Source: Pyrenula massariospora (Eukaryota; Ascomycota; Eurotiomycetes; Pyrenulales; Pyrenulaceae). Taken from it: DNA of 64,000 nucleotides. This document shows positions 1 to 64,000 of this stretch, piece after piece. Location of the stretch: NCBI GenBank assembly GCA_021030905.1, contig JAGFMI010000004.1, forward strand, positions 1,054,001 to 1,118,000, read 5' to 3'. Under the pieces are notes generated by a model. The model ran no database searches. It was not told the origin of the DNA and saw nothing but the letters and a program-made list of their open reading frames with translations. How positions within the stretch are numbered: position 1 is the stretch's first letter; each line of letters begins with the position of its first letter. The translations under genes and the position numbers were made by a program.

Positions 1-2630
1 TCACGAATGGCAGGCTTGACATGATTGCCTTGCTCGCAAGTAAGCAGGTGACTGTTAAAACCGGCCAACGGCGCCGACAAGAACGCCAGCTTGTTGAGGT
101 TGGCCTCAAGCTCGCCGCGCTTGGGCTGAGGGAGCAGCTTTTCCAGCTCCGTCTGTGGCATGTCGAGAAAGAGTTGTGCAATCTTGGCTTCGAGGGAGAA
201 ACTCGGTTGAGGGAGAATGAGCACCCGGCCGGAAAGACGCTGGCGGTCTGTTTTTTCTTTTTGCTGCCTTTCTTTGTCGTCAACCTGGCCGTACTGATCA
301 CCCAAATCGACATCACCCCTGACAGCATAATGCAGCCTAGCGCCTTCACTGTGCCACCACCGCGACTCGGAAAGTTCCCAGTCCTTGTGGAGAATGTGTG
401 TGTACTCCACCTCCCACTCAAGATAAAGTGGAAACCAAGGCTGCGTGTCATTCCAGGAATCTCGCCAGCACGGTTGATCGTTATAGTCGAAGCCAAGACG
501 GTCATGGAAGATAGGGATCTCAGAGGTAAGTTTGGGAGGAACGTTGGGGGGAGCAGGCTCCGCAAACGTCGTCCTCTGCTCAGCAACCGTCATCATGAGT
601 CCCTGTGCCCTCAAAATGCTGGGTTTTCTTGGCTGTGCGTCGTCTTTGTCGTCACGCCTCGTTCGAAGAAGGACAAACTCTCGAACCAGGGCTTTCGCCG
701 ACGTCTGCAGCCGTGCTGGAAATTTCTTGTCGAAGAAGTTGGTAAACAGGGTGGCCCAGCTTCCAGTGTCCTCATTTGGAAACTTTTTCATCGCCTCAGG
801 CATTACCTGACAGTCCAGGCGTACCAGCAACGCATGTAAGTAATCTGGTTCCCAGCCCGATCGCACACCACCCACCAACAACGTCGGGTCACGTTGTTGT
901 TGGAACGGGTCATGCACTCCCGGCTGGAATTCTTTCCTCGCATCATCTTCTTTGCCTGCCATGGCGGTTATTTCTTTCACGTATGTCTCCTTCTGTTTGT
1001 CCAAATCGTATGTGCTTTGGAGTATAGGCGCCAATGTCTGCTTCACATCGCCTTCGCTCTTAGCAAGTGTGACAGCCTTCCACCATTCCGAAAATACGGT
1101 CCACCGTTGATATTTCAGTTTTCGGTCCACCGCATCGCGAAGTCGGCACATCTTATTCAGCTCCGCAAGTTTAGCCTGCTTGTCTACGGGCAGGATTGGC
1201 CTCCCACCTTCTTTATTGTTGCCAGATGCATGGTAGTGGTCGCCGCCATCGAGACGAAGATAGTTCCAGTTGTACATCATATCCGCCGCCTCTGCATGTG
1301 CCTCCACGCCGTCGTCGCGGCGCAAGAGTGCGGTCTCCAAGCGTTTTAGGGCTGCCTCGATTTGCTGTGGCACGCCTCGGTCGATCTTTTCATGGGCCCC
1401 GGCATAGGTCATGAGAGCATCCATGGGGGTTGTGCCCACCGCAATAGGTAGCGTGCCTGTCAGGAGAGCGGCATACTTGTCGGCAAGCACGTGTTTGGGT
1501 GCTTCTTTCAGGTTCCATTTCACATCGTACATGGCGCCGTGACAGAGACTGAGTGTGTATTTCTCCTTTTGAAGGTCCTTGTTGAACCAATCTGCGATTT
1601 GTTGCGGTGCCGTCTTAGGGGTGACGGTTTTGTAGCCCTTGATTTCCATATTCAGTGCCTTGAGCCTCTCTTTTCGAGACTGAGTTCCCTGGTATATGAG
1701 ATCTTTGGGGGGCTTCGAGTACCAGCCAAGAACGAAGTAGCTGGCCGAGACCTCGGAAGCATACACCGGCTTATCGTCAATAGTGTCGTACTGGAAGTTG
1801 TCGACGATCGAGAAGACATTGGAGCAGTGCGGCTGGAAGTCTGGGAATAGTTCGTTGGACGAGCTCAGCAACTGCAAGTTGACTCTTGACTTTTTCGGGT
1901 CAGGCGTCGCGTCTGCGGGAGCTGTTTCTGTCCAGCTCAACGCATCTATTTTATCGCCGATGAAAACCTCAGCTTGTCTCTGCAGGATGCGCTCGTCATC
2001 ACCGGGGCTCTTGACCGAAGGCGAGACGAAAGGAGACACATCGACCTGCAGATCGGCCTTGTCAGAAATGATGTCGCTAGGCCGCTTCAATATGCCTGTT
2101 CTCGGGTCGCGCTCGCCGTCGAGAGTGTGGCACCGATCGCTTTCCACCACCCACGCCGACACGGAACCCAGCTTATCCTGGGCTGCTTGCGGCTGGACGT
2201 TGGTCTGATCATGGATATGCCTGATCACCAGCCATCTTGACGGCACCTCAGGAAACTCTGGTAAGCCGCGCTTGTCACTATTTGCATCGCTCGTCACGGC
2301 TGTGCCACTCCGATATGCCCGGGGAAGGGTCCAGTGCAAGTAGACACCCTGCCGGTTCTGGCGACGCGCGTCGGGCCCTTTGCCAAGATCTGTGATGCGT
2401 GCATTGGAAGAAGCAGGGCTGGCGTTGTGTAGGTCCACATCATCGAGAATGTCAGGCTGGAGGTACGATTGATCAAGTCGCAGAAAGGAGTAGTTGGGCT
2501 GGGAGATGGGTGCTATTTTGCTGGTCGAGGATACTTGGTTTTTTTCGTGCCCGCCCTCGCAGACAGCCGCGTTAAAGATGAAGGCGTCGAGCTTGACGGG
2601 GATGAGCACATTCTGGTCTGCCCATGCCAT
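1..2630 (-). CDS. Very large intronless protein of unknown function (3' end beyond window)
   Basis: The minus strand stays open from an ATG at 2628-2630 to the window edge, about 876 codons without an intron; the C-terminus is missing. Composition is clearly protein-like. Near the N-terminus are a short VLIPVKLDAFIFN stretch (residue ~8), LHWTLPRAYRSG (~98), PSRWLVIRH (~131) and SAWVVESDRC (~158); later come YFVLGWYSKPPKDL (~298) and SLCHGAMYDVKWN (~361). From memory the LHW-LP and P-RWLV pair resembles uncharacterised bacterial proteins, which would need a search to confirm. No signal peptide or membrane segment is evident. An in-frame stop at 2661-2663 lies upstream and also reads as a pyrimidine-AG acceptor, so a short upstream first exon is possible. 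It is divergent from the 1,163-residue gene at 3944, which suggests a shared promoter and joint function. I do not assign a function. Confidence 0.85.
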   Translation of the reverse strand, partial: MAWADQNVLIPVKLDAFIFNAAVCEGGHEKNQVSSTSKIAPISQPNYSFLRLDQSYLQPDILDDVDLHNASPASSNARITDLGKGPDARRQNRQGVYLHWTLPRAYRSGTAVTSDANSDKRGLPEFPEVPSRWLVIRHIHDQTNVQPQAAQDKLGSVSAWVVESDRCHTLDGERDPRTGILKRPSDIISDKADLQVDVSPFVSPSVKSPGDDERILQRQAEVFIGDKIDALSWTETAPADATPDPKKSRVNLQLLSSSNELFPDFQPHCSNVFSIVDNFQYDTIDDKPVYASEVSASYFVLGWYSKPPKDLIYQGTQSRKERLKALNMEIKGYKTVTPKTAPQQIADWFNKDLQKEKYTLSLCHGAMYDVKWNLKEAPKHVLADKYAALLTGTLPIAVGTTPMDALMTYAGAHEKIDRGVPQQIEAALKRLETALLRRDDGVEAHAEAADMMYNWNYLRLDGGDHYHASGNNKEGGRPILPVDKQAKLAELNKMCRLRDAVDRKLKYQRWTVFSEWWKAVTLAKSEGDVKQTLAPILQSTYDLDKQKETYVKEITAMAGKEDDARKEFQPGVHDPFQQQRDPTLLVGGVRSGWEPDYLHALLVRLDCQVMPEAMKKFPNEDTGSWATLFTNFFDKKFPARLQTSAKALVREFVLLRTRRDDKDDAQPRKPSILRAQGLMMTVAEQRTTFAEPAPPNVPPKLTSEIPIFHDRLGFDYNDQPCWRDSWNDTQPWFPLYLEWEVEYTHILHKDWELSESRWWHSEGARLHYAVRGDVDLGDQYGQVDDKERQQKEKTDRQRLSGRVLILPQPSFSLEAKIAQLFLDMPQTELEKLLPQPKRGELEANLNKLAFLSAPLAGFNSHLLTCEQGNHVKPAIR

Positions 2631-3943
2631 GTTGTCAGCTTCAGACTGCACCGTCAATTCCTAAGAGAATAGGATCACAGTACGATCAAGAGAACCCGTT
2701 GGGAAAGAATAGGAGACCCACCCTTTAGACATCATCAAATGCCCTTCCCATCAAGCCGGCCTTCGCGGACCACTGGAAGCATTTCGCAGATTTTTTGTCC
2801 GTGCACCTAGCGAACTATTGAATGACACATATTTGATAAGGCAATTCTTAGTGCAGAGGTACCTAATCTAGCAGGTAAATCTGTCACCAATCATGGATAG
2901 AGCCTTACTGAATATGGTATGCAAAGCCTGACGATGGGGACGGGAACTTGCTGGCAAAGTTGAATGAAAAGCTGTGAACTTTTGGCGGGTTTTCAGGCCG
3001 ATACTTCTCCTGAACGCCCTTAAAACGGAAAGGTGTTAAATTTCGACGAGAATGTCCCTAAGACAGTGCAGCGCCACCAAGAGCTATATCTTATTAAAGG
3101 AATTCCGTACCACTGAAAGTAGAGCTACGAGACGCTTCCATTAGCCAGTTCCGGGTCGAGACCGTCCTTCCCCCCTCCCCAGAGAGGATGCAAGTTCGAT
3201 GATTGTGCGATGATTGTGCATCCGCAACAAGGCGAGAATGCCGAGTTTCGGTCTAGATTCCTGGTGGCTTCCCCTGTCTGCCTACCTAGGGGCTGAGCGA
3301 ACAATTGGTTGGGATTGTTGTTTTAAGCTAACTAGGTAGGGAGGATGCAGCTGGCCGGCATATCCTTCTATGTTTAGGCTAACCCCATTCGGTAAGGCCT
3401 ATATACGAGGCAGCTCCGATGGACGGCCTCTCAGGGCCATAGGGGGGGAGGGTCTAGTCAGCTCCGTCGTTCAGCTCGCCAGTGTTCCACGGCCCGAGCC
3501 GCTAGCTAGCTTTATCACCACGCTATCGAACCGGAGGAGGCGGGTCCGTACCTTTATCAAGCCATGCAGGTTCTGGCCGAAAGGGTCCATGTAGTGGTAG
3601 ACCACATTGATCGAAGAGGTGGATGTCTGCCGAAATCTCGACAGGGGCGGTACGTTTTCGGCAACTCGGCCGCCAGCCACTCGCCATGCCTTCGTAGCCC
3701 TTGGTGTCCCACGGTCTCAGCTTACAGGACTCCAGGCCATCCTTCCAAGGCATTTGATGGAAGTCTGGAGGTTTGAGCGATGAGAAGATACCAAGACAAC
3801 AAGCCAAGCCAAGCTATTCTACTCAATCGTCGATTAGATACACGAACTTGCGCTGGATCTTCTTTCGTTTGCTATTTTCGATGGTGACTTTGACTCTATA
3901 CCGTCTGAGTCTTGAAGCAGTGCCCTTGGGCTAACACAGCAAC
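2631..3943. promoter_or_regulatory. 1.3-kb divergent intergenic region between the two giant genes
   Basis: No convincing coding sequence lies here; the short open frames are out of context and lack family features. It must hold the promoters of both flanking genes. Just before the right-hand gene, a CTAAC followed by CACAG (3931-3939) looks like a branch point and acceptor, so a 5' UTR intron ending immediately before the start codon is possible. Confidence 0.5.
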
Positions 3944-6900
3944 ATGTCTCTTAAAGGCCAGTATCGCTTCCTTACCCTTCGCCACGAACAACGCATTCTC
4001 GTTGGGAAAAAGCCCAAGCTCCAGCCTGGCGAAGCAGTATTACACTCTTACTACCTCCCCTCCCTTACTGCCGGTCCACACACAATCAACGTCTCCCAGA
4101 CTGTTACTCTGCCCGACGATGATCCGCGTCGCGGAAAAGAAGATCCCATTTTAATCAACACCCCGAACAAACAAAAGTTTGAGGTTCTCGGCCCACAGTG
4201 GAACCTTGGCACGAATGCAGGCGGCAACAACAGCAGCAACGATGCAACAGATCCGGTATTGTCCGTGTACCCGGCGCCAGGCCACACTGCTCCGTATCGC
4301 ACGCTACCGCACGTTGTCCTTCGAGACCCCCACCTTCCCTGGGCTCGGCGAATCTCTAAGGAGAAGCTTGATGACGAGGGAAAGAACGTAATTCCGTGGT
4401 TCGCTCTCCTCGTATTCACGGCAGATGAGCTGCAGCTCAGCGAGGAAGAAAGCGATGCCTTCTTTCCAACTGGGCCAGATGGTCCAGGGGCTAAATTAAA
4501 TGAGAATCTGGGATGGGATCTCGAAGCTGGGTCAATTGAGAAGGTGAAAGGCAACGCACTGACTAATTTCATTGCAAAAGCGGCAGACTGGGAAGCCAAA
4601 GTTAAAACAAGCGTGGTTGCCATCCAAGGCACCCTCTTCAAGACTCTCTTCACGAACGACGCCCCAAATCAGACGGATTGTAACGTCAGTAAGTACCGCT
4701 ACCTCGCCCATGTCCGCACGATTGCCACCGATGGGACCATGTCGGCCATCGAAGGCGACTCGGGCACCTTCAGTATTGTTGTTTCGCACCGCATCGGACC
4801 CACCAACGTCAGTGAACCAACCCCAGTCCTGGTGCATCTCGTCTCGCTCAAGGGAATCGAGGGCAAGAAGCTGGAGAATGTTAGAGACTACGTGCTGCTG
4901 ACCAGCCTGTACAGCTGGTCGTACACAGCGCTGCCCCCAGGGTCTTTCGATGCTCGCAGCGCATTGAGACATCTGGGCACGTTCCCAAGTACGCAGACCA
5001 GCAACGAAGGGGGTCTCTCTGTGCTTCGAACCGATCGTCTAGAGAGTCTGACACCCAAGACGAGCACAGACGAGGAAAAACTTGAGGACTTGGTGACTCG
5101 CAGACAGCAAGACGGATACACAATTGTGCGGCACCGTAACGTGACCGGAGAGCAGACAGCTGCCATGCTGCGAGGACCCCTCGTGCCCACGTTTGTACCT
5201 CATCCACTAAATGAAAAGGTAGCGATGCAGTCCAACTTCGGCTCCGATCTGCAAATACTTGACCCTGACTTGGGACTCATGGACATCTCGTACGCGTCCG
5301 CTTGGCAGCTCGGCAAGACACTTGCGTTGGGTGATCCGGCCTTCACGGCTGCGCTCGCCCGTCTGCGCGGCGTCATTCACAAGGACGCGCTATCAAAAGC
5401 CAAAGAGAACATCATCAAGCGGCTTGGTCCAAACAGTAGTGCATATGCAAGCCGCGACACACTCGTCGCCGAGATGGCCACTATAATATCTGGTCTTCAT
5501 GGCCTGAACAGTGCTCTCCATGCCAGCGGCACTACAGCGGTATCAACCAATCGGTGGAACAGAAGACGGCCTGTGCCAGAGGTGAACCTCAATCTCCGGT
5601 CCGATCATGTTTTCGGTCAGATGTACGAGATGTCTCTCGACGTCTCAAAGAAGGCTGCGCAAGCTGTCACCGGCGGCCCATACAACTTTCACACCGTTCC
5701 ATCCAATACAGATTATGCAGCCGTGCAAGAGTGGGTCCTCGATAAGATGCATTTTGCTAACATACCCGCGCACTATCTGCTGCCAGATCCTTCTCACGTG
5801 CCGCCAGAGACACTGCGCTTCTTCCACATTGACGAGAACTGGACGGACGCCCTTGTGGATGGTGCGCTGAGCCTCGCAAATCACTTTGTTGACGATCCCA
5901 ACGAGGACTACTGCCGTAGTGCGCTGAAAGCGAGATTGCACGAGTATCTAATAACGCCAATCTCCAAGCTGAACTACTGCCAGCAGATGCCTGTGTATGG
6001 GTCTATCCTCAGAAGCCAGATCCTTGTACAGTTTCCCGACCTGGCTGTGAGCGCCGAGTTTGAGAAGGACGTTGGGACCCAAGAGGACTGGGCGAACGCA
6101 AAGCCTAAGGCACCAATTCTCGTACAGCGACGTCTCGCCTCGGATATGATGCTTGTCCTATTTGACCGCACGCCGCCGTGGCTGAAAAGACTCAAGTTCA
6201 CGCTGCCAGCGCACCAAATGACCTTCGCCGTAGCCGCCGAGCTCGACAAGGCGAATGACACGATCGCAATCGAACACAACAGGATCCAGGCCAATGCAGA
6301 CCCGCCAAGGCCGACAGATCCAAACGCTCCAGGGAGCAGGAATTCGCCGGAAGTTTTGGTCAGGCGTGACAACGACCCTCCAGAGGGAAACCTCAAACAG
6401 TACCCAATGAGCACCCTGTTCGATTGGGACTCGCGAAGCATGAAAGTGGCCAAGTATGCTGACCTCATCCATCAAGACCTGCAAGTCACCATGGGCAATG
6501 GCTTGTACAAGGAGGAGAAGGCCACCTCGGCGGTGCTTGCATTGCAGCTAAATGAGCCCATCTATTACCTCGTCATCGACGTGCAAACAAAGTCGTCGAC
6601 CGGGAGCGTAAAGGAGGCCATCTCCGAGAACTGGGAGGACCTAGCTTCATCCAAACAGCCATCACCCTTCCACTTTCATATCCCCAAATTCCCAGCCCAC
6701 AAGTATGCATCCAGAACCCCCTTGCCAGCTCCCGTCGAATCATCTCTTATCAGACCCGTCAAACTAAACCAGGAGCCATCCCCAAGTGTGACCCGTCAAA
6801 TCTACAAACCATTCATCCCTCTCTTCGACGAAGACCCTACCCCACGACCGACCGACAACTTCCCCATTTTCAACCTCCAAGTGACAGCCGTCGACCGCGA

Positions 6901-7435
6901 CTTCGTCCCCACCAACCGTTCCACCTCGCCCGACCTCCTCTTCAAAGTGCTCCTGAACGACAAATCGCAGAACTACTTCGACTACCGCCTCATGCGCGTG
7001 GAAATCCGCGTGCCTCTCGGCGAGAAGGGCGACCTGCGCAAGCCGCCGCTGGACCCGAATGACGAAGATGCACGTCGCCCGTTGATACGGCGTGATAGGC
7101 TCGACGACGCGCCGAAGCCGAGCATGCTATCGAACCTACGGTTCAACGTGCTGAGGCGGTGGACGAGGGAGAATTTGGTGTTAGAAGTGGTGCCGCGCAC
7201 GGCGTACGGGGTGAATATGCTGGCGCTACAGGAGGCGAGTTTCATTTTGCCCATGGCGGAGGTGATCCCGTGGACAGTGCCTCCGACGAAGTGGTATAAG
7301 GCGTGGGTGCAGATGCGGTGGGATTACCAGACGGGGAAGGTCGATTGGGATGGGGAGCGGAAGAAGAAGATTTTGCCGGCGTTCCAGAAGGGGGAATTCA
7401 AGGTGTATATGGGTCCTGATGAACGGACGCCCTAA
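3944..7435 (+). CDS. 1,163-residue intronless protein of unknown function
   Basis: One uninterrupted frame encodes 1,163 residues, the longest single-exon gene in the window. Distinctive blocks are LPHVVLRDPHLPWARR (residue ~121), PWFALLVFTADEL (~151), a VLLTSLYSWSYTALPPGSF stretch (~320), and FFHIDENWTDALVDGA (~626). The protein has no signal peptide or transmembrane segments, so it is probably cytosolic. The LPHVVL/LPWAR/PW-ALL and FF-D-NW-DALVDGA signatures resemble, as I remember them, large hypothetical proteins of actinobacteria and other bacteria; this is recollection, not a search. It is transcribed away from the equally large gene at 1-2630, which looks like its natural partner. The first ATG at 3944 follows a possible UTR intron acceptor. 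No enzymatic motif was recognised, and the function is unknown. Confidence 0.9.
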   Translation: MSLKGQYRFLTLRHEQRILVGKKPKLQPGEAVLHSYYLPSLTAGPHTINVSQTVTLPDDDPRRGKEDPILINTPNKQKFEVLGPQWNLGTNAGGNNSSNDATDPVLSVYPAPGHTAPYRTLPHVVLRDPHLPWARRISKEKLDDEGKNVIPWFALLVFTADELQLSEEESDAFFPTGPDGPGAKLNENLGWDLEAGSIEKVKGNALTNFIAKAADWEAKVKTSVVAIQGTLFKTLFTNDAPNQTDCNVSKYRYLAHVRTIATDGTMSAIEGDSGTFSIVVSHRIGPTNVSEPTPVLVHLVSLKGIEGKKLENVRDYVLLTSLYSWSYTALPPGSFDARSALRHLGTFPSTQTSNEGGLSVLRTDRLESLTPKTSTDEEKLEDLVTRRQQDGYTIVRHRNVTGEQTAAMLRGPLVPTFVPHPLNEKVAMQSNFGSDLQILDPDLGLMDISYASAWQLGKTLALGDPAFTAALARLRGVIHKDALSKAKENIIKRLGPNSSAYASRDTLVAEMATIISGLHGLNSALHASGTTAVSTNRWNRRRPVPEVNLNLRSDHVFGQMYEMSLDVSKKAAQAVTGGPYNFHTVPSNTDYAAVQEWVLDKMHFANIPAHYLLPDPSHVPPETLRFFHIDENWTDALVDGALSLANHFVDDPNEDYCRSALKARLHEYLITPISKLNYCQQMPVYGSILRSQILVQFPDLAVSAEFEKDVGTQEDWANAKPKAPILVQRRLASDMMLVLFDRTPPWLKRLKFTLPAHQMTFAVAAELDKANDTIAIEHNRIQANADPPRPTDPNAPGSRNSPEVLVRRDNDPPEGNLKQYPMSTLFDWDSRSMKVAKYADLIHQDLQVTMGNGLYKEEKATSAVLALQLNEPIYYLVIDVQTKSSTGSVKEAISENWEDLASSKQPSPFHFHIPKFPAHKYASRTPLPAPVESSLIRPVKLNQEPSPSVTRQIYKPFIPLFDEDPTPRPTDNFPIFNLQVTAVDRDFVPTNRSTSPDLLFKVLLNDKSQNYFDYRLMRVEIRVPLGEKGDLRKPPLDPNDEDARRPLIRRDRLDDAPKPSMLSNLRFNVLRRWTRENLVLEVVPRTAYGVNMLALQEASFILPMAEVIPWTVPPTKWYKAWVQMRWDYQTGKVDWDGERKKKILPAFQKGEFKVYMGPDERTP

Positions 7436-9449
7436 CTGGTTGGACACCGGTCGAAAGCTTTATTCACGTGGCTGGGTAGGGGAAGAGATCAACCTGGTCA
7501 CATGACGTGCGAGCAGAGCGGCGAAGCGGCAAAGCAGCAAAGCGGTGGTTCAGGAGCGACTAAATCGTTGTCATGCTTCGGGATGCTTCGTAAAGTTAGG
7601 TGCTTGACAAGAAAAACAGCACCGAGTTGAGGGACTTCGGTCCAATTTGTGCCAGGATTTGAGGCCATCGAAAAGTGACATCAGCCGCCGCCGTTCTTGA
7701 AGGCACTTTCTCGGTGGCAGAGTATATACATTGTAGCAGAGCTCGTAGCTTGTGCTCCTGGACTTGCCGGGCGCACTCTGACTTACCGGGCCCAAGTCCA
7801 AGTCCAAGTCCGAGTGTGAGCACTCTTTGAGGTTGAGCGACAAAGGAGTGAGGTTTCTTCCCAAAAGGAAGCAAGACTATTTAGTAAATACCTTTTATGC
7901 AGTCTGATGTTCCTCTGATTGGTGTCCCGTGGGACTTGGCTTCAATTACTTTTTAGCATGGAAAGCGCGCGTGGCCTCTCCAGCCAAAGTGCAATCTTGA
8001 GCGCCGCTCTTCTCATAAAGTACTCAATCTCTGATCTCAACTTCTTCCCTCGTCCATCCTTGCACCGTCTTTTCCTCGTTGTGTCTTCTCTGATAGCAAT
8101 GCGTACAACGTGAACACGGGCATGAAAAGGCTGGCCTCAGCAAATGGATCTGGGACAGCTGCAACGCTATCAGGAATCTGGTGACCGTCCGCCTAATCTA
8201 TCTCGACAACTAGGTTATATAGAAGCTATAAAGACTAGAAAGGAGATAAATCTCAGAACTTGACCATCCTGGCTTGATCTTTTTCCCGTACTCAATGAAT
8301 TATTCCCAATAGATTGCTTTCACGGGCACAAGAGCCATTTGGTGAATATCTGTAGCAATCTCAACAGTAACGGAAAGATCGAATTCTGGCGTCGTGGTAA
8401 GCAGCTCCTTCGATATTTGTGCGCCTTTCTTCAGCCTCTGTAGCTCCTCCCACGTCAATGTCACGTTCTTGCCAAACGGGCATCCACGGGAAATGTTTAG
8501 GTAATTGCATCGGGTGTCCTAACCATCTATTTCAATTCTGTCTTTTCACAGCATTTCTCAAGTATTCCCTTCTTTCTTCAAATTCCCACACAACACCGTT
8601 CTATCTCATCTGTTGACATCTTCGGCATGTCCATACTTTGTCAGCAGCATAGTATCAGACCATCTTGGCTGTCAGTGACCGCTCCTGCCTCTGATATACG
8701 CGGTGACAATTAATCGGCTTGCGCTCATGCTGTACAACTCTATTCCCTCAACGTAGCGCTTTCAGCAAGGCATACTAAATTCCAAATGCAAGTCCCCTCT
8801 AATCCTGGCGTGAGTGTGGCGGTCCCTTGGGTGACGACCCTTGTGGAACTTGGTTCGACTCCAAGACAGCGTGTGGATTTTGGGTTGACGCGCGGCTTTC
8901 ATGCCGCATTGCTCAGCAGACGTACTGACGGCTTTTTGCCAGCTCCTAGGCGCTGCCTCCTCTGCCTCACCCTCTGTGTGATAGCCCGCTTGGTCCGGAT
9001 AATAGGGAGAGTATGAGGGAGACCTCAACAGCGTGGATATAGTCCATCCGCGAGGTAAGTAGATCAAGCGTTCTTTTCGATCCTTCACTGATTTCAAGAG
9101 CTCTCCAGCAGAGTTGCAAAGATCCTATATTCCCACCACGAAGTCTCATGGGAGCGACGTTGGCTTCCAGGCTCTGATGTCCAGGTGTGTTTGAAGTGAA
9201 TGGCATAGCAGGCAACTCCGAAAGGAGTGGGACATCCAGATGGTCGAGTGGAGCAAGTGGGAAGCATCAGTGCGTCCGGTATTGGCAGTCCTATGGGAGA
9301 ATGAACCTCATCTGCTGGTCAGACACTATCGTCCATATCTTGAGGAATATTTCTTGAGAGGGCAGCGTTTCTCTCCACGGGTGATTATTTTGTACAAGAA
9401 ATGCCCGAAGGATTTCTCGATTGCTACCTGCCTCTACTCACCCAAACAG
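7436..9449. other. 2-kb gene-poor region
   Basis: I see no supportable gene. Overlapping short frames occur on both strands but none has family features or consistent splice context. A small tandem AAGTCC repeat (four units, one imperfect) lies near 7794-7818. A T-arm-like hairpin at 8849-8865 is not part of a complete tRNA. Confidence 0.5.
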
Positions 9450-10394
9450 TCACTGGCGAGTATTCAAGCAAAAAACGTTTCCCAAATGCCTGATTGCTCC
9501 ACGCTGGAGAGTACTTTTTGAAGCTTTCACTGCTGAAGATTGAACTCTTACACTCTCCAGACTCCGGTCAGAGTCATCAATTTGCACAAGCTTCACCATG
9601 ACCCGGTACTGCGTAGCTAGGATATGAGCATAGCAGAGGATTTTCTCCTTAGCAGCTCTAAATTCTCGTAGATCAACATTACCATTAGACCACTTCGCCC
9701 GTAAAGTCTTTAGGACCTTTGTATGCGCCGTGTGTATATGGACTGAGTCATGGATAACTGGCTCTTCTGCTGCTGCTTCAAGGCTACATACTTCAAGCGC
9801 AAAAGCGAGAGATTCCGCAATAGCATAAAGTTCGGCTTCTCTTCTCGAACCGCAATGGCGAACGTAGTATCTTCGATCCTCAAGTGAGCCAGTACTAGAA
9901 TCTTGGGGAACATGACGTCTGACTACAGCCAGCCCCGCTGGCCCGTTGTCTTCGGAGGTCAGCTTTCCTTTCGTTTGCGAGACCGAATTTCGCCCTCGTC
10001 TTTGTCGAACGGCAGCAGCAACCCAGAGATCTAATGGATATTTTCCGATCAAGGTAGGCGCCTTACCATTGTTATGAGTGTCCAAGAGGAGAGAAATGCC
10101 GCCAGCGAAGGATCGGTGTGCGGAGGCGTTTCTGCAAGGACACTTCTTTCTCTGCCGACGTAATTGTTTTAGCTTTTCTGGGACCGGGATCGGATCGCCC
10201 AAAGAACTCGTAGGATTTGTGATGAGCATCTCGGTGTCTTGAATATTGGGTTGGTCGTGTATGGATGTAGACGCTGTAGAGTTTGCGGCCTCTTCGGCTG
10301 AGATTAGTTGACTCTGTATTTCTAGACCCATATTTACCTGTAGGCTAGATCGTAGTGCAATCTCTAATTTGGAAACCCGGTCCTTTTTGATCAT
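9450..10394 (-). CDS. Hypothetical protein with a degenerate RNase H-like core
   Basis: A single frame gives 314 residues. The N-terminal third is helical and polar. The C-terminal half reads like an RNase H fold: a GPAGLAVVRRH strand, a YYVRHCGS turn, then REAELYAIAESLAFAL, matching the conserved AEL-AI-AL helix, and a VHIHTAHTKVLKTL strand where active enzymes carry an Asp-Ser pair. The helix glutamate is kept but the aspartate of the next strand is replaced (HTAH), so catalysis is unlikely. It could be a remnant of an RNase H from a non-LTR element, or a domesticated fungal protein. Extra exons cannot be excluded. The fold is my reading of the pattern and should be treated as tentative. 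Confidence 0.5.
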   Translation of the reverse strand: MIKKDRVSKLEIALRSSLQVNMGLEIQSQLISAEEAANSTASTSIHDQPNIQDTEMLITNPTSSLGDPIPVPEKLKQLRRQRKKCPCRNASAHRSFAGGISLLLDTHNNGKAPTLIGKYPLDLWVAAAVRQRRGRNSVSQTKGKLTSEDNGPAGLAVVRRHVPQDSSTGSLEDRRYYVRHCGSRREAELYAIAESLAFALEVCSLEAAAEEPVIHDSVHIHTAHTKVLKTLRAKWSNGNVDLREFRAAKEKILCYAHILATQYRVMVKLVQIDDSDRSLESVRVQSSAVKASKSTLQRGAIRHLGNVFCLNTRQ

Positions 10395-11243
10395 TCATAT
10401 AGAACATCTGTGACTCTTGAAAAAGATTCTTCGACCTTGAACTGTAGCACATACCGGAATTTAAGAACTTTAAAAGATTGGTAGCTATTTTGAAGTAGGT
10501 CTAAAGACGGGTTCGGAACGAGTGCTGAGAATCATTTCATCGAAACTTTGAGTTTCTCACGGCCAATCGTTGCTACGGTTCCTCACTGGCGCGAAAATAT
10601 TCCCTCCAGAACCACTCCTACCGCTGACCGGGTCCGCCAGCGTGACACGCGAGCGATTGCAACCCTTGATCCGATGTGAGGTCAGACACATTTACTGGAT
10701 AAAAAGCTTAGTAAGTTAAGAAGAGTATGTCGAGATCATCAGCTCTAACGTCCCACAATTCATAATCTTCAAGCCCGTCCGCGAGCTGATGTTAGTATCT
10801 ACGAAGTACGCGGCGCTTGGCGCTAGGGGAAACAAAATCCACAGCAACCACGCACTCGTGACATACCCCAGGAACGGGTAAAAAGTAGTGCGGATGGGCT
10901 CCACCGGCATTGGTCGATGACGACGTCAACACCAAGAAATTCGCGAGTGGCACTTATCTTCGCCGTCTCAAGTACCGGCGGCGATATTCAGCTTCTAAGT
11001 CGGGTCTAAATGCACCATTGAATTCCACTACGCCTTAATCCTGGTTCGACCTATATTGCGATCTATGTCATTGATGACGGACTCAGTCATGGCGCGAAGA
11101 ACCAGAGAAAAGATAAGTGGTCCGTCTCCGCCGTTTTCTACGCGTGTTTTCCGTTGTTGTGAGCTATTTGTATATGAGCTCTGCTTCCATTTGAATTTAT
11201 TCATTATCTTTCCGGCGCGACGAGTTGAACAGTCCCTCCCAAT
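10395..11243. other. Intergenic region, no gene seen
   Basis: About 850 bases contain only short unsupported frames, including a 64-codon minus-strand frame at 10716-10910 with no family features. The right end must carry the promoter of the secreted isochorismatase-like gene. Confidence 0.5.
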
Positions 11244-11990
11244 ATGCATTTCATGACCTCCGTGCTCCCTCTCCTCTACCTGATATCCCCCATCATCACC
11301 CAGTCCACAACCGCACCACCTCCAGGCTACTCGACAAGCATCCCCTCTACTATCCCCGCGAACCAGAGTCTCTCCTTCGGCCAACACTACGCGGTCCTCA
11401 ACCTCGACCTTATCAACGGCCTCGTTCAAGGTGTAGCCCCAACGCCCCAAGGAACCTCCTTCATAAACTCCATCACCAAATGGATCTCCGCCGTGCAGTC
11501 CCAATCCCCCCCACCCCTCAGCATCTTCACCCGAATCTACTTCGCAACCTCCCTCCGCCCCGAAATCGGCCCCGACACCCCCTTCCGCAAAACCGTCGCC
11601 TCCCTCGGCAACATCACGGAAACCTCCCCCGCCGGCCAACTCTATCCGGCCTTCAAACCGCTCCCGGACTACGACGTCGTCCTCCAGAAAACGCGCTACT
11701 ACGCCGGCACCGGCAACGAGCTCGAGCTCATCCTCAGCAGCCAGCACATCGACACCGTCATCCTCTCCGGCATCCGCACCAGCGGCGTCATCCTGAGCAC
11801 CGCGTACCGCCTGTTCGACCTGAATTACAATGTGTACGTGATCAGCGACAATGTGATTGAGAGCCCGCCGGATACGCCGGGGATCAACGAGGCGATTCTG
11901 GCGGGGGTCATTCCGAAGTTGCCGGCGAATGTGATTAGTCTGGAGCAGGCGATTGCTGCGTTGGGGAATTCGGGGCCGGCGATTTACTGA
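11244..11990 (+). CDS. Secreted isochorismatase-like protein lacking the catalytic cysteine
   Basis: 248 residues in one exon. A hydrophobic leader (residues 1-20) suggests secretion. The rest has the cysteine-hydrolase (isochorismatase-like) layout: LNLDLINGL with the acidic residue at D55, FTRIYF (~95), LQKTRYYAGTGN with K149, and the signature strand-loop SGIRTSGVILSTAYR (~175). In active members this loop carries the nucleophilic Cys (G-x-x-T-x-x-C-V); here the position is Gly181, so ordinary amidase or isochorismatase chemistry is not expected. The first 500 bases of the coding region are C-rich, and the opposite strand therefore also has a long open frame that I regard as a shadow. The role is unknown; a binding function or loss of activity is possible. 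Confidence 0.85.
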   Translation: MHFMTSVLPLLYLISPIITQSTTAPPPGYSTSIPSTIPANQSLSFGQHYAVLNLDLINGLVQGVAPTPQGTSFINSITKWISAVQSQSPPPLSIFTRIYFATSLRPEIGPDTPFRKTVASLGNITETSPAGQLYPAFKPLPDYDVVLQKTRYYAGTGNELELILSSQHIDTVILSGIRTSGVILSTAYRLFDLNYNVYVISDNVIESPPDTPGINEAILAGVIPKLPANVISLEQAIAALGNSGPAIY

Positions 11991-12565
11991 GCACTCGGTG
12001 GTCAGGGGTTAGACAAGGTTCGAAGTTACTGTAATGCACGAAAAGTTTGCTGCCAATGGTATCTGTATGGAATTGACCGAGCGGACATTCCTGGATCGGA
12101 TTGGCTGTGTCTTCAGACTCTGAATATTTTGTAGTCGATATATAGTAATGATAATTGATCCATAGCCATAATGGATGGTGGAATTTAATGTTTCCATCTA
12201 CCGTCACACTCATGCTATGAGCAGATGACCTTCAATGGAAACATGCCATGAACAATTGATTACATGTCTGCATTGATACTTTAATCAAAACAAAAACGGC
12301 GATAGATAATAGACCCTGAGACCAAGTGGATGTGCTAATGATCAAAGGTTGGTGAGCAAAAAGACTTTCCGAAATAGCGGATACTCAGCGACCAGTAAAG
12401 TCACACAATTTCAATGAAATCAACTATATACAGACGTTGGTCTATCTAGTATGCACCAGCCTATCCTTCCCAAAACCCCGACTTCCCGCTATGAAGACCC
12501 GTATAATCCTTTTTCGTCCTTAAATGTAGTACGCAAAGACCCTTAGTTTCTTCCATCTCATTCAA
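11991..12565. other. Convergent intergenic region
   Basis: Contains the 3' ends of two convergent genes (the isochorismatase-like gene and the minus-strand gene ending at 12566). It is AT-richer than the coding regions, and no other feature is seen. Confidence 0.5.
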
Positions 12566-13924
12566 TTACGCTCCATTTCCCAACAGTCCCCCCAACACAA
12601 CCCGACTTACGCCTCCGACCTCCGCTTTTGCGCCGGCTCTGCTCCCCTCCTCAAAATCCCTCACCACACCCGCCACAATGGCCTTCCTCATCCTCGCATC
12701 CGCCTTGGCGAACATTTCCCCCACCGTTGGCGAACAGGTTGAGGGTCCTCCTAACAGGTTCAATATCCGCGTGTAAGTATCGATCAGGACGTCGCACAGT
12801 GTTGCAAAGGTCTCGTAGAAGTCTGGATCAAAGGGTAGGGATGGAGTGAGGAGGTGAGCGTACTCTTCGCCCGGGAGGAGGCTGGCGTCGAGCGAGGGAG
12901 CAGGGAAAGATGCTGTACTTGAAGCGGTTGGGGTAGGAAGGGGGAAGGAGTCTGCCGAGGTGTCGTCGCTGGCGGCTGTCATTGGAGGCCCGATCTCCGA
13001 GGCGGCTGAAGAGGTTCTCCGCCCTTTGGTGGTGGTCCGTTTAAACATCTGGGGGATGCGAGCTCGGGAGAGGGAGGAAGGTCCGGAGCTGCCATCTGCG
13101 GGGTGGATGGATTGATATGACTCGAACTCGGTGAGGAGGGCGTTCAGGGCGCGGAGGTATTCGAGTGGGGAGGTATGGAGGTCCGTAATCGTTGGAAGGG
13201 AGAGACCGAGGAGAAGGTAATTTGTTGCTCGGCGGCCGACGCGTGCGGATTGGAGGGAAGGGAGACGAGAGAGGTCGGTCTGGGTGAAGAGGACGGTGTT
13301 AAACCAGTGGACTTTCCCTGTGTGGGCTTTGCGGAGATAGTCGAGCGTAGAGATTCGTTTGGACGCTACGTCTTGGATGTGCTGGTATAGGACGCTTGGA
13401 TTCGAGGCACCTCCCGCGGTTATTGTCGTAGTGGGAGCCATGTAGGCGTTATTTGAGGGATGGCCATATTCTGTAATGACGGCCGAACGGCCAGCGGGGA
13501 CGGCTCTGATATTGTTTCCAAAGGGGGCGACGATCATGACTGCGTCAGATTGGTGCAATACATCTGACACGTGGGTGTGCTTTTCGTTGCTAGTTACTGC
13601 GTCTGGATTACGGTGGTGTAAGGGATCGACCAGGAACAGGGAGGAGATGCTGGGGCGGTGGGTTGCGCGAGTCGTCGTCTGACCAGGATTACGACTCTTG
13701 GGAGATGTGTCTGTCTTCTCCGGCGTCGGTGGCAGAGGGTTCTCACGACTGCCGGCCACAGAATCTCCCGATCTCTCTCGAAGAAGCCTGTTTGCGCTCT
13801 GTTTCAAGGTCGTCCGGGACAGGAGGCTATTGGAGTCAGGCGAGGTTTGCGTGCTGAAGCGGCGGGTGCGGGAGGCTGCCGGCCGGGGAGGCGCAGGGGT
13901 CAGGCTGTAGCGATCCTTTCCCAT
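12566..13924 (-). CDS. Conserved fungal protein of unknown function, 452 residues
   Basis: A single-exon frame of 452 residues. The first ~110 residues are Ser/Pro/Arg/Thr-rich and probably disordered. A folded core follows: a VSDVLHQSDAVMIVAPFGNN segment (~120), ISTLDYLRKAHTGKVHWFNT (~190), and LLLGLSLPTITDLHTSPLEYL (~235) ending in a helical LRALNALLTEFESYQSIHP stretch. A Ser-rich spacer precedes a C-terminal helical region (DPDFYETFATLCDVLIDTYT, then MFAKADARMRKAIVAGVVRDFEEG). No signal peptide or membrane segment is present. The arrangement looks like a conserved Pezizomycotina protein, but I do not recognise a named family. It is divergently transcribed from ECT1, 259 bases away. Confidence 0.8.
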   Translation of the reverse strand: MGKDRYSLTPAPPRPAASRTRRFSTQTSPDSNSLLSRTTLKQSANRLLRERSGDSVAGSRENPLPPTPEKTDTSPKSRNPGQTTTRATHRPSISSLFLVDPLHHRNPDAVTSNEKHTHVSDVLHQSDAVMIVAPFGNNIRAVPAGRSAVITEYGHPSNNAYMAPTTTITAGGASNPSVLYQHIQDVASKRISTLDYLRKAHTGKVHWFNTVLFTQTDLSRLPSLQSARVGRRATNYLLLGLSLPTITDLHTSPLEYLRALNALLTEFESYQSIHPADGSSGPSSLSRARIPQMFKRTTTKGRRTSSAASEIGPPMTAASDDTSADSFPLPTPTASSTASFPAPSLDASLLPGEEYAHLLTPSLPFDPDFYETFATLCDVLIDTYTRILNLLGGPSTCSPTVGEMFAKADARMRKAIVAGVVRDFEEGSRAGAKAEVGGVSRVVLGGLLGNGA

Positions 13925-14183
13925 GGCGTGCAGAAGGGTGGCGCCGATACGGCTAACGAGGTAAGGCTATCTGAACGGTCTGCAGCTGCAAGGTACACGA
14001 CCAGGGTCAACAATCCGATCATCTGATGATCTGAAAGTTCAGCGGCAGCTACAAACTTCAGCCTCACCGATCAAGCCTTCTGCTTTTGTTGGTTCGCGGA
14101 CGGGCAAAAGCCTAATTCTGCGCTCAATTTCATATGTCCGCAAAACTAATCCACATCGAAAAAGAAGTTGTGCGTGAGAGACC

Positions 14184-15646
14184 ATGGACGCTTCCGTGCC
14201 TGAGCCAGGTCACTGGCCCGTGGATCCTCAGAAAGATGTGCCGATTCGTGATGACCGAGTTTGGATAGATGGGTGCTTTGACTTTAGCCATCATGGTAGG
14301 TCTGTTTGGTCGGCCGGCCATAGCTTCTGACAGCAGTACAGGACACGCAGGAGCAATGCTTCAAGCCCGGCAAAAGGGAAAGGAGCTTGTGGTCGGGGTC
14401 CATTCGGACGAGGAAATCCTGGAGCACAAAGGTCCGACAGTGATGGATCTCACGGAACGGTTTGTCATTTTTTTATTTTTGCTCTTGCGGAAGCTGATAA
14501 CATCCTCTCAGCATTGCTGCTGTAGAGGCATGCCGCTGGTCTACTCTTGCTGTCCCAAATGCGCCATATGTGACTGCTCTTTCCTGGATATCCCATTACG
14601 GCTGCCAATATGTTGTACATGGAGACGATATCACCTCAGACAGCGGCGGGGAGGATTGCTATCGCTACGTCAAGGCGGCAGGCCGCTTCATCGTAGTGAA
14701 GCGGACTCCAGGGATATCTACGACAGATCTCGTAGGCAGAATGCTCCTTTGCACCAAAACTCATTTCATAAAATCTCTGCCCGATCTGCTAGCCGGCAGA
14801 TCGTCGGACCCTCTAGCAGAGGACTATACGGAGAGAATCAAAGCCTATGCGACAGACGAAAGCGGCCTTCAACCCGGGCCAGAAGTCTGGAGTTGGGCTG
14901 ACTCAAACGTAGAGCCATTCCTCAAAATGGTGCCGGGCAAGCCTCCACGTCAAGGCCAGCGAGTCATCTACGTCGATGGAGCCTTTGATCTCTTTTCCTC
15001 TGGACACATTGAGTTCCTACGTCGGGTGCATACAATTGAGAATGCACATGCCCGAGAACAAGGCTGGTACAGTGAAGAAGCTATCAGGGAGCGGATACAG
15101 GATACGGGTGACGACTATGGACCGGCGTATGTTGTGGCTGGCGTTCATAACGACCTTGAGATCAACAAGGTCAAGGGGCTTAATTACCCGATAATGAACA
15201 TCTTTGAACGAGGTTTGTGTGTTTTGCAATGCAGAGTAAGTTTCGGCCTAACATTCGTGGTCCAACTGACTGTCTAGTACATCAACGCTGTCGTTTTTGA
15301 TGCGCCATTCTCACCAACCAGGACTTATCTTGATCGATTCCCCTTTGGAATGCCTTCAGTAGTCTATCATGGCCCCACGTCGTTTCTGCCTCTAACGTTT
15401 GATCCGTACCAAGTGCCGAAAGAACGAAGAATTTTCAAACAGATTGAGAACCACGACTTTGGCCACGTCAACGCTGGGGAAATTGTACAAAGAATATTGA
15501 AAAGCCGAGAAGCCTTTGTGGAAAGGCAGCGAAAGAAAGGAGAAAAAGGTATCGCTGAAGATGCAGTCAAGCGGCGAGAAGAAATGGAGGAGGCTCTTAA
15601 GGCCGAGGCTAGGGCAAAGACAATGCATTATCACAAGAACGATTGA
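14184..15646 (+). CDS. ECT1: Ethanolamine-phosphate cytidylyltransferase
   Basis: Makes CDP-ethanolamine from CTP and phosphoethanolamine in the Kennedy pathway to phosphatidylethanolamine. Four exons fit: 14184-14295, 14342-14459, 14512-15235 and 15278-15646, giving 440 residues, normal for the family. Two cytidylyltransferase domains are visible. The first has VWIDGCFDFSHHGHAGAM, with the nucleotide-binding HxGH at residues 36-39 spanning the first intron. The second starts at VIYVDGAFDLFSSGHIEFL, where HxGH is relaxed to SSGH as is usual for the non-catalytic second domain. GDDITSDSGGEDCY and VKRTPGISTTDLVGRML between them are typical of PCYT2/ECT1. The exon 2 donor is GTTTGT, followed by a T-rich intron. 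The C-terminus is a charged helix. Confidence 0.95.
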
Positions 15647-15834
15647 TGTGAGGCGATGCACAGCCGGGAAAAGCAGGCCATTCACTCTGGTCTGTGGCGC
15701 TCTATGCATATTTACAAAATTACCATCCTTATCATTACACCTTGAGCAATTGGTATTCGACGGCTATTGAAATGTCCGGCATGGATATCTAATATTGGTT
15801 TAGTTGAAATAGAAAAGTATCAAGAGACTTAGAC

Positions 15835-16457
15835 TTACTCTTCAGGATAGGCCTGATCTTCCGAGTCCATTTCGTATGCATAAGCTCTCGCATTGGCACC
15901 TAACGTTGTTGGAAGCGGTGGCATGCCATTCTCACCAAGTATACTTCTCCCAACCTCTGTATTAGCAAAGACAGCACTCAAGCCCTTCTCCTGACTATCC
16001 TGCTTGATCTCAACCAGCTGCTTTGTCCCTGCCTCTCCTATCAGCAGAACATCCTCTTTTGGCGCCGCCGCACTCCCCACGGTCAAAAGCCCGGCCACAT
16101 CAGCTTGATTGACAACGCTTAGTCGTGGGTAACTTCTTCGCACATCGCGCTTCCAGTAGGGGTTGTCAGCGATATCACCCGCCGGGACTGTCACTGGGTC
16201 GTCGTAAAGTTCGGGTGGGTTTGCGCCAGGAGGTGGATTGCGAAACTGTGGGTTCAAAGGTACACCAGTGGATCGTGATGGGTCCACTGCAAATATTCGG
16301 CGGATTCGTTCCCATATACCATGGGATTGCACTGTGTATTTCTACGCACTGTTAGCTGGTACTTGCCGCCTTGTGGCCGCAATGTGGGTTGTACTTGGTT
16401 AACAGGAAAGACTCGCGGGACCTTTTGAGCCGCCTTGGCGGCATGCTGGCTCGCCAT
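15835..16457 (-). CDS. NADH:ubiquinone oxidoreductase 21 kDa-type subunit (complex I)
   Basis: Accessory subunit of mitochondrial complex I, of the fungal 21.3 kDa type. Two exons join cleanly: 16457-16395 and 16341-15835 (intron GTACAA...GCTAAC...GTAG), giving 189 residues (about 21 kDa). The junction restores NQ-KYTVQSHGIWERIRR, a hallmark of the family, followed by VDPSRSTGVPLNPQFRNP, PAGDIADNPYWKRDVRRSYP and LSVVNQADVAGLLTVGSAAAP. The N-terminal MASQHAAKAAQK is positively charged and compatible with import into mitochondria. The gene is divergent from the TMEM115-like gene, with about 390 bases between the starts. Confidence 0.92.
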
Positions 16458-16847
16458 CTAGAGAACAAATCTTTTTCTAGAGAATGACATCGAAAAGCTG
16501 GACTCTTGGAACAACCGGTCTCAGCTCGAGAGATGCCCCAGTTCGCCACAGCGTTGCAGATAAAGATAATTAAGCTCAGGAGGTCGGTTGGCATAAGTCT
16601 CTCCGCCCCACGGTTATGGTCGCAGGTACTGCCGCGCCTTAACCCTTTCCGGTATCGTATTTGCAACCTCTCGAAGTGCATATGCCAGCTTGCCTTTGGA
16701 TCGAAGGGCTTAGACTGGCCCACTGACGGACAGAACAGGACTTGAAGACCCTCTGGGGCACTGAATTCTCTTCGACTGATTCACCTTCTTCGGCTCGCCT
16801 TCCACTGAGATAGGTACCAACGCCTGAGTTCTTCTGGCTTCTTCACC
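16458..16847. promoter_or_regulatory. Divergent promoter region, complex I subunit and TMEM115-like gene
   Basis: 390 bases between two divergently transcribed genes. No coding signal is apparent; it must carry both promoters. I could not identify individual elements with confidence. Confidence 0.4.
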
Positions 16848-17939
16848 ATGGCGCTCCGATTAAACCTACCTCCGCTCACCAGAATACTCCTTGCGACGCT
16901 ACTAGGCCTCACTTTTCTCTACAACCTCGCGCGATGGAGACAGATATCGACCGCCGCCGGGATAGCACAGCGATCCGAAGTCCGCGTCCCTTTTCTTGCC
17001 ATTGTGCCTGCATCGAGTCTCTTGAATCCATGGACGTTCTTGACAGCCACTTTCGTTGAGCAAAACATCGTCAATCTCATAATTAATGGAGCTACTTTGT
17101 TCTATGGGGGCAAATACCTTGAAAGAGCATGGGGATCTAATGAGTTCGGGAAAGTCATTTTAGTGGTGACCTTGATTCCCAACATTCTGGCAACAATCGC
17201 CTACATTGTGGTTAGTGTAGCGCTTGGAAATTCAACGATCGCAGAGATTCAAATTAGTGGAGGGATATCGCTGCAAGCAACATTCCTGGTCGCTTTTAAG
17301 CAACTGGTTCCAGAGCATACAGTAACCGTCTTGAAAGGGCTGATCAAGATGCGCGTGAAACATTTTGTTGCGCTGTTTCTACTCGTCAACACACTCTCAG
17401 GCTTCATTTTCGGGACCGACACGGCCGCGGTGTTGGCATGGCTGGGTGTCCTTACATCTTGGACCTATCTCCGGTTCTATAAACGTCAACCCGATCTCTC
17501 AACCACGAGCACGGGCGGACAGGCGTTACGAGGAGATGCTAGCGAGACATTCGCTTTTGCGATGTTCTTCCCCGATGCCTTGCAACCCGCTGTTAGCGCT
17601 GTTTGTGACCAAATCTACATTTTCCTAGTCAATGTGCGAGTTTGCACTCCATTCTCAAGTGAGGATATCGAGACAGGAAACCAGCAAGCAGCTGCTCGAG
17701 GAGAAGCCGGTCTTCCCAGCCTTCTCAATAATGCGGGTAGAGGACGAGGTATGGGTAAGCGGGAAGAGGCGGAGAGGAGAAGAGCCCTGGCGCTGAAAGC
17801 ACTTGACCAAAGGCTGAGTGTAGCAAGTGCCAGTAAAGCAGCGCCACCGGCAGCGACATCGGCACCATCTGCGCCGGCGGAGCATGCAGCTCTTGGTGGT
17901 ACGGACTTTACGCCTGATGATGGAGAAACGAGCAGATGA
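16848..17939 (+). CDS. TMEM115-like (DUF1751) multi-spanning Golgi membrane protein
   Basis: 363 residues in one exon. The rhomboid-like DUF1751/TMEM115 layout is clear: an N-terminal membrane segment (LPPLTRILLATLLGLTFLYN), the PWTFLTATFVEQNIVNLIING block with the family's asparagines, YGGKYLERAWGSNEF, and several further membrane helices to about residue 215. The catalytic Ser/His pair of true rhomboid proteases is not evident, as expected for this pseudoprotease-like family, which in animals and yeast is linked to Golgi retrograde transport. The C-terminal ~130 residues are soluble, with charged and Ala/Pro-rich stretches. Confidence 0.9.
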   Translation: MALRLNLPPLTRILLATLLGLTFLYNLARWRQISTAAGIAQRSEVRVPFLAIVPASSLLNPWTFLTATFVEQNIVNLIINGATLFYGGKYLERAWGSNEFGKVILVVTLIPNILATIAYIVVSVALGNSTIAEIQISGGISLQATFLVAFKQLVPEHTVTVLKGLIKMRVKHFVALFLLVNTLSGFIFGTDTAAVLAWLGVLTSWTYLRFYKRQPDLSTTSTGGQALRGDASETFAFAMFFPDALQPAVSAVCDQIYIFLVNVRVCTPFSSEDIETGNQQAAARGEAGLPSLLNNAGRGRGMGKREEAERRRALALKALDQRLSVASASKAAPPAATSAPSAPAEHAALGGTDFTPDDGETSR

Positions 17940-18928
17940 TGGCAGCATCTTTGGGAATTGAACTTCTGTATGAATTGGTTGCGTACAAGCGAAGTGTCTA
18001 TTTGGATACCCTATGCTCTGCATGATCCCCTCCCGGCGTTGTTGATCAATTGAGTGGTCAGTCGGTATATATTCGCTTTTGTATGTAGAAGTTTGTGTGC
18101 CGTTACGAGCGCTTTAGCTTGCGGGTGGCCCAGCTTCATGCGCTCGTGACTACCGTTTTTTGAAGCCAAAAAAGTATATTTGGGTTGACATGGCGCTGCC
18201 ACATGACCGGGTGATAACACAGTCTGATTATGAAATCGCCCGAGTAGCCATCTAGCCTCATCAGTATCGTTTCTGAAGATTGAAATCGTGAGATTGTGGC
18301 ACTAGGTGTTTACGACTCGGAAGGATTCTCTCGCCAAGCTCTCCACTGAAAGCTAAATCTACGTAGAGGAGACTCCTTGACCTCAATTTAATAGCAACGG
18401 TCCATCTGTCAACTGCCAAATGTCAAACTCACCTAAATGAAGGCTCGCGTGCCAACTGGCCCTCCGTTCGGTAGAGCGGATCTGGAAAGCCAATGACGCG
18501 TGGAGTCCCTGGTCGTGCATGTATCAAAGCCCACTATGGCCCGCAACTCCTGCTGTAACGCGCGGTCTCTCCGTACTACCTCACCACCGATCTATCCGGT
18601 GCGCTTTCTCAATTGTGCCACCTTGCGGCGCTGCGATCTGTCGTTTTTCCTCTCTTTCACATGACTGCCCTCTCAATAGAGTTTGCTTTTTGTGCGCTTA
18701 TGGCAGAATCGTTCTCTACCTATCTAGACTATTAGAAACCTTCACTTCTCAGCCATTACTGTCTCTTTCTTCATGCCTCAAGTGCAGCTGGCCTGCACAG
18801 CCGACTGTCAGAATCTTAAAGCTTCGAACTCGTCCAAATTGACCAATCTTGCGAGCTTCATCAGTGAGCGACTGTGAGAGTCTACAAGGCCCCAGAACGT
18901 GTAACGCTGAACGGAGTCGGCCGGTAGA
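17940..18928. other. Intergenic region, no gene seen
   Basis: Almost 1 kb between two plus-strand genes. Short frames on both strands (for example 18519-18842) have no recognisable features. It contains the terminator of the TMEM115-like gene and the promoter of the GDSL hydrolase. Confidence 0.45.
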
Positions 18929-20137
18929 ATGTTCGGTGCTCCTTCCCTCCTGAATGTCGTCGTCGGTCTTGCTGTCTCTAGCATCCTTTTTCTTGGGTGG
19001 GAGCTGGGGTCACCACGTCTCAGTCGCGCAGTACCGACTTGGGGAGATGACAAAGCTGTGCGATTCATCGTTTTTGGAGACTCTTGGGTGGATAATGGCT
19101 TGAACGGCCTCGAAGGTTCAAGATTCAAATCCAAAGGCTCGTCAGATCATCCCCAACGGAAGACCTGGGTAGATTACCTATGTCGCGAGGTGAGCGCAAA
19201 TATGCTGCCGCTCCACCTTCTTTAGCTAATATTCCGATAGCTTGCTTGCCAAACCGAGAATTTTGCAAGTTCTCCAACTGGCGCACCTAATACTGGTGAA
19301 TTCTCCGGCGTCTTCGTGGACAATACTTTGCATAGTGATGACCTTCTTACATCATCCGTTCCTACTCAACCACGAGCAGATCTCACGGTACAAATCCGGC
19401 AATGGAGGGAAATGAAGGAGACGCAGACACGATCTGCCCAGCAAAAACAAATCCAAGACGATAATTCCATCTTCATCATACAGTTTGGCCTGTGGGATAT
19501 TTGGTCTTCAGCCTACCGAAGCAAAGGGGATGCGGCTTTCGTAGTCAGTGCGAGCATTGACAGCATTTTCCAAGCTCTCGATGCACTAGCAGACGAGAGG
19601 CAGCATTCAACAAGTTTACGGATCATACTCACCCTAGCGCCCGATGTGACCTTCCTCCCAGGCTACGCCAAGAGCAATGTAGAGCAACGACATGCTGTGG
19701 CGCTTATGGATTATTGGAATACAGAACTGTCTGACCGCGCCGAAGGCTGGGGCCGTGGAGAAATCTACCTCTATGACATGAATACTTTCATGCTAGACCA
19801 TATCAGAGCCCATCAGATGCATTCTATGGGATTCACTGACTCAACTGGCTTGGGCACCGACTTACCAGCGTTCAGTGATGTCACAAGTCCCTGCATAACA
19901 AACTTCGTCCATGAAATTGGGGCAGCTAAGACCACATGCACCCGCCCAAATGACTTCCTTTTCTGGCAAGTGCTCGAATGCCTTATACTTTCTTACTTTG
20001 CTAATTTCAGTAGGGATGAGTTCCACCTGAGCTCCAAAGCACATGAACTGGTTGCGCAGGAGATATTGACTGATCTTCGAACTCAGTCCGGAGGGTGGGT
20101 CGACGTTCCGGGATCATCTCAACGGGAGCGACCTTGA
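18929..20137 (+). CDS. SGNH/GDSL hydrolase with signal anchor
   Basis: Likely an esterase or acetylesterase of the secretory pathway. The exon model is 18929-19189, 19241-19965 and 20014-20137, 369 residues. A hydrophobic segment (residues ~9-24) is a signal peptide or anchor. Block I is IVFGDSWVDNG with nucleophile Ser52; the block III-like QFGLWDIW follows; block V is WDEFHLS, with the catalytic Asp and His. The last intron (19966-20013) starts with GC (GCAAGT) and ends TAG. Only this GC-AG choice gives the family-typical Trp-Asp before EFHLS, while reading straight through inserts 16 odd residues. The first intron is ordinary GT-AG. Confidence 0.87.
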
Positions 20138-21026
20138 ATAGCTTGCATTGCTATCATTTGCCTCAATCCCTGCCAGCACTGCACATGATACCAGGTTCCT
20201 GGCACTGGCACGGTGAAATGGGTGAGCTGATGTTCAGAACATGCGGCCCATGCGCTGTCCCTGATACAAGCTCGGAATTTCTCCGAACCAGTGAGATTGC
20301 TTCTGGCTAGATCACTCAACATCGATCATCAACACCTCCTAATTGCGCGACAAACACGCCGTTCAGAACAAAGAGGTCTCGGATGCCTTCGAGGAAAGTC
20401 ACGACTAGTACTAATGAAGCCGAGACAGGGGTCGTTCGAGCGTCCGCATAAGAAGACGAAATGCATGAACTCACAAAATATCCAATTTCTATGTTTGCAT
20501 ATTTTCGATACCCTCCATCCATTTGCATAGATATCGACTCGACCAAGAATGTCTGCGGTGACGCAGCAAAAGAAGTCTGGAAAGCCAACATTTCGCGGAT
20601 TCTCCATGTCTGAACGGCCGAAGCATAGACGCTAATCTCTGGTCGTTTGTTTCTTTGTTCTAGCCAGCATTCCTCGTCGCATTGTTGCAGACGCTCGGTG
20701 ATTGGATGTCTCAAAACCTACGGCTCGTAGGCATGTTCCCGCATTTTGGAACCGCGAACAAAGAACGTGCAGACCATCATCGCTCAGCTCGCTGATCTCA
20801 ATAATCCGCTTGCGAATAGTGGTCCAACTCAAATTGTTTGCAACATGGTTTGTAGCTGCGATAGACAAAGCAGAAGTCCTGCCATGAATGAAAACCGCGA
20901 TTTCGCTACAAAGCATTTCTCCCTGCCTCGCCTTCCATTCGTTCCAACAACTTCACGATACCAGAGCATTCTGACTCATCAAAGGATTCTTTCTCTTCCA
21001 TTCTCACCTCTTTCATTACCCTTTCA
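20138..21026. other. Intergenic region, no supported gene
   Basis: About 890 bases. A 132-codon minus-strand frame (20316-20714) and several overlapping smaller ones are present, but none shows domain features or splice context, so I leave them uncalled. The right end serves as promoter for the HMG-box gene. Confidence 0.4.
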
Positions 21027-23321
21027 ATGTCCATTCCATCTATTTCCTGGAATCGAATCTTGCCTCGGCCATCTCCTCTCTACCATGACCAAATCGAGGA
21101 CCGCTTCGGACGACGGAGCAGCTCACTTTTGCAACATCACCTTGTACCTATAGGAGAGCCTGAAAATCCGATCGACAGCTACAAAGATCGAAGGAGAACA
21201 ATACAGGACATTCCTGAGCGCGGGGAATCGCAGCCGAATCCTCCGTGTACGTTATTTGCTCGTTCGGAAAATATACATGCCACTAGCGCTTTTCCGCGGG
21301 AATTTTCGAGCTCGACGCGTGGAGCGCCGCTCATGGCAGAAGAATCGAGCCCCAAAGACGAATCATCCAGTTCGAACAGCATCTCAGCTACCGAGCCGAC
21401 GAACCAATTCTGCCTTTGTCAGCCAGATCCAAAGATACCTCGACCAAGAAACGGTAAGTTTCCCATTCACTGCTTTGTTTTACAAGTGACATTGACCGGG
21501 CCGGCCTTTGTGCGAAACGTTTCTCAAAGCATTGTTAATGACATTGATAGCCTTTATCCTTTACCGGCAACATCATCAAGCTGCTGTTGTAGCTCAGCAC
21601 CCAGGACTCGCAAATCCTGACATCTCGAAGATCATAGGAGAGCAGTGGAGAGCACTTCCGCCGAAGAGCAAGAACGAGTGGAAAGCTCTAGCTGAAGTGA
21701 GACAGCTCTTCTCTGACACTGTATCCTCACGAGTCTGACACTTTAACAGGAAGAGAAAGCGCGCCATCAGCAGCAATATCCTGACTATCGCTATCAACCA
21801 CGAAGATTTGGTCGGAACGGTCCTACTGGGGGTCTTTCGACGGTGGCTGGCGGCCCAAACGGGACCTCTAGCAACTGTGCGAGGTGTGGTGGGAAGGTGA
21901 TGAACCCGCCTGTGACGCCGAATACGCCTTTAAGTCCATCGACACCTGCACCACTGCCGATGCCGAATGTTAGCAATGGACCAACGACTCACCATGGTTC
22001 GTTTGCCCAAAATGGCATTACAAGTCCAAGACCGCCTCTCGGCTATGCTCAGCAGAGCCCTCCACCACCTCTACGCCATGGGCGGATGGAAGAGCCTTAT
22101 CCGACACATCGGGCACAGCCATCAGCTGGCTTGCAAAATGAATTTCATGATTTTGGTCCCATGCCACTGTCACCGGTCGCTAAAAGGCGGCGATTCAATA
22201 GAGACAGTATCTATATCCCACCAAGAGGCGAGCCAAATCCCCAATCACCTTACTCCCTCCGCCGACCATCCCTGCCACCGCCTGAGGCCATCCATCCGCG
22301 ACCAGAGGCTGTACATCCTCGACAATCGATTGCAATGGGTCCGCCAACCAGAGCTCCTCCGCAAAGCCGAACCCAAGTCAACCAAGATCCTAGCTTGACG
22401 TTGCCGCCGTTGAAGACAGGGGTGGATCCTCAATTATCTGGACGCAGCGACAACTCAGAGTCCGTGATTTACTCACTTCCCATCATCAATAAGATTCGAG
22501 TCCTGTCGCGAGTGGCGCCGTCACTGCCTCAACCCGGCTCGACTCAATCCCACGAGGCAAGAGGCGCCATCATAGCTGTTGATGGGCATGATGTAGACAC
22601 CGTCAGAAAGCTTGCAGAGAACATCGTAGAGTTTCTCTCTAAGAGTGGCTCGTTCAGTCCTAGATTATTCATTGGACCGGATCTAACAACAAATTCTGAT
22701 TATGGAGAAAAGCAAGACCCAACGGTCGAATACCTACAGGCAATCTCGAAATGGCATGGTATATCTGAAGAGATGGCCAACTTTATCACTAACAAATCCG
22801 GTGCAAATACTCATCCTCACGCCGTTACTTCGCCAATGGAGGTGGATAATGGCGACTCTCATAGCGCCATAAGCCCGAAGACGGTTGTTGTCGCCCCTCC
22901 CCAAACACCTAAGGATAGTGGCTCTTTAGAGGCTGCCAACACTATAGAGACAAATCGCCGTTCACTGGAACAAGGCTATATCCGTGTCGCAGTTATTGTA
23001 AACTATCAATTGAGCACTGTTGACAAAGCCGCTCTATCGATTCCAATCAAGGATGCTTACGGCCCTCTCGAGCACTGGCAGTGGGCAGCCGCTATTTGGA
23101 GAGGATGTGTCGGACCTGATATTACCGTTGTCGTGAGAGATTGTGACAAGGAAGAGGTTGAAAAGCACGGTGGAGGCATGCCAGTAGAGACAAAGCTGTC
23201 TGATGCGAAGGCGATCATTGTCCGGAGGGCGAAAGGGCTGCAGGACGAGAATGGAAGCAGGCTGGACGAGAAGGCCTTACGTCGAGTCAGCTTCGAGATT
23301 GAAGAATATTTGAGGAGGTAA
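21027..23321 (+). CDS. HMG-box transcription factor
   Basis: Sequence-specific HMG-box regulator, probably nuclear. Exons 21027-21453, 21551-21696 and 21750-23321 give about 714 residues. The splice joins restore a complete box: PRPRNAFILYRQHHQ, then NPDISKIIGEQWRALPP, KNEWKALAEEEKARHQ and YPDYRYQPRR (residues ~137-215), of the MATA/Ste11-like fungal class. A long Pro/Ser-rich region with a CARCGGK motif follows. The C-terminal ~300 residues hold a second folded part (IYSLPIINKIRVLSRVAP, RGAIIAVDGHDVDTVRKLAE, LEHWQWAAAIWRGCVGPDI). The start is uncertain: a shorter protein from the Met at about 21333 (MAEESSPKDESS) is equally possible. Related fungal factors act in sexual development, but I cannot assign a role here. 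Confidence 0.88.
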
Positions 23322-23700
23322 TTGGCGATTCAATTTTGGGGGATAAGCTTGACATTTCATTGCCCAGCATATACTAGTGCTACCTACCATAATTGACAAA
23401 CCAGCTCTGAAAACTAGACAAGTAGTAAAACGCCTTTGAGAGGCTTTAATCCAATATTAATCATTATCACGGCAGGATGAGAAGTCTTTTTAGTCTCGGA
23501 AGGTGTCAGCCTCTCAATTTGAAGGAATTCAAGCTCTAAGTCGATGCTTTCACGTGACTTTCAGCCCTAAGCCCTAGCCTCCGCATATCTAGAAGTCAGT
23601 GGAGTTAGCATAGCGCACCCGAAATAATAAATCTTCTTCCCTTTCCAAACGAGGCCGTTGCTACCATAATCCGCTTTCTCTTTGAAGGATTATCTGAAAA
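23322..23700. promoter_or_regulatory. Upstream region of ribosomal protein eL8 gene
   Basis: About 380 bases between the HMG-box gene and eL8. CCCTAAGCCCTAGCC at 23567-23581 is a repeated CCCTA-type motif upstream of the eL8 start; CCCTAA-like elements are common in ribosomal protein promoters of ascomycetes, which makes this a plausible but unproven regulatory site. Confidence 0.4.
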
Positions 23701-24729
23701 ATGGTGAGCTCAAGCTCCAATCCCCTGCAGGATCTTTTTTCGAGGATCCTGCGATCCAATGGCTGGGACTTCGCGGCGCGAAAGCGCTTGTGATTCCCTT
23801 AGAGTAAAACGAAACCTATTGGTGAACAACATTCGCTGACGGTTTCTTTTCTCAATGACAGCCTCCAAAAGGAAAAAAGGCGGCGCCTGCGCCTTTCCCG
23901 CAGGGTAAAGCTGGCGGGAGCAAAAAAGCTGCCAAGGTACGTTGAATTGCATATTCCATGTTTTCAGTCTACGTAGAATCATCCGCCAACTTTATGCTAA
24001 CATTATCACACTCCTAAGAACCCTCTCCTCGAAAAGCGACCCCGAAACTTCGGAATTGGTCAAGATGTCCAGCCAAGCCGCAATTTGTCCCGCATGGTAA
24101 AATGGCCTGCTTATGTTCGTCTTCAACGCCAAAAGAAGATACTCAACCTTCGCCTCAAAGTCCCACCAGCCATCTCCCAGTTCTCCAATACTCTTGACCG
24201 CAACACCGCTGCTCAGTCTTTCAAACTTCTCAACAAATATCGCCCAGAGACCAAGACCGAGAAGAAAGAACGTCTGCACAAGGAAGCTACCGCAGTCGAG
24301 CAAGGGAAGAAGAAGGAAGACGTCAGCAAGAAGCCTTATGTCGTCAAATACGGCCTCAACCACGTCGTGGGCCTCGTCGAGAATAAGAAAGCCGCCCTCG
24401 TCTTAATTGCTAACGACGTCGATCCCATCGAGCTGGTCGTCTTCCTGCCAGCACTCTGCCGCAAGATGGGCATCCCCTACGCCATCATCAAGGGCAAGGC
24501 CCGTCTCGGAACCGTCGTGCACAAGAAGACCGCTGCGGTCCTCGCGGTGGCGGAGGTGAGGGGGGAGGACAAGTCGGAGCTGAGCAAGCTGGTCAGCACC
24601 ATCAAGGAGGGCTACTCGGACAAGTACGAGGAGAACAGGAGACACTGGGGTGGTGGGATCATGGGTGCGAAGGCGGTCGCGAAGAAGGAGAAGAAGAGGA
24701 AGTCGTTGGAGAGTGCGATCAAGATCTAG
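23701..24729 (+). CDS. RPL8: 60S ribosomal protein eL8 (L8/L7a)
   Basis: Large-subunit ribosomal protein of the L7Ae/L30e family. Three exons fit: 23701-23703 (only the ATG), 23862-23936 and 24019-24729, giving 262 residues. An intron immediately after the start codon is typical of fungal ribosomal protein genes. The N-terminus [18 protein letters not shown] is basic, followed by [39 protein letters not shown], and the L7Ae core [42 protein letters not shown] and [20 protein letters not shown]. The C-terminus is [20 protein letters not shown]. Codon use is strongly biased, as for highly expressed genes. Confidence 0.97.
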
Positions 24730-25221
24730 AGGTCTGGCTTTGATTTGCTGCGTCGATAGCGTGAGCTGTAGTAAGCTCTGTGTCGTCCATATGGACTCGT
24801 ATCAGCTACCAACGAGTGCACATGCATATGAAAAAAAAGGTCAATTCCAAGATCTTTGCCCTTCTCTGCTGAGACGTGCGTCAATCTCAAATTTTCCAAG
24901 CATCTTCTATTCTCCATATTTTGTACTCTTTTGATCATTGCGGAACCTCGAGCAGCAAGCAGCGTAGTAATGGACGTCCATGCATCAAATGCGCCCACAC
25001 ACTCATATTACAATACCAAATACGGCGGGCGTCCTTCTCCGCACCAGGATTTTAGGTTTATATATAGGACTGAAAGGACTAAACAATCAAATTTAGACAA
25101 GAATGGTATCTCAAAGCAAGTAAAAGGTCATGTCCCTCAACCAGGTCAAGTTGTGCCTCGATTCCCAAAAGAGACGCCTACAATGCCGCGCAACATCATG
25201 GTCATCAATGATTGCCGTCAA
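24730..25221. terminator. Convergent 3' region of eL8 and STU2
   Basis: The two genes end facing each other about 490 bases apart. The stretch is AT-richer than both genes and must contain both polyadenylation sites; no further gene is seen. Confidence 0.4.
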
Positions 25222-28022
25222 TTAATGCTGGTTCGGTCTCGACAGGCCCTGTCTCATCTACACACAAGCCAATTAGCTCCCATTCAACAGAAATTCACAA
25301 ATAGGATGGGGAAAGGGGGACAAACCTTCATCTGCTCGATCCTCGCCTTCAACTGACTCGTCACTTCCGCCGCTCTCTTCCAATTCTCCGCCGGCTCCTT
25401 TTCGCCCTGCCCTTCCCCTTCCGCGCCCCTCGTCGGACTCATCCCATTGGGCCCCGCGGCCAACCCGCTGCTCGGACTGACCTTCCTCCTGCCCGGGTTC
25501 TCCTTCTCCTCGCTCGGACTGGCCGGTAACTGAAAGCTCCTCGGCCGACTGCCCGGCTGCGAGCTCCCGGTCCTCGACAACGGCCGCGAATGCCCATTGA
25601 CGTCGGCGTAGATTTCTCCTCCGTTTTCTCCCGCGCCACCGCTTCCCGTCGGGCTCAGCAGACCGCCCTTCAACTCTTTGCTATCTCGTCCTAGGGACTC
25701 TCTTCCCAGCCGGCCCATCTCCCTCTTCAATCTGTCCGAATCTTTTCTCACGGCCTCCATATCGCCCTGTAGTGTCTTGTTCTCCTCCCTTGCGCGCACC
25801 AGCTGAGCTTCTTTAGCCCTGATTTGCAGCACATCCCTCGTATGATCTTCGATCAGTTGCGCATTCTGGTTTTGCAGTTCTGAGACTTCCGCCGTGAGCC
25901 GTGTGTTCGTGGCGCGTAGGTCCTCGGTCAGGCGGCTAAGGCGATCCTTCTCGAGTCGAAGCTCTTCAAGCTCGGCGCGCTCGACACCTGAGAGTGCAGA
26001 CGAAGGAGCCGCGGTTGGGACAGAGGTATTGGAGGTATCAGATTGGTACGAGGGGGTGGGAGTGTGTTTGCCGAGAGGCCGGCCGGTGAGGGCACCGCGA
26101 CCGAACCCACCGGCGGCTCCAATTTTGGGTTGCTGTGGGGGAGGAGAGAGGGGAGCTTCGGCGGTGTCCGTCGGTGGAGAGATGACTCGGCGTTGAGGGG
26201 AGGCGATGGCGGATGGTTTCTTAAGGGCTCCGAGTTTGGAGCCGGGAGCTGCAAGGCCTGAACCAGGCTTTGGGAGGCCCCCACCTGGCCGTGGGAGGGA
26301 TTTGCCTGTTGCGGGACGAGGTTGGAGAGGTGCGGCGGCGGGAGGCTCTTCTGGCGCGGGTGGCGGAGGGGCGGATGCCGCTGGGGTCGGCTTTTTCAGG
26401 CCTGAGCTGGCGGGTTTCTTGGCTCCACCCACGACCTTCTTTCCCACAGCAGAAGGTGCAGATTTTCCGGCAGGTAGGGCGACAGGCTTTGGTCGATCCT
26501 TGGCTTTGACTTGAGCCTGCTCAAAGTATTCTTTTATCTTGGTCTTACGAACATCATCAAGACCGTCGAGATATGGCGTCATGGCCCTTTCTCCAATTAT
26601 CTTCATCAGCGTGCCTAAAACCTCGGCGCCACCAGAGCGTGTTACCTCAACTGAATCCGTTAAAAGCTTTTTGGCCGTATCAGCAATAGACTTCTGTTCC
26701 GCTTTCGACGGCACGTTGCGAGTGTTTTTCAGCATGCGTATGAGAAATCTCAAAGTCTCGAGCTTCACGTTCGGGTTCTTATGGCTCAAGAAGCCGAGGG
26801 TTTCCTCCAGGCAATCTGAGAATGAGCTAGACTCAAAGACGGAATCAAGGGAAGCACCAAGTGCATCAGTCACTGATTGTTTCTTCTCCTTCAGTCGTTC
26901 AAACATAGGCCCCATGATCGTTGCCCGATATTTAGCATATCCGTGCCTCAATCCCAACGCCAGCTTTTCATTACAACTCGCTGCGACAGTCACAACCGCA
27001 ATATTTGCGTCCTTCATGCATTTTGCAAAGGCGCGAACCAGCTCGTCAAATGGACCGTCTTTGATCCGAGGTGTATTTAGTACATTGTACAAGGCGTCTA
27101 AGGCATCTTTTCGGTCTTTCCACTTCGAAGATGCGAGGTTCTCATGGAGGTCCTTAGGTATTTTAGGGAAAACATCGACGGGTTCAGCTAGGTCAAAGGC
27201 GTCTACTTCGTCGCCAGCCTCACCAGCATCGTCTCCGCCAGGCGCATCCTCATCTCCTCCCGGCGCTGCTGTCGCAATGGACATCGCTGCTTGCTGTGCG
27301 CGTGTGAACCGTTCTTGTTTCGGGGGCGGCTCTTCTTTGACTTTCTCAAATAATTTATCGAGATCTTGCTGCTGCACCGGTTTCAATTCGTTCCAAAAGA
27401 CGGCTTTCATTGCCTCTTTCAACCATCTGTATAGTTCCACGGAAAGATTCTGCGCTTCCGCTCGCACGTTCTTATCTGCGTGGCCGAAAGCCTTTGGCAA
27501 TATTTTCAAGATGGGTTTGTATTCTATTGTCTTGCACCCAAAATTGTGATAGAGCGCTGTCAGTGCGGCAAGTGTGGCTGCGATGACTTTGGGCTGTTTA
27601 TGTGACAGTGCAGGCAGCATGTTTTCGATGACAGGTTCGGACTTGTCTAATTCGACGTAGAGTAGGAGAGCTTCGAGCGAATTAGCCTTCGCTGCGGGCT
27701 TGCTTGATATCAATCCTTTTTCGCATATTGGAGCGATCGTTAGGCTTCTTGTTCTTATAGCTGCCTGTTGACCACCAAATTTTAAGAAGGCGCATAGAGC
27801 AGCTAGTCCATCCACCTGAGCGGCAACGTTTGAATCCCCTGCCGCTCCCTTGAAGAGTCCAGGATCCTGTAGGAAGGGTGTAAATGCTGGATCTGATTCA
27901 TCAGGTGTCCGCTCAAACTCCCTTGTCGCCGTCTCGTATCCACCTTTTCGCGCTTTCCAGTTTTTATGCGTGAATTGTTCAGTCAGTGGAAGCTGAGAGA
28001 AGTCTTCTTCTTGATCGGCCAT
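25222..28022 (-). CDS. STU2: XMAP215/TOG-family microtubule polymerase
   Basis: Microtubule plus-end and spindle-pole polymerase of the Stu2/Alp14/XMAP215 family. The main exon is 28022-25326, and a short last exon 25257-25222 adds MRQGLSRPNQH after ARIEQMK; the intron (GTTTGT...GCTAAT...GTAG) is well formed. Total about 910 residues, normal for fungi. Two TOG arrays are present: TOG1 from LPLTEQFTHKNWKARKGGYE (~9-235) and TOG2 from DVFPKIPKDLHENLASSKWK (~290-520), each starting with the conserved W-K-RK helix. A Lys/Ser/Pro/Ala-rich linker and a long coiled coil (VERAELEELRLEKDRLSRL onward) follow. The open frame extends 55 codons upstream of the chosen Met, but MADQEEDFSQLP is the family-like start. 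Confidence 0.94.
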
Positions 28023-28842
28023 CTTGGATCGAAACCAGCCCGGGGTAAAAGTTCTTAAAGGGCTCTTCTTGGGTTGTCTAGCTCTCAGTGGTGTGTCAGC
28101 GAACATTTGCGCCCAGAGAGCGTATAGGGTAACGCATGAAGACAGAGAACATGGAAGGGCTGGTAGCAGTAGACTCTTTGATCGCAAGAGTGTTTGAGCG
28201 CATCGGAAGAAGAAGGCGCACTGGACTCACCTACAATTATGTTTCAACCCTCACCGGTCGTCCGATCACTAAGTAACTCGGTTTGCGCCGGCTGGAGAAG
28301 TGAAATCCGCGTATCATTAGTCCTTGGTGACCTCGCAAAATGCGCCGGTTCGTAGCGGCCGTTTCTGTACAGTAGTGGTCTTCGTAGGTGGGATGGCAGA
28401 CGCGTATGAAGGTAGTGCGTCGGCAAGTCAACAGTGACGATAGGCCGCAGAAATTGGCCATTGCTCAGGTAACAGGGGTCCAGCCCGCATGGGGAGAATA
28501 GCGACCATGCTTTAATTCCAACAACCACCGACCGCATAAAAGCCAATGTTGCCCACGACGATTTCGTATTTTCTCTTACGATCCACTTCTCTTGATCTCC
28601 CTGTTTTGGGGACAGCTGCGCTTTGTTAAGCCAAGACCCGCCTTCACATTTCCTCCTTCACTATTGCCATTAGAGTCGCCCGCCAAAATCCAGCGACTTC
28701 CAAGTCTCGCCCTTTTGGCCTCAACGAAACACGTCCTCCTAGGTATTACAAAGGAGCGCGAGATTACTGGCTACTTAAATCGTAGTTTTGGCAGTGGAGG
28801 GCAGGGTGGTCACCGGTAAAGGATGAGTCTCATGAGCGCAAG
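28023..28842. promoter_or_regulatory. Divergent promoter region, STU2 and PAC1
   Basis: 820 bases between divergent starts of two microtubule-related genes. Pyrimidine-rich tracts precede both. Short frames at 28237-28546 (minus) and 28592-28819 (plus) show no family features. Confidence 0.45.
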
Positions 28843-30269
28843 ATGAGTGGTTTTCTCACCGATCGACAAGCCGACGAGCTGTAAGCCAAGATGTCTATGT
28901 CTAATCCTCGTCATCGCTAACTATTGCTAGGCATAGATGTGTGATCGCATACTTTCAAACAGTTGGGCTCACGAAAAGCGCCGCTGCATTGCGGGAAGAG
29001 GCGAATGTGGGAGCCAATTTTGACGAAGCAACTGCCAAAAGATTTGCCGGGGTCCTTGAGAAGAAATGGACTTCCACGGTCCGCTTACAGAAAAGGATCC
29101 TGGATCTTGAAAGCCAGAACCAGAAGCTCCAGCATGAGCTTGATACGGCTGCTCCCCTATCCTCGAGCCGTAGGGTGGATCCTGCCACATGGCTGCCACG
29201 AACACCGGCAAGGCTTGCCTTACAATCACACAGACTACCAGTCACCGCTGTGGCGTTCCACCCAATCTTTTCTTCGCTCGCCTCTGCTTCAGAGGATACC
29301 ACAATAAAGATCTGGGATTACGAGCTCGGAGAACTAGAGCGCACCGTCAAGGGACATACTAAGCCAGTCCTAGACGTGGACTTTGGAGGTCCACGAGGAG
29401 GAACGCTACTTGCAAGTTGTAGCAGTGATCTTACAATCAAATTGTGGGATCCAAGTGATGAATACAAGAATATCCGGACACTTCCTGGCCACGACCATTC
29501 CATCTCATCCGTACGATTCATTCCGTCAGGAGCCGCAGGGAGCCCGCTCTCCGGAAACCTTCTGGTCTCTGCGTCCAGAGACAAGACGCTGAGGATATGG
29601 GATGTGACCACGGGCTATTGTCTCAAGACACTCAAGGGTCACTCCGACTGGGTACGGGCAGTCACACCCTCGCTTGATGGTAGGTGGCTTCTAACAGCTG
29701 GAAATGACCAAATCCCCCGGCTGTGGGACGCAAACTCTGGGGAAGTGAAAACGACATTCCTTGGCCATGAGCATGTCGTAGAATGCGTCGCATTCGCGCC
29801 GGGTAGCGCCTACAGATATCTCGCCAATATGGCCGGCTATAAGAAACCGCCGCCCATAAGCAGCAGTGGAGAGTTCTTGGCAACAGGTGCCAGAGATAAA
29901 AGCATAAAGGTGTGGGACAGCCGAGGTACAATGATCAAGAATCTGGTCGGTCATGACAATTGGGTCCGTGGACTCGTCTTCCATCCTGCAGGCAAATACC
30001 TACTATCCGTGTCGGACGATAAAACCATCCGCTGTTGGGACCTCACTCAGGAGTGCAGGTGTGTTAAGACGCTTGACGATAGCCATGGACACTTTGTGAG
30101 TAGTATCCGATGGGCGCCCGATGTTCCTCCTCAACCGGCAGTGAATGGCGAGACGAATGGCGCTGTCAACGGAGTCACTAAGAAAGAGGATAGCGGTGGA
30201 GGTGGCAAGATACGCTGCATCATTGCCACAGGGAGTGTTGATCTGAGCGTTCGTGTCTTTGCAGGATAA
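28843..30269 (+). CDS. PAC1: LIS1 orthologue, dynein regulator
   Basis: Cytoplasmic dynein regulator (LIS1; NudF of Aspergillus, Pac1 of yeast) needed for nuclear migration. Exons 28843-28880 and 28931-30269 give 458 residues. The first exon supplies [13 protein letters not shown], and the junction restores the LisH motif running through [22 protein letters not shown] coiled coil follows ([20 protein letters not shown]), then [21 protein letters not shown] and seven WD40 repeats, recognisable from [102 protein letters not shown] and [16 protein letters not shown]. It is divergent from STU2. Confidence 0.97.
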
Positions 30270-30768
30270 GAAGCGTCGGGGCATGCTGTATTAAGCCGCG
30301 TACATTTGAGGGCGTTGGGGCGCTATGGATGGTCCAGCGTTGCCCAACTGAGCGAAGAATCTATGAAGTTATGCTCTATCTAGAGTTGATGTGTGCACCG
30401 GAACTCGAATTGAGTGAGACGGCGCACACAATCCCCTAAAAATTGCCATTGGTTTTTCAAGAGACCAAATCCTATGCTTCTTCTGCGTCAAACTGCGACG
30501 AGGCTGTTATAATATCTTCCCCTGAGCTTCTCCTGAGCCGCTGGGCCGAAGAAGGTCGACGCAAAAAGGACGGAAAAGCGGCAGCGGGGAAAGCTCGGAG
30601 GCATCTCCGCATAGAGACCTCGGTCAGTTCCTGATATGAGCGAAGAAGACAGGACTAAGAATCACCGAGCTCTCAAGATCTTCTTGATACAGAAATAGAC
30701 CCCGTCGTCTATACCAAAAGAATCTGATCCATGGATAGTCTAAAGTTTCGAGCATCTCACCTCCAAGG
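30270..30768. other. Intergenic region
   Basis: About 500 bases between two plus-strand genes. No coding feature is supported; it contains the PAC1 terminator and the MCT1 promoter. Confidence 0.4.
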
Positions 30769-31950
30769 ATGCTTCTGAATCTCCGTCCAATCCTCATCCT
30801 CTTCCGACCTCCGCCGAGATCTCTACCCAACGATGCCCGCCGTCTCTACGCCACAACAACACAACTCCAACCTCGCCTACGTACATGTCTCTTCTACCCA
30901 GGTCATGGCGTGCATCGGGTGGGCATGGCTGAGCCATGGCTTAAAACTTTCCCTGACATTGCGCGGCCTTTCCTTGAAGAAACAGATCATATCCTGCAAA
31001 TCCCGCTTTCGCGAGCCATTGAGGAAGGGCCGAACGAGCGTCTCAACGCCACCGAAAATGCACAGCCGGCTATTATGGCTGTGAGCTTGCTGATAGTGCG
31101 GGTACTCGAGGAAAAATTTGGGTTCCGGGTCAGGGAACGGGTTGATGTTACACTAGGACATAGTTTAGGGGAGTACTCAGCACTGATTTCGGCCGGTTAT
31201 CTCGACTATGGGTTTGCACTGAAGATGGTCAGAGGGCGAGCAGAAAAGATGGCAGAATGTACGAGGAAGGCAAGGGAAGAGAGTGGAGGTGCAAGGTATG
31301 GAATGGTTGCACTGGTCTGTGAAGAAGGTCATCTCGAGGGGTTGAAATGGACAATTCAAGAGTTTCTGGGGCAGAGCGAGGGCACTAAAGACGACTCAAG
31401 CAATCAGGCGCCGGCGATCGACCAGGTCTTAATTGCCAATGAAAATTCGAAGAATCAGATTGTACTGAGCGGGAGCTTGGAGAGAATCAAGACCCTGTTG
31501 GTGCAGATAAGAGAGTTTGGGGGACACGATCCAAGAGCAGTGGAATTGAAAAGTCAAAGTCCATTTCATAGTCCTATTATGGAACCGGCAGAGAAATGGA
31601 TGAGGAAGGTACTGGAAGAGGGAGAGGTGACATTTCCCGGCCTAATGCCCTGTGTGTCAAATGTATCAGGGAGGCCATTCAAGAGCAGAGAGGACTTGAA
31701 GGACCTGCTAAGCAGGCAATGTGTGCAGACGGTCAAGTGGTGGGAGAGCTTGAAATACTTGGATCAGAAAAGGAAAGTAAAGAAATGGATTGGAATTGGA
31801 CCTGGAAAAGTTGGAAGAAATCTGGTAGGCAAAGAGGTTGGACGGGTCCACGCAAAGGGTGGCGGTGTCTGGTCCATCACTGATCCGAAGGATATTGAGC
31901 CCACCTTACGAGAGCTCGAAGAATCCGGAGAAGAGCCCGACCCAACTTGA
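30769..31950 (+). CDS. MCT1: Mitochondrial malonyl-CoA:ACP transacylase
   Basis: Loads malonyl groups onto mitochondrial acyl carrier protein for type II fatty-acid synthesis, which feeds lipoic acid formation. 393 residues in one exon. The first ~35 residues are rich in Arg, Leu and Pro without acids until late (RLYATTTQLQPRLRT), consistent with a mitochondrial presequence. The acyltransferase domain has CLFYPGHGVHRVGM at its start, the nucleophile motif LGHSLGEYSALISAG (Ser at about residue 132), an Arg-containing MVRGRAEKMAEC helix, and KSQSPFHSPIME with the catalytic His. The oxyanion motif GQGxQ is changed to GHGVHRVG. Confidence 0.93.
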   Translation: MLLNLRPILILFRPPPRSLPNDARRLYATTTQLQPRLRTCLFYPGHGVHRVGMAEPWLKTFPDIARPFLEETDHILQIPLSRAIEEGPNERLNATENAQPAIMAVSLLIVRVLEEKFGFRVRERVDVTLGHSLGEYSALISAGYLDYGFALKMVRGRAEKMAECTRKAREESGGARYGMVALVCEEGHLEGLKWTIQEFLGQSEGTKDDSSNQAPAIDQVLIANENSKNQIVLSGSLERIKTLLVQIREFGGHDPRAVELKSQSPFHSPIMEPAEKWMRKVLEEGEVTFPGLMPCVSNVSGRPFKSREDLKDLLSRQCVQTVKWWESLKYLDQKRKVKKWIGIGPGKVGRNLVGKEVGRVHAKGGGVWSITDPKDIEPTLRELEESGEEPDPT

Positions 31951-34900
31951 GACTTGTGGAATTAGTTTCAGTTGGATATCTGCTCTAGTGGGTGGACCAC
32001 TAGATGGTCTAGCCTCTTCGTTCAACAGTTTCACGTTTCGCTTTTGCCCGGCATCCGAACCTCACCTGTACTGGTGAATACAACCATATTCCAGCAAAGT
32101 ATCCAGAGATGGTTTACACTACGGACATCCAATGTCTCAAGCGCATAGGTACGAAAGTCCTGTCGATGTTTAGGCTTGAAGAATCAACCGACATAACGGT
32201 TAGCTAGCTTACGTGCATTCTGACAACATCTATGAAAGCTCACCGCACACAACTCGCAGTGGTTTAGCAGCCAATACACACTCGATTGTCCTCATCGCTT
32301 CGCCTTATTATTACTCAACAGAGCCCACGATGCTCATTTGCCTTAGAGCAGAAAAGGTTTCTAGTCAAAGTCTCAAGAGATCATCGAGACTCTAGACAAA
32401 CTGATAAACAGCTTGGGGCAACACGACTTGATTTTAAAGAATTCTTTTCCAATTAATGACTATGCTTGGGGCGGCGGTAGCCCTTAGCCACCCTCCATTT
32501 GATGGAGAGGATCTTAACCGATGGAGATCGGACCCTTTGAGTCTCATCTCAGTCTAGCTAAGAAGGCTGGCGCAGAATCGGCATCGTCGGGACATAGGCT
32601 GAAGGTTCTATAAGAAATCATCACCAGAAGCGTGGATCTACGCAGGCCGGTTTGAAAAATTCGTGATCACGGCAATTTTTAGATTTGTCGCTTAGCCTTG
32701 AGGTTGCTTGTCTAGCATAGAAGTTGCAGATACAGAAAAGGCTGCGATCCCCTTAAATTAACGGATAGGTAGTCTACAATCTTCTTGGTGGAGGGCTGTC
32801 TTAACTATACCCAATCTTGAGTTACTCACATTTGTCTCGAGCAACAGAGAGGCAACATACAGTATAACTTAGTTTACATCCTTAAAGCTCTCGAAAAGGT
32901 GTGCTCTGGGTTAAGTCTGCAAACGGAAGGTCTGGTACGGAATTTGACCGAGTTTCGCCTGTGTACAGCGTCTCTTGTTATTTCTTGACTGCTGATGCGA
33001 AAGGAAGAATGTATTTCATCTCGATCGCAACGAATTTACCATTTCAAGGCTTCCTCAACCTAGAATAGTCTGATCTGTAACAAAATTTCTGTAGAAAGCG
33101 AATCAAGATTCTCAGCGTCTCTCTTACTTTGGGACATATCTACTGCCGTAAACTCTGGTCATATGAGAGATTTAGATAGAGACTTTGCTACTGCAGCATT
33201 CATGGTTCCGTGATTTCCCATCTTTTCGGCCCAATAAAGCTGTTTCATGCACTATTAGCATGAGGTTCTTGCGAAGCTAGGGATGAAGAGTGTTTCTTGG
33301 ACAGCAACCTGAGCAAGTGGCATTTCATTCAGGAAGACTTTCCCGATCATTGTGCACCTAAATCTTTGCATTTGTACTTCATGAACATCGGGAAACTATG
33401 CTTCATCATCGTCGATTCTCTGTGAAAAACTCCTTATCACAGTCAGCTTTTCCTAACCTCCTTGACTATCTCCTCTGCTATTTCTCGTCTCATTTACTAT
33501 TATCGATAGTCTCACCCACCTTTGCCTTCTTTCTTCTTCACCTCATGCTTTCACTCTGTTTCTTCAACCTACTACTACAAAACCCCCTAGCCCCTAAATT
33601 ATATACGACCCCAGACTCACTTTCACAGACGCCCACAGCGAATGTAAAGTACATCAACCGTCTCAAGTCCCGCTCGTTCACCTGACCTCGAGGCTATGGT
33701 AGAAGTCGTAGCGCATCTGACTGATAGTACTGGCGCCCGTCCGGTTAATAAATAATGCGCCACAGCTTCTGCTACCCTGCCTCGCCTAGCTTCAGAACAA
33801 ACATGGATCACCACGAGGACGACCCAGAGTGTGAAATCCAGGCGACCAAGTCTTACTCCCATGCCAAGGATGAGCACGAGTTCAGTGCTTCGGTGTGGTT
33901 ATCTTTCTCCTCACGAGTCATGCTTCCTGCTCGATCTTCGGGATCCTGATGAAACTGACTTGACGGTCGCATAGGACACTCTCCGTCTTTGCTATGAGGT
34001 TAAAAGACCCGACGAAAGTTACACACACCTACGGACATTTAGCAATCCGAACTGCGTGAGCGGCCGAAATGTTTCCACACTGGATCATGCTTACCTGTCC
34101 ACGATCTCCAGGACGACTACCCTGCTGTCTACGAGGCAGCTTTTGTAAATTGGATCGGCCAAATAAGACAGTGCGCAGGACTTGGAGTCTGCACACTCAT
34201 GGATACTTCCCACAGGAAAACGTTTCGGGCTTGCGGGACGGCAAGAGCTATGTATGCGCTTCTGCAGGGGAGCCGACGGAAGGCTTCAATGAGAAACAGC
34301 ACTGGCATATAGCTGTATAAGAGGAAGAGGACACCATTATGATCGAAGACGGCGGGATAAGTCGGTATTCTCGAAAGCCTCTGACGTACGAAAGATGTTC
34401 TTTGTTGTTTAGCAATCCGGTCGTGCAAAGTCAATCTAATCTTGGGGAACCTTGCAGGATTCATAGACCCGTCTAGACCGCCGTAACCCCAGCCGTAAAA
34501 GCATCATTGTGCAGGAGGAAATGGACCCGTCTAGACCTCCAGGGTTCTAGAAATCATCATCCTGCATGAAGACCCAAAACCCTGGGCCTTGGGCCGTTCT
34601 CGCAAGGGCTGGTAATATCGAAAATGCAAGCCACAATAGAGCTGAGCGGTGCGGACCGGGCCAGCCCCTCTTCAAAAACTGCCAGTCAAAACAAATCAGG
34701 AAATTGGGGCTTTCGGTATTACCCAAATTGGGACCATGTTCTCCAGAATTCGAGGCGTTACACGATACTCAAAACGTCGCGGTTTCATCCTGGCTTCGGG
34801 AAACGGTGTCGCCTAGAGTGCGCTATGCGCTCACGGTTCTCCATCGCGTGGTTTGCCTAAAAGTTGGGTGCCTCGGCTGGCAACTGAGCTTGACGAAAAA

Positions 34901-35318
34901 GAAAACAACTTCCGCAAAACCCTTTAACCGGTGGTTGATATCGTGGGAATTGCATCACACGACATAGAGTTCTGTCTTCTGTGCTGGGGCTTCTAGACCT
35001 GCTTCGGCCGCTATTGGTGAGGCTCCAAGACAATTCTAATATTTGGGAGGGATCCTTTCAGGTCCCAGATATCTAGTCTCTCTATCTACTGCAGCCTGCC
35101 GCACTCGTTATTTGATCGCCGTGCGATCTCCAGCGCGATTCTCACGATCTCAGGGTCTTTATATTCAATACTACAGTCTTGAGTCGGTCGCGCAAGGGTA
35201 TAAATTACTGTCCTCATCTCCTGAGAAGCTTCTGTTGGCACTCCTGTTCGCCTGAAGCTGTCAGCTATTCTCCATACGCTAAGGCTCTAAGCTTCCTGAA
35301 AGAATCAATCCGCCACCA
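31951..35318. other. 3.4-kb gene-poor region
   Basis: I found no supportable gene. The stretch is visibly AT-richer than its surroundings, particularly 32100-33650. It contains one foldback element (33689-33784) listed separately and a short direct repeat GACCCGTCTAGACC near 34466 and 34525. Small open frames such as 33398-33685 are hydrophobic low-complexity translations without homology signals. Repeat decay, for example by RIP, could explain the composition, but I cannot measure it here. Confidence 0.5.
33689..33784. repeat. Foldback element, copy A
   Basis: An imperfect inverted repeat. The left arm (33689-33716) begins CGAGGCTATGGTAGAAG and ends AGCGCAT; the reverse complement of the right arm (33755-33784) begins CGAGGCAGGGTAGCAGAAG and ends GGCGCAT. 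The ~38-base loop contains CTGGCGCCCGTCC. A related element lies at 49555-49656, sharing arm and loop motifs, so this is a dispersed family and not a chance hairpin. Confidence 0.6.
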
Positions 35319-36616
35319 ATGGTGACGACTGCGGCAATCATCCGTACATTCCAATGGGTGAGGGCTCAGGACTCCGATGTTCTGAAGACGCCCTCGAGTC
35401 ATACCTTCGAATATAGGTCACAATATAGTGCTGCCAGGCTAGAGTCGAATGATCAAGAAACAACTCCGTTGTTACAGAACATGATTGAAACACCTAAAGG
35501 TTAGTCACCGATATACGGTAGCTGAAGCTTCATCGTTCTTTTTGTTGGTATTCTTTTTGTATTAATTTCAAACACGACAAGCAACATTCTTCAATATGAG
35601 ATCCGAGTATCTGACATGTAATTAGCGACGTGGACGAAGCGGCGACTGTCCAAGGACGGCAGAGTTTTCCCTCAGGCTATCGCCCATCGTGGATATAAAT
35701 CAGAATATCCAGAGAACACGCTAAGGGCTTTCTCAGAGGCAATCAAAGTGGGCGCTAACGCAATCGAAACCGATATTCATCTATCAAAAGACAACGTCGT
35801 TGTTCTTTCTCATGTATGCTCGTGGCATGGGAATAAGTATGGATAGAATTGCTAATCTACCCTGGACAGGACGCTGACCTTAAGCGATGTTTCGGCCGCA
35901 AGGAGAAAATAATCGACTGTGACTGGGAGTATCTGAGTACTCTCCGGACTCTCAAAGAGCCTCATGAAAGGATGCCCCGTCTCCAAGACCACCTGGAGTT
36001 CCTCGCGTCACCTGAGCGCGAAGATTTATGGACTCTCCTCGACATCAAACTGGACAACAATGCAGACGACGTCATGAAGCAAATTGCAAAGACTCTTGAA
36101 TCTGTGTACCCAGGCAAGCGGAAATGGCAAGACCGCGTCGTCTTGGGCTGCTGGGCGGCGAAATTCATCCCACTGTGTGCGAAATACCTCCCTGATTATC
36201 CCATCACTCACATCGGTTTCTCCACCGCATACGCACGGCAATTTCTGCGCGTTCCCAACGTTTCATTCAACATGCTTCAGCAAGTGCTAGTAGGTCCTAT
36301 CGGCTCAAGGTTCATGAAAGACATCACAGCAGCCGACCGCGAGCTGTTCGTGTGGACGGTCAACGAAGAGAACATGATGAAGTGGTGCATTCAGAAAGAG
36401 GTTGACGGCGTGATCACCGACAATCCGAAGAAATACCGAGAAGTATGCGAGAATTGGGACGATAACGAACCGGAAGCGCGTCAGACTTTGGCGCAGTGGA
36501 TATACACGTTGGCAATTTGGATCTTGGTAGCTTCTTTTCGGTGGATGTTTAGAGTCAAGTTTCCGGAGGAAGTCGGAGGCATGATGAGGGAAGAATCATC
36601 GAAGGGCGGGGAGTAG
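35319..36616 (+). CDS. PGC1: Glycerophosphodiester phosphodiesterase, PGC1-like
   Basis: GDPD-family phospholipase; the closest named relative I recognise is yeast Pgc1, a phosphatidylglycerol-specific phospholipase C on lipid droplets and mitochondria. Exons 35319-35499, 35626-35813 and 35870-36616 give 371 residues. The catalytic motifs run through the splice joins: AIAHRGYKSEYPENTLRAF, then GANAIETDIHLSKDNVVVLS-HDADLKR, with both active-site His residues, and the metal-binding Glu and Asp in ETD. The central LLDIKLDNN and the C-terminal LFVWTVNEENMMKW and GVITDNPKKY complete the TIM barrel. A C-terminal hydrophobic helix (LAQWIYTLAIWILVASFRWM) probably anchors it in a membrane, as in Pgc1. 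Confidence 0.93.
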
Positions 36617-37733
36617 GGACGAGCGCTGAAATGATAATACAAATTGCGAACAACAAAAGGCAGGAAATAAGGAATATGTGCCTTACGGTGGACAAGGCGT
36701 GCTTATTGCCCCCTTAGCATCATATCGAAACAATAATTATGTTCTTCCCAAGTGTTCACGTTGCGCGGGTACAGACTTTCCCCCAGCTTTGAAAAGCGAA
36801 CCCTACGTGAAGACAGTCCATAGCTATTTGTTCCTATTGACATGTCCCATCTCACCAGCGGCCAGTCGATCTCTCAATTAGAGCTTGATACGTCCTCAAA
36901 TTTTCCATACAGGAACTCCGTAGTGAGAGGGCTGCCCTGCTTTCAGGCTGCCAAGAGTTGGTATGGGATAAGCTTTCCCTGTATGCGGGAATTATGGGAT
37001 TGTAGAGCAATGCTGACAATGCCTGAGCACCTGACGATTTAGCAGTCTCACCCACTGACTGCATTGACCTTCAAAGCTTCTCGTTAGGTGTTCCGCCTTC
37101 TCGAGAGAATTCTCGTCCTGCCGTAGAGGCTATCGGCCGCGAAGACTACGTTACAAAAGAAGCACTCCGTCAACCATCAGCCTACCTCCTTGACTCCGGC
37201 GAACTCCTTGAGTAGCTAGCTACCCTTCAGCTCATTCACGGTTTTTGACATCGTCGATCTTCCTGATGAAGTCCAAACAGGGCCAAGTCGTCACGCAGGG
37301 TCTGCATGTTGCAGTTTTGAAAACCAATGACGGATGCGGGGACCATGTCGAGGTGACGTCCCCCACCTCGTGATTGTTACATTTAAATTTGACCCACAAA
37401 ATCAGCATTTTTCGTCAGAACAAGGGTCATGCTTGTGATTTGTTCATAATAATCTTTTACTGCTGCCTGAAGATGCTGTCAAAATGGGCCTTAATCCTCA
37501 AAAACAGTGGGTGCTGAACAATGGGCCCTCGGAAGGTACTTCCTCCCTATCAAGGTATTTAGCCTCATAGACGACGCTGCAGGTTACGTCAGTTCCACCA
37601 TCAGGTGAAATGCGCGCGATTTTCACAATCGAAGATAGAAGCATGGAAGCCCACTTGTGCGTTCCAATAGCACAGTATGCTACTATTCTAATCAGTCGTT
37701 CTGGAGGTCATTTGATTTAGCATGATCGCCAAT
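36617..37733. other. Convergent intergenic region, no gene seen
   Basis: 1.1 kb between the convergent PGC1-like and ankyrin genes. Short frames occur but none is supported. Confidence 0.45.
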
Positions 37734-40275
37734 CTAGAACGCCACCATTGGGCTGTGCTGGCATTCGTCTGATCTTTCACGAATTTCTTGAAGGGCATCC
37801 TCAAAATACTCCCCCGAATCGCAATCACTATTGGATCCCTGGCTGGGGTCATCGGCGTTCAAGGCCAGGCATGATATTGCCTCAGATAGAACCTTCGGAC
37901 AATGGTTGTTTCGTCCTCTGTCGGTGTCTTCTATGCCAGAATTGACGCGTGATGACAAGCAGGACATAAACCCGCCTTCGAGGAGACTCTCAATGCCGAC
38001 TCGCGGGTCAGGGTTCTCATTGAGAATGCTCAGCAAGTCGTCAAAAGCAGCGATCAATTTGTCCGTCAGATCTGGTCGCTGGTGTAAACGGGTTCTGAAG
38101 TCTCCAAGAGTATAATGTTGATCATACTTCAATCGCAGGTGATCGCTTGCGGCTAGTATGTTGATTGTTTTGATGTCCGCGTATGTCGCCACAACCTGAA
38201 GTAGGTGAGGTCCTTTGAGCCGGGGGCAATCAGAGTACTCATGCCATCGGTCTAGAACTAGTCGGAGGACATTGTGACTGTTGTGAGTGATAGCGGTGGT
38301 CAACGGAGTTGACCCAGTTATTGACGTAGCATTAATATCTGCGCCGTACTCGAGTAGTAAGAGTGCGAAACTTGCATTATCAGTTCGTGCTGCATGATGG
38401 AGTGCAACTTTACCGTCCACTCCCGCTGACTCGATATCTGCGCCGAAGTCAAGGAGTGTTTTGAGGAGCACAACATCCGTGGCATTTCGAGCGGCACAAC
38501 TCAGAGCATTCCCTTTCTTCTCGGCTCCAGTTATGACAGGGTCTGGATTGGCGCCGGCCTCGAGCAACAAACGAACACAGACGGTGTGACCTTGAGCCGC
38601 GGCATTGGAGAGAGGGCCTGATAGCTGAACGTCAATCATATTTGGATCAGCACCGTGACTCAAGAGAGTGACGACTGCTCGCTCAGCACCTCTCGCCGCT
38701 GCCCAGGCTAGTGGCGTGCGGCCCATTGCATCGGTCTTATTAATGTCCATCGGATGGTCTAGGATTTCTTGCTCTAACTCCCGCCCTGATAAGCCTAAAA
38801 CAATCCTGTGGATTCCACTGAATCCTGCTTCATCGATAAAGTCATCGAAACGACCGCCTTTGGTAAGAGTTTGAAGTGCACCGACAGCTGTGTCAGAAAG
38901 ACCACCCTCCAATAAGAAGTGGCAAGCTTTGTTCCGGGGACTATTGTCCGAAGCAGCAATTGGTCTGTAGTCGGGATCTGCGCCTGCATGAACCAGAAAC
39001 TCACAGGTTCTATACTGCTTTCCGTACAACGCCCATCGAAGGAGAGAATAGCCTCGCGTGGTGCTGACATCCCGTGGAGAAGCCAAGCCATTGCTGAAGA
39101 GATATTTCAAGCCTTCTGTGTCTCCATTCAAGGCGAAGTTAACACATTGCGCTGTATCGGGCACTCGTCTCAGCGTCTCCAGTTGGAATGTTGTTCCCAG
39201 ATTGTTCTGTCGTCCCAATTGCATGCGCACGATCGTAGACGAGAAAAATCCTAAGGGAAACCAGTATTCCAGACTTATCTGGCTCGATCGAGATTTTTGA
39301 CAGGACGCAATGTTACAACTTGGGGCGAGATACGGCAGACCGGCGTATCCAACAAAAAGTTGTCCGAAGAAACGATTTATCAAGTCTGGGGTGGAAGTTC
39401 TTTGATGAGTATGGCAGTCGCAGAGGCAGCTGGAACGACAGGCAACGGTATAAGGTGAGACTCGGATGCCTACTTCCTCACAGCGTACGGATTTGACAGA
39501 TACCTTGTTTCTCTGTGGCGATTTACGCCTTCGAGGAGTTGAAGAAACGTTGTACATTGGTCCGACTTGTTCAGCTTGGTTTGCTTGAAGTTGCTCTGCT
39601 TGTGCCTTGAGCATCTCTTCAACCTTGGCTATGCGCTCGTCAACTCCCGCAATAGAGTTCATAAACTTATCCTGTAGCAGTCTTTGTTCGTGCGATGACT
39701 GTGACGTGATACTAGATATGGAATCAATATCAAGGCGGATCCGCATCATATCTTTGCTAAATTCAAGTTAGTGCCTATCAAGGGACTAGAGAAAGTGATA
39801 GATGAGACATGAGTGCCTTCTAGGCAAGAAGAGAGGACACAGAAACGACATACGAGTTTGAAGTACCCAGTATCACGTTAAGATGGCATTTGACATCTCT
39901 AATATCTTCTTGCAGCTTCTGAAGTTTGCTCTGTTGTTTGCGCCAAGCGACAGCGCCGGCAATTTGACTTCGAGACTTTCGACAGGCAAAGTTTAATTCT
40001 TCCACTATGCTCTTCACCTCGCTGAGGAGAGTGTTTACCCGATGTAAAAGGCGCGAAATTGCTGATTGCTTGCTCTCTGATAAACATGCTCGCTCCTCAA
40101 TGAGCAGATTGACCTGTAACAGAACAAGCTCGAGGTCAGCGACCTCGTTGTTCACCGCATGGAGCCTTCCGGGTAGGCTTCGACAGATCGAGCGCAATTC
40201 AGCGAAGGCGGAGCAAATTTGTGTAGCAGCAGTTGCTACTGCCAAAGTGCTGGCAGTTATTGAGAGTGGATCCAT
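37734..40275 (-). CDS. Ankyrin-repeat protein with fungal STAND-type (Helo-like) N-terminus
   Basis: Two exons, 40275-39854 and 39756-37734, give 814 residues; the intron has GTATGT, a CACTAAC branch and TTTAG. The N-terminus MDPLSITASTLAVATAATQI and following long helices match the N-terminal domain of fungal STAND/NLR-type proteins (Helo-like, the PigL_N type). A basic PRRRKSPQR stretch and a Cys-rich CRSSCLCDCHTH motif follow, then FFGQLFVGYAGLPYLAPSCN and EYWFPLGFF, a block often found between this N-domain and ankyrin repeats. Ankyrin repeats run from about residue 390 (YSLLRWALYGKQYRTCEFLV; MGRTPLAWAAARGAERAVVT; GKVALHHAARTDNASFALLL; GSTPLTTAITHNSHNVLRLV). No NACHT or NB-ARC is present. 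Related proteins act in heterokaryon incompatibility or immunity-like signalling; here that is inference only. Confidence 0.88.
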
Positions 40276-40862
40276 TGTCGTGGCCGTTCAAACGTCACCG
40301 GGAAGCTGACTTCATCAGTATCAGAGAACAAACGAAAATGAAAGTTTTTCAGATCAAGTTCAGCAGTCAATGCTGCCTTTTCCATATGTAAGTCATGGGT
40401 CAACAAGAATAATTCACCTACGTCGCACAGGCGCTTAACAGGTCAGAAGCCCCTGCTTCTGGTCCGGATGAAGTCGCCCAACCGGAGCGGCTCAACGAAT
40501 CTGCCGTCTGCACTCATCACGTTACACAGTTTCAAAGTAAACAGTTTTTCTTTTTATCTGCAAGGTTGACGTACCAGCGATCTTGTAGATTGCGGTCAGC
40601 GGTGGCCAGCCCCCCATCTTATGTGTCGCCTGGGTTATTGGCGCCTAAGAACACGTGGGCTATCGCCTGATGTAGCAGATAGCATCGCTTATAGATTCCA
40701 CCTGGAAAAGCCTGTGAAGCCTATGTTTCGCGCGGCAAGCCCCCATCTTCACCCTGGTCATGTTGCAAACTCGGCGTTAAAAGGAGGCCCGCCTCCTGGC
40801 TAACCCTGAATGAACTCCCTACTCGAATTTATAGTCGTCAAAACCCCACCAATGACGCTGGC
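40276..40862. promoter_or_regulatory. Divergent promoter region, ankyrin gene and GDE1
   Basis: 587 bases between two divergent starts. A near-perfect hairpin GGTCAGAAGC...GCTTCTGGTCC lies at about 40440-40465. If GDE1 is phosphate-regulated as in yeast, PHO4/NUC-1-type CACGTG/CACGTT boxes might be expected; AACACGTGGGC near 40650-40660 contains CACGTG and is a candidate. Confidence 0.4.
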
Positions 40863-43800
40863 ATGAAGTTTGGTCACAACCTCTATCTTTACCAGATTCA
40901 GGAGTGGGAATCTTCTCATGTCAATTATGGGCAGTTGAAAAAACTCTTGAAATCTGCTGTCTATGCAGCCTCTCAAACGAGCTCACCGCCTAACTTTACA
41001 GGTTTGCCAAATGGACATGCTTCTTTTTTGGACGCGCTAACATAGACGCAGCCCTTTTCACCTGTCTCGCCGATGAAACCAATGCTCTCCACAACTTTTA
41101 TGAACGCCAATATGGCTTCATTCTCCAGAAAGAGTCGCAGATTTGCCTGAACTATGGTATCGAAGCTCATACTCCTGCAATTCCGGACCTCGAAGAGGCG
41201 GACTGTCATGAGGCGGAAGAAATTCTGGGAGCTTTCTCGGAGCTACAAAATGACCTGAGGAAGCTAAAATGGTTTCATACAGTGAATGAGCACGCTATCT
41301 ATAAGGTAGATACCAAGTTGAAGAAGCTCAACGATATGATTGTTCCGTCCTACCACGACCAAATATCCACGAGGCTTGAGGCACAGCTTGCATTTGAGAC
41401 CAAAATTCTGAAAGACATGGAAAGAGTGGAGAACTTGACTAATTGTATCCGAAAGGCAATAAGCAATGTGCATATTGAGTCGACATACAAGTCGCTATAC
41501 CTCAAAATTTTTTGCAACCGGGAAAATCCCGCATTAGAATATCCTGATGATGCATGTCGTGCAATCAAAGCTGACAGTGCATCAGACCTAGCGAAAATAT
41601 TCGAGCAAAAGCGCAAGAGCGATGAGATCCGAGATCAGGAACCTGTAGCATTGCTATATGGTCTGCTAGTCTTCTCAATAACATGTCAAGCCACAATGTG
41701 CACAGAGTTTCTACTCGCAGAAGAGATACCTAAAAACGTTTCTATAATAGATCACTGTCTCTTGAATCATGTCATCAAAATGAGCGGTCGAAAGTCTTCC
41801 CAGGCCGACACTGAGGTGTTGTCGACTGCCTTTCAAGATAAAACCCACGGACGTCCCAGTGATGTGAATGCCAAACTTTTTAGTGTGATCCTCGATCGGT
41901 TGGGACCGCTCCAAGAGACTGTCTTGAAAACTCAAGATAGCCTTGGACGTCTTCCGCTTCACTACAGCGCGATGTATGGGCAGACTCTGATCTGTCACTC
42001 AATCATTAGTTCTCTTGGAGAACAAAGATCTAACCATTTCGTCGCTGCCAACGCAACTTACATAATAGATGCTGAAGGCTACTCGCCGTTACACTTGGCT
42101 GTAATTCATTCTCGTGTTGCCGTGACCAAGCTGCTTTTGGATGTACTTGCTAAGGACTACCAAAATTTTGACAAGCCTGGACGGCAATGGCTCAGCACAT
42201 TACTAGGGAGCCTACTTCTTATTGCAATGAAATCTGGATATGACGACATAGTTCAGCTTCTCGCTTCTGGCCCTGTCGATGTCGAACAGTACCGATCGAG
42301 CCGTGGCGAAACTGCTATCTATGCTGCAGCTCAAATTGGACACCTGGCTTACGTGAAGACACTGCTAAAACATGCAAAAGGTGAGAGCTCGACCATAAAC
42401 GTCTCCGAAACGGTGCGTGGATGGACGCCTTTGTTTGTTGCTTGCGCAAATGGCCATCAAAGCGTTGTTGAACTCCTCCTACAAGCCGGTGCAGACCATA
42501 CGATTCTCGATTATCAAGGATGGACGGCACAGGAACACGCCGCTTTCAGAGGTCATCTAGCAATAGCAAACGAGTTCCACTCAGGCGAAATCGGGCAGAA
42601 GATCATCGAAAACATGATTACTTCTCTTCCAACGATAGGCACCTTACGACCGGATTTAAGCAGCGGTCAGAGCTGTTTGATAGTAAATCTAGGAGCCACG
42701 CAACTCACTCAACAGTGTGCCGCTGTTGTTATCAATGGATCTCCGTTAGATAATGTGTATGGTCCCTACACAGATAGTCGATACTCCATTCAAATCTCTG
42801 CGGAAGGGCGGGATGAATCAAGCTATTTCGTACAATTACCTTTACTCGATGACAAATCCAGTCAAACTTTTGTGTTTTCCATTAACAGCAACAGCGACGC
42901 CATGCTTACCTTCAGGATCTTCCGCGCAACGTCTGCACGTGGAAAACAGGGTGATCTCTTGGGTAGCGGCACTGCTCTATTGGAAGATCGACAGCAACGT
43001 TTCGGAACGAGACGAGAATGTTTGATCAGAACGTACACTACTTCTATCCTTGGAAAAGATACTTTGGAGCATATTGGCACCGTAACTTTTACTTTCGTAA
43101 TCGCAAGACCGTCTGCGTACTTAGATCCACCTGGTACGACTAGAAGTCATCCGGAAAAAGCAAATTCCATCCACCTTGTGGGGCACAGAGGTACGTAGAA
43201 TGTGCAAAAGCGATGATTTAAGTTGACCTGACATTCTGAAGGTCTCGGCCAGAACACTGCTTCACGAGACCATCTTCAGCTCGGGGAGAATACAGTTGAA
43301 GTAAGCGGCAACATACGTGGCTGACTGACCAAAACTGACAATCTGACAAAGTCCTTCCTCTCAGCTGCAAAGCTGGGTGCTTCATTTGTCGAGGTATACC
43401 TCTATCCTAGCAATTTATGGTTGGGTTTAACGGTCTGCAGTTCGGTACTTTGTTTCCCATTTACAATGACAATTTCTTGGAGACTGAAAATGAGCAGACG
43501 TGCAGTTGACAAGAGATCTTGTGCCTGTTATCTACCATGATTTCTCTTTAAGTGAAACGGGAACCGATGTCCCAATACATGACATCAGCCTCGAGCAGGT
43601 CAGTTGACTGTTCACACAGGATGCCGACTTCTGACCTTTCTAGTTCCTGTATGCGAGCAGGATGCAATCACCTCGGGGTGATCCAGTTTCTGTGCTAGGG
43701 AAGACACTTTCACCACCACTCCAATCTCAATCCCACTCAAGAAAGCGTCGTTCACAGTCGTTATCATTTAAGGAGCAACTTGGTACTCAAGAGGTTCACG

Positions 43801-44596
43801 AGAGGCTAAAACATACAGTAGATTTCAACGAAAAGGGATTCAAGCCTAACACTCGAGGTGATTTTGTTCAAGACTCATTCGCTACCTTGGAAGAACTACT
43901 TGTGCAGTTGCCAAAGGAGATATGCTTTGATATCGAGATAAGTGCGCTTTGGCAGAATGCGTAAAGCACAGGACAGAGCTTCTAATGCGAGCGCTAGAGT
44001 TTCCCAGACTACACGAAGCTGACGACGCGGGCGTCGCACCAATTGCGATTGACATAAATACATTCATTGATGTGGCACTTGACACAATCTTCCGCTTTGG
44101 TCGAGATCGGACCATCCTCCTATCTTCTTTCACTCCTGAAGTCTGTATTCTTCTAAGTATCAAGCAGCAATCATTCCCGGTCTTCTTCATCACCAACGCA
44201 GGCAAACAACCAATGAAGGACATGGAGGCAAGAGCTCGCAGTATGCAAGTGGCAATTCGCTTTGCCAGCATGTGGAATCTGTCTGGCATTGTCTTCGCAG
44301 CCGAGACGCTGGTGTTATGCCCGAGACTTTTACGATGCATGAAAACCGCAGAATTGAGCTGTGCATCTTACGGGCCCCCTAACAATGTCCCTGAGCATGT
44401 CAGAGTAAGCCCAAGCCTGACGACACCAACCTAACCTTGTTATCTCCTGATGTCAACTCGATAATTTGCTAATTTATGGGTTCTCTTTCAGACACAAGCA
44501 GATGCAGGCATTGATATCATCATGGCGGATAGAGTTGGGCTCATCGCAGAAACGCTTGGGTCTGCCCGGTCTGGCAAAACGAGAAACCTAGCATAA
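40863..44596 (+). CDS. GDE1: SPX-ankyrin-GDPD glycerophosphocholine phosphodiesterase
   Basis: Cleaves glycerophosphocholine and related diesters to glycerol-3-phosphate; the SPX domain senses inositol pyrophosphate and phosphate status. Eight exons fit in frame: 40863-41001, 41046-43190, 43242-43300, 43352-43393, 43506-43598, 43644-43941, 43998-44404 and 44492-44596, giving 1,095 residues. The N-terminal MKFGHNLYLYQIQEWESS and YGQLKKLLK are SPX hallmarks, with the first intron inside the domain. Ankyrin repeats lie at about 430-580 (YSPLHLAVIHSRVAVTKLLL; RGETAIYAAAQIGHLAYVKT; GWTPLFVACANGHQSVVELL). The GDPD domain starts at GHRGLGQN, then LGENTVESFLSAAKLGASFVE, VPVIYHDFSLSETG and the C-terminal AGIDIIMADRVGLI. 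With GT-AG splicing the expected E-x-D at the exon 4/5 join reads VE-LTRD, missing the Asp. NUC-2/PHO81 has the same architecture, but the N-terminus fits GDE1 better. Confidence 0.9.
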
Positions 44597-44918
44597 TCTT
44601 TCCTCGGCAATCTAAGGTTGAGCTCTCCTTCCCGCTGATCATTCTCGCAGATGTTCGCACTCTTTCGATGGAAGGTCGGTTCGATGGCAGAGTATCCCCT
44701 CTCTTAACTATATCCTTTCTTATCCAATCTGACGTTGCAAAAATTGTAGAAGATGACCTTCCCGTGAGCACACTCCAATTAAATAGACTTCATCGCAACC
44801 GCATATTCTCTTGATTTAATCTCAGACATAATTTATTTTCTATAACCACTGGGCAAAGCCGAGTGATTTTTCTGGAGCAGACGTCGGAGGTTGCAACATA
44901 TTACTACTTTTGCGTTAG
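44597..44918. other. 3' region of GDE1
   Basis: About 320 bases of terminator region. No gene is seen. Confidence 0.35.
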
Positions 44919-45134
44919 CTACTTAGCCTTACATTGGTGGTGGCCGCCGCAGCCGCCACAGCCACGCGGGAAAGGATCAAGCTTAGCCGGCCCTCCTGCA
45001 GGAACCTCAGCACACTGCTCAAGAACCTCCACCTTTGATTTCGCTTTGTGGAGCATCTCTTCATGGCGATGCAACTCATCTTCTCTGATCTTCTCTAGGC
45101 TTAGCGGATATTTAAATGGAGCTGATGCAACCAA
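44919..45134 (-). CDS. Possible small protein with Cys/Gly-rich tail, 71 residues
   Basis: A short minus-strand frame with protein-like design: an amphipathic charged helix (SLEKIREDELHRHEEMLHKA), a Pro/Gly linker (EVPAGGPAKLDPFPRG) and a compact metal-ligand-like tail CGGCGGHHQCKAK with two CGG units, two His and a third Cys. The opposite strand is also open but translates into low-complexity Pro/Ser sequence. It is not a family I recognise. An additional 5' exon is possible, since nothing decides the start. It lies convergent to GDE1. Confidence 0.4.
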   Translation of the reverse strand: MVASAPFKYPLSLEKIREDELHRHEEMLHKAKSKVEVLEQCAEVPAGGPAKLDPFPRGCGGCGGHHQCKAK

Positions 45135-45563
45135 TGCTCTGTGGGCGATGGAGTATTAGGCTCAAGAAGAGTTTCTACCTCTTACTCAACCTGGTTTTCA
45201 ACGGGCCTGTCTTGTCCTTCGGTCTATGTTCTCTGCGGGTAATGAAGAATTTGTTGTTGTCTAGGATCTCTTGAGCCTCTGCGGCTATGGGAGACCCGCA
45301 TGATTTATTTTTGACACGTGGAGCATGAAACTCTGAAAAGATGCTAAGTAGAGCGACATGAGAGGTACAAAAGGTCGTGTGTCCTTAGCAATGGTTAGAC
45401 CTTCAATTTCCCTCACCATACAATAGCAATATCGTTTCATTTATCCAAAGAATCAAGCAAATCCCTCTTTTCGTCAAAGTCGTTACAATCTATTCACAGA
45501 AGCCTCTGTCGCTTCATATTTCCTAACCTAGTATTTCTTCCCACCAAATCCAGACACACCACA
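45135..45563. other. Intergenic region upstream of small secreted protein gene
   Basis: About 430 bases, no gene seen. It holds the promoter of the secreted protein gene at 45564. Confidence 0.35.
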
Positions 45564-45941
45564 ATGCATTTCTCCTCGCTCGCCACCACCCTCCTCCTCC
45601 CCGCCACCGCTTTCTCCCTCACCATCCCCCGAGGCGCGGCCGCTCCAACCGCAGACTGCGCCGCGAACAACCACGGCAACACCAACGCCCTCGTGGTGAC
45701 CAGCTACGTGGTGCAAATCGAAATTCCCTTCATCAACGGGGCCGGCTGCGACGCTGTCCAGAAAACGATCCACGATGCCGTAAACGCCGATCTACAGGGG
45801 TACACGTGCGAAGATGATGGGAATGGGAACACTGTGTTGGCGTTCGGTGTCAGCCCGGTGGGGAAGGACGCTGATGTTAATCGGGGCCTTGGAGAGGCGT
45901 ATCCGGCGGTTGTTAAGGGTTTTCATTGTGCGGCGACTTAG
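45564..45941 (+). CDS. Small secreted protein, four cysteines
   Basis: 125 residues in one exon. A signal peptide is obvious (MHFSSLATTLLLPATAFS, cleavage likely after Ser18 or near Ala27). The mature part of about 100 residues has four cysteines (32, 62, 82, 122), enough for two disulfides, and alternates short strands with a helix (DAVQKTIHDAVNADLQGY). Size, leader and cysteine count fit a fungal effector-like or surface protein. I recognise no named family. The coding region is C-rich, like the other highly biased secreted gene at 11244. Confidence 0.75.
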   Translation: MHFSSLATTLLLPATAFSLTIPRGAAAPTADCAANNHGNTNALVVTSYVVQIEIPFINGAGCDAVQKTIHDAVNADLQGYTCEDDGNGNTVLAFGVSPVGKDADVNRGLGEAYPAVVKGFHCAAT

Positions 45942-46883
45942 AAGTTTGCATATTCGCGGAAGATACGGTTGAGGAGAGCAGGAATAGACTCTGGATGGTA
46001 GGAGAGGGATCGACTGGGGAAGGGGCAGCTGGTGTAAGGAAGCTGGAGGGTAAGGAGTTTCTGCGTTTGCATGTACATAGGTGCGGGTTAATGGGAGCAA
46101 AACTATAAATTAATCGTGTGCATTCTAATTTTCCTGTTTCCCTGGACAAACAAGACGAGGCCTGATGCGGAGGGAAAACGGGTCTCAGAGTGTGTGGATC
46201 AGCGCATAGACTTTCATGTAGATAGATATCTTGACCTTATAACTTATTCGGCGGCAAACCTTGTACGGAAATCTTCAATGCGCAGATTGTGGACATATCT
46301 CGACGAAGAGGATGCTCTGTCTGGATTTGCCATGTCAATCCACTCTCTTCTAGACACTCCCGTACTACTCCTCCTTCATTGCGAAAGCCGCAGTATAATA
46401 GGTGAGTCACAATACATCTACCTCTGACAAATGACCGGCGGCCTCCCCTGCGCTTTGAGTTCGATGAACAACTTAGTGAAGAATCTTTGCAAAGAATTTT
46501 GTCCGCTGCGAAAGCGCATGCAGGGGGCTAGCTTGACTCTCAGGTCCTTCCAGAAATGGGGCAGTTTGGTGTGAGGAATAGAAAGGGAATGGAGGAGTGT
46601 TGTGTGTTTTACGAACATAGGCCGAAGTGAAAGCGCTAAGGGATTGTTCGTGGGTACTGCCGGCTTTGTTTTGATTCCGGTGGCTTTGTACAACTATAAT
46701 CAATGTTAGTCTACTCCTACCAACTAACAGAGCTCAACTGGCCGAGGGTGGAGCGGCAAGCTCTCCAAGTCTTGGCGCCGGAAACGCGCTTGACGCGTCC
46801 CCCGCTTCAATACTCTCCACCGACAATCAGATCCCAATCCCACGTGAGAACATCCTTTTTCCCTGGGAAACTATGATTCAAAG
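45942..46883. other. Intergenic region upstream of gamma-tubulin
   Basis: About 940 bases without a supported gene. Several frames of 60-100 codons occur on both strands (for example 46116-46427) but none has recognisable features. Confidence 0.4.
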
Positions 46884-48659
46884 ATGCCTAGGTAGGATGG
46901 TCACGAATTTGAAGTTCGTCATGTTCTTACACATACCGCATTCAGGGAGATTATAACTATACAAGCCGGCCAATGCGGCAATAACGGTACGCTTGTGTGC
47001 CCCTCATATGCACTTGACCAATACCTTGTAAACATCTCACATGCAAGGAACTTTGTTCGCAAGAGGAAGGAGCTAACGAAGAGAAAGTGGGAAGCCAATT
47101 CTGGCAGCAATTGTGTCAAGAGCATGGTATCAACCAAGATGGGAACCTGGAGGACTTTGCGACTGAGGGGGGGGATCGAAAGGACGTATTTTTCTACCAG
47201 GTTTGCCTACCCAAGTCTGTCTACCAATAATCCTGCAATAGCTGACTGTCACAGAGCGATGACACTCGGTACATTCCTCGAGCGATTCTCATCGATCTTG
47301 AACCAAGAGTACGGCGACTTTGGTCGAATCTAGTGCACATGGGAGGCTAACGTACACTACGTACAGGTGATCGAGTCAATACAGACAGGAGCATACAAGA
47401 ACATTTATAATCCGGAAAACTTCTACATTGGCGCTTCTGGAATGGGTGCAGGAAACAATTGGGCTGCTGGTTACGCTGCTGGAGACTCCGTGCAAGAGGA
47501 CGTATTTGATATGATAGACCGTGAGGCGGATGGAAGTGATTCACTTGAGGTATGCTCTCCTCACTTAAGGGGAAGATTTGAGTGCTTTCTATGTTACGAA
47601 TACCTATCTCCGTCCCTTCTGGCATTGTCTATCAGAACTGCCTCATTTCCTGTCTCGCACTAACCAGAACAGGGTTTCATGCTACTTCATTCCATAGCTG
47701 GCGGCACTGGCTCAGGCTTAGGCTCTTATCTGCTCGAACGCATGAACGACCGTTTCCCCAAAAAGCTCATACATACCTACTCCGTCTTCCCGGACACCGC
47801 GACCGGCGATGTCGTCGTCAATCCGTACAACTCCCTTCTTGCCTTACGTCGCCTAACGCAAAACGCGGATAGTGTCGTAGTGCTCGACAACGGCGCCCTT
47901 TCCCGTATCGCTGCTGATCGTCTACATGTTCAGGAACCTTCGTTTCAGCAAACGAACCAACTCGTCTCCACTGTCATGTCCGCAAGCACCACCACCCTCC
48001 GCTATCCCGGATACATGCACAACGATCTAGTCAGCATCATCGCATCTCTTGTTCCCACGCCCCGATGCCATTTTCTCACAACAAGCTACACCCCTTTCAC
48101 TTCCGACACCCTCGACCAAGCTAAGACAGTCCGTAAGACTACGGTCCTAGACGTAATGCGCCGGCTCCTCCAACCAAAGAATAGAATGGTCTCGATCGCG
48201 CCAACAAAAACATCCTGCTACCTGTCCATCCTGAACATAATCCAAGGCTCCAACCTCGACCCCTCAGACGTCCATAAATCCCTGCTGCGCATCCGCGAAC
48301 GCCGCCTTGCTACCTTCATCCCCTGGGGTCCGGCCTCAATCCAAGTCGCGCTGACAAAGAAACCGCCTTATGCCTCCGCACAAAGCGCAGCGAGGGTGAG
48401 CGGACTGATGTTGGCAAATCATACGAGTATTGCAGGGTTATTCAGAAGGGTCGTGCAGCAGTATGATCGGATGAGGAAACGGAATGCGTATCTGGAGCAG
48501 TACAAGAGGGAGGAGCCATTTAAGGAGGGACTGGGAGAGTTTGATCGCGCGAGGGAGGTAGTGGTGGATTGTGTCGAGGAGTATGAAGCGGCGGAACGGG
48601 AGGATTACCTCGAGCCGGGTGGAAAGGAAGGGGGAAAGGATGGTGCGGCTACTGGGTAA
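46884..48659 (+). CDS. TUB4: Gamma-tubulin
   Basis: Microtubule nucleator of the gamma-tubulin ring complex at spindle pole bodies (mipA in Aspergillus). Six exons fit in frame: 46884-46891, 46946-46986, 47098-47201, 47255-47308, 47367-47549 and 47673-48659, giving 458 residues. The first coding exon is only 8 bases (MP plus two bases of Arg), and the joins yield [20 protein letters not shown]. Then come [43 protein letters not shown] and [20 protein letters not shown]. The tubulin signature is present as [15 protein letters not shown], followed by [18 protein letters not shown]. The tail is acidic and Gly/Lys-rich. Confidence 0.96.
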
Positions 48660-51319
48660 GCGCGTTGGGGTGAATGACACTGGCGACGTGAGATGACTTA
48701 ATGCAAGGGAACGTATACAAGGTACCGGAATGACACCTTCGGCAGGCTGTCAACTTGGTCTCTTGGTTTAGACGTCCGCCAATTCACGTGGTAACCCCGC
48801 CTAAGTGATGTTCCATGACACTTAAGCATGGCATGGAGTGTGTAAGATGTGTTCGGGCATCATGCCTTGGATCAACTTCAACATTTCAGATATCAAATGG
48901 AAGCCCCAGATTTTGCGTATCTCGGTCTCGTCTTAGATAGCGACGAAAGGGGCGACAAGCAAATGAGCTCAATCTCATGAATTCTACAAAAAAACATGCA
49001 TTTCTCACGCTCGTAGGAGATACCTGACGAGTGTTGCCCCCTTTGTAGGAATCAGAAAGTCTTTGAGTCAAGGCCGGCGGGCGCTTCCATGTACGCACAA
49101 GACGGGCCAAGGAAACATATTATCACCAGATTGTGCTCAAATGGTCTTACATTTTCGTGTTGTGGCGTGTAATTCCACTGTACATCTTTCCTGTTACTTG
49201 GTGATTTCATTAAGGTCATCGCCTTCAAATCATCTGATAGCTAGAGAGGACCTTCAAATTTTAGAGAACATCAATAGACAGCGATTTCTACGGTTTATGG
49301 GGTTTGTATTCGAAAAGATAGTATCATGGAGGTTTTGTCACTAGAGCTTTACTCTAAGCTGTAGATAAAATTTAATCATCTTTTTTTGTTTCTTTTTTTC
49401 GGTGGGAACATTAGGGGAGAGAATTGAAAGTCTTGCCGCAGATAGGTCTAATTGAATTAGAAAAGAAGTCATGAGACTAGAGTAATACAATGAGGAGCAC
49501 AGTTTGCGGCCCGCCTAAAAATTTAGCTGCGCCGCAAACAAAACAAATGGCCGACGAGGCTATCTAGGTGTCAGAAGTCGTAGCCTATCTGATTGTTAGC
49601 CCTAGCACCCGCCTGGCGTACATGGGATGCGCTATGACTTCTGACACCGAGCCTCGCGAACTCGCTCCGAACATCACAGGAAAATAAGAGCAAAGATTAC
49701 TCTCAAGATTCTTCCTCCTCTGCATAAGCTGTACAGTCTCGTGCTCATCAAACATATAAGATCATTACTGTTGAAGTCTGAATGGGACTCTGATTACATT
49801 GGCATTCTCCAGGCAAGTTTTCGCAATGCTTCCCAGCCATTTACGCTTTTTTAGAGTGGCTAGATTGCGATTAGTTTCCATTTCTTGCCTTCCGATTTCT
49901 TATAACGTAGTACTTCTAAAGACTATCCCGCTAAATCTCTAGAACTCGTTGCTCCTACCATCTTCTGCGAAGGAGGGTTGGTCCTAAAGCCTGTCCTGGA
50001 AAGCTTCGGCACATGGTGGTGTCTTAATTCCTCATATTGTCTCTTTCTTTTTTGTAGGAAGAACGGCTCAAATGTCGAAGAATCCGACGTCTATGTTGAT
50101 ATTCAGGACTATCCCATGATTAGCTATGTGAACGAGTTTTTTGAGGCTTGATTGCCTTTCAACGGTGGCCCGACGACTTTCTGAAAGCTTTCATGAAGCA
50201 AGTCTCACGAGGGACCTTGTCCAATATTTGCTGCAGACAATCCGCATCGTGTCTGGAAGAATTTCCGGTGAACTTCCGTTTGCTTGAAGCGACGACATCT
50301 CCAACTCCAATTGAGATTTCCAGATCCAGATAGACAGTGTTACACAAGAGTTTCTTAATTTATCACACCTCCGGACAACCTGCGATGTCTGCCCTCGGGA
50401 GCCTGAAATCGGAAGAAGGGTAAAAATGTTGACTACCACCTCGAATCACGGTTTTCTCTTTGCTTATTCCAGATCAGTAATGCTGGACTGACTGCTTAGC
50501 CAATTTCAAATATATCAGTCCCGGGCAAATGTCGGGTGGGAGCTCTATCGCGTCTCGAGTCCACAAAAGCGGCGTGATCTGTCGCGTGGAGACAAGTGAT
50601 CGAACACATTCATCCTTCAACTCTGCCTGCAATTGTATCATGGATCATACAGCAGGCTCGAAGTGTTTGTCCGCCGGTAGCGCCAGGAAGGCTGAAATAC
50701 GGTCAAAGCCCGAGACAAAGATTGTTGCTTATTATAACTCAACTCAACGGCAATCGATGATACGTTTCGCCGAATGCGAATCAAATAACATGAACTCTGG
50801 AGCGATGTCGCACGAACCGGAAGCGTCCACTGGGGCTTGTCAAGCACACCTCAGAGCGAGATCACTTGCAAGTAAGACCCGGCTGAAGCGTCTCAAGGTG
50901 TGCATCAGACGGCGAACCCACTCAGGCTTTCCGGACAGACATTTTATTTTGTTGGAGAACTCGCAAAGAATCATGATGGAACACGTTTCAGTTTTCGTAC
51001 AGGCCCAACTGGCATTTCTCTTGGAATCTCCAACAGACGAAGAGCTCGTTAATTTCTGTTGTATTTGTTAGGAACAGAAACAGCGAACTCCTACCATTGT
51101 CTTTGGCCAAACATACACTGCCTAATACACAACGTTACACTCAGAAGATGCAAGTGTGGCTAATGTCGTGAGCGCATGATCTGGGTCGCTTCTACGGTTT
51201 GACATAGTCTGGTGACGAACATATATGAAGAGAGGAGAGAAGTAAATTGCAACGGAAATGTAAAGGATCATTTTCTCGTCCCTTCAAGTATTTTAGTTTG
51301 AGTCATCCCATTAGTTGCA
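48660..51319. other. 2.7-kb gene-poor region
   Basis: No gene can be supported. A 180-codon plus-strand frame (50529-51071) lacks domain features and has frequent rare-looking codons. A stretch near 50058-50152 reads like the last exon of something (acceptor TTTTTTGTAG, then about 30 codons ending in TGA), but no matching upstream exon was found. T-rich tracts lie at 49380-49400. It contains foldback element copy B (49555-49656). Confidence 0.45.
49555..49656. repeat. Foldback element, copy B
   Basis: A strong imperfect inverted repeat: the left arm starts CGAGGCTATCTAGGTGTCAG and continues AAGTCGTAGC, while the reverse complement of the right arm (49625-49656) starts CGAGGCTCGGTGTCAGAAGT and continues CATAGCGC. 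The loop shares ATCTGATTGTTAG and CACCCGCC with the loop of copy A at 33689-33784 (ATCTGACTGATAG, CGCCCGTC). The arms are better preserved than in copy A. No coding capacity and no clear target-site duplication. Confidence 0.62.
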
Positions 51320-53241
51320 ATGAAGTTGTCGCTAACATTCTATCTGTGCCTACACCTTCTCAGTAAATTTGTCCTATGAAACAGCTATATCAGAGCTAAC
51401 ACTTTTTTATACCTAGGTACGTCGCTCTCCTCGCCACTTGGTGCTCTTAGCCACCGAGGTAATGGCGATCCCATTTGCCACGCATCTGGTAGAAATCAAC
51501 GCAACTGGAAATGCCATTCTTACAGCAAAGATATTGAAGATCTGCCATGTATCAGCGTTGGTGGATTTTTCTACGACTTGTCTCAGCTCCATTGCCTTTA
51601 CCATCTTTTTGATGCTAACGGTTATGTAGGGCATATAATTTTGGTGGAGGAACCCTTAGTGTTGTCAGACTATCAAGAGGAAAGCAATACGTTGACCGCC
51701 TCCTTACTGATTGGTTCGAATTCGTTTACCAAGACACCGTCCGAGCTAACGTTAACTTTTCAGGGTCGAGACCAATGGATTCCCAGAGCACGGAGAGCGC
51801 GATCGCATTCCGTGGTCGAAAAGCGTTCCAGAGACCTTAGCAGATATGACCACTGGCATCCAAAGTTTCCAGTGTGATCCACCAAATGGGCGATGCATAG
51901 TGCCATTCAACCCAAATTGCAAGGATAACGAGGCCGAGGCAGATCTAACATTCATCCTAGCAGCCATTGCGAACTATGGTAATTACCTAGCGGACACTGT
52001 AAATGCTGTATCTCACTCTGCTCCTGTGATTCAAGCGAAAGCACCCACCATGACAACGTGGTTTACCAGTTCTGGAAAGGTAATCTTGAGACTTGCCTTT
52101 CAATCCTGAAAGTCTTCCTGAAGTACGATGCTAAGTGAACTAGGAGCCTACGGGCGACGTAGTCGGTGGGCTTACTGTCGGTAGCGGAATACTTGGTGCA
52201 ATTGCCGCTTTATTCCCACCAGCCGCGCAGCTCGGACTTGGAACGGGTATTGTTTCCGGAGTATTACAAATACAGGCTCAGCAGCCAGACAAGTTGGTAC
52301 CGCCAGAAACTGACGAAAGCAATTCTTATGTTTACAAAAACGGCAGATCTTTCAAAACCTGGGCAGCATTTTCCGACTACCTAGGAGATTACCAAAACGA
52401 TCTTGAGACATCCATCAACAGCTTCGCGAAGCAGACTTTTGGTGACATACCTAGTAGTAACCCAGGCTATGTTTACGCAGACGACCCGACAAGCCTGCCA
52501 CAAATTCTCATGAGCGGTGGGTTTGCGTCGCAAGTTCACGTTGACACTCTTAATCCAGGAGTTCAGGCTTCCTACGCTTCGATCGGTATCAACTACCTTT
52601 GGAGACAGGAGAAAGTCTTCGTGGTGAAAGTCTCTAGTCCTAGATTTGGCGTAAATTTCTGCACTGAGACTTTTCCTGGAAATCAGATGTGGTGCGACAA
52701 AGATCAAACAGCCTATGTATTGCTGAAGTGGAAGTTTAATACTGACGTCCCCCACTGCGTTGAGAAAATCTCACGCTGTATCTTTCAACTGGGCGGCTAC
52801 GACGATTCCAGCAGCATCCCAGGAATCGAACACTTAGGTGATGAAGAGTTTGGTGGAATCACAATTCAGCAGGTTGTGCAGGCCTCGGAGCTCGTCCAGA
52901 CCGCACATGGAGTCGGTGAACAATTTAGTGTCGATGAGGTGTACCAAAACATCATTAAGGGTTACGGACAAGGTTCGGGCTCACATACAGACGAAGCACC
53001 TCAACCTCCAGACCAGGGACCCCTTTTGGCTAGTATGGTCAGCTTTAATCTCCCAGTATGTGATCTCAACATCCTCCACGCGAAATGGACCGTGAACGAT
53101 CTGTGCTACGATGGACCATTGACGACAGAAATCGCCAAACAGCATGTAAGTTTCCTGCCAAGCGGTGCCATTACGAATATCATGTCGCCGTATCTGACAT
53201 CCTCTACCAAATTGTATGAACTAAAATTTTGCTCCGAATAG
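51320..53241 (+). CDS. Large secreted protein of unknown function (resembles DUF7872-type)
   Basis: Exon 1 (51320-51362) encodes a signal peptide, MKLSLTFYLCLHLLS, and joins at 51417 by a well-formed intron (GTAAAT...GCTAAC...CCTAG) to a Cys-containing region (CHASGRNQRNWKCHSY, LPCISVGGFFYDL). The last exon is 52144-53241; it is preceded by an exon ending at 52079 that contains MTTGIQSFQCDPPNGRCIV and a helical LTFILAAIANYGNYLADTVN. A hydrophobic Gly/Ala segment (LTVGSGILGAIAALFPPAAQ) starts the last exon. The middle (about 51590-51790) needs one or two further introns that I could not resolve with consistent phase, so either an unusual splice or damage is present. From memory the layout resembles secreted fungal DUF7872 proteins, whose function is unknown. 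Confidence 0.7.
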
Positions 53242-54492
53242 TGTGTGATGAAGTTAGTCGTTTGCTTGTGTTGGAAAGTCGATAAATGGCCATTTCAGGA
53301 TCTATCAGGTGTATTCAATTGCAAATAGTTGGGGCATGACGTTTCTCGAATTGAAACTAGGATTGTGGGTTATACTGTGATAATATCAGAGGTTAATATA
53401 AGCACATTTCCGCTTTAGCCTATCAGTAGAGCTTCTCAGTCTCATCTCGGCAGTAGCCTACAACTAGTAAGTCGATACAGGCAGTGAAAAAATTGGGCCT
53501 TTCAGATAAACAAGACCTAGAACTAGCATCTACACTTCACTAAGAACAGCGTAGACTTGGGTGAAGCACCTCCTCAACCTCGACCCTAGCCTGGTGTACT
53601 ATTGAGTCCGGAATCGGCGCGAAAAACGATGCGGAAGTTTGACCTAGCTACAACGCACAGCAAGACGTGTCGAACCAGTCCATATGAATTCAAGAAAACT
53701 TGTCACGAAAATAAGACATCTAAGGCAACCACAAGTTCGAAGGCCCGCGAGAACTTCCAACTTCTTCGGGCCCTCCCATCCCCGATCTCTTTAAAAAAAA
53801 TTTAGCTCCCTCGCAACGCGTACAGTACCTCCGACTAATCCTGCCTCGCAAACGGGATGGAACTGTGACAGCCAGAGGCAACTTATCATTCTTCACTGTA
53901 CTCCATGACAGCGGTATCCACCGAGCCGAAGACCATTCTCACCACTGTTTACCTCTCTCTCTCGCTGAATCGCTCCAAATCCCGTGGAACACACTGGCGA
54001 GAGCCCGAAACCGACACTCTGCGATCTATTCCGAACACCTCTCAGGGCCCTGAGTACCCTGAAGACAGAGCTGGCGGGAATTTTACAAAGGTGCGTGTAT
54101 GTTTGCAATCAGTCTTGTTGTCGTCCGGACCTTCCTAATGCAGGCCTCTGCAGGACTTATCATGTGCGATTCGCCGGAGACTCCATGATCTCGAAGTAAG
54201 AAAAAGGCTTGGAAAAAATTGTATTGAATGACAAATAGTAGGAGACTTGGATAAACCATGAGAGCTGGTGTCTATTGCACAGAACAGGAGGCAAGTAAAG
54301 CATGCGGTCAGCGACCAAGGGTATGAATTGTCACTTAGATTGCTCCTCTGAATAGATCTGCCTGCGTACCTATGTACATTACCCTCTCCACATCCGCACA
54401 GATCCAAATCTCCACGCTGGAGATCCCCCCAAACGCCGTCGCAATCCCAAAACTTACAAAACCACGCCCACCCATCAGATGCCGCATTGCAC
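53242..54492. other. Convergent intergenic region
   Basis: 1.25 kb between the secreted protein gene and the minus-strand AN1 gene. Short unsupported frames only. Confidence 0.4.
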
Positions 54493-55339
54493 CTACACGC
54501 CCCGAATGACCTGCGTCCTCTCCCCCTCCAACTTATCCCGATTCCGCTGCCTCTCCCGCGCCTTCGCATCCTCCAGCCCCTTGCAGTCGTGGCTCTCGAG
54601 CATGCGGTGTTTCCCGCAGAACTTGCTGCCGCAGAAGCCGCAGTCGCCGACGATGGGCTGCGCGAGGGATTTGCAGGTCTTGAACATGCAGCGGGGTTTG
54701 CGCGAGATGAGGCGGGATTTGGGGGGTGTGGGGAGTGTGGTTGATGGGGTGGTTGAGGAGGGGTCGGGGATGCTGCTGGCGGAGAGGGAGGGGGTGGAGG
54801 TGGTGGTGGTGGTGGAAGGTGGTTGCTGGGTTGTTGTTGCTGTCATGGTGGTGGTAGGGTTGCTTTCGTTGGCTTGTGATTTCTCGTTCTGTTCTGTCTG
54901 GGTAGGGTCTGACGTGCCACCACGGAGAGGTGATAGGAGGTGTATCGTTGAGTCTTGCTGGAGATGTGGTATGGCCGAAAGAGGAGTTGAGCGTGGGAGG
55001 TGGGTAAGATGCTGTCCGGAGAAGAGGAGGCGGAGGGAGTCTTCGGGAACAGAATGCTCAGCTGACAAATCTGCGATCAGAGACGACACAGGCGTTGATG
55101 TTAGGAGCGTAAGTGGTATGGCTGATAGACAAGATTTTTGTTAGCACTCTGAGAGATGTGTTGGATATGATGGCGGCGCATGATACAGCGCAGGACCGAG
55201 TGTGGCGATAGAAGAAAAAAGGTCAAGACTTACTATGTCCCCCGCTCAGCTTGACAAAGATCTGTATTGTTTCTGCCTGTGGTGATGAAGTAGCTGAGAT
55301 ATTTGAGTTGGTGGATGATGATCGGGTACGTGGTTGCAT
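54493..55339 (-). CDS. Ubiquitin-like plus AN1 zinc-finger protein
   Basis: Two exons, 55339-55234 and 55121-54493, give 244 residues. The intron (GTAAGT...GTGCTAAC...TATCAG) joins IQIFVKLSGGH to TIPLTLLTSTPVSSLIADL, completing an N-terminal ubiquitin-like fold (residues ~22-95, LRLLFSGQHLTH). A long Thr/Ser-rich linker (a CA-repeat-like coding stretch) leads to a C-terminal AN1-type zinc finger: CMFKTCKSLAQPIVGDCGFC, then KFCGKHRMLESHDC, with the full Cys/His ligand set. The closest named relative I know is yeast Tmc1, a stress-induced proteasome-linked AN1 protein. The Met at 55339 is preferred; the frame extends 22 codons upstream. Confidence 0.88.
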
Positions 55340-56813
55340 GTTGGGAGTAGGAGTCAGGCAGATGGGACACGTAGTAAAGTGATATCCGCAAACTAGATTC
55401 TGCACGGTCCAGCCCAGACCGAAACTGTTTGATTAATATAGCGATTGCCACTAGCCGGTCGTCCGATGGCCGGAGCACTGCTGAGTGTGAATGTGGAGCT
55501 TTCCGAAAGTCACCGTGACTGCTCCGTACGAGAGGCTAAATGCAAATCAGGCTCGGGAGCGGGCCTGGCAATGGGTCTGTGGTACCGAGATGGACAGGTG
55601 CCGAAGGAAGGGCAGAGATCAGTGATAATAATATAGTAGAGGGCAGTGTGTGGTGAGGGTGTTGGTAGGTTAGATACAACAGAGGGAGCGGGCTTGCGCT
55701 GACTAGGTGGCTCTTAAAGTACCTGCGTCTGCCTCACCTTTTCGGCGCAGGCGTGACCATGCAATGACGAGGATGGCAGATGGGTGATGACACGCTTCAC
55801 CAGCCGATCCTTGAAATAGGGCGTCAGGGTTTAAAGTCGCTCTAGCTTGAGCGCCACCGATGTTAACTTTGCTGCACTGAGCCTAGATTCAGGCCCATGG
55901 TGGAGTTGATTCGGGAGCCACGAACATCACACGGTTCCTGGGATTCTGGAGCTTCGAGGTCATTCCATCGATGATGATCCACAATCCTCTCACACAGAAA
56001 CATAAAGCAGCGAACGGACCAAGGCTGTAACTGAAGACGCACTGTGTGGACGTGGATGACCGTCGGAGTTTATGTTGGTAAGAGCGCAAATGGCAAGATG
56101 TACGGATCGTGGCTTAGAAGCCACCAACTCTCCTTTCAACTCGGCGTGCAGCCTGAAGCCGAACTCGGCCAGTCTTTTCCTTTGTGCCCGCCGGGCCGGG
56201 TATGACGGATTCAAATAAGGTACATATGCTGCACCCTTACCTCGGTCAAACCAGGGTCATATTATGCATGAGCTGGCAATTTCAAGGCGAATCTTATGGA
56301 CAAGGATCTGGTCTATCAGCGTGCCAGGCATGAGGCTTGGAATGAGTTCTCAAAGCGTTACTATTTCATTGTTGTGACCACTCTCCAAGCACGGTCCAGG
56401 CTCTTCGCTGCCATGTAAAAGCGCTGCATGCCGATCATGATGATCTGCCGCCACACATACGGTTGCACAAGAGAAACCGGATATGTGAAACAATTTATCT
56501 TGTCAAAAGATCTGATGGCCATTGCATAGTCTTCACTCCGCGGTGTGCTGGCATTCAATAGTTTATCAGATACTTATCGAAGACGGCCGGTTGGGAGGAC
56601 CATGAACCTCTGTTAAAAGAAAAGATTTTATGTAGCAGTCCCTCAGGGTTCCCTATTTTAGCTGCCTCTGCAGCCATTCATTGCATTCTCTGCCTCTCAA
56701 CTACTTTTGATGTCTTCTCAGACGGCCTTGGGCTGTACAGCAAACGCAGGTGCTGCCATCCTCCACTGAAAGCAAAAGCATGGGTATCTGTACAATTCGA
56801 TAACTCTTGCATA
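55340..56813. other. Intergenic region, no gene seen
   Basis: About 1.5 kb. Small frames on both strands without features. The left end is the promoter of the AN1 protein gene; the right end lies beyond the 3' end of the FAM32A-like gene. Confidence 0.4.
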
Positions 56814-57191
56814 TCACCCAGGGCCAATCTTGGGCATATCGTGGTGCTCACTCAACCCACTTAGGTATCGGTTCAACTCTTCAACGCGCTCCTTGTGCGT
56901 CTTCACCCCTTCTCTCTTGAGTCGTTCGTCCAGTCTTTTCCTCCTCACCTCCTCGTGTCTTCTCTCTGCCTCCGTTTTCCCTCTCGCATTCTGCTCTGGC
57001 GCATTTTCCGGCTGCAGGGCTCCATCTTCGTCCCTTAGAGCCTTCTGCAGCTCTGTGTCAGCCACATCATCAGAAAGCTTCTCCTGGTCTTTGATCTTTT
57101 TCTTTTTATGCTTCTTCTCCACACGCGAGTCCTTGACGCCTTTGAGTTTCAGGCCACCAGAGCCGGTTGATTTGTATTCCTCAAGACCCAT
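56814..57191 (-). CDS. FAM32A-like (DUF1754) protein
   Basis: 125 residues. The N-terminus MGLEEYKSTGSGGLKLKGVK followed by a Lys-rich KKHKKKKIK stretch and the C-terminus ending in RYLSGLSEHHDMPKIGPG are signatures of the FAM32A family, nuclear proteins whose human member stabilises the 3' exon in the spliceosome's second step. The middle is highly charged (KTEAERRHEEVRRKRLDERL). The open frame continues 100 codons upstream of the chosen Met, but that extension is unlike the family. The Met at 57191 gives the normal length. Confidence 0.9.
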   Translation of the reverse strand: MGLEEYKSTGSGGLKLKGVKDSRVEKKHKKKKIKDQEKLSDDVADTELQKALRDEDGALQPENAPEQNARGKTEAERRHEEVRRKRLDERLKREGVKTHKERVEELNRYLSGLSEHHDMPKIGPG

Positions 57192-57979
57192 CGATGTGCT
57201 AGCGCAGTTGGGGTGGATGATACAGGCTGTCAAAACACACGTTGCGCTGAAGATGAGAGCTTTCAGGCGGTTGGTCAAGAGCTGCTTGCGTATCGAGATA
57301 GCGAAAATTACGGCAAAAAAGTCTTTGCTCAATTTGCGAAGAGGGTGTTGTAGTGTCTTGCTACGAATGCAAACCACAAAAACAGACTGCGCCTTGCGGA
57401 GCTCGGCGAGCTCGCGCACTGACCACTTCCCAGTAAAGTGGCGCGGGGTGGGCGACGGCCGCGTGCCTAGAGCAGCATCCCTTATTGACAAAGCGTAATT
57501 ACATCCATCTACAAGTGGCTATCACGGCTGCCGGCGTGGAACTTGATTAAAGGATGCCTGTAGTGAAATATCAGCTTCAAATCGTCCTTGTCAGTATTCA
57601 ACCCCGACACTAGCGCTATAAAATGCCTATACCAGATCAATGATCTAAATCCAACGATGGCAGTTTCCAATATCTGCCCGTATACAAGAGAAAACTTCTT
57701 CGACAATTCTGCCGTCTCTGTGTGCTCCATGCCTGGTAAAGGGATACATAGGGAGAGATAATGTAGGGAGAATAGAGCGGTTGATGATAGCGGTAGATCC
57801 CTAGGTGAGGGTTTCTTCTCTGTAATTGGTTGCAGTGGAACGACGCTTTCGAATCCTCTTTCCAACTCCAATTGCATTGCAATGTGATGTCCAATAGGTG
57901 GTGGGAAACAAAGGAAATATGAATATGAGATCTCGGTTTCACTGGTGGTGGCATCAATCGCGAGACAATGCGAAGAGAA
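57192..57979. other. Intergenic region
   Basis: About 790 bases between two minus-strand genes. Overlapping frames (57509-57877 and 57637-57957) show no family features. It holds the promoter of the FAM32A-like gene and the terminator of the RhoGAP gene. Confidence 0.4.
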
Positions 57980-60746
57980 TTAGTCCTTCGAGGGCTTCTC
58001 AGCGGATGGCGGCTGTGGCTGACCAGAGTTTGGTATATCTGGTGCCGGCGCTCTTGTCACACCAGCATCGGTAGATTGGTCACGTTGTCTGTCCATGCTT
58101 TTGCCCCGGAAGGCGGAGAAGCTTTGTCGACCACCTTCTCCAGTGCCGCCAACTGTAGGTGTACTGGGCGTCCTAGACTTCTCCGCTTCACGTTCTCTTC
58201 TTTCTTCTCTACTCTGGGCAACCTTAGCTCTTAGCTTGCCAAACAATCCGGCCTTCTTTTCAGGTTCCGAAGGGTGGTCTTTGGCGAGCGATTCGGAGTC
58301 TTGACTGGATTCAGGTACGATCGCACTGCTAGCCGCGTCTGTCGCAGCCGGATGGGTACGCTGTGATTCTCCCGTAAAACTTTTTCTTGGCCTGGTGGAA
58401 CTCGCTAAAGAGCTGTTGCTCCTCCCAGCACGTACATTCTCGCCGATACGAGGTGGTGGGGCAAGTGGAGATTCTTGACCATTCTCCTTTTTCGTGCTCA
58501 CTGACATACGCCACCGGTGTCGCTTCTTTTCGCTCTTGGGATGTCGCTCATGATCACCAGCATCAAGATCTGAATGATCTGTCATGGAGGCTCCTGAGTG
58601 CACAGACATTTCCGGTGATCCCGGTGGAAGGAGTGAGCCGGCTGGAGCGTGATTGACGTGAACATTAGCCAGCTGTGGCGGCCCTGAGGGCGGCACCTGG
58701 GAAGCTTGAGTTTCGCTAGTAGGTATGGCGGCAGTATTGGTTACTTGTCGGTCGGCCGAAGCTAATGGATCTGCTCGGGTTTGACTAGAAATATCCGGAG
58801 AAGCCATAGGTGTGGAGAAAGTCTGATTGGTAGGGTATTCAGCTTGAAGAGATGCCTGAGAGCTTTGGGCACTCTCATTCGCGCTTCCAGGCGCAGGCTG
58901 TCTCTTTTGCAGCCTACGAGGCGGACGCGTGTCTTTCTTCTCTGTATCTGAGGAGGATCCACCTTGTGGTGCCTTCTTGAACAAGCTTGACAATTTGCGC
59001 TCAGATCCAGGCGAATGAACCGCTGGTGGAGGCGCAAGTCCAGCTGGGACTTGCAGAGTGTTTTCTCGGGGCCTTTCTCGTTGCACTTCTTCACCGTCTT
59101 TATTTGGAACGCTTAACGTTGGATTTGGAGGCGAAAGGGTCGACGGTTTGGGTGCAGAAGGTGTCAGTGGCGATGTCTGGCCGGGCGAAACAGCAGGAGA
59201 GCCTTCTCCGGTCCCTCTGGAACCAAATCGAGTTGAACCAAGAGCAGGTGACTTCTTGGAGGGGACTGTGTTACTGCGGTGGACTCCAACTGCACTATTG
59301 TTCCCACCAAATCCGGAGCCTGGGGAAGAATTTCCAGGACTAACACCACCTCTAGAATCCTTCGATTGGCGGGATGACACAGAAACATTCCTTCGTAAAC
59401 CTTGTCCAAGGCGGCGGAGGCTATCAGCACCGGCGCTAGCATTTGAAGCCGATCGACCAATGTTTGCACTAGGCTTTGGCGAAGAAGATGTTGGTACAAG
59501 GCCACTTTGCACTTCCTTATTTGTCTTTTCGTCGATTGCGGTCCCAGACATGCCGATCAAGAAATTGTCCTGATTCTCAATGAGAAAGATTACAACGTCC
59601 TGGCTTAAGCGGTACTCTTGAGGAGCCATATCATGGCTCGGGTGCGAAATGATACCAGGCTGGAAAATAGCAGCAAGGTTTGCAGATGTCATGCGATTGA
59701 GGTCGGATTTGGACGAGAAAACTGCGAGAAGATCGAGGATGTAGAGAAGCAGTTGGCGATTCAGGGCCGGTAATTCCGTGATTAACCTTTGATAGGTTGA
59801 GACAGCTTTTGCGTGGTCAAAATCTGAAAGCTCCGTTGACTGGCCCTGCTGTTCGGTGTCCCCGAGCGCCTGTGCTTGATGGCCTCGCAAAGGGTCTCTG
59901 AACCTCTCATAAAACTCCAGAGGTACAATCGGTTCGGGCAGCTGGTTCAGGTATCGACGGAGAATGTTAGCAGCATCATGAACCGTATAGCCGGTCCAAT
60001 CGAGTCCCTTGCCATATCTTTCTGGAGAATTGAAAATACTTTGTAGATCCTTGATTCGTTTTGCTGAACCACTCAATCGAAATATGCCCTCCACGTCCGT
60101 TGCTAATAGTTGCCAGTCAGTAAGGACAGAACCCGAAAGAGGACCAAAATTTACCCTTCTCTTTGAGAAATACCCCACATTTGGCAACAACAATGGGTAC
60201 GTATCCGTAAATAAACGATTCGCCATGATCGTCGGTTAAAGATATTGCAACATTGGCGTATTTGATTGAATCCGCGAGTGGGACGCCGAATATACCGGGG
60301 GCGACATCAACTGCACTATGATTTAGCGATTGTAATCAGAGCAGTCACTTCATGGCAACACAGCGCTGGCCAACTGCAAGAAAACACATGCACTGGAGAC
60401 GAAGATCTGGGAGGAATTCATGCTGTAGATCTAGAGCAGTAATAGAAAGGAACATTTGGAAGGTACCACTTCGCTATTATTGGGTCCAGCGCCATGTGGA
60501 AGTGGATATATGTCATGCAGAGGCTGCAGAGTTCTGAACGGCGCCGCCTGAAGAGATTATAATAGGATTTGTTAAATGTCTCGTACCTTTTTCGTCATCT
60601 TTTGTTGTCCTGCGGAAGTTCTTCCACCATGATTTTAGCTCTCGTCTCGATGGAGGGGATGGGTGAGATGCTGTAGGTGCAGGTGCGCCTCGATGCGACG
60701 CTTCTTGTGGAGGATGTGTCGCGGACATCGGATGCGACATTGCCAT
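57980..60746 (-). CDS. SAC7: RhoGAP protein, SAC7 type
   Basis: GTPase-activating protein for Rho-type GTPases in actin and cell-wall signalling. Exons 60746-60587, 60310-60155 and 60102-57980 give 812 residues. Exon 1 holds SRRELKSWWKNFRRTTKDDEK; exon 2 completes VAPGIFGVPLADSIKYANVA and YGYVPIVVAKCGVFLKEK, and exon 3 continues ATDVEGIFRLSGSAKRIKDL, with the catalytic arginine finger at about R114. LPEPIVPLEFYERF and LNRMTSANLAAIFQPGIIS finish the GAP fold. The rest is a ~540-residue Ser/Pro-rich tail, probably phosphoregulated. The open frame extending to 60226 without these introns gives an unrelated N-terminus, so that start is rejected. The first exon's start Met is the least certain point. 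Confidence 0.9.
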
Positions 60747-61931
60747 TGCCGTCGAACGACGACAGGCTTTGCCCTGACGCGATTGAAAGCTTGTGCGCCT
60801 TCACTAAATGGCGGATATCTTGCGCAGCACTTGAGAGTAATCCCAAAATAGAACGAGCGCTTGTTGAAGCCCAAAGGCTACACACGATGGTTCAAGCCCG
60901 TTAGAGCCGTCTTTTGTAGGCGCAAACAATGCCAGCTAGATTTGAAAGAGCGAAGGCGACACTGTGCTCTCGCAACAAGCGACGTATCTAGTGAGAGGAT
61001 GTGGGATGAGACGCGACGTAGAGGGCCGAGGTGCGGTTGAGGGCGGGCGCGGTTGCAGCTGACACAGTTAGGCGGATGGCTGTTGGAAGAATAGGAGTGC
61101 GAGCGACAATTAACAGGGCGAGGACTGCACGTGTCTGGGGAAGTGTAGAGGAATCAATGGCGAAGAAAGGGCGACAGTGTGAATGTGGGAGTGTTGATTG
61201 AGATCTTACACCCAGCTTTTGCATAGAGGTGCTCAAGGCTCGAAGGCTAGCCTGAAGCGGGACAACAGCGAGGCTATTGCTATCCTAATATTAAAAGGTA
61301 CTGGTCAATCTAGCGTGTACAGGGACTCTGCATCGTTTTTCCAACTGCTGGTCACATCTTTACCAATCGCACGCTAGGATCGGCTTGATTCTCCAGCAGC
61401 TTGGTGATGAGATGTTTACTGTAGCCTTGACCTTGGTCTTGACTGCGTAAATGCACCCGTGTCCCTCGCAGGAGGATGTCATCTTTTATGCAGCTGCAAT
61501 AAGCACGCAGGGGAAATCACGATTTTGGTTCCAAGCATCAGACTTGCAGGCTCCATCAAAATTCTGGATTCGATGCTAGTCATGGCGGAATTGGGTGATG
61601 GAGCGTAATATCATCGATCGCCAACGGCCACCCCTGTGGCTCCGAAATTGGCCCAAGTCTTAGCGAGGGAAGGCCCCTTTTAGCGGTGGCTTGCCCTGGC
61701 CTCCGGGTAGAGAGGCGGTGCCAAGTGCCTGTACCTTAGCCAAGCTTCAGGCAGGGAGGTACGGATCATTGTTGATACGAACCGCTCCTGATCGAGCTTA
61801 GCCTTCAATAATTCTTTCAAGCTGAAGCTCATGAGCAGAGAGGTTAAGGGCTACCAGACCTGGCTACGATAGACCCCAACCAGCTGGACCAAGTATTTTG
61901 AGTCGGATCGTTACGAGTCCCTTTTTCTGAA
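60747..61931. other. Divergent intergenic region, RhoGAP and TIM9
   Basis: 1.2 kb between divergent starts. Frames such as 60988-61236 (minus) are Ala/Ser/Thr-rich without features. It contains both promoters and presumably a long RhoGAP 5' UTR. Confidence 0.4.
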
Positions 61932-62324
61932 ATGGACAGGTCAGAGTTTCCTGGCCCTCTAGCACCTGGGCGATTCTGACCGCTGCTACCTACAGTCTCA
62001 ACCCCAAAGAACAGCAGGAGCTTCAGTCTCGCATGGAAAAAAGGCAGATGAAGGAATTCATGACTGTACACAGAACCAAGATCACACCCAGCAGCCCAAA
62101 TGCTGACAATGTATCCACGCCAGATGTACTCCAGACTTGTCCAACGCTGCTTTGATGACTGTGTCACCGATTTTACCACCAAATCTCTCGTTCCGCGCGA
62201 AGAAGGCTGCGTAATGCGATGCGTCGATAAATATTTGAAAGCTTCGGAAAGGCTGGGGCATAGATTCCAGGAACAAAACGCAGCAATGATGGCACAGGGT
62301 CCAGGTGGCTTGCCGGGGCGTTGA
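61932..62324 (+). CDS. TIM9: Small TIM chaperone Tim9
   Basis: Intermembrane-space chaperone that works with Tim10 to carry hydrophobic precursors to the TIM22 complex. Three exons fit: 61932-61939 (8 bases, MD plus part of Ser), 61996-62065 and 62124-62324, giving 92 residues, the normal length. The joins give [20 protein letters not shown] and [15 protein letters not shown]. The twin CX3C motif is complete: Cys35/Cys39 (CFDDC) and Cys55/Cys59 (CVMRC), followed by the conserved [19 protein letters not shown]. Introns have GTCAGA and GTACAC donors, the second with a GCTGAC branch. Because of the small exons the gene is easily missed. Confidence 0.95.
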
Positions 62325-63210
62325 GGTGAAGATGCGCAACAGGGGAACACCTATTATTCAATTGCGTGCATTTCGCTGGCGCTCCTACTCCTAAATGATC
62401 TGAGGCATTGCATTTATGAGGAGTTGGATACGACCGAACTTGGCGTCAGTCGGCGACGTAACACTGGTTTGAAATCGACAGCCTAAGAGATCATGTCTCA
62501 CAGTCCACTGTCACTAGAGCAAGATGAGAAAGCAAGATAAGGCCCAAAATTTGCGACGCCGCTTCGGCTGACTCGATGGCTGGATATCATGGGTATTTAC
62601 AATCGGTCCTGTCACGTGCATGCTGATGGGCTATGATCTAGGCTTTATCTGCAATGGGCTTCAATTTACCACTCACTGAAACTATGATGAGCTACTGTCT
62701 TGCTGCCATAGAGAAACACCCCATCAAACGTTGCCGGAAATCAATGCTGTATTAGGAAGATTTTGCCAGACCGTGTGTTCAGAGCCTCGATCATGGATTT
62801 GGATCCCAGCCGGTCTTTTCCTTGGTCTGCCGCACCTTATCATTTCCTTCTATGTCTAAAGTACTTTCCAAACCCTTCTACACCAGAGATTCCGAGCGGG
62901 TCAGCAAGGACAATACATGAGAGCGGTCGATAATTTCACCCTCTAATGGCCGAGCATTTGCCGCAACTTCACCGCGTCTCCACACTCTAACTGCTGCCCC
63001 TCATACACTCCGATGACATCGTGCTCTGCCGCGTTCAACCCCGCCTGGAATTTTTTCTACCAAAATCAGCTGCCGGTTCCTTCAGATTGTGGATGAAATC
63101 ATCACACCGGGTCTTTTGCATATCTGAGCCCTTTTTGTTTACATTGTTTCTTTCTGTATTCTACCAGCAGAGCTCTTGAAACCTGGAATTGCTGATAGCC
63201 TCGTACCAAA
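62325..63210. other. Intergenic region
   Basis: About 890 bases between two plus-strand genes; no gene seen. It contains the TIM9 terminator and the SFA1 promoter. Confidence 0.4.

Positions 63211-64000
<790 letters not shown>

What the first reader, a model, noticed from the sequence alone, without database searches (positions are those of the whole stretch)
1..7435. Divergent pair of giant intronless genes of an undescribed type
Two long open frames (at least 876 and 1,163 codons) with no introns diverge from a 1.3-kb region, while many genes nearby have introns. Both proteins carry strongly patterned, unfamiliar blocks (LHWTLPRAYRSG and PSRWLVIRH in one; LPHVVL/LPWARR and FFHIDENWTDALVDGA in the other). 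From memory these resemble uncharacterised large bacterial proteins. Large size, pairing and absence of introns suggest a two-protein system, perhaps acquired from bacteria.
Basis: partly seen in the sequence, partly recalled or inferred. Interest (0 to 1): 0.78.

Follow-up and report, generated by a model that had tools for sequence, protein, structure and literature searches.

The report
Bacterial three-gene module inside a fungus
Two giant side-by-side fungal genes turn out to be two-thirds of a three-protein set, of unknown function, that many kinds of bacteria carry as neighbouring genes, sometimes next to a predicted DNA-cutting enzyme, and that probably reached fungi from bacteria as one package.

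Summary
B is an intronless 1,163-codon frame (3944-7435 +); A starts at 2630 (-) and runs past the window edge to 1,503 aa. Neither has a match above threshold in Pfam, NCBIfam or PADLOC. They are not a two-protein system. A third giant gene, D (DUF6603), begins about 3.3 kb beyond the end of A, with a small gene between. In 63 of 80 bacterial loci from many phyla a script found D-B-A contiguous on one strand. In this fungus, and in 34 of 43 long D relatives, D carries an N-terminal metallo-beta-lactamase (MBL) with intact ComEC/Avs1a-type motifs. A fungal-only MBL profile, run over ORFs of 86 bacterial loci, hits six loci, always at D or within 4 kb upstream. Other loci have a DNase I-like gene there; a recognisable nuclease was found in 16 of 86. 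The fungal copies form one clade. Best reading: a mobile bacterial nuclease-armed conflict module, taken up by fungi as a cluster, with A and B as scaffold. The unit is well supported; the bacterial origin is inferred from distribution; the function is inferred and untested.

The parts
1..2630 (-). Gene A, N-terminal 876 codons (full gene C28:1052119-1056630, 1,503 aa, intronless; its end lies 1,881 bases left of the window)
   Evidence: homologues; bacterial homologues
2631..3943 (.). 1.3-kb divergent intergenic region between A and B, presumably holding both promoters (inferred)
3944..7435 (+). Gene B, 1,163 aa, intronless. Residues 1 to about 780: core shared with bacteria. Residues about 963-1146: beta-sandwich in the model; the C-terminal extension shows no detectable homology to that of long bacterial B proteins. 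Outside the window: gene D (MBL + DUF6603, 2,402 aa, 2 introns) at C28:1041436-1048785 (-), and a small hand-spliced 4-exon gene (339 aa) at C28:1050027-1051235 (-)
   Evidence: partner genes

Best explanation
A and B are two scaffold subunits of a conserved three-protein core, D-B-A, that bacteria encode as contiguous same-strand genes. It was acquired as a gene cluster by Pezizomycotina fungi (single fungal clade; direction inferred from distribution). The core works as a nuclease-armed conflict module (inferred). D supplies a very large amphipathic antiparallel beta-sheet that contacts a membrane, lipid or other hydrophobic surface. A and B build the body of a complex made without a signal peptide. 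A phosphodiesterase at the front of the set (ComEC/Avs1a-type MBL, or DNase I-like EEP), where present, is the effector that cuts nucleic acid. Downstream proteins, some with propeller, Kelch or PLAT domains, recognise the target. In this fungus effector and D are one polypeptide, so binding and cutting are physically coupled. Shown: homology, gene order, fusion, motif conservation, single fungal clade, largely congruent trees. Inferred: complex formation, substrate, target, role in conflict.
For: D-B-A contiguous and same-strand in 63 of 80 bacterial loci by script; 7 of the other 17 touch a contig end. Fungal rows on contigs of identical length: 33 A/B, 27 B/D, 25 A/D, 17 all three, from three lists of 120; neighbouring locus tags. 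The only DUF6603 match found in this genome lies in the cluster. Fungal-only MBL profile: 7 bacterial ORFs in 6 loci, all at D or within 4 kb upstream, none elsewhere in the ORF set. EEP profile: 8 loci, all directly upstream of D; 6 were its seed and L083 nearly copies L082. MBL motifs HxDxDH and SHHG both present in 34 of 43 long D proteins. MBL resembles the LmuA, RTasMBL and Avs1a models and ComEC; one EEP resembles MnuA nuclease. D strands amphipathic: 0 of 500 shuffles as high. Patchy: 12 of 101 genomes of the genus of the L015 Streptomyces, centre included; also on plasmids. Bacterial phyla are mixed in the trees.
Against: No experiment. A recognisable MBL or EEP was found in only 16 of 86 bacterial loci; 62 of the 80 genome loci hold over 1.5 kb before D, so missing sequence explains only part, and none of L014-L027 (Streptomyces, Kitasatospora, Frankia and kin) has one. 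Of 20 upstream proteins scanned, 2 are EEP above cut-off, 4 are something else (M16 peptidase, calpain-type peptidase, sigma-54 and LysR regulators) and 14 have nothing above cut-off. 77 of 120 listed D relatives are shorter than 2,050 aa and 76 of these lack both MBL motifs; separate MBL genes beside them were not looked for. Of 18 downstream proteins scanned, only 3 have Kelch or other propeller matches above cut-off, 1 PLAT, 1 PLD-like. No trigger domain was identified; PADLOC has no match for A, B or D. D fold matches have rmsd 9-12 A and low TM. 44 of 120 D proteins have a transmembrane-like hydrophobic stretch. The trees are unrooted, so they do not prove the direction.
Confidence: 0.43

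Rival explanations
1. The module is a stored, released antagonism particle: D is a membrane-inserting or translocating sheet, A/B the carrier, the downstream proteins the target binders, and the MBL/EEP enzyme the cargo that acts on another cell or a grazer. In fungi it would resemble non-secreted defence proteins kept in the cytosol (analogy from memory).
For: D model matches porins, LptD and the ApoB belt, with large rmsd; tandem downstream paralogues in some loci, a few sampled ones with Kelch or propeller domains; one downstream PLAT domain; enzyme fused to D in this fungus; almost no signal-like N-termini.
Against: No release, lysis or injection gene among the neighbours scanned with Pfam, which are only a sample. 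The MBL is closest to models of antiphage nucleases.
Confidence: 0.22
2. The module is a non-conflict structural or lipid-handling assembly: D is an ApoB-like lipid-binding belt, A/B its coat, and the hydrolase processes lipid phosphoesters or is a passenger.
Against: The enzymes recognised beside D resemble nucleases; patchy, mobile distribution; porins match about as well as ApoB, so lipid binding is not specific.
Confidence: 0.2
3. A and B are an ordinary, vertically inherited ascomycete gene pair with an unknown housekeeping role, and bacterial similarity reflects transfers out of fungi.
For: Wide in Pezizomycotina by the names listed; the trees are unrooted and fungi form one clade.
Against: Bacterial relatives span many phyla with one gene order; the three fungal gene trees each reject one clade of nine Sordariomycetes, AU p 3.8e-11 (B), 5.2e-39 (A), 1.5e-46 (D), a test set after seeing the joint tree.
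Confidence: 0.07

Closest known systems
DUF6603 family (Pfam PF20248)
   Same: Gene D is a member (489.5 bits, cut-off 27), as are D of Streptomyces NBC_01276 and P. polymyxa
   Different: A domain of unknown function; no paper in the searched library holds 'DUF6603' or 'PF20248'. A and B match no Pfam entry above cut-off
MBL proteins of antiphage systems (models Avs1a, LmuA, RTasMBL) and ComEC
   Same: HxDxDH and SHHG motifs; best profile matches of the fungal and S. clavuligerus MBL. PMC12799240 (passages seen) describes MBL nucleases encoded immediately upstream in several antiphage systems
   Different: In this fungus fused to DUF6603; scores far below the NCBIfam cut-offs (41 of 420 bits for Avs1a); no trypsin-like protease among the neighbours scanned (a sample); A, B and D match no PADLOC model
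DNase I-like EEP nucleases (MnuA family)
   Same: Enzyme directly upstream of D in some bacterial loci matches Exo_endo_phos (L048, L082 above cut-off) or MnuA
   Different: 31 bits against a MnuA cut-off of 185; not seen in this fungal cluster
Bacteria-to-fungi gene transfers, e.g. in Colletotrichum (PMC4320630; search listing with start of abstract, and a term search of the text)
   Same: Interkingdom transfer into filamentous ascomycetes
   Different: Here several neighbouring genes of unknown function, kept together

Membership tests
Bacterial D-B-A gene set (defined here) | Homologues of all three proteins encoded together | tested here: met
   A, B and the one D match found lie within 20 kb in this genome; bacterial D-B-A in 63 of 80 loci
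Bacterial D-B-A gene set (defined here) | Same strand, D first, contiguous | tested here: not met
   In this fungus B is divergent from A and a small gene lies between A and D
Bacterial D-B-A gene set (defined here) | Nuclease-type enzyme at D (a feature of some bacterial loci only) | tested here: met
   MBL is the N-terminal part of this fungal D; 16 of 86 bacterial loci have MBL or EEP by profile
DUF6603 (PF20248) | Score over the curated cut-off | tested here: met
   For D only. A (876 aa) and B: no match over cut-off
ComEC/Avs1a-type MBL hydrolase | HxDxDH metal motif and SHHG motif | tested here: met
   This genome: THWDSDH and SHHG; both in 34 of 43 long D relatives. That these motifs mark a ComEC-type site is recalled
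Avs1 / Lamassu / DRT antiphage systems | Core proteins match the systems' models | tested here: not met
   A, B and the D exon-3 part: 0 PADLOC families; MBL below the NCBIfam equivalog cut-off
Avs1 / Lamassu / DRT antiphage systems | Protects against phage | not testable with these tools
   Needs infection assays
ApoB/LptD-like amphipathic beta-sheet proteins | Amphipathic strands in one very large sheet | tested here: met
   Model residues about 220-740; D face difference 0.83, 0 of 500 shuffles as high; B as comparison 0.745, 34 of 500
ApoB/LptD-like amphipathic beta-sheet proteins | Shared fold | tested here: inconclusive
Tc toxins / extracellular contractile injection systems | Hallmark genes or folds | tested here: inconclusive
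   No such Pfam name among the proteins scanned and no PHROG match for A, B, D of L005; only a sample of neighbours was scanned and A was not folded

The most novel reading that the evidence does not exclude
D-B-A is an undescribed class of nuclease-armed conflict system, spread over many bacterial phyla by horizontal transfer, with two giant protein families that match no model in the libraries scanned and an ApoB/porin-like giant sheet at its centre. It entered fungi once as a whole cluster, there with its MBL nuclease fused to the core, and then moved between fungal classes as a unit: a bacterial immune or antagonism system at work inside a eukaryote.
Probability: 0.36. Interest if true: 0.9.

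Novelty: categorically new. Interest (0 to 1): 0.74.

Why it matters
Two families of very large proteins, without a Pfam or NCBIfam match above threshold here, sit with DUF6603 in one conserved gene set that crosses bacterial phyla and the bacteria-fungi border. This gives DUF6603 a system context and makes its function testable through a predicted nuclease. If it is a conflict module, it adds a multigene bacterial weapon or immune system to the fungal repertoire, in genera known (from memory) as plant-associated, nematode-trapping or mycoparasitic.

Tried and rejected

Rows behind the counts. 63 of 80 counts L018 and L035 as failures, because long stop-to-stop frames overlap there; by eye both look like D-B-A. 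Contig ends: L049, L063, L075, L076, L077, L078, L085. Gene not found, displaced or separated: L067, L068, L069, L079, L080, L087, L088, L091. The joint tree uses 38 of the 80 genome loci: near-copies and loci lacking a gene or with short A or B were left out, and the six plasmid loci L002-L007 are in no tree. Trees are quick LG+G4 searches with many letter-make-up warnings. In one search the Sordariomycetes group was set from memory after I had seen the joint tree. Contig sharing rests on exact equality of printed contig lengths among the best 120 rows per search. Motif checks were on 21 hand-picked upstream genes: 6 MBL, 6 EEP, 9 neither.
Full report
Observation. B is a clean 1,163-codon frame from 3944 to 7435 (+). 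A is open from ATG 2630 (-) to the left edge, 876 codons, with 1,313 bp between them. The window lies at C28:1054001-1118000 of a 37.8-Mb assembly. The left flank shows that A continues without intron to C28:1052119, 1,503 aa in all. GC3 is 0.635 (A) and 0.651 (B) against 0.430-0.642 for ten other long ORFs of the window.

Relatives in fungi. B has 311 and A (its 876 window codons) 326 relatives at E <= 1e-3; the best 120 of each were listed. The named rows are, as far as I recognise them, ascomycetes; no listed row has a Pfam domain. Consecutive locus tags occur, for example Heterodermia Q9195_004528/004529, Fusarium lateritium ACHAPT_008699/008700, Arthrobotrys megalospora TWF281_003728/003729 and Diaporthe INS49_007891/007890. 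Equality of contig length puts 33 contigs in both the A and the B list.

Relatives in bacteria and the third gene. tblastn against plasmids finds A in 7 and B in 8 records of Streptomyces, Embleya and Paenibacillus at 22.9-29.8% identity. The annotated records of P. polymyxa and Streptomyces NBC_01276 show a DUF6603 gene directly before B and A. The fungal genome gave exactly one DUF6603 match, at C28:1042426-1043940. It belongs to a gene of three exons (introns of 65 and 76 nt with GT-AG borders) that reads as one 2,402-aa frame, C28:1041436-1048785 (-), with an N-terminal MBL domain and a C-terminal DUF6603 domain. Between it and A lies a small gene that I spliced by eye into 339 aa, without Pfam match. 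One search finds 383 relatives of D, 120 listed. In four species one locus tag lies between A and D, as here: Heterodermia 004528 (B), 004529 (A), 004531 (D); F. lateritium 008699, 008700, 008702; A. conoides TWF506_006104, 006105, 006107; O. blumenaviensis TWF730_010040, 010039, 010037. Others differ: Cladobotryum 12269, 12270, 12273; Neocucurbitaria B 061270, A 061240, D 061280; Stylonectria D g4213 beside A g4214; Daldinia eschscholtzii A 010255 beside D 010256; Rhizina B 000425 beside D 000426.

Bacterial distribution. A genome scan with the B alignment gave 146 relatives; 80 loci were kept, from Actinomycetota, Bacteroidota, Pseudomonadota, Acidobacteriota, Chloroflexota, Cyanobacteriota, Bacillota, Spirochaetes, SAR324 and others. 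Profiles for A, B and D show D-B-A on one strand and contiguous in 63 of 80 loci by script. In the genus of the L015 genome (Streptomyces goshikiensis by its title) 12 of 101 genomes, the centre included, hold DUF6603. No relative was found in viral contigs.

The variable ends. Directly before D stands, in some loci, an MBL gene (above the Pfam cut-off in S. clavuligerus, Embleya L004 and L085, just below in L066 and L069) or a DNase I-like EEP gene (above cut-off in L048 and L082, below in L062 and L092). The other upstream proteins are mixed or unrecognised: of 20 scanned, 2 EEP, 4 other families and 14 without a match above cut-off. A profile built only from 34 fungal MBL domains, run with filters off on the 6,978 ORFs at E <= 0.01, hits the window genome's own MBL and seven bacterial ORFs in six loci (L002, L004, L066, L069, L075, L085). 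In L002, L066, L085 and one of the two ORFs of L075 the frame adjoins D; in L069 it overlaps the D frame, in L004 it ends 1.1 kb and in the second L075 ORF 4 kb upstream. There are no other hits. A combined profile adds L033 and L044, which were in its seed. The EEP profile hits eight loci, all directly upstream of D; six were its seed, L083 nearly copies L082, and L031 is new. So 16 of 86 loci have one or the other. After A, 18 proteins were scanned: Kelch or other propeller matches above cut-off in 3 (L057, L054, L029), PLAT in 1 (S. clavuligerus), PLD-like in 1 (P. polymyxa), nothing above cut-off in 13. Tandem paralogues occur there in some loci. The fungal MBL matches the PADLOC models LmuA, RTasMBL and Avs1a, Avs1a and ComEC in NCBIfam below the cut-offs, and ComEC in the PDB at E 0.016. 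The EEP of L048 matches MnuA nuclease below cut-off. Passages of PMC12799240 describe MBL nucleases like those of DNA uptake, encoded immediately upstream in several antiphage systems.

Phylogeny. In the B tree (63 rows) and in a joint A+B+D tree (54 rows) fungi form one clade at SH-aLRT 100 on a long stem, while bacterial phyla are mixed. Separate A, B and D trees of 16 fungal clusters agree on most groupings; some deep forks are weak, such as 45/13 in B and 52/21 in D. Each pairs Cladophialophora (Eurotiomycetes) with F. lateritium at 100 bootstrap and places Heterodermia (Lecanoromycetes) beside them at 100. Each rejects one clade of the nine Sordariomycetes: AU p 3.8e-11 (B), 5.2e-39 (A), 1.5e-46 (D); that group was set from memory after the joint tree had been seen. 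This suggests movement of the cluster between fungi. Old duplications with loss, or a contaminant in the Heterodermia MAG, are not excluded. The trees are unrooted; bacterial origin rests on distribution and on the operon-like order.

Interpretation. Shown are one conserved D-B-A unit, a nuclease-type enzyme in this fungal D and at D in a minority of bacterial loci, and one fungal clade. Patchiness, plasmid carriage, mixed phyla and antiphage-type enzymes favour a conflict role. Against it, 70 of 86 bacterial loci show neither enzyme by these profiles, and 76 of 77 shorter D relatives lack both MBL motifs. The role of A and B as scaffold is inference from size and conservation. On recounting I lowered the mechanism from 0.45 to 0.43 and the novel case from 0.38 to 0.36, because propeller-type downstream genes are fewer (3 of 18) than I had first written, and raised the structural rival to 0.20. 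The statement 'conserved multigene unit shared with bacteria that includes A and B' I hold at about 0.95.

Noticed in passing
G000:C28:1038307-1040484 (L011:4307-6484): PhoD-related phosphatase gene just beyond the D gene (PF19050, 198 bits); probably an ordinary fungal gene that marks the border of the cluster.
   Followed up: no
G000:C28:1036844-1037638 (L011:2844-3638): A frame that reads like a RAD51/DMC1-type recombinase (recalled from sequence, not searched).
   Followed up: no
L005:1-3980: Beside the D-B-A set on the Streptomyces sp. NBC_01276 plasmid lie genes annotated as a CATRA conflict system protein and a CHAT-domain protein.
   Followed up: no
L054, L056, L060, L064, L073, L080, L086, L090: D frames of about 3,200 aa with an extra N-terminal part of roughly 1,400-1,900 residues; that of L060 matches six of the other seven (not L056) and shows no significant similarity to its own C-terminal half.
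   Followed up: partly
L054, L056, L058-L062, L064, L066, L070, L071, L074 and others: In many loci, often Bacteroidota, B is covered by two consecutive frames of about 450-550 and 290-340 aa.
   Followed up: no
P0014, P0036, P0039, P0043, P0048: Fusarium B homologues are named 'Tol' by their source; I saw no reason for that name, so it may be a mislabel spread by annotation.
   Followed up: no
window:47679-48656: A frame that reads like a tubulin (gamma-type, from memory), with GC3 0.617.
   Followed up: no
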